Origin: Lachnospiraceae bacterium
GTDB taxonomy: Bacteria > Bacillota_A > Clostridia > Lachnospirales > Lachnospiraceae
NCBI GenBank assembly: GCA_024684065.1
Contig: JAIKXO010000078.1
Location: forward strand, 1 to 31,878
Reading direction: 5' to 3'
Length of the DNA: 31,878 nucleotides
Made by a program: the position numbers and the translations under genes. The notes under the pieces were generated by a model, which saw nothing but the letters and a program-made list of their open reading frames with translations, was not told the DNA's origin and made no database searches. This document shows positions 1 to 31,878 of the stretch, in pieces. Position 1 is the first letter of the stretch. Each line of letters opens with the position of its first letter.

Positions 1-117
1 TCCTTTAAGAAGATAATAGTGGTTAATTCCAATACTCCGGTATGGAGAAATGACCAGGGTATCCTCGTTATGAATCTGTATGATTTCCTTCTTAATGAGG
101 ATAGCCTCGATATGTAA
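1..117 (+). CDS. C-terminal end of an unidentified protein (partial)
   Basis: An open frame enters from the left edge and ends at TAA 115-117, giving 38 residues (begins SFKKIIVVNS, ends NEDSLDM). The start lies outside the window and I do not recognise the family. It is immediately followed by a decayed cyclophilin-like fragment, so it may itself be a chimeric or broken gene end. Low confidence that it is a functional gene. Confidence 0.35.
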   Translation, partial: SFKKIIVVNSNTPVWRNDQGILVMNLYDFLLNEDSLDM

Positions 118-128
118 GATATGATACT

Positions 129-307
129 AAGCAGACGACGATTAAAGTGGGAGATATTGTTCTTTATTCCGGAAATCAGATCGTAGTATTCTATGGGGCA
201 AATTCCTGGGCTTATACAAGACTCGGATCTATCAGTGATAAATCTGAAAAGGATTGTCAGAACTGCTTGGAAATGGTGACGTGATAATAACGATTAAGAA
301 TGAGTGA
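129..307 (+). pseudogene. Decayed fragment of a cyclophilin-like domain gene
   Basis: Read from 129, the translation starts KQTTIKVGDIVLYSGNQIVV and continues through FYGANSWAYTRLGSISDKSEK. This is nearly the same as the C-terminal part of the intact lipoprotein at 6594-7202. About 24 bases after the matching AAAAGGA, one base is missing relative to that copy, so the frame breaks to a TGA near 281. The tail GDVIITIKNE then continues in the shifted frame to TGA 305-307. No N-terminal half or signal peptide remains. It is a truncated, frameshifted paralogue left by duplication. Confidence 0.75.
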
Positions 308-447
308 GGAGAAAAGTGATAAGGAAATGATCTTCATCGTGCGGATTTTCTGCATACAGAGCAGGTAGGGACCGGCGGGACAATGTGTGATTGTACATTC
401 AGAAAAAACCGGGAAATAACATACTGATTGAGGGAATATGAGTCAAT

Positions 448-469
448 AAAATGAGAAATATCTCATTTT
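448..469. promoter_or_regulatory. Upstream operator palindrome for the TetR regulator
   Basis: A perfect inverted repeat AAAATGAGA-N4-TCTCATTTT lies just upstream of the -35 box of the aldo/keto reductase promoter. The core TGAGA-N4-TCTCA recurs downstream of the -10 at 513-526. The two centres are 61 bp apart, roughly six helical turns. The TetR gene in the same operon is the obvious binding candidate (inference). Confidence 0.65.
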
Positions 470-473
470 ATTA

Positions 474-503
474 TTGACAGTGGGTGCCGGCGCTGCCTAT
501 AAT
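474..503 (+). promoter_or_regulatory. Sigma-A promoter of the aldo/keto reductase-TetR operon
   Basis: TTGACA at 474-479 and TATAAT at 498-503 are both consensus, with an 18-bp spacer. The predicted transcript start near 510 falls at the edge of the second operator palindrome, so a bound repressor would block initiation. Confidence 0.8.
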
Positions 504-510
504 AATCAAA

Positions 511-530
511 AATGAGAATAATCTCACATT
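511..530. promoter_or_regulatory. Second TetR operator overlapping the transcript start
   Basis: AATGAGA-ATAA-TCTCACATT repeats the TGAGA-N4-TCTCA core of the upstream operator. It sits directly after the -10 box and ends just before the Shine-Dalgarno GGAGG (533-537). The position fits classical steric repression by a TetR-family protein. Confidence 0.65.
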
Positions 531-542
531 GTGGAGGCGCAT

Positions 543-1487
543 ATGGACATCTATAATCCGTCAGCTGTTATAGGAACAAACGCATGGGGAGGAAAATTCT
601 ACGGAAAGGCCATTAGGGGTAACTACGTATCGGATACGGTCATCAAAGAGGCAATGAAAGAAGCCGCGGCACAGGATATGGGCATATATGATCTTGCAAG
701 GGATTATGGTTTTGGCAAGGCCCAGAGAATGATGGGTGAATTTGGAACAAAGGATGTAATTATCTCTGCAAAATACACTCCATTTACTCATTACAGGAAG
801 GGGTGCGTAAGAAGATCACTTACGAAGGACCTCCGGGATTTCAGGAGAGATTATGTGGACATATACTGGTTGCATCTTCCGACAGATATCGAAGCACACC
901 TTAAGGAAATCGCGGAGCTGTATAAAGAGGGAAAAATAAAACACATTGGAGTTTCAAATTTCACTTTGGAAGAATGTGAAAGATCGAAAGAGATACTGGA
1001 GAGGTTTGAGATCCCGCTTTATGGAGTACAGAATCATTACAGCATTATATGCAGAGATTGGGAACAAAACGGACTTCTCAAATGGTGCCGGGATAACGGA
1101 ATTCTATTTTGGGGATGGGCAGTACTTGAGGAAGGGGTGCTTACGGACCCAAGGGTAAGAAAGAGCTCACCAATGAAATTTGCATTCAACAGGAAGATAA
1201 GGAAGCTTGAGGGGTTATATAAGGTGATGATCGAGGTGGCGGAGCAGCGAGGGCTAAAAGTTCCTCAGGTGGCCATGGCTTTTTGCTCGTCAAAAGGTGT
1301 TGTTCCGATGGTGGGGTGCCGCAAACCGGAGCAGGTGAAGGATCTTTCACAGGCGATAAGTATCAGACTGACTGGCGAGGAGATCGAATGCCTTGAAGAG
1401 GCTGCTGACAATGCTGCTGTAAAGATCATGGGCGCTGACATATTCAGACCGTTTGTTTTTAAGGAGAAAAGCAAAAGTGGCAGATAA
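543..1487 (+). CDS. Aldo/keto reductase family oxidoreductase
   Basis: A 314-residue NAD(P)H-dependent carbonyl/aldehyde reductase of the AKR superfamily, a cytoplasmic (beta/alpha)8 barrel. The catalytic tetrad is visible: Asp50 and Tyr55 in YDLARDYGFG, Lys77 in SAKYTP and His111 in WLHLP. The typical GKIKHIGVSNF strand-loop follows near residue 135. ATG 543 is chosen over an in-frame GTG at 531 because GGAGG at 533-537 is correctly spaced from it and overlaps the GTG codon. The gene is first in an operon with a TetR regulator that overlaps its 3' end by 11 bp, under a strong promoter framed by two TetR-like operators. It is therefore probably induced by a small-molecule ligand of that regulator, perhaps a reactive carbonyl (inference). 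The substrate cannot be told from sequence. Confidence 0.88.
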   Translation: MDIYNPSAVIGTNAWGGKFYGKAIRGNYVSDTVIKEAMKEAAAQDMGIYDLARDYGFGKAQRMMGEFGTKDVIISAKYTPFTHYRKGCVRRSLTKDLRDFRRDYVDIYWLHLPTDIEAHLKEIAELYKEGKIKHIGVSNFTLEECERSKEILERFEIPLYGVQNHYSIICRDWEQNGLLKWCRDNGILFWGWAVLEEGVLTDPRVRKSSPMKFAFNRKIRKLEGLYKVMIEVAEQRGLKVPQVAMAFCSSKGVVPMVGCRKPEQVKDLSQAISIRLTGEEIECLEEAADNAAVKIMGADIFRPFVFKEKSKSGR

Positions 1488-2088
1488 GCAAAGAATTACG
1501 GGCGGTAACATTATTCAATCCCGTGCGATAAAAACAAGAGAGAAGTTGCTTAAAGAGGCGCTCCGGATTTACGCAAAAAACGGATACCATGATACTACCG
1601 TGGATGAGATTGCCAGAAATGCCGGCTTTTCGGTGGGAACGGCTTACAGATATTTTAAGGATAAGAAAGAACTGCTCCTTGCTGCCCTCGAATATGCATT
1701 TTCCCACATTGAAGAGTTGGCAGACATATCAGAAACGGACATTTCCAGGGCGGATATCGAACAGGCGTTGATCAGCTTTGAAAAGATACATATGGACTAT
1801 TATGATCTGCATGAAGAACTGGAAGGACTCAGGCATACGGATGAGGATGTTCGAAGGCTTTATGATCATTTCACGGAATCGGCGCTGAATGATATATATA
1901 ATAAACTTCCGGAAGAAATCAGGAGCAGAGCTCATTCTTTGCAAGATATAAGACTTGCTGTCGGGCTGATGGAAAATCATTGTCATTATTGCATGCATGG
2001 TAATCCGGATAAAGAAGCAATTGCATATATGAGAAAGAAAACGATCGATCTGGTAAGGAGAATTGTAAATGACTTCAGAATGAAATGA
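1477..2088 (+). CDS. TetR/AcrR family transcriptional regulator
   Basis: A 203-residue DNA-binding repressor. Residues about 17-65 form the TetR N-terminal domain: an AREKLL-type first helix, then the helix-turn-helix around TTVDEIARNAGFSVGTAYRY and the closing YFKDKKELL. The rest is an all-helical ligand/dimerisation domain without recognisable family features. The GTG at 1477 is preferred because AAGGAG (1461-1466) lies 10 bases upstream; an in-frame ATG at 1453 lacks a site. It overlaps the reductase gene by 11 bp, implying translational coupling. Two TGAGA-N4-TCTCA palindromes around the operon promoter are the likely autoregulatory sites. The inducer is unknown. Confidence 0.9.
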   Translation: MADKQRITGGNIIQSRAIKTREKLLKEALRIYAKNGYHDTTVDEIARNAGFSVGTAYRYFKDKKELLLAALEYAFSHIEELADISETDISRADIEQALISFEKIHMDYYDLHEELEGLRHTDEDVRRLYDHFTESALNDIYNKLPEEIRSRAHSLQDIRLAVGLMENHCHYCMHGNPDKEAIAYMRKKTIDLVRRIVNDFRMK

Positions 2089-2488
2089 AGTAATAAATGA
2101 TGAAGATATCGCATATCTGAACAGCATATATGATGATTTCGAAGATTCGGTGATCGTCAGTATGAATTATATAAGCGGAAACAGCGTTGATGAAAATCAT
2201 GTCGGGAATATGCGTGGGGACAATGATCTGAAGATCGTTTTTCAGAGACTGGACAAGGATCCGTTCTCTATAGAATTATGGTTTATTCACACAAGGCAGA
2301 TGCGGCTGCAATTCGTCAATCCATCTGATGACTGCCAAATGGATATCATGAGAGCCAAGGTGTGCAGAAATGATAGCTCATTGTTTTGGACAATGTGGGA
2401 TGGGTTTGATCCTTATAATGAGGAACACAGAATTTCAAGCGATGTGGCTTATATCGAGGCAGATGGCCTTAAGTGGAGGGTGGTTTAG
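2084..2488 (+). CDS. Conserved-looking hypothetical protein, start unclear
   Basis: The frame is open from just after a TGA at 2081-2083 to TAG 2486-2488. It reads NEVINDEDIAYLNSIYDDFE and continues through DLKIVFQRLDKDPFSIELWF and DECQ-like polar segments to LKWRVV. The only standard starts are a GTG at 2150 and an ATG at 2162, both without a good ribosome binding site, yet the upstream 22 codons look like real protein. The original start may have been lost when the TetR gene was joined upstream, or a rare start may be used. It resembles small soluble proteins of Clostridia of unknown role, with no membrane segment or signal. It is probably an intact or 5'-truncated hypothetical gene. Confidence 0.45.
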   Translation, partial: NEVINDEDIAYLNSIYDDFEDSVIVSMNYISGNSVDENHVGNMRGDNDLKIVFQRLDKDPFSIELWFIHTRQMRLQFVNPSDDCQMDIMRAKVCRNDSSLFWTMWDGFDPYNEEHRISSDVAYIEADGLKWRVV

Positions 2489-2544
2489 AGGATATGGAAC
2501 AATGTAATTGATTTTATATTAAAGAAGCTATGGTGCTGGCACGA

Positions 2545-2813
2545 AATAATGAGAAGAATGCTAAGATCATCGAGCTTTGGGGCCTGGACATGAAGACGGA
2601 TGTGGAAGCTAAAAAAAACTTCAGTCAACTGACAGGCAGATGACGACAGCTCTTTTCATGCTGAGATGTGTGCAGGTGGGGCTTTCAATAAGGGATCTCG
2701 ATCTCCTGACTATAGGAATGGTGAATGAAATGTTTATCGAGAGCAGAAACGATGGGGTGGCAGATAAAGCCTATCACCGGGTTGCCGGTCAGGCAGAGTT
2801 TGACGCGTTTTAA
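2545..2813 (+). pseudogene. Relic of a phage tail-assembly chaperone-like gene
   Basis: Two short frames survive in the 404-bp gap before the toxin-antitoxin pair. The first (2554 to TGA near 2643) encodes KEAMVLARNNEKNAKIIELW-type sequence. The second, read from 2649 to TAA 2811-2813, gives 54 residues including VGLSIRDLDLLTIGMVNEMF and ending AGQAEFDAF. That pattern (G-L-x-x-x-DLDLLTxGMV, then a Q-x-DF-x-F ending) is typical of small Firmicute phage tail chaperones encoded before the tape measure gene. There is no start, no ribosome binding site and no other phage gene nearby, so this is an isolated prophage scar. Confidence 0.45.
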
Positions 2814-2832
2814 TACCACATCATGAAAAGAC

Positions 2833-2860
2833 TTGCAAATTAGCTAAAATAGGATATAAT
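2833..2860 (+). promoter_or_regulatory. Promoter of the Phd/PIN toxin-antitoxin operon
   Basis: TTGCAA at 2833-2838 and a consensus TATAAT at 2855-2860 are separated by 16 bp. The antitoxin ATG follows at 2893 behind GAGG (2882-2885). Two copies of the palindrome TTAGCTAA bracket the -10 box. Confidence 0.65.
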
Positions 2861-2872
2861 ATAATTAGCTAA
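2840..2872. promoter_or_regulatory. Paired TTAGCTAA operators for antitoxin autoregulation
   Basis: The 8-bp palindrome TTAGCTAA occurs at 2840-2847 (spacer region) and 2865-2872 (just after the -10). The centres are 25 bp apart. Two short palindromes over the promoter are the usual arrangement for Phd-family autorepression, strengthened by the toxin. Confidence 0.6.
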
Positions 2873-2892
2873 TACGAAGGCGAGGTGATATC

Positions 2893-3141
2893 ATGATCGG
2901 ACACACGGCAACAGCTACAGCAACAGAAATGCAGAATAATTTTGGACGCTATCTTGCTCTGGTACAGGACGGCGGAGAGGTCATTGTCACGAAAAACGGC
3001 AAGGAGGTAGGAAGATTCATACCCCGAGCAACTGCTGTATCGTATTTGACTGATTCTCTTACAGGGATTCTCAAAGGCAAAATGGATATTGATCAGGCAA
3101 AAGAAGAGAGGCTAAGGGAGAAGTATGAAATTACTGATTGA
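2893..3141 (+). CDS. Phd/YefM family antitoxin
   Basis: An 82-residue antitoxin. The N-terminal half (about residues 6-48) is the Phd/YefM DNA-binding and dimerisation fold: a TEMQNNFGRYLALVQDGGEV segment followed by the beta-turn VTKNGKEVGRFIP. The charged C-terminal tail (about 60-82, DIDQAKEERLREKYEITD) is the expected toxin-binding region. The start has a good GAGG site 7 bases upstream. Its end overlaps the PIN toxin gene by 17 bp, the standard coupled arrangement. It should bind and neutralise the PIN ribonuclease and repress the operon at the TTAGCTAA pair. Confidence 0.9.
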   Translation: MIGHTATATATEMQNNFGRYLALVQDGGEVIVTKNGKEVGRFIPRATAVSYLTDSLTGILKGKMDIDQAKEERLREKYEITD

Positions 3142-3532
3142 TGGAAACATTCTTCTGGATGTCCTTCAAAAGAGAGAGCCTCATTACGAGGACTCAGCCA
3201 AAGTATTGAAAATGTGCGAAACAGATCTGGCTGAAGGGGTTGTCTCTGCGCTGACTTTTGCAAATCTTGTTTATGTGATGCGAAAGGAACTGGATGCAGA
3301 GAAGATAAATGAAGTCTTAAAGAAACTGTCATTGATCTTTTCGTTTGAGGATCTGACCGGATCAGATATAAGTACAGCGGCTCAGATGCAGTGGGATGAT
3401 TATGAAGATGCTGTGCAAGCGGCTACAGCTAAGAGGATTCATGCTGACTATATCATTACCAGGAATGTAAAGGATTTTATGAGAAGTGAAGTGATAGCCT
3501 TTACGCCGTCGGAGTTTTTGGCAAGGCAGTAG
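3125..3532 (+). CDS. PIN-domain toxin (VapC-like ribonuclease)
   Basis: A 135-residue PIN-domain protein, expected to be a metal-dependent endoribonuclease inhibiting translation unless bound by the upstream antitoxin. The N-terminal LLIDGNILLDVL places the first catalytic Asp at residue 6 with Asn8 and Asp12. The second acidic cluster is WDDYEDAVQ (Asp91, Asp92, Glu94, Asp95), and the third strand ends HADYIITRNVKDF (Asp108, Asn114, Asp117). This ED-A-Q and TRN-xx-DF pattern fits the PIN_3 subgroup rather than classical VapC. GGGAG precedes the ATG by about 4 bases. The reading frame is intact, so the system may be active. Confidence 0.88.
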   Translation: MKLLIDGNILLDVLQKREPHYEDSAKVLKMCETDLAEGVVSALTFANLVYVMRKELDAEKINEVLKKLSLIFSFEDLTGSDISTAAQMQWDDYEDAVQAATAKRIHADYIITRNVKDFMRSEVIAFTPSEFLARQ

Positions 3533-3572
3533 AGATGCATTACCGGGAAAAGATCATAAAAAATTGTCTGAG

Positions 3573-3601
3573 AAGAACCGGGAGACTGGTTCTTTTCTTT
3601 T
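3573..3601 (+). terminator. Rho-independent terminator after the PIN toxin
   Basis: AAGAACC (3573-3579) pairs with GGTTCTT (3588-3594) around an 8-base loop and is followed by a T-rich run (TTCTTTT). It lies about 40 bp after the toxin stop codon. Confidence 0.75.
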
Positions 3602-3636
3602 GGCCATACAAAGGAAGGAGGTATCCCTTAAGTGTG

Positions 3637-3720
3637 ATGCTTTCTATCAGTGACGAGATGGACGATGAGAGGGTGGAGACATCAGTAAATGAAATGCTAA
3701 GCAAAGGTCATCAGATTATT
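3637..3720 (+). pseudogene. Possible fragment of an SbcC/YhaN-type ATPase C-terminus
   Basis: Read from 3637 the translation contains ISDEMDDERVETSVNEMLSK and then GHQIIILATF. This looks like the Walker B/D-loop end of SMC- or YhaN-like ATPases (a DxxxxxDDERxE pattern, then a strand of the xxQIIIxT type). A strong AAGGAGG lies at 3614-3620, but the preceding coding sequence is absent and the frame runs into antisense of the LysR gene. It is only a relic if real; the match is a visual impression over about 30 residues. Confidence 0.25.
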
Positions 3721-3740
3721 ATTCTGGCGACCTTTGCTTT
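3700..3740 (+). terminator. Long-loop hairpin at the 3' end of the LysR gene
   Basis: AGCAAAGGTC (3700-3709) and GACCTTTGCT (3729-3738) form a perfect 10-bp stem with a 19-base loop, followed on the + strand by TTT. The LysR stop codon (minus strand, 3719-3721) lies inside the loop. It could terminate rightward transcripts; on the minus strand the T-run is poor. Confidence 0.5.
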
Positions 3741-4630
3741 TCGTCTTTACTGTTCACGGAAAAGGATCTTTGAAGTTGTTCAAGGAATCGCTCAGCAATC
3801 GGGGTGAAAGCCTGATATCTGTTCCAGGCAATATAAAGCCTGGTCTCAAGTCTTGGTGTTAAAGGACGGAATATGAGATTACTGCTGTCAGATGTATCAA
3901 CGAGATGATCAAAGGTCAGCAGATATCCGAGACCTTCTTTTGCGAAAATGGAGCCATTATAGGACAGGCGGAAGGAGCCTTCGAGCTTCATCTTTGAAAA
4001 CTCTGATCCGGCCCATTCTTTTATTTCATTTTTCCACGCCTGCTCGGAACAGAATAAAGGCAATCCTGCAAGATCTTTTGCGTGGATTGTTTTTTTGTTT
4101 GCCAGCGGATCATTTTTGGGTATCACGAGTCCCCATTTATCACTTTCGGGAAATTCTATGAATTCATATTTGTGACTGTCAGGATATTCAGCGAGTACAA
4201 GAAAATCAAGCAATCCCTTATCAAGCTTATCTGCTATCTGCTCCGTGTCGCCGCTGGTGATGTGATAGTGTAGGTTTGGATAACGGGTTTTGAATTCTTT
4301 GATCGCTCTGGCGAGATACTTGATCTGATAGGATTCCGCCAGCCCCAGATACAATTCGCCTCCGGTGATATCATCGAGAGAGACAAATTCCTGTTCAATC
4401 TTATCGGCCATGCTGATAAGATCTTCTGCACGATTCCTTAGAAGTATGCCTTCATCTGTCAGACGGATGCTGAAACTGTGCCTTGTAAACAATTTCTTAC
4501 CGAGCTCGTCTTCCAGAGACTTCAACTGCTTGGACAGTGTTGGCTGGGTAACATGCAGTATCTCCGCCGCACGCGTCATGTTTTCTTCCCTTGCGACAGC
4601 AAGAAAGTATCTGAGAGTCCGTATCTCCAT
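3719..4630 (-). CDS. LysR family transcriptional regulator
   Basis: A 303-residue LysR-type regulator. Residues 1-60 are the winged helix-turn-helix: MEIRTLRYFLAVAREENMTR, then AAEILHVTQPTLSKQLKSLE and LFTRHS-x-x-RLTDEG. The C-terminal 210 residues are the periplasmic-binding-protein-like effector domain. The ATG at 4630 is chosen because the LysR signature begins there behind a GGCGGTG site; upstream codons in the same frame are hydrophobic nonsense and overlap the promoter. It is divergent from the four-gene hydrolase/flavodoxin operon. A perfect palindrome at 4659-4679 is placed to act on both promoters, so it likely activates the operon and represses itself. The inducer is unknown. Confidence 0.92.
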   Translation of the reverse strand: MEIRTLRYFLAVAREENMTRAAEILHVTQPTLSKQLKSLEDELGKKLFTRHSFSIRLTDEGILLRNRAEDLISMADKIEQEFVSLDDITGGELYLGLAESYQIKYLARAIKEFKTRYPNLHYHITSGDTEQIADKLDKGLLDFLVLAEYPDSHKYEFIEFPESDKWGLVIPKNDPLANKKTIHAKDLAGLPLFCSEQAWKNEIKEWAGSEFSKMKLEGSFRLSYNGSIFAKEGLGYLLTFDHLVDTSDSSNLIFRPLTPRLETRLYIAWNRYQAFTPIAERFLEQLQRSFSVNSKDEKQRSPE

Positions 4631-4658
4631 ATTTTCACCGCCGTTTCTTTGACTTATT

Positions 4659-4679
4659 GATATTCCAAACAGGAATATC
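4659..4679. promoter_or_regulatory. LysR recognition palindrome GATATTCC-N5-GGAATATC
   Basis: A perfect 8-5-8 inverted repeat containing the T-N11-A form of LysR sites. Its centre (4669) is about 66 bp upstream of the transcript start predicted from TATGAT at 4723-4728, the usual -65 recognition position for LysR activators. It also covers roughly +3 to +23 of the regulator's own transcript. The weak -35 for the rightward operon fits activator dependence. Confidence 0.65.
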
Positions 4680-4688
4680 ACGATATTC

Positions 4689-4717
4689 ATTATAACCATT
4701 AGCGAAGGTTTCTTCAA
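4689..4717 (-). promoter_or_regulatory. Promoter of the LysR gene
   Basis: On the minus strand TTGAAG (4717-4712) and a consensus TATAAT (4694-4689) are separated by 17 bp. The start point would be near 4682, directly before the LysR palindrome, consistent with autorepression. Confidence 0.6.
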
Positions 4718-4771
4718 ACGTTTATGATAGGAAATGTAAAGAACAGAAAGCATATGGATGTGAGGAATTCT

Positions 4772-5002
4772 ATGGATCAGATACGATTAAAACAAAACTT
4801 GTCCGATGCCGGATGCAGTATCGGGACAATAGACGAGATTACCGGAATGTGTGAATCCGGGAACATAGAGGGGGCTATACATCTGATGAGAAAAGATCGA
4901 TGCAGACTTATGGATGAGTTACATGAGAGCGGAAGGAAGGTCGATTGCCTGGACTTTCTTATCCGTAGTACGGAAAAAGAAATAGAACAGATGAAACAAT
5001 AA
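4772..5002 (+). CDS. Small charged protein, first gene of the hydrolase operon
   Basis: A 76-residue protein starting MDQIRLKQNLSDAGCSIGTI. It is helical and charged, with a central GNIEGAIHLMRKDRCRLMDE segment and a C-terminal CLDFLIRSTEKEIEQ helix that could form a coiled coil. Small proteins with this R-CxL-x-x-LH and LDxLI pattern occur next to hydrolases and flavodoxins in Clostridia, function unknown to me. ATG 4772 is chosen because TGAGGA (4761-4766) lies 5 bases upstream; earlier in-frame ATGs at 4724 and 4754 lack such a site. It ends 17 bp before the hydrolase gene and is presumably co-transcribed under LysR control. Confidence 0.7.
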   Translation: MDQIRLKQNLSDAGCSIGTIDEITGMCESGNIEGAIHLMRKDRCRLMDELHESGRKVDCLDFLIRSTEKEIEQMKQ

Positions 5003-5019
5003 TATGGAGGTATGAGAAG

Positions 5020-6021
5020 ATGAGCAAAAAGGAAGAACTGAAACTGGTAACGGAATGGGATAAGACATTTCCTAAGAGCGATAAGGTGGATCATAGCAAG
5101 GTGACTTTTGTAAACAGATACGGCATTACCCTTGCAGCTGATATGTATGTACCAAAGAATGCAGAGGGTAAACTCCCGGCCATTGCAGTAAGCGGACCCT
5201 TCGGCGCAGTGAAAGAGCAGTGCTCGGGTCTCTATGCGCAGAACATGGCTGAGAGAGGATTCCTTACGATCGCGTTTGATCCTTCCTTTACCGGGGAGAG
5301 CGGCGGGAATGTTCGGTATATGGCATCTCCGGATATCAATACGGAAGATTTTATGGCAGCAGTGGATTTCCTGTCTTTGCATGAAAAGGTTGATCCAGAC
5401 TGTATCGGTATCCTTGGTATCTGCGGATGGGGCGGAATGGCACTCAATACCGCGGCTCTTGATACCAGGATAAAAGTCACTGTTGCATCTACCATGTATG
5501 ACATGACAAGGGTGAATGCCAATGGTTATTTTGATGCAGATGATAATGAGGAAGCAAGATATCAGCAGAGGAAGAATCTGTGCGCTCAGCGTCTGGAAGA
5601 TCTGAGAACGGGTGAATATAAGCGCGCCGGTGGCGTGGTGGATCCGCTTCCCGAGGATGCTCCTTTCTTTGTAAAGGATTACTATGATTATTACAAAACA
5701 GACAGAGGTTATCATGCAAGATCCCTTAATTCCAATGACGGCTGGAACGTGATCGGATGCGAATCTTTCATGAACCAGCCAATCCTTAAGTACAGTAATG
5801 AGATCAGAAGTGCGGTGCTTATCATCCATGGGGAAAAGGCACATTCCTGCTATTTCTCAAAAGATGCTTATGCAGCGATGATAAAAGACAGCAAGTACGC
5901 CGGTAATAAAGAACTCATGATCATCCCTGATGCAGTACATACTGATCTTTACGACGGTGGTGGTAAAGATGCGATCCCGTTTGATAAGATAGAGAGCTTC
6001 TATAGGGAATATCTGAAGTAA
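5020..6021 (+). CDS. Alpha/beta hydrolase with a Cys nucleophile (dienelactone hydrolase-like)
   Basis: A 333-residue alpha/beta hydrolase of the YcjY / dienelactone-hydrolase-like group. The nucleophile elbow reads GILGICGWGGMA, so Cys135 stands where serine hydrolases have Ser. The oxyanion-side motif is AVSGPFGAVKEQ (about residues 56-67). The catalytic His is His307 in IPDAVHTDLYDGGG. The acid probably lies after the strand SAVLIIHGEKAHS (about 265-277). No signal peptide is present, so it is cytoplasmic. It is preceded by GGAGG (5005-5009). It is second in the LysR-controlled operon and followed after 14 bp by a flavodoxin-like gene. The substrate is unknown; Cys-nucleophile members act on lactones or thioesters, so ester/lactone hydrolysis is the guess. 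Confidence 0.85.
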   Translation: MSKKEELKLVTEWDKTFPKSDKVDHSKVTFVNRYGITLAADMYVPKNAEGKLPAIAVSGPFGAVKEQCSGLYAQNMAERGFLTIAFDPSFTGESGGNVRYMASPDINTEDFMAAVDFLSLHEKVDPDCIGILGICGWGGMALNTAALDTRIKVTVASTMYDMTRVNANGYFDADDNEEARYQQRKNLCAQRLEDLRTGEYKRAGGVVDPLPEDAPFFVKDYYDYYKTDRGYHARSLNSNDGWNVIGCESFMNQPILKYSNEIRSAVLIIHGEKAHSCYFSKDAYAAMIKDSKYAGNKELMIIPDAVHTDLYDGGGKDAIPFDKIESFYREYLK

Positions 6022-6035
6022 AGGAGAGCAGAGAT

Positions 6036-6578
6036 ATGAGCAGAGTATTGATCGTAACAACAAGTATCAGAGCGAAAAGCAATTCAGATATACTGGCAGA
6101 AAAGGTTGCAGAAGGAGCAAAAGAGACTGGGCATGATGTTGAGGTAATAAGCCTTAAGGGAAAGAAGATCGGGTTTTGCATGGGATGTCTTGCCTGCCAG
6201 AAAACACAGAAGTGTGTCATAGCTGACGATGCAGTAGAAATAGCTGAGAAGGTAAAGAACGCAGATACTATTGTATATACAACTCCGATCTATTACTACG
6301 AGATGAGTGGGCAGATGAAGACTTTGCTTGATCGACTGAATCCTTTATATCCGTCTGATTATAGATTCCATAACATCTATATGCTGACAGTTGCGGCGGA
6401 GGATGAAGAGTTTGTACCTGAAAGAGCAGAGAATGGCTTAAAGGGCTGGATCGATTGTTTTGGGAAGGCAGAGTTTAAGGGCTCTCTTTTCTGTGGCGGT
6501 ATCAATGATATGGGCGAGGCGGCAGGAAGAGATAAGGATCTTGATGAGGCCTATCAGTTTGGCAAGTCACTTGAATAG
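6036..6578 (+). CDS. Flavodoxin-like NAD(P)H-dependent FMN reductase
   Basis: A 180-residue cytoplasmic flavoprotein of the flavodoxin/NADPH-dependent FMN reductase family. The N-terminal strand and phosphate loop read RVLIVTTSIRAKSNSD (FMN phosphate binding). The Cys-rich segment CMGCLACQKTQKC has Cys48, 51, 54 and 60 and is typical of iron-sulfur flavoprotein-like members in anaerobes. The flavin-ring region is YTTPIYYYEMSGQMKTLLDR. It lies 14 bp after the hydrolase and 15 bp before the cyclophilin-like lipoprotein, so all three share one transcript. It likely supplies electron transfer or quinone/azo-type reduction to the module. A 5'-truncated relative lies at 8250-8699. Confidence 0.87.
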   Translation: MSRVLIVTTSIRAKSNSDILAEKVAEGAKETGHDVEVISLKGKKIGFCMGCLACQKTQKCVIADDAVEIAEKVKNADTIVYTTPIYYYEMSGQMKTLLDRLNPLYPSDYRFHNIYMLTVAAEDEEFVPERAENGLKGWIDCFGKAEFKGSLFCGGINDMGEAAGRDKDLDEAYQFGKSLE

Positions 6579-6593
6579 ATCAGAGGCAGAAGC

Positions 6594-7202
6594 ATGAGAA
6601 GGGTTACTGTAATCGCAGCTGCGTTTCTTCTTGGTATTGGGATCACAGCCTGTGGTAAAGCACAGGATGCCGGGATCTCTAATATGCCTGACGATAGCCC
6701 GGTACAAAGCAGTATTGAAGAGACAGCAGAAAGTGACAAATCGGATATCATAAAAGATGAATCATCAGAAGAGGAAAAGATAACGGACATAGCTGATAAA
6801 GAAGATTTAAGTGATGAAAAACCTCAGACTGATGAAGAGGAGGAAGACATGATCATGGAGATAGGAGATACACAGGTTCAGGTTGCGTGGGAGGATAATG
6901 AATCGGTAAAAGCTCTTAAGGAGTTGGTTTCACAGGAACCCTTAAGAATAGAGATGTCCATGTACGGTGGCTTTGAGCAGGTGGGTTCCATTGGTCAGAA
7001 TCTTCCAAGGGATGATAAGCAGACGACGACTAAAGCGGGAGATATTGTTCTGTATTCCGGAAATCAGATCGTAGTATTCTATGGATCCAATTCCTGGTCC
7101 TATACGAGGTTGGGACATATATCAGATAAGAATGAAAAGGAACTGACAGAGCTCCTTGGAAACGGGGACGTAACCATAACAATCGAGAACGGAGGAAACT
7201 GA
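6594..7202 (+). CDS. Cyclophilin-like domain lipoprotein
   Basis: A 202-residue exported lipoprotein. Residues 1-19 are a short signal peptide (MRRVTVIAAAFLLGIGITA) followed by the lipobox Cys20. Residues about 21-85 are a very acidic Ser/Asp/Glu linker. Residues about 87-202 are a cyclophilin-like beta-barrel domain: IGDTQVQVAWEDN, MSMYGGFEQVGSIGQNLP, GDIVLYSGNQIVVFYGSNSW and LGHISDKNEKELTELL. This bacterial family is related to cyclophilin in fold but is not shown to be an active prolyl isomerase. It is last in the LysR-controlled operon. A frameshifted copy of its C-terminal half lies at 129-307, which shows a past duplication. Confidence 0.85.
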   Translation: MRRVTVIAAAFLLGIGITACGKAQDAGISNMPDDSPVQSSIEETAESDKSDIIKDESSEEEKITDIADKEDLSDEKPQTDEEEEDMIMEIGDTQVQVAWEDNESVKALKELVSQEPLRIEMSMYGGFEQVGSIGQNLPRDDKQTTTKAGDIVLYSGNQIVVFYGSNSWSYTRLGHISDKNEKELTELLGNGDVTITIENGGN

Positions 7203-7327
7203 TGTTAGCAATGACTCCCTGCATAGTCCTTGTCTGTATATAGGCTAAAAGTCAGTGATCTGACATTGGGAAAAGGCTGGCTTACTGATACCTGCCTGGA
7301 CGGGCAGTCGAACGTGACCGGAACAAA

Positions 7328-7356
7328 TTGACATATGTGCACTAAAAGTATATGCT
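7328..7356 (+). promoter_or_regulatory. Promoter of the HTH antitoxin/Fic locus with GTATAT repeats
   Basis: TTGACA (7328-7333) and TATGCT (7351-7356) have a 17-bp spacer. GTATAT occurs at 7348-7353 and again at 7361-7366, overlapping and following the -10, which may be the half-sites of the HTH antitoxin. AGGAGA (7367-7372) is the ribosome binding site. Confidence 0.6.
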
Positions 7357-7379
7357 AACAGTATATAGGAGAGCACGCC

Positions 7380-7736
7380 ATGAATGCAATTAAAGAGCTA
7401 AGAAATACTACACAGATGAGTCAAAATAGATTTGCTGCATATTTAGGAATTCCGGTAGCCAACATTCAGCACTGGGAGGAGGGGGTTACTACGCCTCCTA
7501 ATTATCTCATAGCACTTATTTCCCGTGTTATGAAGAATGACGGATACATTAGCAATGATTTATCGCCCGCTGAGATTGATGCAATTCGCCAGACTAAAGC
7601 CACCCTGGCAATAGAAGAATTGCAGATTAGCGAAGACGGCATATCCGAGCTTGAGAAACTTGTTAAGGGAGATATGTCCCGTGAGGAATTTCAGCAGAAA
7701 CTGAAGGAGAAGTACCAAATCCATGAAGAGCGTTGA
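7380..7736 (+). CDS. HTH-type antitoxin of a Fic system
   Basis: A 118-residue protein. Residues about 1-52 are a Cro/CI-type helix-turn-helix (IKELRNTTQMSQNRFAAYLG, then IPVANIQHWEEG). The C-terminal half carries TLAIEEL (Thr75 to Glu80), which resembles the Fic-inhibitory helix motif (S/T)xxxE(G/N) of VbhA-type antitoxins with the Gly/Asn replaced by Glu. It is followed by SEDGISELEKLVKGDMSREE, also typical. The gene overlaps the Fic reading frame by 14 bp (ATG 7723 against TGA 7734-7736). It should repress the operon and block Fic AMP transfer. Because the toxin gene is broken, the antitoxin may now serve only as a DNA-binding protein. Confidence 0.8.
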   Translation: MNAIKELRNTTQMSQNRFAAYLGIPVANIQHWEEGVTTPPNYLIALISRVMKNDGYISNDLSPAEIDAIRQTKATLAIEELQISEDGISELEKLVKGDMSREEFQQKLKEKYQIHEER

Positions 7737-8211
7737 TAAGTACGTCTATCCGGGAACGACTGTCCTGATAAACAGGTTCAACTGCCAAGATGCTGAAAAA
7801 CTGAGGGAGATAGAAGCATTATCTACCGGTGGTAACCTCGCATATCTTCAACTTTATCCTATTAAGGGATAGTTTGATTTCAAACATCTTAAAGAGATAC
7901 ATCGTTTTATCTTTCAGGATATATTTGACTGGGCAGGACAGATCCGGACCATAGATATAGGAAAGGGCAATCTGTTTTGCAGAGCTCAGTTTATTGAATC
8001 CTATGCAGAAAGTGTTTTTGGAGACTTTTACTCTTCGTGTTATGGAGCACGGGGGGATAGAGAAAGGTTTATAGAACTTTTTGCAGATCACTATTCAGAT
8101 ATGAATGCACTACATCCGTTTCGTGAAGGGAACGGACGTGCTCAGAGAGAATTTGCCAGAGAATTATGTCTTGAGTGTGGATATGTTTTTGATCTGACTC
8201 AAACATTTTGA
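7723..8211 (+). pseudogene. Fic family AMP-transferase toxin, nonsense-mutated and truncated
   Basis: Starting at ATG 7723, 49 codons (KSVDKYVYPGTTVLINRFNC onward) lead to an in-frame TAG at 7870-7872. The same frame then resumes with Fic sequence: FDFKHLKEIHRFIFQDIFDW, AGQIRTIDIGKGN, and the complete catalytic motif HPFREGNGRAQREF (His at 8113-8115). It ends at TGA 8209-8211 after CGYVFDLTQTF, where homologues normally continue with another helix or two. So there is one point nonsense change plus loss of the 3' end. The family transfers AMP from ATP to target proteins. The break with a 5'-truncated flavodoxin gene just downstream suggests a deletion joined the two. Confidence 0.85.
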
Positions 8212-8249
8212 GATTTTTGCATCTTTTTTGTATATGAATATTCCATTGA

Positions 8250-8699
8250 AACCGATCTTTGCTTTTACATAAAGTTCATCCGGATAAAGAATGCGATGCA
8301 GTTATTTTCTCTGTTCCATGTTTTCAGGGGCATTTGCCCGGAATTATGAAAAACTTTACGGATCATATGGCATTTTTGTTACACCGGCCAAGATATTTTA
8401 CAAAGAAGGCACTTATAATCAGCACAACCGGAGGAGTGTCCGCAGAGAGTACGATAAAAGCCTTGGCAGCAACACTGCCGGGTTGGGGATTTAATAAATG
8501 TTATCAGCTTCCGGTAACTGCACTTAGTTGGAATGACTACAAGCCAACGAAAAAGGATCTGCGAGTGATGAATTTCTTTTATGTAGGAAAGAAGATTGTA
8601 GCGACAAACGGATTTGTAAAGAAAACGCAGAAAACTCCGGCTAAAGAACTTAAGCGGGCAAAAATAGACGCTCGCATCTCTTTCAATATAAACGGTTAA
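8250..8699 (+). pseudogene. 5'-truncated flavodoxin/NADPH-dependent FMN reductase
   Basis: The frame is open from 8250 and reads HPDKECDAVIFSVPCFQGHL, PGIMKNFTDHMAFLLHRP, KKALIISTTGGVSAESTIKA, then LPGWGFNKCYQLPV to TAA 8697-8699. These are the central and C-terminal parts of a flavodoxin-family reductase. The FMN phosphate-binding loop and the Cys motif seen in the intact relative at 6036-6578 are missing. The only start, a TTG at 8259, has no ribosome binding site. Upstream sequence is the cut end of the Fic gene. It is most simply a deletion remnant, though a short protein could still be made. Confidence 0.65.
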
Positions 8700-8725
8700 G
8701 CAAATCAGAGTTTGCAGGTGAGAGA

Positions 8726-9448
8726 ATGATTGGATTAGGAACAATAATTAATACAGCAGGTATTGTCCTTGGTGGGCTATGTGGGCATTTCTTTGGCAGG
8801 CTGCTCAAGGAGCGGCATCAGTCTTCTCTGACCGCATCCTGTGGCATTAGTGTATTGTTTATTGGAATTGCAGGCGCGATGCAGGGAATGCTGACAATCA
8901 ACGATGGAGTCATTAACAGCGGTCAGACAATGCTCGTGACGATCTGCCTTGCTTTGGGAACGCTGGTTGGTGAGATCATCAATATAGAGGGACTGTTCGA
9001 GCGTTTCGGGGGATGGCTTAAGATCAAAACGGGGAATGCGAAAGACAAGGATTTCGTCAATGCGTTTGTCACGGCTTCTCTGACGGTATGTATCGGCGCG
9101 ATGGCTATCGTTGGCGCTATTCAGGACGGAATCCTTGGAGACTGGTCAATTCTTGCTACAAAAGCTATCCTGGACTTCATTATCATAATGGTCATGACAT
9201 GTTCGCTTGGAAAGGGTTGCGTGTTTTCTGCAATTCCGGTCCTGTTGTTTGAGGGCCTGATAACACTCTTTGCGACATTCTTCAAACCGGTTATGACAGA
9301 TTTGGCTATGAATTATCTTTCTTTGATTGGATCAATACTGATCTTCTGTGTAGGACTGAACCTGGTCTGGGGAAAGAAAGTAAGGGTTGCCAATATGCTA
9401 CCGGCTGTAATATTTGCAGTTGTGGCAGCTTTTATTCAGGTTGGATAA
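8726..9448 (+). CDS. DUF554 family membrane protein (YqgA-like)
   Basis: A 240-residue integral membrane protein with about six or seven hydrophobic helices. It begins MIGLGTIINTAGIVLGGLCG, the hallmark of the DUF554/YqgA family, with the conserved ICLALGTLVGEIINIEGLFE segment near residue 75 and the FVTASLTVCIGAMAIVGAIQ helix pair near 115. The length matches the family norm. GGTGAGAG precedes the ATG. The family is a putative transporter of unknown substrate. It is a solitary intact gene between broken ones: the flavodoxin remnant ends 26 bp upstream and a hydrolase remnant begins at its stop codon. Confidence 0.88.
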   Translation: MIGLGTIINTAGIVLGGLCGHFFGRLLKERHQSSLTASCGISVLFIGIAGAMQGMLTINDGVINSGQTMLVTICLALGTLVGEIINIEGLFERFGGWLKIKTGNAKDKDFVNAFVTASLTVCIGAMAIVGAIQDGILGDWSILATKAILDFIIIMVMTCSLGKGCVFSAIPVLLFEGLITLFATFFKPVMTDLAMNYLSLIGSILIFCVGLNLVWGKKVRVANMLPAVIFAVVAAFIQVG

Positions 9449-9836
9449 TTTCAATTTTGTAGAGATCTCTACGGGAAGTGAGAAGAAACAGCAGAAAACA
9501 AAAGAAAAACTGAAGAACTTCTTTTTAATGGATGATGAAGCAGCCAAAAGATTTATGCAATGCTTCTCAAAGTTTAATCCGGAGTCGATCAGGAATGAAT
9601 ACTATACAGACCTTCTGACACATCATGATAACGATATCAGCGTTGAACACACAAAGGTTCATTTTATTTATGCAAATAAAATGGGTGAGAAGTATCTGAA
9701 AAGATATAAGAAATATTTTAATGATCCGGATATGAGGGAATACGATATGCAGCATGAGCAGTGGGTATTCGGAGAAGATAAATATGCTGTTCCGGTCCTT
9801 GAGGCTATAGATGAATTCATGAATATGCCGGTATAG
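9449..9836 (+). pseudogene. C-terminal fragment of an alpha/beta hydrolase
   Basis: The frame ending at TAG 9834-9836 encodes FFLMDDEAAKRFMQCFSKFN, TKVHFIYANKMGEKYLKRYK, and EQWVFGEDKYAVPVLEAIDEF. This is the cap and C-terminal portion of a small alpha/beta hydrolase. The frame extends back into the DUF554 gene, but the hydrolase-like sequence begins only after it. No nucleophile-elbow half is present. The matching N-terminal type of sequence occurs downstream at 9851 rather than upstream, so the order is scrambled. Likely the remainder of one of two tandem hydrolase copies. Confidence 0.6.
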
Positions 9837-9850
9837 TTGAGGGACGTGTA

Positions 9851-10160
9851 ATGACCATACATGAATTTGGAAAAGAAAACGAAAGAACGATAGTCCTTAT
9901 TCACCCCTCTCTGGTGATGTGGGATTACTTTGAATATGTGATCCCGCTTATGGAAAAGGACTATCATCTGGTGATACCTGCGATTCACGGATATGATCCG
10001 GATAAAAAGAATGATTTTACTTCAGTTGAGGAGATCACGGATCAAGTATATGAAGAAGTGTTTCCCCCAGACCAGATTCAAGCCGGTTAAGAATGCAGGC
10101 CACGGCGGCCTTGCGCCTTTTCAGCCTGAGAGGCTGGTGAGAGGGATAACAGGAAAGTGA
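9851..10160 (+). pseudogene. Alpha/beta hydrolase with internal deletion and frameshift
   Basis: ATG 9851 starts MTIHEFGKENERTIVLIHPS, then LVMWDYFEYVIPLMEKDYHL and VIPAIHGYDPDKKNDFTSVE: the N-terminal strands and HPS oxyanion loop of a hydrolase. The nucleophile-elbow region and cap are missing. From ATG 10050 in another frame comes MKKCFPQTRFKPVKNAGHGG and LAPFQPERLVRGITGK, the end of such an enzyme including the catalytic His (GHGG). A deletion of roughly 130 codons with a frame change joins the two ends. The original frame stops at TAA 10088-10090 and the second at TGA 10158-10160. Confidence 0.7.
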
Positions 10161-10232
10161 AATGATGAAAAAAGAGAGTAAAAGATGAAACTTAATAATT
10201 TCGTATGCGATGAAAGAAAGGAAAAGCAGATA

Positions 10233-11702
10233 ATGAAAAATTATGATATGAAGGAAAAGTTACAAGCCATAGAGAAGGTGATCGAAGCGGGACCGTATAA
10301 GGACACCTGGGAATCGCTGTCGGGATACAGGGTTCCGGACTGGTATGAGCGATTACGGTTTGGCATCTTTATCCATTACGGCCTGTTCACTGTTCCTGCT
10401 TTTGATTCGGAGTGGTATCCGCGCATGATGTATGTGAAGGGCAGCAGGGCATATACCCATCACCTGAGGACCTACGGGGAGCATGCCGGGTTTGGCCTGA
10501 AGGACTTTATTCCGATGTTTAAAGCTGAGCATTTTGATGCTGACAGATGGGTTGGTTTCTTTAAGAAGGCCGGAGCGCAATATGTTGTTCCGGTTGCCGA
10601 GCATCATGACGGTTTTCAGTTATACGAAAGTGAGCTGTCCTCTTATAATTCAAAGGATATGGGGCCGCGTAAGGATATCATTGGACAATTAAAGGAGAGT
10701 GTGGAAAGGGAAGGCCTTGTGTTTGGAACGTCTTCGCACAGGATCGAGCATTATTTCTTTCTGGGCGAGGGGAGAGATTTTGACAGTGATATACGGGGGG
10801 AATTTCGCAGGGGCGATCTGTACTGGCCTTCCATGAAAGGGCCTTCGGATCTTGACGCGGCAGACGGGGACTGTTCCCCTTCGGAAGAATTTATGCAGGA
10901 CTGGCTTGTCAGAACCTGTGAGATCATAGATAAATATGAACCGAGGATACTGTATTTTGACTGGTGGATAGAACGCGTGGAGCTTAAGCCGTATCTGAGG
11001 AAGCTGATCGCCTATTATTATAACAGGGCTCATGAGCAGGGCAGGCAGGTTGTCATAAATTATAAGCATGATGCGATTCCCTTCGGTATTGCAGTGCCGG
11101 ATGTGGAGAGAGGACAGCTTGCGGGACAGAAGCCTTACCGGTGGCAGAGCGATACGGCCATGTGCTTTAATTCCTGGTGTTATACGGTGGATAACAGGTA
11201 CAAACAGGCGCGTGATATACTGTGCGATCTGATCGATATCAACTCAAAGAACGGAACGATGCTTTTAAATATCGGCCCTAAAGAGGACGGAACCTTTACT
11301 GAGGAAGAGACGGAGATTCTGTCGGAAATCGGCGCGTGGCTTGATAAAAACAAAGAGGCAGTCTTTCAGTCTTCGCCCTACAGGATTTTCGGGGAAGGGC
11401 CTACCGAGGTGGCGGAGGGCGGCTTTAATGATCAGGAGGTCAAAGCATTTTCATCCGCGGATTTCCGTTTTTTTGCGGGACAGGGCTGCATCTATGCGGT
11501 TGCCCTGCGGACCGATCCGAACGGAGTCTATAAAGTCACAAGCTTTGCAAAAAAGCAGGGAAAACTGAATACGGGGATAGAAAAGATCATCTGTCTGCAG
11601 GACGGCTCCGAACTTTCCTTTGATCACAACGAAGACGGTCTTTTTATCAGATGCGGTATAAAAGGAGATATGCCGGTGGCTTTTAAGATAATCCAGGTAT
11701 GA
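10233..11702 (+). CDS. GH29 alpha-L-fucosidase
   Basis: A 489-residue glycoside hydrolase of family 29. Signatures are RFGIFIHYGLFTVPAF (about 42-57), EWYPRMMY, the GAQYVVPVAEHHDGFQLYES barrel segment (114-133), and PRILYFDWWIERVE, where Asp243 is the expected nucleophile. The catalytic domain ends near DINSKNGTMLLNIGPKEDGT, followed by a small beta-sandwich tail. No signal peptide, so it should act on imported fucosyl oligosaccharides. Start is uncertain: ATG 10233 has AAAGGA 9 bases upstream; an ATG at 10185 would add 16 residues (MKLNNFVCDERKEKQI) behind a weaker GAGAG. Family 29 retains the anomeric configuration and hydrolyses alpha-linked fucose. The gene is convergent with the metallophosphoesterase gene, with only 9 bp between stop codons. 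Confidence 0.88.
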   Translation: MKNYDMKEKLQAIEKVIEAGPYKDTWESLSGYRVPDWYERLRFGIFIHYGLFTVPAFDSEWYPRMMYVKGSRAYTHHLRTYGEHAGFGLKDFIPMFKAEHFDADRWVGFFKKAGAQYVVPVAEHHDGFQLYESELSSYNSKDMGPRKDIIGQLKESVEREGLVFGTSSHRIEHYFFLGEGRDFDSDIRGEFRRGDLYWPSMKGPSDLDAADGDCSPSEEFMQDWLVRTCEIIDKYEPRILYFDWWIERVELKPYLRKLIAYYYNRAHEQGRQVVINYKHDAIPFGIAVPDVERGQLAGQKPYRWQSDTAMCFNSWCYTVDNRYKQARDILCDLIDINSKNGTMLLNIGPKEDGTFTEEETEILSEIGAWLDKNKEAVFQSSPYRIFGEGPTEVAEGGFNDQEVKAFSSADFRFFAGQGCIYAVALRTDPNGVYKVTSFAKKQGKLNTGIEKIICLQDGSELSFDHNEDGLFIRCGIKGDMPVAFKIIQV

Positions 11703-11711
11703 AACGGTCCT

Positions 11712-12677
11712 TCAATCCGTGCCGGAAACCGTAATGATGCCAATATAGCCGCCAAACGCGGGGCCAAAAACATGTTCATGGACCTTTTGCGCGGCATAAC
11801 CGTCCCAGGGGTAATGAAGATGTCCGGCTACGATCTCCGTAAAGGGACTGTTCTTTTCGTAGATAAGGTCAAGCAGCTCGGACGTGCATTCATTCGGGGT
11901 ATACTCGTTGCTTCCGAAGCCCCAGAGCAGGGAGCGGTCGCCAAAGATTGCCCGCGAAGCCGAAGAGAGGCTTTTATCCTGTAAAGGTTCTATCGGAACG
12001 TGAGTGGCTAAGATCGCAGGCTTTCCCTTTTCCAGGGCTTTCTTTATCGTGTCTAGCCCCCCGGGGGTCAGCTGGTCCGTGGAATTGTTCCAGCCGATGA
12101 CCGAAAAGTCCGGAAATTCCTGCACAATGACATCATCAAATGCGCAGAGGTCCTTCTGGAGTGCTAAATACTGTTCACGTTCCTGATCCTTTAGATAATA
12201 CGGTTCCGTATCATGGTCGGCGCGGACATATAAAAACGGGATCTCCAGCCGGTCAAGGCCTTCCTTTAAAGCCGAATAATTCGCTTTGGAGGCAAAATCC
12301 GTCATGTCTCCGCAAAGGATCAGAAAATCCGCCCCGGAGGAATTCAACAGATCCACATAATCCGGCCATTGGTCAGTAGATGTGATCCCCTGATTTGAAA
12401 AAACAGACTCTCTGAACTTTACATCTTCCTTATTCTCATCCGCCACCTCATCATTTGCGCAGAGAATATGAAGATCGGAGAGATAGGCTATCACGGTCGT
12501 GTCCTGCATTCCGGGGATCTTTACCGAGACTTCTTCCACATTAAGAGGAAAGGGCGCTTCTGACAATATAGTATCCTGTGTATCGGTATCGGGAGGAGCC
12601 GGTTCGTCACAGGAGGAAAGATTCAGGCAAATAAGGGCAGATAACAGTATAAGGCAGGTTATTTTTTTGAATGTCAC
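11712..12677 (-). CDS. Calcineurin-like metallophosphoesterase lipoprotein
   Basis: A 321-residue exported lipoprotein. A signal peptide (MTFKKITCLILLSALICLNL) leads to the lipobox LSSC with Cys23. The metallophosphoesterase core follows: YLSDLH (Asp68, His70), CGDMTDF (Asp124, Asp127), RADHD at 152-156 in place of the usual GNHD/E, ATHVP (His226) and AGHLHYPW (His286, His288). The motif-III change swaps the metal-bridging Asn for Asp. The start is GTG 12677; GGAGG lies 14 bases upstream, rather far, and the nearer ATG is out of frame. It lies 55 bp after the GH67 gene on the same strand and is probably co-transcribed. Substrate unknown; it would act at the cell surface. Confidence 0.85.
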   Translation of the reverse strand: MTFKKITCLILLSALICLNLSSCDEPAPPDTDTQDTILSEAPFPLNVEEVSVKIPGMQDTTVIAYLSDLHILCANDEVADENKEDVKFRESVFSNQGITSTDQWPDYVDLLNSSGADFLILCGDMTDFASKANYSALKEGLDRLEIPFLYVRADHDTEPYYLKDQEREQYLALQKDLCAFDDVIVQEFPDFSVIGWNNSTDQLTPGGLDTIKKALEKGKPAILATHVPIEPLQDKSLSSASRAIFGDRSLLWGFGSNEYTPNECTSELLDLIYEKNSPFTEIVAGHLHYPWDGYAAQKVHEHVFGPAFGGYIGIITVSGTD

Positions 12678-12732
12678 AGTATGTTTGCATACCTCCGTTT
12701 TTTATATTGGGAAGGAGCCGGACCGGTGCGGT

Positions 12733-14757
12733 TCAGTAAAGCGTTCTTCCGTGATCATCCGCGATCAGGGTCCTTCTGTAGAAATATGAGTTGATCACGT
12801 CCCTCCACTGTCTTGCGTGCTCCTTCTGATGGGCAAGGCGTTCCGACACCCGGATAAAAGCCTCTTCATCCACAAGCCCCCTTAATTCCTTCCATAGAGA
12901 AGCCATCTCGTCCACATCTTCGACTCCTTCGAAATGGGTGTCATAGATATGCTGGATGATCGTTTTTCCGCAGGGGAGCACATAATCATAGGGGAGCCGG
13001 TGGAAGAAAAGGATAAGCTCTTTTGGTGTTGTCTTCGGATCCTCATAAACAGAGGCCAGGGGCTCGTTGTATAATGATGTGTAGCCTGTTCCGGTACTGT
13101 TTCTTTCAACGCCTATCTCCCTGCAGGTGGCCTTGTGATATGTCCCCCAGAGTGAATATTCATAGCCGTCAGGGTCGGGGCCGTAATGGGTATTGGGAGT
13201 GACCATCCAGCCGATTCCGAGGGGCGCCGTATACTTCTCATAAGCAGGCCAGGACATCATAAGGATCTTTTTTACATTTTCCAAAACCACGGGATAGGAG
13301 CCGTAGGTCAGCTTTATCCATTCGCCGGCGATCTCCTGTGCGCTAAGCTTCGGGCAGAAGGAGAGCCGCAGGAACCCGTAAAGGTTTGCGGCGGCAAGGT
13401 CGTGCCCCGTCCAGTTCTCATCGTTTCCGGTGTTTGAAACCGCGCACATTCCCTTCACTATATTCGCCACCCTTGAACCCCTGTCTTCAGGGCTTTTTCC
13501 ATATGTGTCAAAATCAAGGACCTCTTTAAACCAGGGGATCAGATAGCAGACATGCCTCTGCTGTCCGGTGTATTCCTGCGCGATCTGGAATTCGATCATC
13601 TCATCCGTCCGGGGCATGGCTCCGAAGAGAGGGGAGACAGGCTCCCTGACCTGGAAATCCATCGGTCCGTTTTTGACCTGGAGGATCACATTATCGTCAA
13701 ATTCCCCGTCAAGATCGTGAAAATAATCGTAGGCGGCTCTCGCCCTGTCTGTTTTCAGATCCCTCCAGTCCTGTTTACAGTTGTAGACAAAGCAGCGCCA
13801 CAGGATAAGGCCGTTATGGGGTTTAAGCGCACGCGCAAGCATATTTGCGCCCTCCGCCTGGGTTCTGCCGTAGGTGAAGGGACCTGGCCTTCCCTCGGAA
13901 TCCGCCTTGACAAGGAAACCGCCAAGACCCGGGGCTTTTTCATATATATTATTAAATTTTTCAGACCAGAAATCCTGTACGGCTTTTTCGGCCGGATCGG
14001 CACTGTTTACCGAAGGGTCTTCCATTGAGGCGGCATAATTGATGCTTAAATAAAGCCTGATCCCGAAGGATGAGAACAGCTCCGAAAGTTCATTCACCTT
14101 ATAAAGCCATTTGTCGTCTATGAGCCTTAAGGCCTCTCCCTTAACGTTCACATTGTTTATAACGATGCCGTTACAGCCGGCAGAGCAAAGGAGCCTTGCA
14201 TAGTCTTTCGTGCGTTCGTTTATGATAAGCCTGTTATCCTCAAAGAAGAATGAATTGCCGGAATACCCTCTTTCTATGGAACCGTCCATATTGTCCCAGT
14301 GGTTAAGGAGCCTGAGCCCGCAGAAAGGAATCTCCGTAATCACATTATTAACTGAGTCTGATATGCAATTTTTATGGTTCAAGCCTTTGTCCGATCCGGT
14401 CTCATCCGGGAATTCAGGTATTTTCCGGAGGCGGATCAGATTGATCAGGCGGAAGGCTCCGTAGATAAGCCCTGTCTCCGAAGCGGCTTCTATACGGAAA
14501 GCGTCATTTCCTGAAATGATGATACGGTAACCTTCAGTCGCCGGGTTAACCGTACAGCCCGGTTCGATTTGGTTCTGTTTTAGAGACAGATCGTAAAGGA
14601 GGCATAAAGAAACAGAAAACCCTGACAATGCCGGGCAGGATGAAAGTTCAGTGACGGCATTTTTTAAAACGGGGTGTTCCGGGGAGACTCCCGATACCGT
14701 GACAAAAGCGCCGGCACCCTCCTTAAGTTCGTAGTTTAACCAAAGTTTTGTATACAT
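12733..14757 (-). CDS. aguA: GH67 alpha-glucuronidase
   Basis: A 674-residue enzyme that removes 4-O-methyl-D-glucuronic acid from the non-reducing end of short xylo-oligosaccharides. The N-terminal domain (1-145) leads into a (beta/alpha)8 barrel starting CGLRLLNHWDNMDGSIERGY. Catalytic positions are visible: Glu288 in KADSEGRPGP (general acid), Asp367 in KNGPMDFQVREP and Glu395 in AQEYTGQ (the two base carboxylates). The C-terminal helical domain contains GWMVTPNTHYGPDPDGYEYS. Length matches the family. ATG 14757 is preferred because AGAAAGGAAG lies just upstream, overlapping an earlier in-frame ATG at 14775. No signal peptide, as usual for intracellular GH67. Paired AATCGTTTTG boxes upstream suggest control by a sugar-responsive regulator. 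Confidence 0.95.
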   Translation of the reverse strand: MYTKLWLNYELKEGAGAFVTVSGVSPEHPVLKNAVTELSSCPALSGFSVSLCLLYDLSLKQNQIEPGCTVNPATEGYRIIISGNDAFRIEAASETGLIYGAFRLINLIRLRKIPEFPDETGSDKGLNHKNCISDSVNNVITEIPFCGLRLLNHWDNMDGSIERGYSGNSFFFEDNRLIINERTKDYARLLCSAGCNGIVINNVNVKGEALRLIDDKWLYKVNELSELFSSFGIRLYLSINYAASMEDPSVNSADPAEKAVQDFWSEKFNNIYEKAPGLGGFLVKADSEGRPGPFTYGRTQAEGANMLARALKPHNGLILWRCFVYNCKQDWRDLKTDRARAAYDYFHDLDGEFDDNVILQVKNGPMDFQVREPVSPLFGAMPRTDEMIEFQIAQEYTGQQRHVCYLIPWFKEVLDFDTYGKSPEDRGSRVANIVKGMCAVSNTGNDENWTGHDLAAANLYGFLRLSFCPKLSAQEIAGEWIKLTYGSYPVVLENVKKILMMSWPAYEKYTAPLGIGWMVTPNTHYGPDPDGYEYSLWGTYHKATCREIGVERNSTGTGYTSLYNEPLASVYEDPKTTPKELILFFHRLPYDYVLPCGKTIIQHIYDTHFEGVEDVDEMASLWKELRGLVDEEAFIRVSERLAHQKEHARQWRDVINSYFYRRTLIADDHGRTLY

Positions 14758-14826
14758 TGGTGCTTCCTTTCTCATCTCACCGGTTTATGTGGTGCCCTGA
14801 ACAGTAATAGAAAACACCAAAACAAA

Positions 14827-14868
14827 AATCGTTTTGTCGTTTACTATACAAAAATTGTAATCGTTTTG
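14827..14868. promoter_or_regulatory. Direct repeat AATCGTTTTG upstream of the glucuronidase gene
   Basis: The 10-mer AATCGTTTTG occurs at 14827-14836 and 14859-14868, 32 bp apart (three helical turns). On the minus strand a -10-like TATAGT lies between them at 14848-14843. Spaced identical boxes around a glycosidase promoter suggest an operator for a LacI- or AraC-type regulator. No regulator gene is in the window. Confidence 0.45.
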
Positions 14869-14946
14869 CCGGTGAAAAGCAATCACCTCTTTCACCCGCA
14901 AACGTTAGATTATGTTAAAAAAATACACATTTGAGAACGGTTTTAA

Positions 14947-14975
14947 TTGATGTTATATATCCTTAATGATATGAT
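14947..14975 (+). promoter_or_regulatory. Promoter of the giant protease gene
   Basis: TTGATG (14947-14952), 17-bp spacer, TATGAT (14970-14975). The transcript would carry about 95 bases of leader. The rest of 14876-15078 shows no gene; a short GGGG-CAAAA-CCCC-TTTT element lies at 15042-15060 within the leader. Confidence 0.5.
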
Positions 14976-15078
14976 AAAAAAACGTACCGGCCCCGTTCAA
15001 CAGAGATGTATTCAGCTGAACAGAGGGCATGTCAGATATTTCAGGGGCAAAACCCCTTTTCGATAGAGTAGGATTTCA

Positions 15079-17007
15079 ATGATGCAATATGGGTTATATG
15101 ATGAGAAAACAGGAAAGATAAGATCCTACAGTAAGGAAGAGGCGCGTACAAAGCTTGAGACCCGCTTAAATACGCCCGGGAGCAAAGAAGAAAAGCAGAA
15201 GGGGATGTCTGACTTCCTCACGGGAATACATTCTGCGGTGCGCTTTGAAAGTACCAGTCAGACTGCCAGAGACCGTACTTTTGGTGACAGATATAAGAAT
15301 GTTTTAAGCGAGGAAGAGCGGAAAAAACAGATGCAGAAGTCCGGCACCGAGCTCTGTCAGAAAAGGAAAAATGCCGAGGCTCTTGAGGCTGAAGAAAAGA
15401 AACGCTCCGACAAGCAGACCGTCAGAGCGAACGCCGCGTCGGAAAGGGCAAGGATCCGTCTGTCCGACCCGGACCTTAAGGCGATAAGCCGTTTCATGAA
15501 TGGAAACAGCAAAAAAGACGCTGCCCTGTTAACGCAGTACAAAAGCGGCGGAGCAAACAGGGCGACAGCCCTTAAAGAAATGATCAGGCGTTTTATGAAG
15601 ATAGACCCCGAGGGTATAGACATCACCAGCGAGAAAAACATAGCGGCAAATGCCGAAAAGCTTGAAAATTTAAGCGAAAAGCTATATGCCATTCAATATC
15701 TCATAACAATGTCCCCGCAGACTTACATGAGCCTGGATGAGGCCTTCAGAGACCGCTTTGAGATCCGGTATGGAAAAGCCAAGACAGTGGCTGCCTATTA
15801 CAGGCTTAAAAAGCATGTGATGAAAAATGAATACTACAGAACCCATCTGAACAAAGAGATCGGCAGGAAGCCGGAGGAAGGGGCTGATCCGGAGCAGAAG
15901 CTTCTTTCCGAGCTCATCTGGCAGGCGGAGGGCGGTCTTAAGCTTGTCCTTAAGAGGGCAGACAATTACATATACGATAAGACCACTGAGAATCTGATTC
16001 AGGCGCTCAGAACCGGGGATGCCAGGGCCAATATGCAGAAGCTTTCGGAAAAGCTGGAAAAAAGAAGGGAAAGGATCCGAAAGGAAGGGTTGAATTCCTA
16101 TCTCGACGAGACCGTGTTCGAGGAACGAGGCACAGGCGCCAAAGAAAAGCTGAATCTGGCAGACCATGCCAGAAACATTCAGGAACTCAAACTGACAGGG
16201 GATCCGGATAAGGATATGGACAGTCTCACGAAGATAATGGATCAGCTCGACACTCTGGAGGGAGCGGCCGCTTTCAGGGAAAAGAACCAGGATTTCTATT
16301 TACTTGAGCAGTCTGACCGGCAGATATTCTTATGTGAGATGGCTCTTGCGGCAAAGGGCCCTTTGAAGCGGATGCAGGAGGACCTGCTCTTTTTGGGAAG
16401 GCTTAGGACTGACGGTTCAATAGACACCACGGACCGTACGAAAGAAAATCTCAGCCGGTACAGGAAACGCTACGAGAATGATCTGAAGGATTACCGGGAT
16501 ATCATGGATATGTTCCGTATAACAAAGAACCAGAACTATGATCCGGCCGGCGAGAAGAATCCGCTTAAACAGGATTTATCTGAGATAGAAAGAACTCCCG
16601 AGCTTGAACGGAAGGCGAAAAAAATGCTCGTCGAACTCACAGAGGACGGCTTTTCCGACAAAGAGATCTATCGCAGGATCAACGAGATATATCTGTATTC
16701 TGTCAAGCTTGCAGGAACGGAGCAATCCAGGGTTCTTACGGTTTTAGCCAACAGGGCCAAGGCGCTCTGGAATGAAAAAAGATATCTGAATCTTATGGAG
16801 GTACAAAAGAAGGATCCAAACAGACATGATATTGACGAAGAGCTGAAATCGCTCGAGATGATCCATAAACTGAGATTCGGCTATTACGATGAAGAGAAGC
16901 AGAAGGATGAGCCCGGCAATGACTATACCTACGAGCCGATCTTAATGCTGAGGAATGAAGCAATGGAAAAAAAAGCTGGATTTCGAAGACCTGAAATCCC
17001 GCGCTGA
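15079..17007 (+). pseudogene. Giant calpain-like protease, segment 1 (N-terminal helical region)
   Basis: This frame gives 642 residues, but only about the first 632 belong to the original protein. It starts MMQYGLYDEKTGKIRSYSKE behind AGGA (15070-15073). It is highly charged (Lys/Glu/Arg-rich), predicted mostly helical with likely coiled-coil stretches, and has no signal peptide or membrane segment. I recognise no domain in it. At 16967-16974 an A8 run follows ATGG; read with one A fewer the frame passes straight into the segment at 16955-17800 (EKKLDFEDLKSRAEYYMF). Unshifted, it ends in the unrelated GFRRPEIPR and TGA 17005-17007. There are no other frame breaks, so decay is recent or the shift is used on purpose. 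Confidence 0.7.
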
Positions 17008-17800
17008 ATATTACATGTTCCAGTACGAATGGCTCTCGAGCGCCCATCCCGACTCTTATACGAGTAAAGTGGGAATTTTTGAGAAAGTGCTCATCGGAGG
17101 GGGGAAATTCTGGTATGGCAAGGACAAGACAAAGGACTATGGCAGGGGAAGCTATGAAAGGATCAGGCAGAATATGGAACGGTTCCCTGAAGAATTCAGA
17201 AAAATGGAAGATAACAAGCCGATTTTTCTGCAGAGGGGTGACGCGGATATTGCTCCGCCTGTTGAGATCACCAGATATTACAAAGACAGGGACAAGCTTT
17301 ATATAGCAGAACGATATAAGGTCCTGAAAAGCCTTCTGGGATTTGTAGAAGATAACGCGCCCTTTAAGGCAAACCTCGAGAAGCTGACGGAAGCGATCGG
17401 AATATACTCAGAAACCCAGTGCGCCGTTACGGATGACAGCCTGGAGATAGAGCTTGCGGCCATCGATATGTTCCGAAGCGAAGCCGATCAGTTCTTTATG
17501 AAAAAAGGAAGGATAGACCTGCGGGATCCTTATACCGGGATAATAGTCGACATCATGCAGACTATAGATTCCTTCGCCAGGGGAAGCTTAAGGAGCGAGA
17601 TGACCGATGCCGAATTTGCTGCGGCCTTAGAGCAGACGCCGGTGTATACAGAGCATTCCGAAAACGACCTTGAGGAAAGTAATGTAAAGGATCTTCCTTT
17701 GTTTACTCACCGGCCCAATATTAACGATACCAAGCAGGGCATGTGCGGAGACTGCCATTTTCTGGCATCCATTCAGGCAATGGTAGCCTCGGATCCGTAG
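16975..17800 (+). pseudogene. Giant calpain-like protease, segment 2 (ends after the catalytic Cys)
   Basis: This is the continuation of the large protein in the -1-equivalent frame after the A8 run. It encodes about 274 residues of linker (SRAEYYMFQYEWLSS, then LYIAERYKVLKSLLGFVEDN) followed by the start of a papain-fold C2/calpain protease domain: NDTKQGMCGDCHFLASIQAM. The nucleophile is the Cys of GDC at 17753-17755; most calpains have Trp after it, here it is His. Translation halts at an in-frame TAG, 17798-17800, in the middle of the first protease subdomain. The next codons continue the same fold. The only start near its 5' end, ATG 16955, has no convincing ribosome binding site. Confidence 0.7.
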
Positions 17801-17812
17801 GCAGTACAGAAA

Positions 17813-19132
17813 ATGTTCTACGATGTCGGAGATGGCACCGTTTTAGTCCGGCTTTATGCAGGCTATGACCAGTACGGCCGCAGGAACGATGATTTCAGGG
17901 AAATGAAAAAGAAGGAAACGACCTTAAAGCCTGCCTATGTGCGGGTCAGAAAGGACTACGAAAGGGATGGAAGCTACTCCCATGACTGTATCTGGGTACA
18001 GCTTCTGGAAAAGGCTATTGTCGCGGCAGGGCTGTTACATGGAGTTTCAAAGGTGGATGAAAAAGGAAAGATTGATAATTACCATTACGAGATCAGCTCA
18101 GGCTCCCCGGACAAAGACCTGTTTCATCTCATTGGAAATAAAAACGTAAAAGAGGTTGATACATATCACAGTAATGACTATCTTCTGCCTGAAAGGCAGC
18201 GAGACACGGAAAGGCAGCGCATGCTATTAAACGGCATGCCCCTTTATCTGCAGGAGTATATCTGGCCGTTGATCGATGTGAAATATGGCAGCGGAATTAA
18301 AGAGGATGATTCCCTGACCAGATTCCTTGAACTGACAGACTTTCATCTGAAGCTCAGGAGGAGTAACTATCTGGATAAGATAAACACATTTACTGAAGAG
18401 ATCAGGAATGGCGGGCTTTTTACCGAAGCCGACGCAAACGAGCTTAAAGAAAGGCTCTTAAAGATTTATGATTTCAATCCTGAAGAGCTCCTTGAAAAGA
18501 TGAAGGATAATATAGCAGGAGATTCAACGAAAAAGGACAGCGGCAATGACTATGAGGGGCTTGACGACCTGCTCGATGAAATAAAAAAAGGGCTTGAGCG
18601 GCATGACAGCAAAAATGATATCTTTGCCATGGTCGGAAAAAAGAAGCATTATTATGATGATCTTCCTAAACAGGAAGGGGAGGAAAACAGCAGCTATGAG
18701 GAAAGAAAGGAGAGGACCGATCAGACCACGCTTCGCTTCAATAAGGCCATGCTTATAACCAACCCGGATAATAGATACAACGTCCACCAGCTGGCCATGC
18801 TCTACGACATCAAAAAGTCTTTAAGAGCCGGAAAGGCTGTTGTCTGCAGCACGGACACACACGCACTTTCTATACATGATGTCAGACTCTATAACGACCG
18901 CTGGTTTATCCTTGTTAAGGATCCGCACAATATTAACAGCTTTGAATATACCAGAGGCATAAACGGCGAAATAATACGTGACGGGCATTTGCTGGACGGC
19001 ACGCAAAAGGTCAAGAATAACAAGCGTGTCCGTAATCTCGATGGCACCATGCTAAGCGCTGTCCTCGGAACCTCCTGGTGGGATCTTCACGATGCTTATT
19101 TAAAGCTCAAAAACTACGTACTCTATCCGTGA
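17813..19132 (+). pseudogene. Giant calpain-like protease, segment 3 (His/Asp half of the catalytic domain)
   Basis: After the TAG the same frame reads AVQKMFYDVGDGTVLVRLYA, which is the calpain strand following the catalytic Cys helix. Then come DCIWVQLLEKAIVAAG (the calpain WVxLLEKA motif), a charged insert of about 200 residues, and the second half of the active site: VVCSTDTHALSIHDV (catalytic His at 18860-18862) and FILVKDPHNINSF (an Asp-Pro where calpains have Asn-Pro-Trp-Gly). It ends WDLHDAYLKLKNYVLYP. ATG 17813 is merely the first Met after the stop, without a ribosome binding site. Alone it lacks the nucleophile and could not be an active protease. Confidence 0.72.
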
Positions 19133-19222
19133 AAGACCATGCAGCCATACAGTGATCCTGAAAGAGGCAGCGGTGCTTCCGGCCTGGTAAATACGGGATA
19201 AAAGATTACAATATGTGGATAT

Positions 19223-19261
19223 GCCCCTTCAGGCCTTCAGAGGCTTTTGAAGGGGCTTTTT
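19223..19261 (+). terminator. Rho-independent terminator after the protease gene
   Basis: GCCCCTTCA (19223-19231) pairs with TGAAGGGGC (19248-19256) and is followed by TTTTT. It lies about 90 bp after the stop codon. The gap to the next gene otherwise contains only the synthetase promoter. Confidence 0.85.
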
Positions 19262-19344
19262 ACGGATCAGAGGCGTTCGCTACGGAGAACGGTAAAAGAA
19301 ACGTAAGCGTTTCCGTAAGGCCCTGCGGGAGGGGCTGCGGCAGA

Positions 19345-19373
19345 TTGCTAAAAGTCCGCAATTCTGTTATACT
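19345..19373 (+). promoter_or_regulatory. Promoter of the methionyl-tRNA synthetase-like gene
   Basis: TTGCTA (19345-19350), 17-bp spacer, TATACT (19368-19373). The leader is only about 47 bases with an AGGAGGG site (19411-19417), so there is no room for a T-box. Confidence 0.6.
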
Positions 19374-19426
19374 ATCGGACGGGATCAAAGAGCAAAATTT
19401 TTTCCTTACAGGAGGGTAAAAGATAT

Positions 19427-21439
19427 ATGTACAATAAGAGGATAAGGCCGGATGAGAAGCCTGTTTTTCCCAAAAGAGCCATAATCACGGGAGGGATGCC
19501 TTATGGAAATAAGGAGCTCCATTTCGGGCACGTAGGAGGCATGTATGTTCATGCGGATGTTTTCGCCAGGTTTTTAAGGGACAGGATCGGAAAGGAAAAC
19601 GTGATATTCGTTTCGGGTACCGACTGTTACGGCTCTCCCGCGCTTGAAAGCTATCGGAAGCTTAAGGAAGACGGTTATGACAAGTCTATAGAGGAATACG
19701 TGAGGGGCAACCATGAGAAGCAGAAGGAGACCCTTGATAAATACAGGATCAGCCTTGATTTTTTCGGGGCCTCTGCCCTTGATGATTCCGCAGAGATGCA
19801 TAATGAAGTCTCAAGAGAAATATTTGAAGGCCTTTACGAGAAGGGCTATCTGGAAAAGCTCTCTACTCCGCAGTTTTATGATGATGAGTTCGGGGTATTT
19901 CTAAACGGCAGACAGGTTGAGGGAAGGTGTCCCATTGAGGGCTGCCAGTCCGAAAAAGCTTATGCTGATGAATGTTCCCTGGGGCATCAGTTCATGCCGA
20001 GCGAGCTTATAGATCCCGTAAGCGTTCTCTCGGGAACGAAGCCGTCGTTTAAGAATGTTACGAACTGGTATTACAGGCTCGAGGATGATATTGATTTCCT
20101 GAAGGAATACTTTGAAGAGCTTAAAAAGAATACCAATACGAGAAAGTTTGCGCTGACAGTTATCGAGGATTTCCTGAATAAGCCTTTTATCCATATCCCG
20201 AAAAAATTCCTTGAAGGAAAGGACTGGGAGGCGATCAGAAAGAAGCTTCCGGAACACGAGCTTTTGGACGAGGAAAAGAGGAAGTCCATAATGTGTACCT
20301 TCAGGTCCCTTGATGACAGGGATGAGGCAAGAAGGGTTTTAGAGCAGGAAAAAGTGCATTATACGGCCGGGAAGACTCTGGTGCCGTTCAGGCTTACCGG
20401 AAACGTTGAATGGGGTGTGCCGGTGCCGGACGTTGAGGACACAAAGGACTTAACCTTCTGGGTCTGGCCGGAATCCCTGTGGGCGCCTATCTCCTTCACA
20501 CGGACTTATTTTAAGAGAAAAGGCCTTCCGGATGATGAGTGGAAGAAGTGGTGGAATGATGACGAGGCGCAGGTATACCAGTTTATCGGCGAGGATAATA
20601 TTTATTTCTATTCCATAGCCCAGACCGGGATGTTCAACGCCCTTGGGAACCTTCACCAGAGCAACGTTATAGCCAACAGACATATATTGTTCATGGACAC
20701 AAAGGCAAGCTCGAGCTCGGCAATAAAGCCGCCGATGGCAGAGGAGCTTCTGTCTCATTATTCTGCAGACCAGCTCAGGATGCATTTCATCAGTCTCGGG
20801 CTTAACAACAAGAGCACCGGCTTCAAGCCTCAGGTCTACATGCCCGAAGATGAGAGGAAGGGTGCGGACATGGTGGTAAAGGAGGGAAACCTTCTTACCA
20901 ATGTCTACAACAGACTGATCCGCTCATGCTTCTATACGGTTCAGAAGGAGTTTGGAGGAAAGATTCCGGAGGGAGAGGTTTCCGAAAAGGTAAAGGAATT
21001 TGCCGAAAAGAAAGCCGGAGAGTACGAACGCTTCATGTACAACCAGGAATTCCACAGGATATCCTATGTCCTTGACGAGTACATAAGGGAGACCAATAAG
21101 ATCTGGGCGGCCACAAGCAGGGAGGCGGATAAAAACAACGATAAAGAGCTCTGGAAACAGCTTCTGATAGACACTTTCTATTCCTGCAAAGTGATGGCTG
21201 TGCTCCTTCATCCTCTTGCCCCGGACGGCTGTGAGATGTTCCGGGAGTATATGAACATTGATGAAAGACTGTTTTCCTGGGATTATATTTTAGAGCCTTT
21301 AAGCGCATATATTCCGGATCTGTCAAAGCACGAGCTGAAATTTTTAGAGCCCAGGGTGGATTTCTTCAAAAAACCTGAGTGGCAATACTCTGAGTCTGAT
21401 TTATCAGACTCAGAGGGACCGAAAAGTTCTGCATTATAG
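19427..21439 (+). CDS. Methionyl-tRNA synthetase-like class I tRNA ligase (divergent)
   Basis: A 670-residue class I aminoacyl-tRNA synthetase of the MetRS type. The first ATP motif is HFGH (His32-His35, in NKELHFGHVGG). A zinc-knuckle-like CPIEGC...C...GH segment lies near residue 170. The catalytic core continues with NVEWGVPVPDVE, TFWVWPESLWAP and YQFIGEDNIYFYSI. The second ATP motif is unusual: TKASSSSAIKPP (Lys426) stands where KMSKS is expected. The anticodon-binding helical domain follows (GNLLTNVYNRL). There is no C-terminal EMAP tRNA-binding domain. The last 17 residues (from YSESDLSDSEG) and the TAG stop are encoded by the 100-bp repeat. A strong AGGAGGG precedes the ATG. It may be a second, specialised MetRS rather than the housekeeping copy. 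Confidence 0.85.
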   Translation: MYNKRIRPDEKPVFPKRAIITGGMPYGNKELHFGHVGGMYVHADVFARFLRDRIGKENVIFVSGTDCYGSPALESYRKLKEDGYDKSIEEYVRGNHEKQKETLDKYRISLDFFGASALDDSAEMHNEVSREIFEGLYEKGYLEKLSTPQFYDDEFGVFLNGRQVEGRCPIEGCQSEKAYADECSLGHQFMPSELIDPVSVLSGTKPSFKNVTNWYYRLEDDIDFLKEYFEELKKNTNTRKFALTVIEDFLNKPFIHIPKKFLEGKDWEAIRKKLPEHELLDEEKRKSIMCTFRSLDDRDEARRVLEQEKVHYTAGKTLVPFRLTGNVEWGVPVPDVEDTKDLTFWVWPESLWAPISFTRTYFKRKGLPDDEWKKWWNDDEAQVYQFIGEDNIYFYSIAQTGMFNALGNLHQSNVIANRHILFMDTKASSSSAIKPPMAEELLSHYSADQLRMHFISLGLNNKSTGFKPQVYMPEDERKGADMVVKEGNLLTNVYNRLIRSCFYTVQKEFGGKIPEGEVSEKVKEFAEKKAGEYERFMYNQEFHRISYVLDEYIRETNKIWAATSREADKNNDKELWKQLLIDTFYSCKVMAVLLHPLAPDGCEMFREYMNIDERLFSWDYILEPLSAYIPDLSKHELKFLEPRVDFFKKPEWQYSESDLSDSEGPKSSAL

Positions 21440-21615
21440 AACTTTTCGGCAATAATGGATTTACGAAGTAAATCCTATCAATATATACTCTGAGTCTGAT
21501 TCATCAGACTCCGAGGGACCGAAAAGTTCTGCTTTATAGAACTTTTCGGCAATAAAGGATTTACGAAGTAAATCCTATCCTTATAAACTCTGAGTCTGAT
21601 TCATCAGACTCCGAG
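21388..21615. repeat. 100-bp-period tandem repeat with three hairpins per unit (2.3 copies)
   Basis: Units begin at 21388, 21488 and 21588, exactly 100 bp apart; the third is only the first 28 bp. Each full unit has hairpin A, CTCTGAGTCTGA-N4-TCAGACTCxGAG; hairpin B, CCGAAAAGTTCT-N7-AGAACTTTTCGG (perfect 12-bp stem); and hairpin C, GGATTTAC-GAA-GTAAATCC. In unit 1 hairpin A is perfect; in units 2 and 3 one arm base differs. There are no T-runs after the stems, so they are not ordinary terminators. The synthetase gene ends inside hairpin B of unit 1 and the enzyme I gene starts 27 bp after the array. Confidence 0.95.
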
Positions 21616-21641
21616 TAAAACTATAGAACCAGGGAGAAGCT

Positions 21642-23261
21642 ATGGACGTATTTCAGGGGATTCCGGTATTCGGGGGGATAGCGGAAGGGACGGTATTTTT
21701 TTATCCTAAGGGCAAGCTGAACGTTGCCTGTGTAAGGGTGAGCAATGTTGATAAGGAGATCGACAGATATGAGGAGGCCTGCGGGAGCATTTTAGACAGT
21801 CTCGATCAGCTTTATGACAAAGCCCTGAAGGAATTCGGAGAGAGCAGGGCAAAGATCCTTGACATATATAAGCTCATAGTGATGGATCAGGATTACTCCG
21901 ACAGTATTAAAAATATTATCAGGGAAAAGCGGGTCAATGCCGAATATGCGGTAAGCTGCGCCACCGATGAGCTCTGTGAGAGATTTCTGAGTCTGGGTGA
22001 TGAATACCTGAGCGTCAGGACTTCGGATATAAGGGACATTTCCGATAAGATCATAGAAGCACTGAACGGAGATACGAAGGACAGGCCGGAGGCTTTAAAG
22101 GAGCCTATGATAATCGCCGCGGACGATCTTACCCCCAGCGAGACCATACAGATGGATAAGGACAAGCTGCTTGCCATAGTCACGAAGAAGGGATCGACAC
22201 TTTCACACACCGCCATCCTCGCAAAGACCATGAATGTTCCGGCCGTTATCGGAGCGACAGTCAGGAAAAACTGGAACGGGCGCCGGGCTATAATTGACGG
22301 GTATACGGGCCAGGTTTTTCTGGATCCCGACGAAGATACCATAAGGCTCTATGAAGAAAAGAGGACAAAGGCCGAGAGCATCAGGGAACAGTATTCGGCC
22401 TTCAAGACGCGTGAGGACATCACAAAGGGCGGACATAAGCTGATGCTTTATGCCAACATAAGCGATATAAGTGATGTGGATGCGGTCATAGAGAATAATG
22501 CTGCCGGTGTAGGGCTTTTAAGGAGCGAATTCCTGTATCTTAAGTCCAAGAATTATCCGACCGAGGATGAACAGTTTGAGGCATATAAAACCATTGCAAA
22601 AAAGCTTAACGGCAGGGAGCTCGTGATAAGGACCTGCGATATGGGCGGCGATAAGGTGCCAAGATATATGCATATGCCAAGGGAGGTAAATCCTGCCATG
22701 GGATACAGGGGTATAAGGCTCAGCCTTGACCGGAGGGATATGCTTCTTACGCAGCTTCGGGCGATTTACAGGGCCAGCGCCTATGGGAATATTTCCATTC
22801 TGTATCCCCTGATCATTTCGGTTGATGAGGTGATAAGCATAAAGAAGATCAATGAGGAGGTCAGGGAGGAGCTCATAAGGGATAAGGTTCCTTTCGGACG
22901 TGTCAGGCAGGGAGTTATGATAGAGACTCCCGCTGCGGCCGTCATCTCGGATCTTCTTGCCGAAGAGGTGGATTTTTTAAGCATAGGAACAAATGACCTG
23001 ACACAGTATACCCTTGCGGTGGACAGGCAGAATCCGAAGATAGACAAATATTATGACAGTGACCATCCGGCGATCTTAAGGATGATAAAGATGATCGTGG
23101 ATAACGGGCACAGACACGGAAAGAAGGTTACCATCTGCGGCGAGCTGGGAGCGGATCTTTCGCACACGGACACTTTTATAAAAATGGGAGTTGACGGACT
23201 TTCGGTATCGGCACCGTATATCTTAAAGCTCAGGGAGCATATCGTAAATTCAGAGCTTTAA
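21642..23261 (+). CDS. ptsI: Phosphoenolpyruvate-protein phosphotransferase (PTS enzyme I)
   Basis: A 539-residue cytoplasmic enzyme I, the first step of the sugar phosphotransferase system: it takes phosphate from PEP and passes it to HPr. The N-terminal HPr-binding domain (about 1-140) is followed by the phospho-His domain with His189 in KKGSTLSHTAILAK; most enzyme I proteins have GGRTSHSA there. The PEP-binding barrel includes GVGLLRSEFLYL, RTCDMGGDKVP, NPAMGYRGIRL and MIETPAAA. The signatures DFLSIGTNDLTQYTLAVDRQ and the active-site Cys in TICGELGAD follow. GGGAGA precedes the ATG. It is somewhat shorter than the usual 570 residues. No HPr gene is adjacent. The hairpin repeat lies immediately upstream. 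Confidence 0.93.
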   Translation: MDVFQGIPVFGGIAEGTVFFYPKGKLNVACVRVSNVDKEIDRYEEACGSILDSLDQLYDKALKEFGESRAKILDIYKLIVMDQDYSDSIKNIIREKRVNAEYAVSCATDELCERFLSLGDEYLSVRTSDIRDISDKIIEALNGDTKDRPEALKEPMIIAADDLTPSETIQMDKDKLLAIVTKKGSTLSHTAILAKTMNVPAVIGATVRKNWNGRRAIIDGYTGQVFLDPDEDTIRLYEEKRTKAESIREQYSAFKTREDITKGGHKLMLYANISDISDVDAVIENNAAGVGLLRSEFLYLKSKNYPTEDEQFEAYKTIAKKLNGRELVIRTCDMGGDKVPRYMHMPREVNPAMGYRGIRLSLDRRDMLLTQLRAIYRASAYGNISILYPLIISVDEVISIKKINEEVREELIRDKVPFGRVRQGVMIETPAAAVISDLLAEEVDFLSIGTNDLTQYTLAVDRQNPKIDKYYDSDHPAILRMIKMIVDNGHRHGKKVTICGELGADLSHTDTFIKMGVDGLSVSAPYILKLREHIVNSEL

Positions 23262-23298
23262 GGAAACGCTGATCAAAGGTCTGTAAGGGGTTAAGATC

Positions 23299-24006
23299 AT
23301 GTTTTCACGGACAGTTAAACTCTTAGGTGAAGAGGCAGTTGAAAAGCTCTCCGGTAAAAGAGTCGCCGTTTTCGGTGTCGGAGGGGTGGGAGGCTATGTG
23401 GTTGAGGGCCTTGTCAGGTCAGGGCTTGGTTCGGTTGATATTATAGACAACGATAAGATATGTCTTTCAAATATCAACCGTCAGATAATCGCTTCCGTGA
23501 AGACTGTGGGAAGATACAAGGTGGACGTGCTCAGGGAGAGGATAGAGGACATAAATCCCCGGTGTAAGGTCAATGCGCACAGGGTGTTTTTCCTTCCGGA
23601 AACGGAAGATCTGTTTGACTTTTCAGAATATGATTATGTTGTTGATGCTATAGATACGGTCACCGGAAAGCTTGCCATCATCGAGAAGGCAAAAAGGGAA
23701 GGCGTCCCCGTGATCTCGGCAATGGGAGCGGGAAATAAGCTCGATCCGACAGCCTTTAAGGTGGCGGATATCTATGAGACCTCGGTCTGTCCCCTTGCAA
23801 AGGTCATGCGCAGGGAACTTAAGAAGAGAGGGATAGATTCGCTCAAGGTCGTATATTCAACGGAAGAACCGATAAAGCTTACTGACGCGGAGCCGCGGAC
23901 TCCGGGATCTGTTTCCTTTGTTCCGTCTGTCGCAGGACTCATTATCGCGGGAGAGGTGATAAAAGACCTGACCGGTGTCCGGCCGCTTAAAAATCCTCCC
24001 CGGTAA
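23299..24006 (+). CDS. tcdA: tRNA threonylcarbamoyladenosine dehydratase (TcdA-like E1 enzyme)
   Basis: A 235-residue ThiF/MoeB/HesA-family adenylating enzyme. Residues 20-34 form the Rossmann ATP loop (RVAVFGVGGVGGYVVEG), followed by VDIIDNDKICLSNINRQI, with the conserved Asp and the Asn-x-x-Arg of this family, and DYVVDAIDTVTGKLAII. The GSVSFVPSVAGLIIAGEVI ending is characteristic of TcdA/CsdL, which converts t6A at tRNA position 37 to its cyclic form. The catalytic-Cys region is TSVCPLAKVMRREL. It follows enzyme I by 37 bp on the same strand, possibly in one transcript, and ends at a clear terminator. Confidence 0.9.
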   Translation: MFSRTVKLLGEEAVEKLSGKRVAVFGVGGVGGYVVEGLVRSGLGSVDIIDNDKICLSNINRQIIASVKTVGRYKVDVLRERIEDINPRCKVNAHRVFFLPETEDLFDFSEYDYVVDAIDTVTGKLAIIEKAKREGVPVISAMGAGNKLDPTAFKVADIYETSVCPLAKVMRRELKKRGIDSLKVVYSTEEPIKLTDAEPRTPGSVSFVPSVAGLIIAGEVIKDLTGVRPLKNPPR

Positions 24007-24040
24007 ACCATTAACGAAGCATACAAAAATATGATCGCAG

Positions 24041-24066
24041 AACCCCGGAAGATGCCGGGGTTTTTT
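24041..24066 (+). terminator. Rho-independent terminator after tcdA
   Basis: AACCCCGG (24041-24048), loop AAGATG, CCGGGGTT (24055-24062), running into TTTTTT. Strong GC stem with a T tail. Confidence 0.9.
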
Positions 24067-24137
24067 AGTATGACGGGCATACCGTCAGTCTGTGGTGAAA
24101 GTCCACAATGGCCGTAGTTTTTGACGAACCCCATAGC

Positions 24138-24161
24138 GGCTCATTGGCTCATTGGCTCATT
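24138..24161. repeat. Three tandem copies of GGCTCATT
   Basis: The octamer GGCTCATT is repeated exactly three times, ending 2 bp before the azlD stop codon (minus strand). It lies in the short gap between two convergent units, after the tcdA terminator. It is probably simple slippage; a role is not evident. Confidence 0.9.
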
Positions 24162-24163
24162 TC

Positions 24164-24469
24164 TCAGACAAACAGCTCCAACAGGAACACAACAACGCAG
24201 GAAATGATGGAGACCTGCAAAAGAGGCATGCCAAACCAGGCGAGGAGCACTCCTGCCACAAAGGCGGCGGCTCCCGCAACGGGTGAATCGGTTGCTGAAA
24301 CTATGGCAGGGAAGGTCATTACCGAAAGCGTGACATAGGGCACATAAAACAGAAAGGACCTGATGATCGGATTTTTTATCTCACGTCTTATCAGGGTGAG
24401 AGGGATCACCCTGATCAAATAGGTTACCCCGGCCATTATAAGAATGTAAATGAGTTTATTGTGATCCAT
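24164..24469 (-). CDS. azlD: AzlD family branched-chain amino acid export subunit
   Basis: A 101-residue membrane protein with three or four hydrophobic helices. It starts MDHNKLIYILIMAGVTYLIR, then VIPLTLIRREIKNPIIRSFL and YVPYVTLSVMTFPAI, all typical of AzlD. A short terminal helix ends VVFLLELFV. AAGGAAA precedes the ATG. It is the small partner of AzlC; the pair forms an exporter of branched-chain amino acids and analogues such as azaleucine. azlC lies 67 bp upstream on the same strand. Confidence 0.88.
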   Translation of the reverse strand: MDHNKLIYILIMAGVTYLIRVIPLTLIRREIKNPIIRSFLFYVPYVTLSVMTFPAIVSATDSPVAGAAAFVAGVLLAWFGMPLLQVSIISCVVVFLLELFV

Positions 24470-24536
24470 CAGTGGTTTCCTTAAAATATCATCTTATCAA
24501 CAGGAATTGCCAAAGAGCGGAAGCGGCAGACAGATA

Positions 24537-25256
24537 TCATTCCGTACCGCTTAGCTCCTCTTCTTTTACAGGGAACAAAACAGCCGCTCCCAGAGAGACC
24601 GCTACGGTGAGTATTATGATCCTGAAGCCCGAGCCTATTTCCGAAAGGGGCGGAAGATATGTAAAAACCGTGCTCAGGATCATGGATATAAGGACGAGGA
24701 AAAACAGTACCCGGTTCTTCTTTGCCGGAGGGATTATTATGGCGATGAACATGCCGTAAAGGGCAACGCTCAGAGCCGAAACGACATTATAAGGAAGAAT
24801 GTTCCCGACCATTACCCCGAGCCCGGTTCCTATGGCCCATGCCGGGGCGGCTGCCGCGACAGCGCCGTAGGAATAACAGGGGTTGAGCTTTCCCGGAAAG
24901 GCTATGGAGATTCCGAAGATCTCATCGGTCAGGGTCATTCCTAAAAGGAGCCTCTTTGGGAGTGAGGTTTCCTGCGGGATCTTCTGGCTCATAGCGCAGG
25001 ACATGAGCATGTAACGGATGTTGATGACGAATTCCATTACAGCCATCTCAATATAACCGGCGGAGGCGGCGATAAGGGTAAAGCCTGCGAATTCACCTGC
25101 CGACGCGAGACAGAGAAGGCTCGCGAATGAAGCAAGGGGCGCGGAAAGGCCCGCGTTTTTTGCGGCGATCCCAAGAGAAAAGGATACCGCAAGGTATCCT
25201 AAGGCTATCGGGACAGCGTCCTGTATTCCTTTTCTAAAGCAGCTTAAATTATCCAT
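24537..25256 (-). CDS. azlC: AzlC family branched-chain amino acid exporter
   Basis: A 239-residue membrane protein with about seven helices. Family features are FRKGIQDAVPIALGYLAVSF (8-27), GLSAPLASFASLLCLASAGE, the NIRYMLMSCAMSQKIP motif near residue 80, and LLLGMTLTDEIFGISIAFPG. A GGGAGC site lies about 11 bases before the ATG. It is co-transcribed with the downstream azlD and exports branched-chain amino acids from the cytoplasm. No Lrp-type regulator is next to it, unlike in the Bacillus azl operon. Confidence 0.9.
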   Translation of the reverse strand: MDNLSCFRKGIQDAVPIALGYLAVSFSLGIAAKNAGLSAPLASFASLLCLASAGEFAGFTLIAASAGYIEMAVMEFVINIRYMLMSCAMSQKIPQETSLPKRLLLGMTLTDEIFGISIAFPGKLNPCYSYGAVAAAAPAWAIGTGLGVMVGNILPYNVVSALSVALYGMFIAIIIPPAKKNRVLFFLVLISMILSTVFTYLPPLSEIGSGFRIIILTVAVSLGAAVLFPVKEEELSGTE

Positions 25257-25331
25257 AACATTGAGTTTCGCTCCCGGAAATGCTCCGGGGTTGTGCGGGA
25301 AATGCCGGACAGTCCCTTCCGATCAGGTTGT

Positions 25332-26777
25332 TTAATGCCTGAAAAGATTGACCACAAGCTTGATCCCGTATTTGCAATAGTTCAAAAATACACCGGGGTG
25401 AGTGATGCATTCACCCATTTTCTTAAATATATATCTGGGCCGTAAATAGAACGAAAGCAGGATGTTTTTCCTTAGCTTCATGACTTCGTCAAGCGTAAGA
25501 TGCATCGTTCCGCTCATGCTGGAATGGAAAAAGTCCGAGCCGAGCACTGATTCCGCGAGCAGATTGTTCTCCTTGCAGGTATCATATAAAGGTGTCCCAT
25601 AGAACGGAAGAGCGATCGTGACCTCGATAAAGTCGGGGTCGGCTTTCATGATAAGCTTCTTGGTTTCCATGATATGCTCCTTTGTCTCCCAGGGGAAGCC
25701 TATCACGAAAAAGCCCCAGAAGGGAAGCTTCAGCTCGTGGCACCATTTTGCGGCCTGAAGGTTTTCTTCCGCAGTGGTGCCTTTCTTCATAAGCTTTAAG
25801 ATCTCGTTGGAACCGGATTCAAAGCCGAAGGCGACAAGGAAGCACCCGGCTTCCTTCATAAGTTCAAGCGTCTCCCTGCTCAGGGGCCGGACTCTGGAAT
25901 TAGCGGTAAACTGTATCTTTCCGTGAAGCGGGGATTCGATTATGAGCCTGCACATTTCCTGGACCCATTTCGGATTGATGGTAAAAGTGTCTGCCTTAAA
26001 GAAGAAGTTCTTTATTCCGTGCCTTTCATAGCATTCCTGCATTTCCTTAAGAACATTTGCGGGAGAACGGAACCTCACGGCCTTTCCCGAGATCTCCGGA
26101 GTAAGACAGAATACACAGTTTGACGGACAGCCGCGCGCTGTCTGTATCGTAGCCATGGGCTCGTCGGTATCCGGCCTTTTATAGAGAGCGTTATTCATTA
26201 ACTCTCTTGCAGGGAAGGGCTGGTCGTCCAGGTTCTCTCCCCAGGTGTGGAAAGCGGTCGGGATAAACTTTCCGTTTTCATCCCTGTAAAGGATAGAAAG
26301 CACATCCTCGATCTTTCCTTCATTTCTCAGGGCGTAATCGGTCACCCCTCCGATCGCGAAATCCACCTCGCCCCCTATCAGGTAATCTACATGGGAAAGA
26401 TCCAGAAGGTCGAGCATGGCCTGTTCGGGAGCGTAAAAAAGAGCACCCTTTAAAACGACCACGGGATCATATTTCTCTTTTATCTCGTTTATAAGCTTAA
26501 GGTCATCGAAAATGGTGGTATTGGTAATACTCATCATTATGAGATCCGGCCTGTAATCGCTTAAGTCCTTATGAAGATCTTCCATGGAGGCCCCTTCGGT
26601 CTGGTAGTCCCGAAGCTTTACCTCATAATGCTTATTTAAAAGCACAGCCGCCGCATAGCCCAGATCATTGCAGGCGCGCATGGCCTGGGCGGAACCGTCG
26701 TCTATGTTCTGCTGGCATCTGTCCTCGCCCCTCTGGAACAGCGCTCCGGGCGGATAAAACAAAAGTACCTTATTCAT
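25332..26777 (-). CDS. B12-binding domain radical SAM protein
   Basis: A 481-residue protein. Residues about 1-150 form a cobalamin-binding-like Rossmann domain (MNKVLLFYPPGALFQRGEDR, then DLIMMSITNTTIFDDL and YLIGGEVDFAI). The radical SAM barrel follows with the [4Fe-4S] motif CPSNCVFC (Cys217, 221, 224), SAM-site GFESGSNEILKLMKKG and FWGFFVIGFPWETKE. A C-terminal segment with aromatic and hydrophobic stretches (SFYLRPRYIFKKMGE) ends the protein. This BchE/P-methylase-like architecture performs methyl transfers or ring-forming chemistry, often in lipid or natural-product pathways. GGAGGAG lies 7 bases before the ATG. It stands alone behind a strong promoter; no partner gene reveals the substrate. 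Confidence 0.87.
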   Translation of the reverse strand: MNKVLLFYPPGALFQRGEDRCQQNIDDGSAQAMRACNDLGYAAAVLLNKHYEVKLRDYQTEGASMEDLHKDLSDYRPDLIMMSITNTTIFDDLKLINEIKEKYDPVVVLKGALFYAPEQAMLDLLDLSHVDYLIGGEVDFAIGGVTDYALRNEGKIEDVLSILYRDENGKFIPTAFHTWGENLDDQPFPARELMNNALYKRPDTDEPMATIQTARGCPSNCVFCLTPEISGKAVRFRSPANVLKEMQECYERHGIKNFFFKADTFTINPKWVQEMCRLIIESPLHGKIQFTANSRVRPLSRETLELMKEAGCFLVAFGFESGSNEILKLMKKGTTAEENLQAAKWCHELKLPFWGFFVIGFPWETKEHIMETKKLIMKADPDFIEVTIALPFYGTPLYDTCKENNLLAESVLGSDFFHSSMSGTMHLTLDEVMKLRKNILLSFYLRPRYIFKKMGECITHPGVFLNYCKYGIKLVVNLFRH

Positions 26778-26901
26778 ATCTATGCTCCTCCTCTGTGAAA
26801 AGGTTTTTCAACCTGAATATCCGATATACCCTTTTAAGATCCGTGGACTTTCGGGAAACAATATTCTCTTCAGATCGGATCATTACCTGTTTAACTACCT
26901 A

Positions 26902-26930
26902 TATATATCATAGTTCCATGGTGATGTCAA
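26902..26930 (-). promoter_or_regulatory. Extended -10 promoter of the radical SAM gene
   Basis: On the minus strand a consensus TTGACA (26930-26925), 17-bp spacer and TATATA (26907-26902) preceded by TG one base upstream (extended -10). The leader is about 120 bases. In the 427-bp divergent gap 26778-27204 I see no gene, only this promoter and that of the ABC-F gene. Confidence 0.65.
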
Positions 26931-27001
26931 AATGCGTTTGCTTACAGCTCCGGTCCGGTTACATCATATATCACAGATCAGAGTATGTGGAGTTTTTTTC
27001 T

Positions 27002-27030
27002 TTGCATTGTGAGTCACATTTTGATATACT
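27002..27030 (+). promoter_or_regulatory. Promoter of the ABC-F/GreA operon
   Basis: TTGCAT (27002-27007), 17-bp spacer, TATACT (27025-27030). Transcription would start near 27037, leaving a leader of about 168 bases before ATG 27205. The leader holds an ATCTGC/GCAGAT hairpin (27168-27192) and a near-repeat CAGATxATAGTTTGAxC at 27140-27156 and 27188-27204. Confidence 0.55.
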
Positions 27031-27204
27031 TCTCAAATGAGCTGTCGCGCTTAACGGCAGGCCCTTGCCCACAACTGTTCAGTGTAAACCGTGACATCTG
27101 AAAGAAAATGATCCGGCCTGAAAAGCGGACGGAACGGTTCAGATTATAGTTTGAACCAAAGCGCACGATCTGCTGTGCATATCGGCGCAGATAATAGTTT
27201 GATC

Positions 27205-29196
27205 ATGTTATATAAAATAATGAACGGGACAGTAGAGCTGTCCGGAAATATCATACTTAACAGAATAAATTTCGAGATCAAGAACAAAAATGAGAAGCTC
27301 GCGGTGATCGGGAGGAACGGGAGCGGGAAGACTACGCTTCTTAAGCTTATCTCGGGAGAATATTCCCTGACACATGAGGACGGGGTGAATTCACAGATCG
27401 CAATGACCGGGAACCCTTCCATCGGGCATCTTAAACAGCTTTCCTTTGAGAATGACGACAGGACCCTTGATGAAGAGATAAGGACGGTCTTTTCAAGGGT
27501 GATCGATATGAAGAAGCGTCTTTCAGAGCTTGTTAAAAAGATGGAAGAGGACCCTTCAGAGAGGCTTTCCGCGGAATATACAAGGCTTGAAGAGGAATTT
27601 AACGACATAGGCGGCTACTACTATGAAAAGGAGTATGACGCAATGCTAAGGAGCTTCGGATTCTCTTTGGAGGATAAAAATAAGAAGCTTTCCGAGTTTT
27701 CCGGAGGGCAGAGGACAAAGCTTGCCTTTATAAGGCTTCTTTTGTCAAAGCCCGATATCCTTCTTCTTGACGAACCTACGAACCATCTTGACATTGACGC
27801 GATCGAGTGGCTGGAGAGTTATCTGAAAAACTATAAGCGCTCCGTGGTTATCGTGTCCCATGACAGGATGTTTCTGGATAAGATCGTTTCCGGGGTCTAT
27901 GAGATAGAGAACCACCGGCTTAAAAGGTATAACGGTAACTATACGGACTATGCCAGGCAGAAGAAGGAGGATTACGAAAGACAGCTGAAGGAATATAATG
28001 CGCAGGCTAAGGAGATAGACAGGCTCAACTCAATAGCCGAGAGGTTTATGGGGAAGCCTACGAAGGTCAGCATGGCCAGATCGAAGCTAAAGGCCATTGA
28101 GCATATGGAAAAGATCGATGCCCCTGAGAAACCTGACGAACGCTCTTTTCATGCGGATTATACCCCAAGGGTGATCCCGGGAAAGGATATCCTTTTTGTA
28201 AAGGAGCTGTCGATAGGGTATGACAGGGTGCTCTCAACCGTTTCCTTCGAGGTAAAGCGCGGAGACAGGCTTGGGATCATAGGAGCGAACGGCCTCGGAA
28301 AATCCACCCTGATAAAGACGATCGTCGGGGCGGTGAAGCCGATCTCGGGAAGCTTCCGCTACGGAACGAACGTCGAGACCGGGTATTTTGACCAGCAGAT
28401 GGCGCAGTATACCTCGGACAAGACAGTGATAGACGATTTCTGGGATGAATACCCTTCTTTAAACGAGACCGAGGTGAGAAACGCTCTCGGAGGCTTTCTC
28501 TTTACAAAGGACGATGTTTTCAAGGAAGTATCCATGCTTTCGGGTGGAGAGAAGGTCAGGCTGTCGCTTTGCAAGCTGTTTATGAAGAGACCTAACCTCT
28601 TAGTGCTTGATGAGCCGACAAACCACATGGATATAGCGGGAAAAGAGACGCTGGAGGAGCTGATAAACGGCTTTGAAGGCACGGTGATCTATGTCTCACA
28701 CGACAGGTACTTCATGAAAAAGACTGCAACAAGGCTTCTGTCAATAGAAGAGGATGCCGTCAGGCTTTACCCCTTCGGATATGAACAGTATGCAGAGGAG
28801 CAGGAAAGGCTTAAGGAAAGCGCGCAGGGACGGGGAGAGACGGACAGGAGCGGAATAGCTCTTTCGGGCAGCGTCATTTCGGTTGACATAAATCAGATCA
28901 ACGATAAAAACTATGATAAGAACAGCGGAAGAAAAGCGGAAAATCCTCAGGACGAGGTTAACATAAAAAAAGGGATGCTGTCATATCAGGCGGGAAAAGA
29001 GGCATCCAAGGCGGAGAAGAAGCAGAAAAAGCTGGAGGAAAGGATAGAACGGCTTGAGGAAGCTTTAAACAGGAAAAAGAGCGAGCTTGAGAATCCGGAA
29101 TACGCAAGCGACTATGTGAAGCTCTCGGAAATACAGAAGGAAGCGGATGCGCTGGAGGAGGAGCTTCTTTCGGCAATGGAGGAGTATATGAAATGA
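27205..29196 (+). CDS. ABC-F family ribosome-associated ATPase
   Basis: A 663-residue soluble protein with two ABC domains and no membrane segments, the ABC-F arrangement acting on ribosomes. Domain 1 has Walker A GRNGSGKTT (36-44), signature FSGGQRTKLA and Walker B ILLLDEPTNHLD. The linker (about 245-310) contains the family helical pair, ending KPTKVSMARSKLKAIEHMEK. Domain 2 has GANGLGKST, LSGGEKVRLS and LLVLDEPTNHMD. The C-terminal tail is a coiled coil (KKLEERIERLEEALNRKKSE). ATG 27205 fits the usual start (MLYKIMNGTVELSGN), but its ribosome site is weak; an in-frame TTG at 27151 is possible. It overlaps the GreA-like gene by 4 bp. It may be a housekeeping translation factor or an antibiotic-protection protein. 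Confidence 0.9.
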   Translation: MLYKIMNGTVELSGNIILNRINFEIKNKNEKLAVIGRNGSGKTTLLKLISGEYSLTHEDGVNSQIAMTGNPSIGHLKQLSFENDDRTLDEEIRTVFSRVIDMKKRLSELVKKMEEDPSERLSAEYTRLEEEFNDIGGYYYEKEYDAMLRSFGFSLEDKNKKLSEFSGGQRTKLAFIRLLLSKPDILLLDEPTNHLDIDAIEWLESYLKNYKRSVVIVSHDRMFLDKIVSGVYEIENHRLKRYNGNYTDYARQKKEDYERQLKEYNAQAKEIDRLNSIAERFMGKPTKVSMARSKLKAIEHMEKIDAPEKPDERSFHADYTPRVIPGKDILFVKELSIGYDRVLSTVSFEVKRGDRLGIIGANGLGKSTLIKTIVGAVKPISGSFRYGTNVETGYFDQQMAQYTSDKTVIDDFWDEYPSLNETEVRNALGGFLFTKDDVFKEVSMLSGGEKVRLSLCKLFMKRPNLLVLDEPTNHMDIAGKETLEELINGFEGTVIYVSHDRYFMKKTATRLLSIEEDAVRLYPFGYEQYAEEQERLKESAQGRGETDRSGIALSGSVISVDINQINDKNYDKNSGRKAENPQDEVNIKKGMLSYQAGKEASKAEKKQKKLEERIERLEEALNRKKSELENPEYASDYVKLSEIQKEADALEEELLSAMEEYMK

Positions 29197-29696
29197 GGGA
29201 CAGACTGACAAGATCCGACATAAAAAAAATGGAGGATGAGATAGAATACAGGACGGTAACGCTTCGGGAAAAGCTTATCGAGGATGTAAAGGAAGCCAGA
29301 GCCCACGGGGATCTTTCCGAAAATTTCGAATATCATGCGGCTAAGCGTGAGAAGAATAAGAATGAAAGCCGCATAAGGTATCTTGAAAAGATGGTAAAGA
29401 CCGCGCACATCATTGATGACAGCTCAAAAGAAGACGAGGTCGGGATAAACAATACGATAACGATTTTATTCGAGGATGACGGCACGATCGAGAAATACAA
29501 GCTTGTTACGACAGTGAGGACTGATTCGTTAAACGGCCTTATCAGTATAGAATCTCCGTTAGGGAAGGCTATTCTCGGGAAAAAGCTCGGGGAAAGGGCG
29601 GAGGTTAAGGTGAATGATACCGTGTCATATTTTGTCGTAATCAAGGAGATCGATAATTCGACCGATGATTCCGAAGATAAGATCAACGAATATTAG
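29193..29696 (+). CDS. GreA/GreB family transcription elongation factor
   Basis: A 167-residue Gre factor. Residues 1-75 are the antiparallel coiled coil with the tip ARAHGDLSENFEYHAAKREK, which holds the acidic residues that enter the RNA polymerase secondary channel and trigger cleavage of backtracked RNA. The C-terminal FKBP-like globular domain spans about 85-155 (GINNTITILFEDDG, then SPLGKAILGKKLGERAEV). An acidic tail follows. ATG overlaps the ABC-F stop (ATGA), so the two are translationally coupled. The sequence is more divergent than housekeeping GreA, so it could be a paralogue. Pairing a ribosome factor and an RNA polymerase rescue factor in one operon suggests a shared role in resolving stalled expression (inference). 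Confidence 0.88.
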   Translation: MRDRLTRSDIKKMEDEIEYRTVTLREKLIEDVKEARAHGDLSENFEYHAAKREKNKNESRIRYLEKMVKTAHIIDDSSKEDEVGINNTITILFEDDGTIEKYKLVTTVRTDSLNGLISIESPLGKAILGKKLGERAEVKVNDTVSYFVVIKEIDNSTDDSEDKINEY

Positions 29697-29825
29697 AAAC
29701 CGTTATTTCAGGCGTATCGGCGGGGATCAGCTGTGAGAGGCAGTGCGGTATATCTTTAGCCCGGGCTGAGCGAAGAAAGCACCGCAATATCCGGTTTTCG
29801 GCGGAGAAAGGAAAATAACAGGGAC

Positions 29826-30704
29826 ATGAAGATAGAATTCCATGACGATTTTGATCTGAAAAAGATAAAGGACAGCGGTCAGTGCTTCCGTGTAAGGGAG
29901 CTTTCAGACGGAAGCTTCAGGTTTATTCATAAAAACAAAGTGCTGTATATAAGAAATACAGGCGGAGCGTCATATGAGGTAAGCGCGGATAAAGAGGAGT
30001 GGGAGGATATCTGGCTTCCCTATTTCGACGCGGGAAGAAGCTATGAAGGGATACGTCTGAGGATAGAGCCCGAAGACCGCTTCCTTAAGCAGGCCTCGGA
30101 ATTCGGGAAGGGGATCAGGATCCTAAGACAGGATCCATGGGAGATGCTCATAACCTTCATAATCTCACAGAGGAAGAATATCCCGGCGATTTCCGGGAGC
30201 GTTGAGATGATCGCCGAAAGGTTCGGGAAAAAGGTAAAACCGGATGTTTGTCCGGCTGCCGGCGGGGAACAAGCCGAAGAGGAACCGTTTTTTCCGGACA
30301 AAGAAGAGGGGCAGCTCTATCTCTTTCCGACGCCTTCGGAATTATCCCGCGCAACAGAAGATGATTTAAGATTATGTAAACTTGGATACAGAGCGCCCTA
30401 TGTTTTGGACGCTATAAGAAGGGTAAATAACGGAGAACTTGATTTATGTAAACTAAACTCCTGTAATGATACAGAGCTGTTTGAGACCTTGAAAAGCGTG
30501 CAGGGCGTAGGTGACAAGGTCTCAAACTGCGTGTGTCTCTATGCTTACGGGCGGACGTCTTCCGTACCTATAGATACCTGGATTGCAAGGATAATAGAAT
30601 TAGAGTATAATGGGAAAAATCCGTTCGATAAATACGAGGATGCTGGCGGGATAATGCAGCAGTGGGCGTTCTTTTACGCCAGAGAAAAGGATCTTGGCCG
30701 GTAA
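29826..30704 (+). CDS. 8-oxoguanine DNA glycosylase (OGG1 type)
   Basis: A 292-residue base-excision repair enzyme. The N-terminal domain (1-95) begins with the OGG-type DSGQCFRVRELSDG. The HhH-GPD domain includes DPWEMLITFIISQRKNIPAI, then the helix-hairpin-helix SVQGVGDKVSNCVCLYAYGR with the Schiff-base Lys231 and the catalytic Asp250 in VPIDTW. It removes oxidised guanine and nicks the strand through its lyase activity. There is an acidic insert of about 25 residues (roughly 141-165, GGEQAEEEPFFPDKEEG) in the middle of the helical domain. The C-terminus is short (FYAREKDLGR) and lacks the extra helices of eukaryotic OGG1. It sits alone after a 129-bp gap in which I see nothing definite. 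Confidence 0.9.
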   Translation: MKIEFHDDFDLKKIKDSGQCFRVRELSDGSFRFIHKNKVLYIRNTGGASYEVSADKEEWEDIWLPYFDAGRSYEGIRLRIEPEDRFLKQASEFGKGIRILRQDPWEMLITFIISQRKNIPAISGSVEMIAERFGKKVKPDVCPAAGGEQAEEEPFFPDKEEGQLYLFPTPSELSRATEDDLRLCKLGYRAPYVLDAIRRVNNGELDLCKLNSCNDTELFETLKSVQGVGDKVSNCVCLYAYGRTSSVPIDTWIARIIELEYNGKNPFDKYEDAGGIMQQWAFFYAREKDLGR

Positions 30705-30804
30705 GGAGTATAAGTCTGAGAGCTAAAGAATTTCTAACTTGATTGGCGGGTCAGATACGAGCCCGGATATTTATCCGGCCCATGCCTGGCCCCGGAGGAC
30801 AAAA

Positions 30805-31404
30805 ATGAGGGAAAGACCAAAGGAACATGAGGTTTACAGGCATTTTAAGGGAAGGTATTACCAGGTTATAGCGGTAGCGAGACATACAGAGTATGATGAA
30901 GAACTCGTTATATACCGTCCTCTTTTTGAGGGAGGGGAGGTATATGCAAGACCGCTTGAATCCTTTATGAGCGAGGTTGACAGGGAAGCCTATCCGAATG
31001 CGAGACAGAAATACAGGTTCATGCTGGCTACCGGGGAAAGCCACGGTGGAAAGAGTGAAAAGGAAACGGAAGATAACACACCGAAGCCTGTGGAGGAGAG
31101 GCCTGCCTATGTGAATGGCGCTATAGAGGAGGAGGTCTCCGATCAAAAGGAGATCTATGACCATGACAGGAACCCTGACAGCCTGCTCGATCCCGATTTA
31201 GAGGCTTTTCTTGATGAAAAATCGGTAAAAAAGAAGATCGACATCCTTATGTTTATGAGAAAAAGGATGACCGAGGACATGCTCAATACCATATCCGTTG
31301 CGCTTGATATAAGGCTGACGGGAGAAAACCTTGAGGACAGATATATGGAGATCCTCGATTTTTTAAAGACCAAGAATAAATACGAAAGCGACAGGCTGAG
31401 ATAA
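30805..31404 (+). CDS. DUF1653 domain protein
   Basis: A 199-residue protein. The first 65 residues are a DUF1653 domain: RPKEHEVYRHFKGRYYQVIA, VARHTEYDEELVIYRPLF and EVYARPLESFMSEVD. This small beta-barrel-like domain has no known function. The rest is an acidic linker and a helical C-terminal part (DPDLEAFLDEKSVKKKIDIL, then LEDRYMEILDFLKTK) that looks unique to related Lachnospiraceae proteins. ATG 30805 is chosen because GGAGG (30794-30798) lies 6 bases upstream; an earlier in-frame TTG at 30739 has no site. A CCGGAT-ATTT-ATCCGG hairpin lies just upstream at 30763-30778. It is followed after 49 bp by a glycosyltransferase. Confidence 0.85.
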   Translation: MRERPKEHEVYRHFKGRYYQVIAVARHTEYDEELVIYRPLFEGGEVYARPLESFMSEVDREAYPNARQKYRFMLATGESHGGKSEKETEDNTPKPVEERPAYVNGAIEEEVSDQKEIYDHDRNPDSLLDPDLEAFLDEKSVKKKIDILMFMRKRMTEDMLNTISVALDIRLTGENLEDRYMEILDFLKTKNKYESDRLR

Positions 31405-31412
31405 GCTGTCGG

Positions 31413-31435
31413 GGACCGGAGCGTAAGCCCGGTCC
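31413..31435 (+). other. GC-rich hairpin between DUF1653 and glycosyltransferase genes
   Basis: GGACCGG (31413-31419) pairs with CCGGTCC (31429-31435) over a 9-base loop. No T-run follows, so it is a weak or processing hairpin rather than a clear terminator. Confidence 0.4.
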
Positions 31436-31453
31436 GGCTGAGGATTATATATT

Positions 31454-31878
31454 ATGAAGCTTTTATCGATAGCTGTTCCCTGTTATAATTCCCAGGACTA
31501 CATGAGGAGAGCCATAGACTGCCTTCTTGTCGGAGGGGAGGATGTAGAGGTCATCATCGTTGACGACGGCTCGAAGGATGATACCGCAAGGATCGGGGAT
31601 GAATACGCGCGGAAATATCCGTCGATAGTAAAGTGTGTGCATCAGGAGAACGGCGGCCACGGCGAAGCGGTAAATACGGGACTTAAGAACGCGGAGGGGA
31701 CTTTTTTCAAGGTTCTCGACTCTGACGACTGGTTTAAGGAGGAGGCGTATCTCGCAGTCTTAAGAAAGCTCAAGGAGCTTGTTCGCCTCGGAACGGTTGT
31801 GGATATGTTCATCTGCAACTTCGTCTATGAGAAGGAAGGCAAGAAGCGGAAGAAGGTCATGACCTTCGGAACTGCTCT
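31454..31878 (+). CDS. Family 2 glycosyltransferase (partial, runs off the right edge)
   Basis: The first 141 residues of a GT-A fold glycosyltransferase. It begins MKLLSIAVPCYNSQDYMRRA, the GT2 first strand, followed by VEVIIVDDGSKDDTARI (nucleotide-sugar-binding DDGS), VHQENGGHGEAVNTGLKNAE and the metal-binding DSDDW. GAGGAT lies about 9 bases upstream of the ATG. GT2 enzymes transfer sugars from nucleotide donors in polysaccharide or teichoic-acid-type synthesis; the acceptor cannot be told. No stop is reached before the window ends. Confidence 0.88.
   Translation, partial: MKLLSIAVPCYNSQDYMRRAIDCLLVGGEDVEVIIVDDGSKDDTARIGDEYARKYPSIVKCVHQENGGHGEAVNTGLKNAEGTFFKVLDSDDWFKEEAYLAVLRKLKELVRLGTVVDMFICNFVYEKEGKKRKKVMTFGTA

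What the first reader, a model, noticed from the sequence alone, without database searches (positions are those of the whole stretch)
15079..19132. A 1350-codon calpain-like protease split into three open segments
Segments 1, 2 and 3 fuse into one protein if one base is removed at 16967-16974 and the TAG at 17798 is read through. Outside these two points about 4 kb stay fully open with conserved motifs on both sides. The long charged N-terminal part has no recognisable domain and no signal peptide, so the whole protein looks like an undescribed intracellular or specially exported protease. Either decay is very recent or expression is gated by recoding.
Basis: partly seen in the sequence, partly recalled or inferred. 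Interest (0 to 1): 0.8.

Follow-up and report, generated by a model that had tools for sequence, protein, structure and literature searches.

The report
Freshly broken calpain-like protease gene
A bacterium carries a recently broken copy of a very large calpain-like enzyme gene whose relatives elsewhere are whole; the break itself looks ordinary, but the protein belongs to a little-known family of giant proteins that share a building block and often sit beside a small acetyltransferase-like gene.

Summary
15079-19132 (+) is one ancestral reading unit of about 1350 codons, cut by a frame change at an A8 run (16967-16974) and a TAG at 17798-17800. Uninterrupted proteins of 1333-1376 aa exist in other sources, and 8 of 13 genome loci found are full-length single frames. 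The segments are not normally separate genes.

Recoding is unlikely: it would need two unrelated events, and neither site is conserved. The A-run is missing in 4 of 4 loci where the site was located (4 more not located), and there is no stop in 8 of 8. TAG ends 4 of 23 other genes here. Constraint has not visibly relaxed, so the breaks are young, or partly assembly errors; no reads are held. UBA3814 holds two more copies gutted by deletions.

The N-terminal part is not domainless. A helical module of about 240 aa in it recurs in 21 fetched frames without the calpain core; 17 of 21 sit beside a GNAT-like gene. That family is the more novel lead.

The parts
15079..17007 (+). Segment 1, 642 aa: N-terminal shared helical module plus middle part; ends out of frame just after the A8 run
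   Evidence: ORF list and translation; 54% identity to P0006/P0008
15256..15960 (+). Shared helical module (residues 60-294 of segment 1), found also in 21 fetched non-calpain frames of 783-3483 aa
   Evidence: Profile match E 5e-96; the window's own stretch is one of the 12 rows of that profile; alignments A4, A5; calpain core absent from the 21
16967..16974 (+). A8 run at which the reading frame changes
   Evidence: Homopolymer scan; frame plot
16952..17800 (+). Segment 2 with its TAG stop: pre-protease part and the start of the calpain-like core, including the predicted catalytic Cys
   Evidence: Translation; Pfam C2 14 bits at residues 249-277, below cut-off; 61-63% identity to P0006/P0008
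17735..17755 (+). Predicted oxyanion Gln (17735) and nucleophile Cys (17753) in the motif QGMCGDC
   Evidence: Coordinates; conserved in relatives, except Cys to Ala in P0009
17798..17800 (+). In-frame TAG, the 15th codon after the predicted catalytic Cys codon
   Evidence: Stop scan; relatives have GAG, GAA, GAC, AAG or CAG there, 8 of 8 loci
17801..19132 (+). Segment 3 (443 codons to the TGA): rest of the calpain-like core with its helical insertion
   Evidence: Translation; 49-51% identity to P0006/P0008
18860..18931 (+). Predicted catalytic His (18860-18862) and Asp at calpain's Asn position (18920-18922) in KDPHN
   Evidence: Coordinates; alignments A2, A3; the match to calpain's positions is by motif, no residue-level structural alignment was seen

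Best explanation
The locus is a recently inactivated gene. Its ancestor encoded one intracellular-type protein of about 1350 aa: a shared helical module, a helical middle part, and a C-terminal calpain-fold cysteine-protease-like core whose two lobes are separated by a helical insertion. In this contig the ribosome should stop at 17007, so the main product would be a 642-aa fragment without the protease core. The predicted Cys and the His/Asp lie on different segments, so no active enzyme is expected. Shown: both breaks; intact relatives; non-conservation of both sites in the relatives read; the predicted calpain fold of a relative; sharing of the module. Inferred: loss of function, recency, and proteolysis by the intact relatives. 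For intact relatives the most likely mode is that the helical module tethers or delivers the protein and the calpain-like core cleaves a target; this is inference from architecture only.
For: Uninterrupted homologues: P0006-P0008 are 1354-1360 aa, 53-56% identical over 98-100% of the 725-residue query. 8 of 13 loci carry a single frame covering the family profile from position 1-3 to 1322-1348. Breaks not conserved (stop 0 of 8 loci; A-run 0 of 4 located, 4 not located). TAG is an ordinary stop here, ending 4 of 23 genes. UBA3814, with 77% PtsI identity, holds two remnants with internal deletions, so loss recurs in this group. The gene is absent upstream of the syntenic MetRS-like gene in both genomes examined. 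Another relic lies in the same contig at 8259-8699. Random mutation would reach two disabling changes with a mean of only about 1-3 changes at the 254 invariant sites, for assumed indel shares of 0.05-0.2, too few to see.
Against: No sign of relaxed constraint. The window pieces violate 13 of 254 invariant sites, against 23 of 264 (P0006) and 19 of 260 (P0008) in intact relatives; neither difference is significant. This fits very recent decay but also sequencing error or a product still under selection. The UBA3814 deletions come from a single metagenome-assembled genome.
Confidence: 0.76

Rival explanations
1. One or both breaks are sequencing or assembly errors and the gene is intact in the organism.
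For: No relaxed constraint in any segment; homopolymer runs are a common error site (recalled); the database cluster of segment 3 has one member on one contig.
Against: Of the 23 genes used, 22 are open and match a Pfam family, several only in part; the exception is the relic at 8259-8699. GreA keeps its frame through an A8 run at 29222. The TAG is not a homopolymer error.
Confidence: 0.14
2. Expression is gated by recoding: transcript slippage or frameshifting at the A-run plus stop readthrough gives a little full-length protein.
For: An A-run sits exactly at the frame change and constraint persists on both sides. Slippage rescuing interrupted genes is described (PMC1088944, abstract and passages seen).
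Against: Two independent events are needed. The A-run is not conserved (longest A-run 2-5 in 4 of 4 loci where the site was located; 4 of 8 loci not located) and no stop occurs in 8 of 8 loci. Eight A is below the nine-nucleotide length given in PMC1088944 for a large share of genomes. TAG is an ordinary stop here.
Confidence: 0.05
3. The A-run is a contingency (phase-variable) site that switches the gene between strains, and the TAG is a later or strain-specific lesion.
For: Homopolymer at the frame change. Another family member (L003) has an A17 run inside its frame.
Against: The run is not at this place in the 4 relatives read, and the TAG would keep the gene off whatever the run length.
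Confidence: 0.05

Closest known systems
Calpain family C2 cysteine proteases (protease core, e.g. human calpain-3, PDB 6bdt)
   Different: Asp instead of the catalytic Asn in every family protein where the motif pattern was found (P0020 not found); a helical insertion between the lobes; P0006, P0008 and P0009 stay below the Pfam cut-off; the window copy is split.
Bacterial calpains as surveyed by Rawlings 2015 (PMC4631099; abstract and passages seen)
   Same: Rare and patchy occurrence, varied architectures, non-peptidase members.
   Different: A word search of its main text gave no Lachnospir-, Butyrivibrio or Clostridi- (its supplements were not searched). The paper says a bacterium has one homologue; here the core belongs to a wider shared-module family.
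Toxin-activating acyltransferase plus giant protein pairs (HlyC type; recalled, papers seen only as a listing)
   Same: Small GNAT-like gene beside a giant protein gene.
   Different: No RTX repeats or exporter was looked for; the GNAT-like genes here are about 280 aa and Pfam GNAT covers only about the first 120 residues; the relation is only an analogy.

Membership tests
Peptidase family C2 (calpain) | Calpain protease-core fold | tested here: met
Peptidase family C2 (calpain) | Catalytic Cys, His, Asn triad (as defined in PMC4631099) | tested here: not met
   Cys and His present in the window; Asp at the Asn position by sequence motif and alignment. Hence 'calpain-like', not 'a calpain'
Peptidase family C2 (calpain) | Gln before the Cys (oxyanion) | tested here: met
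   QGMCGDC at 17735-17755
Peptidase family C2 (calpain) | Proteolytic activity | not testable with these tools
   No assay; Cys lost in P0009, His lost in P0005
Programmed frameshift or transcript slippage | Slippery run conserved in homologues | tested here: not met
   Longest A-run at the site 2-5 in 4 of 4 loci where it was located; 4 further loci not located by the pattern
Stop-codon readthrough | Stop conserved in homologues | tested here: not met
   Sense codon in 8 of 8 loci
Pseudogene | Disabling lesions absent from homologues | tested here: met
   no orthologue at the same place was found
Pseudogene | Relaxed constraint | tested here: inconclusive
   13 of 254 invariant sites changed, no excess over intact relatives; too few changes expected to detect
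Shared-module giant proteins | Helical module of about 240 aa | tested here: met
   Window segment 1, E 5e-96; the window row was part of the profile, but the sharing was first seen with the calpain-type profile A2, built without the window, against other frames
Shared-module giant proteins | Adjacent GNAT-like gene | tested here: not met
   None in the window; beside 2 of 11 calpain-type loci, L007 and L010, several of the 11 being cut close to one end

The most novel reading that the evidence does not exclude
The window gene is a broken member of an undescribed two-gene system of Lachnospiraceae and their kin: a giant protein with a shared helical module and interchangeable enzymatic parts (here a calpain-like core), made together with a GNAT-like acyl- or acetyltransferase that modifies, activates or restrains it, in conflicts between microbes or with mobile elements.
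Probability: 0.35. Interest if true: 0.75.

Novelty: new variant of a known kind. Interest (0 to 1): 0.4.

Why it matters
It makes ordinary loss, not a new recoding mechanism, the likely reading of the split frame. It also shows that an apparently domainless N-terminus marks a family of giant proteins with a recurrent small partner gene, with nine matches in one genome (two of them, C5 and C35, have the same score and length and may be one gene assembled twice), that Pfam, NCBIfam, PADLOC and PHROGs did not name for the members I scanned. If the pair is functional, it would be a new way of arming or regulating large enzymes in rumen and gut bacteria.

Full report
WHAT IS THERE. The plus strand from 15079 to 19132 holds three long open stretches. 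Segment 1 (15079-17007) is in one frame; segments 2 and 3 share another frame and are separated only by a TAG at 17798-17800. The frame change falls on a run of eight A at 16967-16974. A codon score trained on the neighbouring genes favours these frames, with a switch near 17000, and the three segments score 0.398, 0.378 and 0.404 against 0.21-0.53 for the 22 other non-relic genes. This is not chance.

ONE PROTEIN, NOT THREE. A search with the segment 2+3 frame, stops as X, found 20 proteins, among them P0006, P0007 and P0008 (1354-1360 aa, 53-56% identical over 98-100% of the 725-residue query) and P0010-P0016 (1333-1376 aa, 30-36%) (only the 7995 candidates sharing most words were scored). 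Aligned apart, all three window segments match the same relatives: segment 1 54%, segment 2 61-63%, segment 3 49-51% identity to P0006 and P0008. A scan of species genomes gave 13 loci. Of these, 8 carry one frame covering the family profile from position 1-3 to 1322-1348, 2 are open but cut by contig ends, and 3 are remnants. One of the 8 (L004) has a different last part.

DECAY OR RECODING. At the first junction, relatives have A-runs of 2-5 in the 4 loci where my pattern located the site; 4 further loci were not located. At the second junction 8 of 8 loci have GAG, GAA, GAC, AAG or CAG. So neither site is conserved in the relatives that could be read. TAG is an ordinary stop in this contig, ending 4 of 23 genes. 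A run of nine is the length at which a large share of bacterial genomes avoid A or T runs, and slippage can rescue some disrupted genes (PMC1088944, abstract and passages seen). Here the run is eight and a second event would be needed. Recoding is possible but unlikely.

HOW OLD. At sites invariant in the comparison set, the window changed 13 of 254, P0006 23 of 264 and P0008 19 of 260; the differences are not significant. The window is thus not evolving faster, although segment 3 taken alone shows slightly more window-only changes (11 against 6 for P0006, 9 against 6 for P0008; 7 against 13 for P0009). About 4% of random single-base changes in these segments make a stop, so two disabling changes would be reached with a mean of about 1-3 changes at invariant sites (a simple calculation with assumed indel shares). 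The data cannot tell recent decay from sequencing error. Against error: of the 23 genes used, 22 are open and match a Pfam family, several only in part, and one carries an A8 run in frame (GreA, 29222). The exception is a relic at 8259-8699, where an FMN-reductase fragment runs into a Gp49-like fragment.

LOSS RECURS. Of six genomes tested, the nearest by PtsI are UBA3814 (G001, 77%) and G003 (71%). Both keep the MetRS-like and PtsI order and several of the following genes, but in the frames listed no calpain-like gene lies upstream of the MetRS-like gene. UBA3814 has two remnants elsewhere: pieces matching about residues 1-81 next to about 1176-1315, and pieces 106-163 and 246-286 next to about 1235-1345, 71-76% identical at DNA level to the window. 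G003 has an intact gene at another place. The calpain-type family is rare: in a set of 145 relatives of G001, with G001 itself counted, 4 had any match to the whole profile, and in one of these (G080) the matches lie in the N-terminal module only.

THE N-TERMINAL MODULE. A profile of the calpain-type family also matched other large frames in the same genomes. The shared part is about 240 aa, predicted mostly helical (mean pLDDT 78.3 for a 380-residue piece), with no confident fold match and no Pfam family above its cut-off in the window's own segment. In the loci I fetched it occurs in 21 frames of 783-3483 aa (L084 is cut by its contig end, one L078 frame by the fetched stretch), sometimes near the start and sometimes around residue 1100. 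Profiles of the two calpain-core lobes match the 8 calpain-type frames and none of these 21. Genomes with the module: 4 of 295 in the set around G003 and 6 of 295 in the set around G080, each including the centre genome and overlapping each other; G301 has nine matches, two of them probably the same gene. A same-strand GNAT-like gene lies within 100 nt of 17 of the 21 frames. Six of these were used to build the GNAT profile; of the 15 others 11 have it, against 11 of 53 other frames of at least 250 aa in the same loci (Fisher p 0.0003). The control is weak in one way, because the 15 frames come from few genomes and two of them share one GNAT-like gene, and conservative in another, because frames on the far side of the same GNAT count as hits. 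Among calpain-type loci, 2 of 11 (L007, L010) have such a neighbour, several of the 11 being cut close to one end; the window has none.

HOW IT MOST LIKELY WORKS. Intact members probably use the module for tethering, partner binding or delivery and the C-terminal part as the acting enzyme; the GNAT-like partner may modify or restrain the giant protein. All of this is inference from architecture and adjacency. No secretion system was looked for and no activity is known. In this contig the expected product is the 642-aa N-terminal fragment.

NOVELTY. Searches for 'calpain-like' with Lachnospiraceae gave no paper. Butyrivibrio with calpain gave 20 papers, of which the eight listed concern diet, meat or medicine by title. 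A general bacterial calpain search listed two relevant surveys (passages seen). The library holds open-licence papers only. The broken gene itself is ordinary; the architecture is a new variant; the module-GNAT association is the part that deserves follow-up.

Noticed in passing
   Followed up: partly
L007:4503-10416: A calpain-type gene is followed after 3 nt by a GNAT-like gene (E 2e-35) and preceded closely by a weaker GNAT-like match (E 2e-5, gap 63 nt).
   Followed up: partly
window 8259-8699: Relic frame joining a truncated FMN-reductase-like part to a Gp49-like fragment.
   Followed up: no
L003, gene 9908-13906, gene position 3683: An A17 run inside the intact frame of a calpain-type gene, shortly before the predicted catalytic His.
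   Followed up: no
window 19427-21439: MetRS-like protein of 670 aa far below the NCBIfam cut-off (256 against 587 bits) yet 85-88% identical in two related genomes and next to PtsI in both.
   Followed up: no
L011:8658-9278 and L012:2527-3193: Two remnants of the calpain-type gene in UBA3814 with different large internal deletions.
   Followed up: partly
window 27151-29196: ABC-F protein whose best NCBIfam row is OptrA but far below that model's cut-off (647 against 1450 bits); of the 25 rows shown only the general ribosomal-protection-like model is passed.
   Followed up: no
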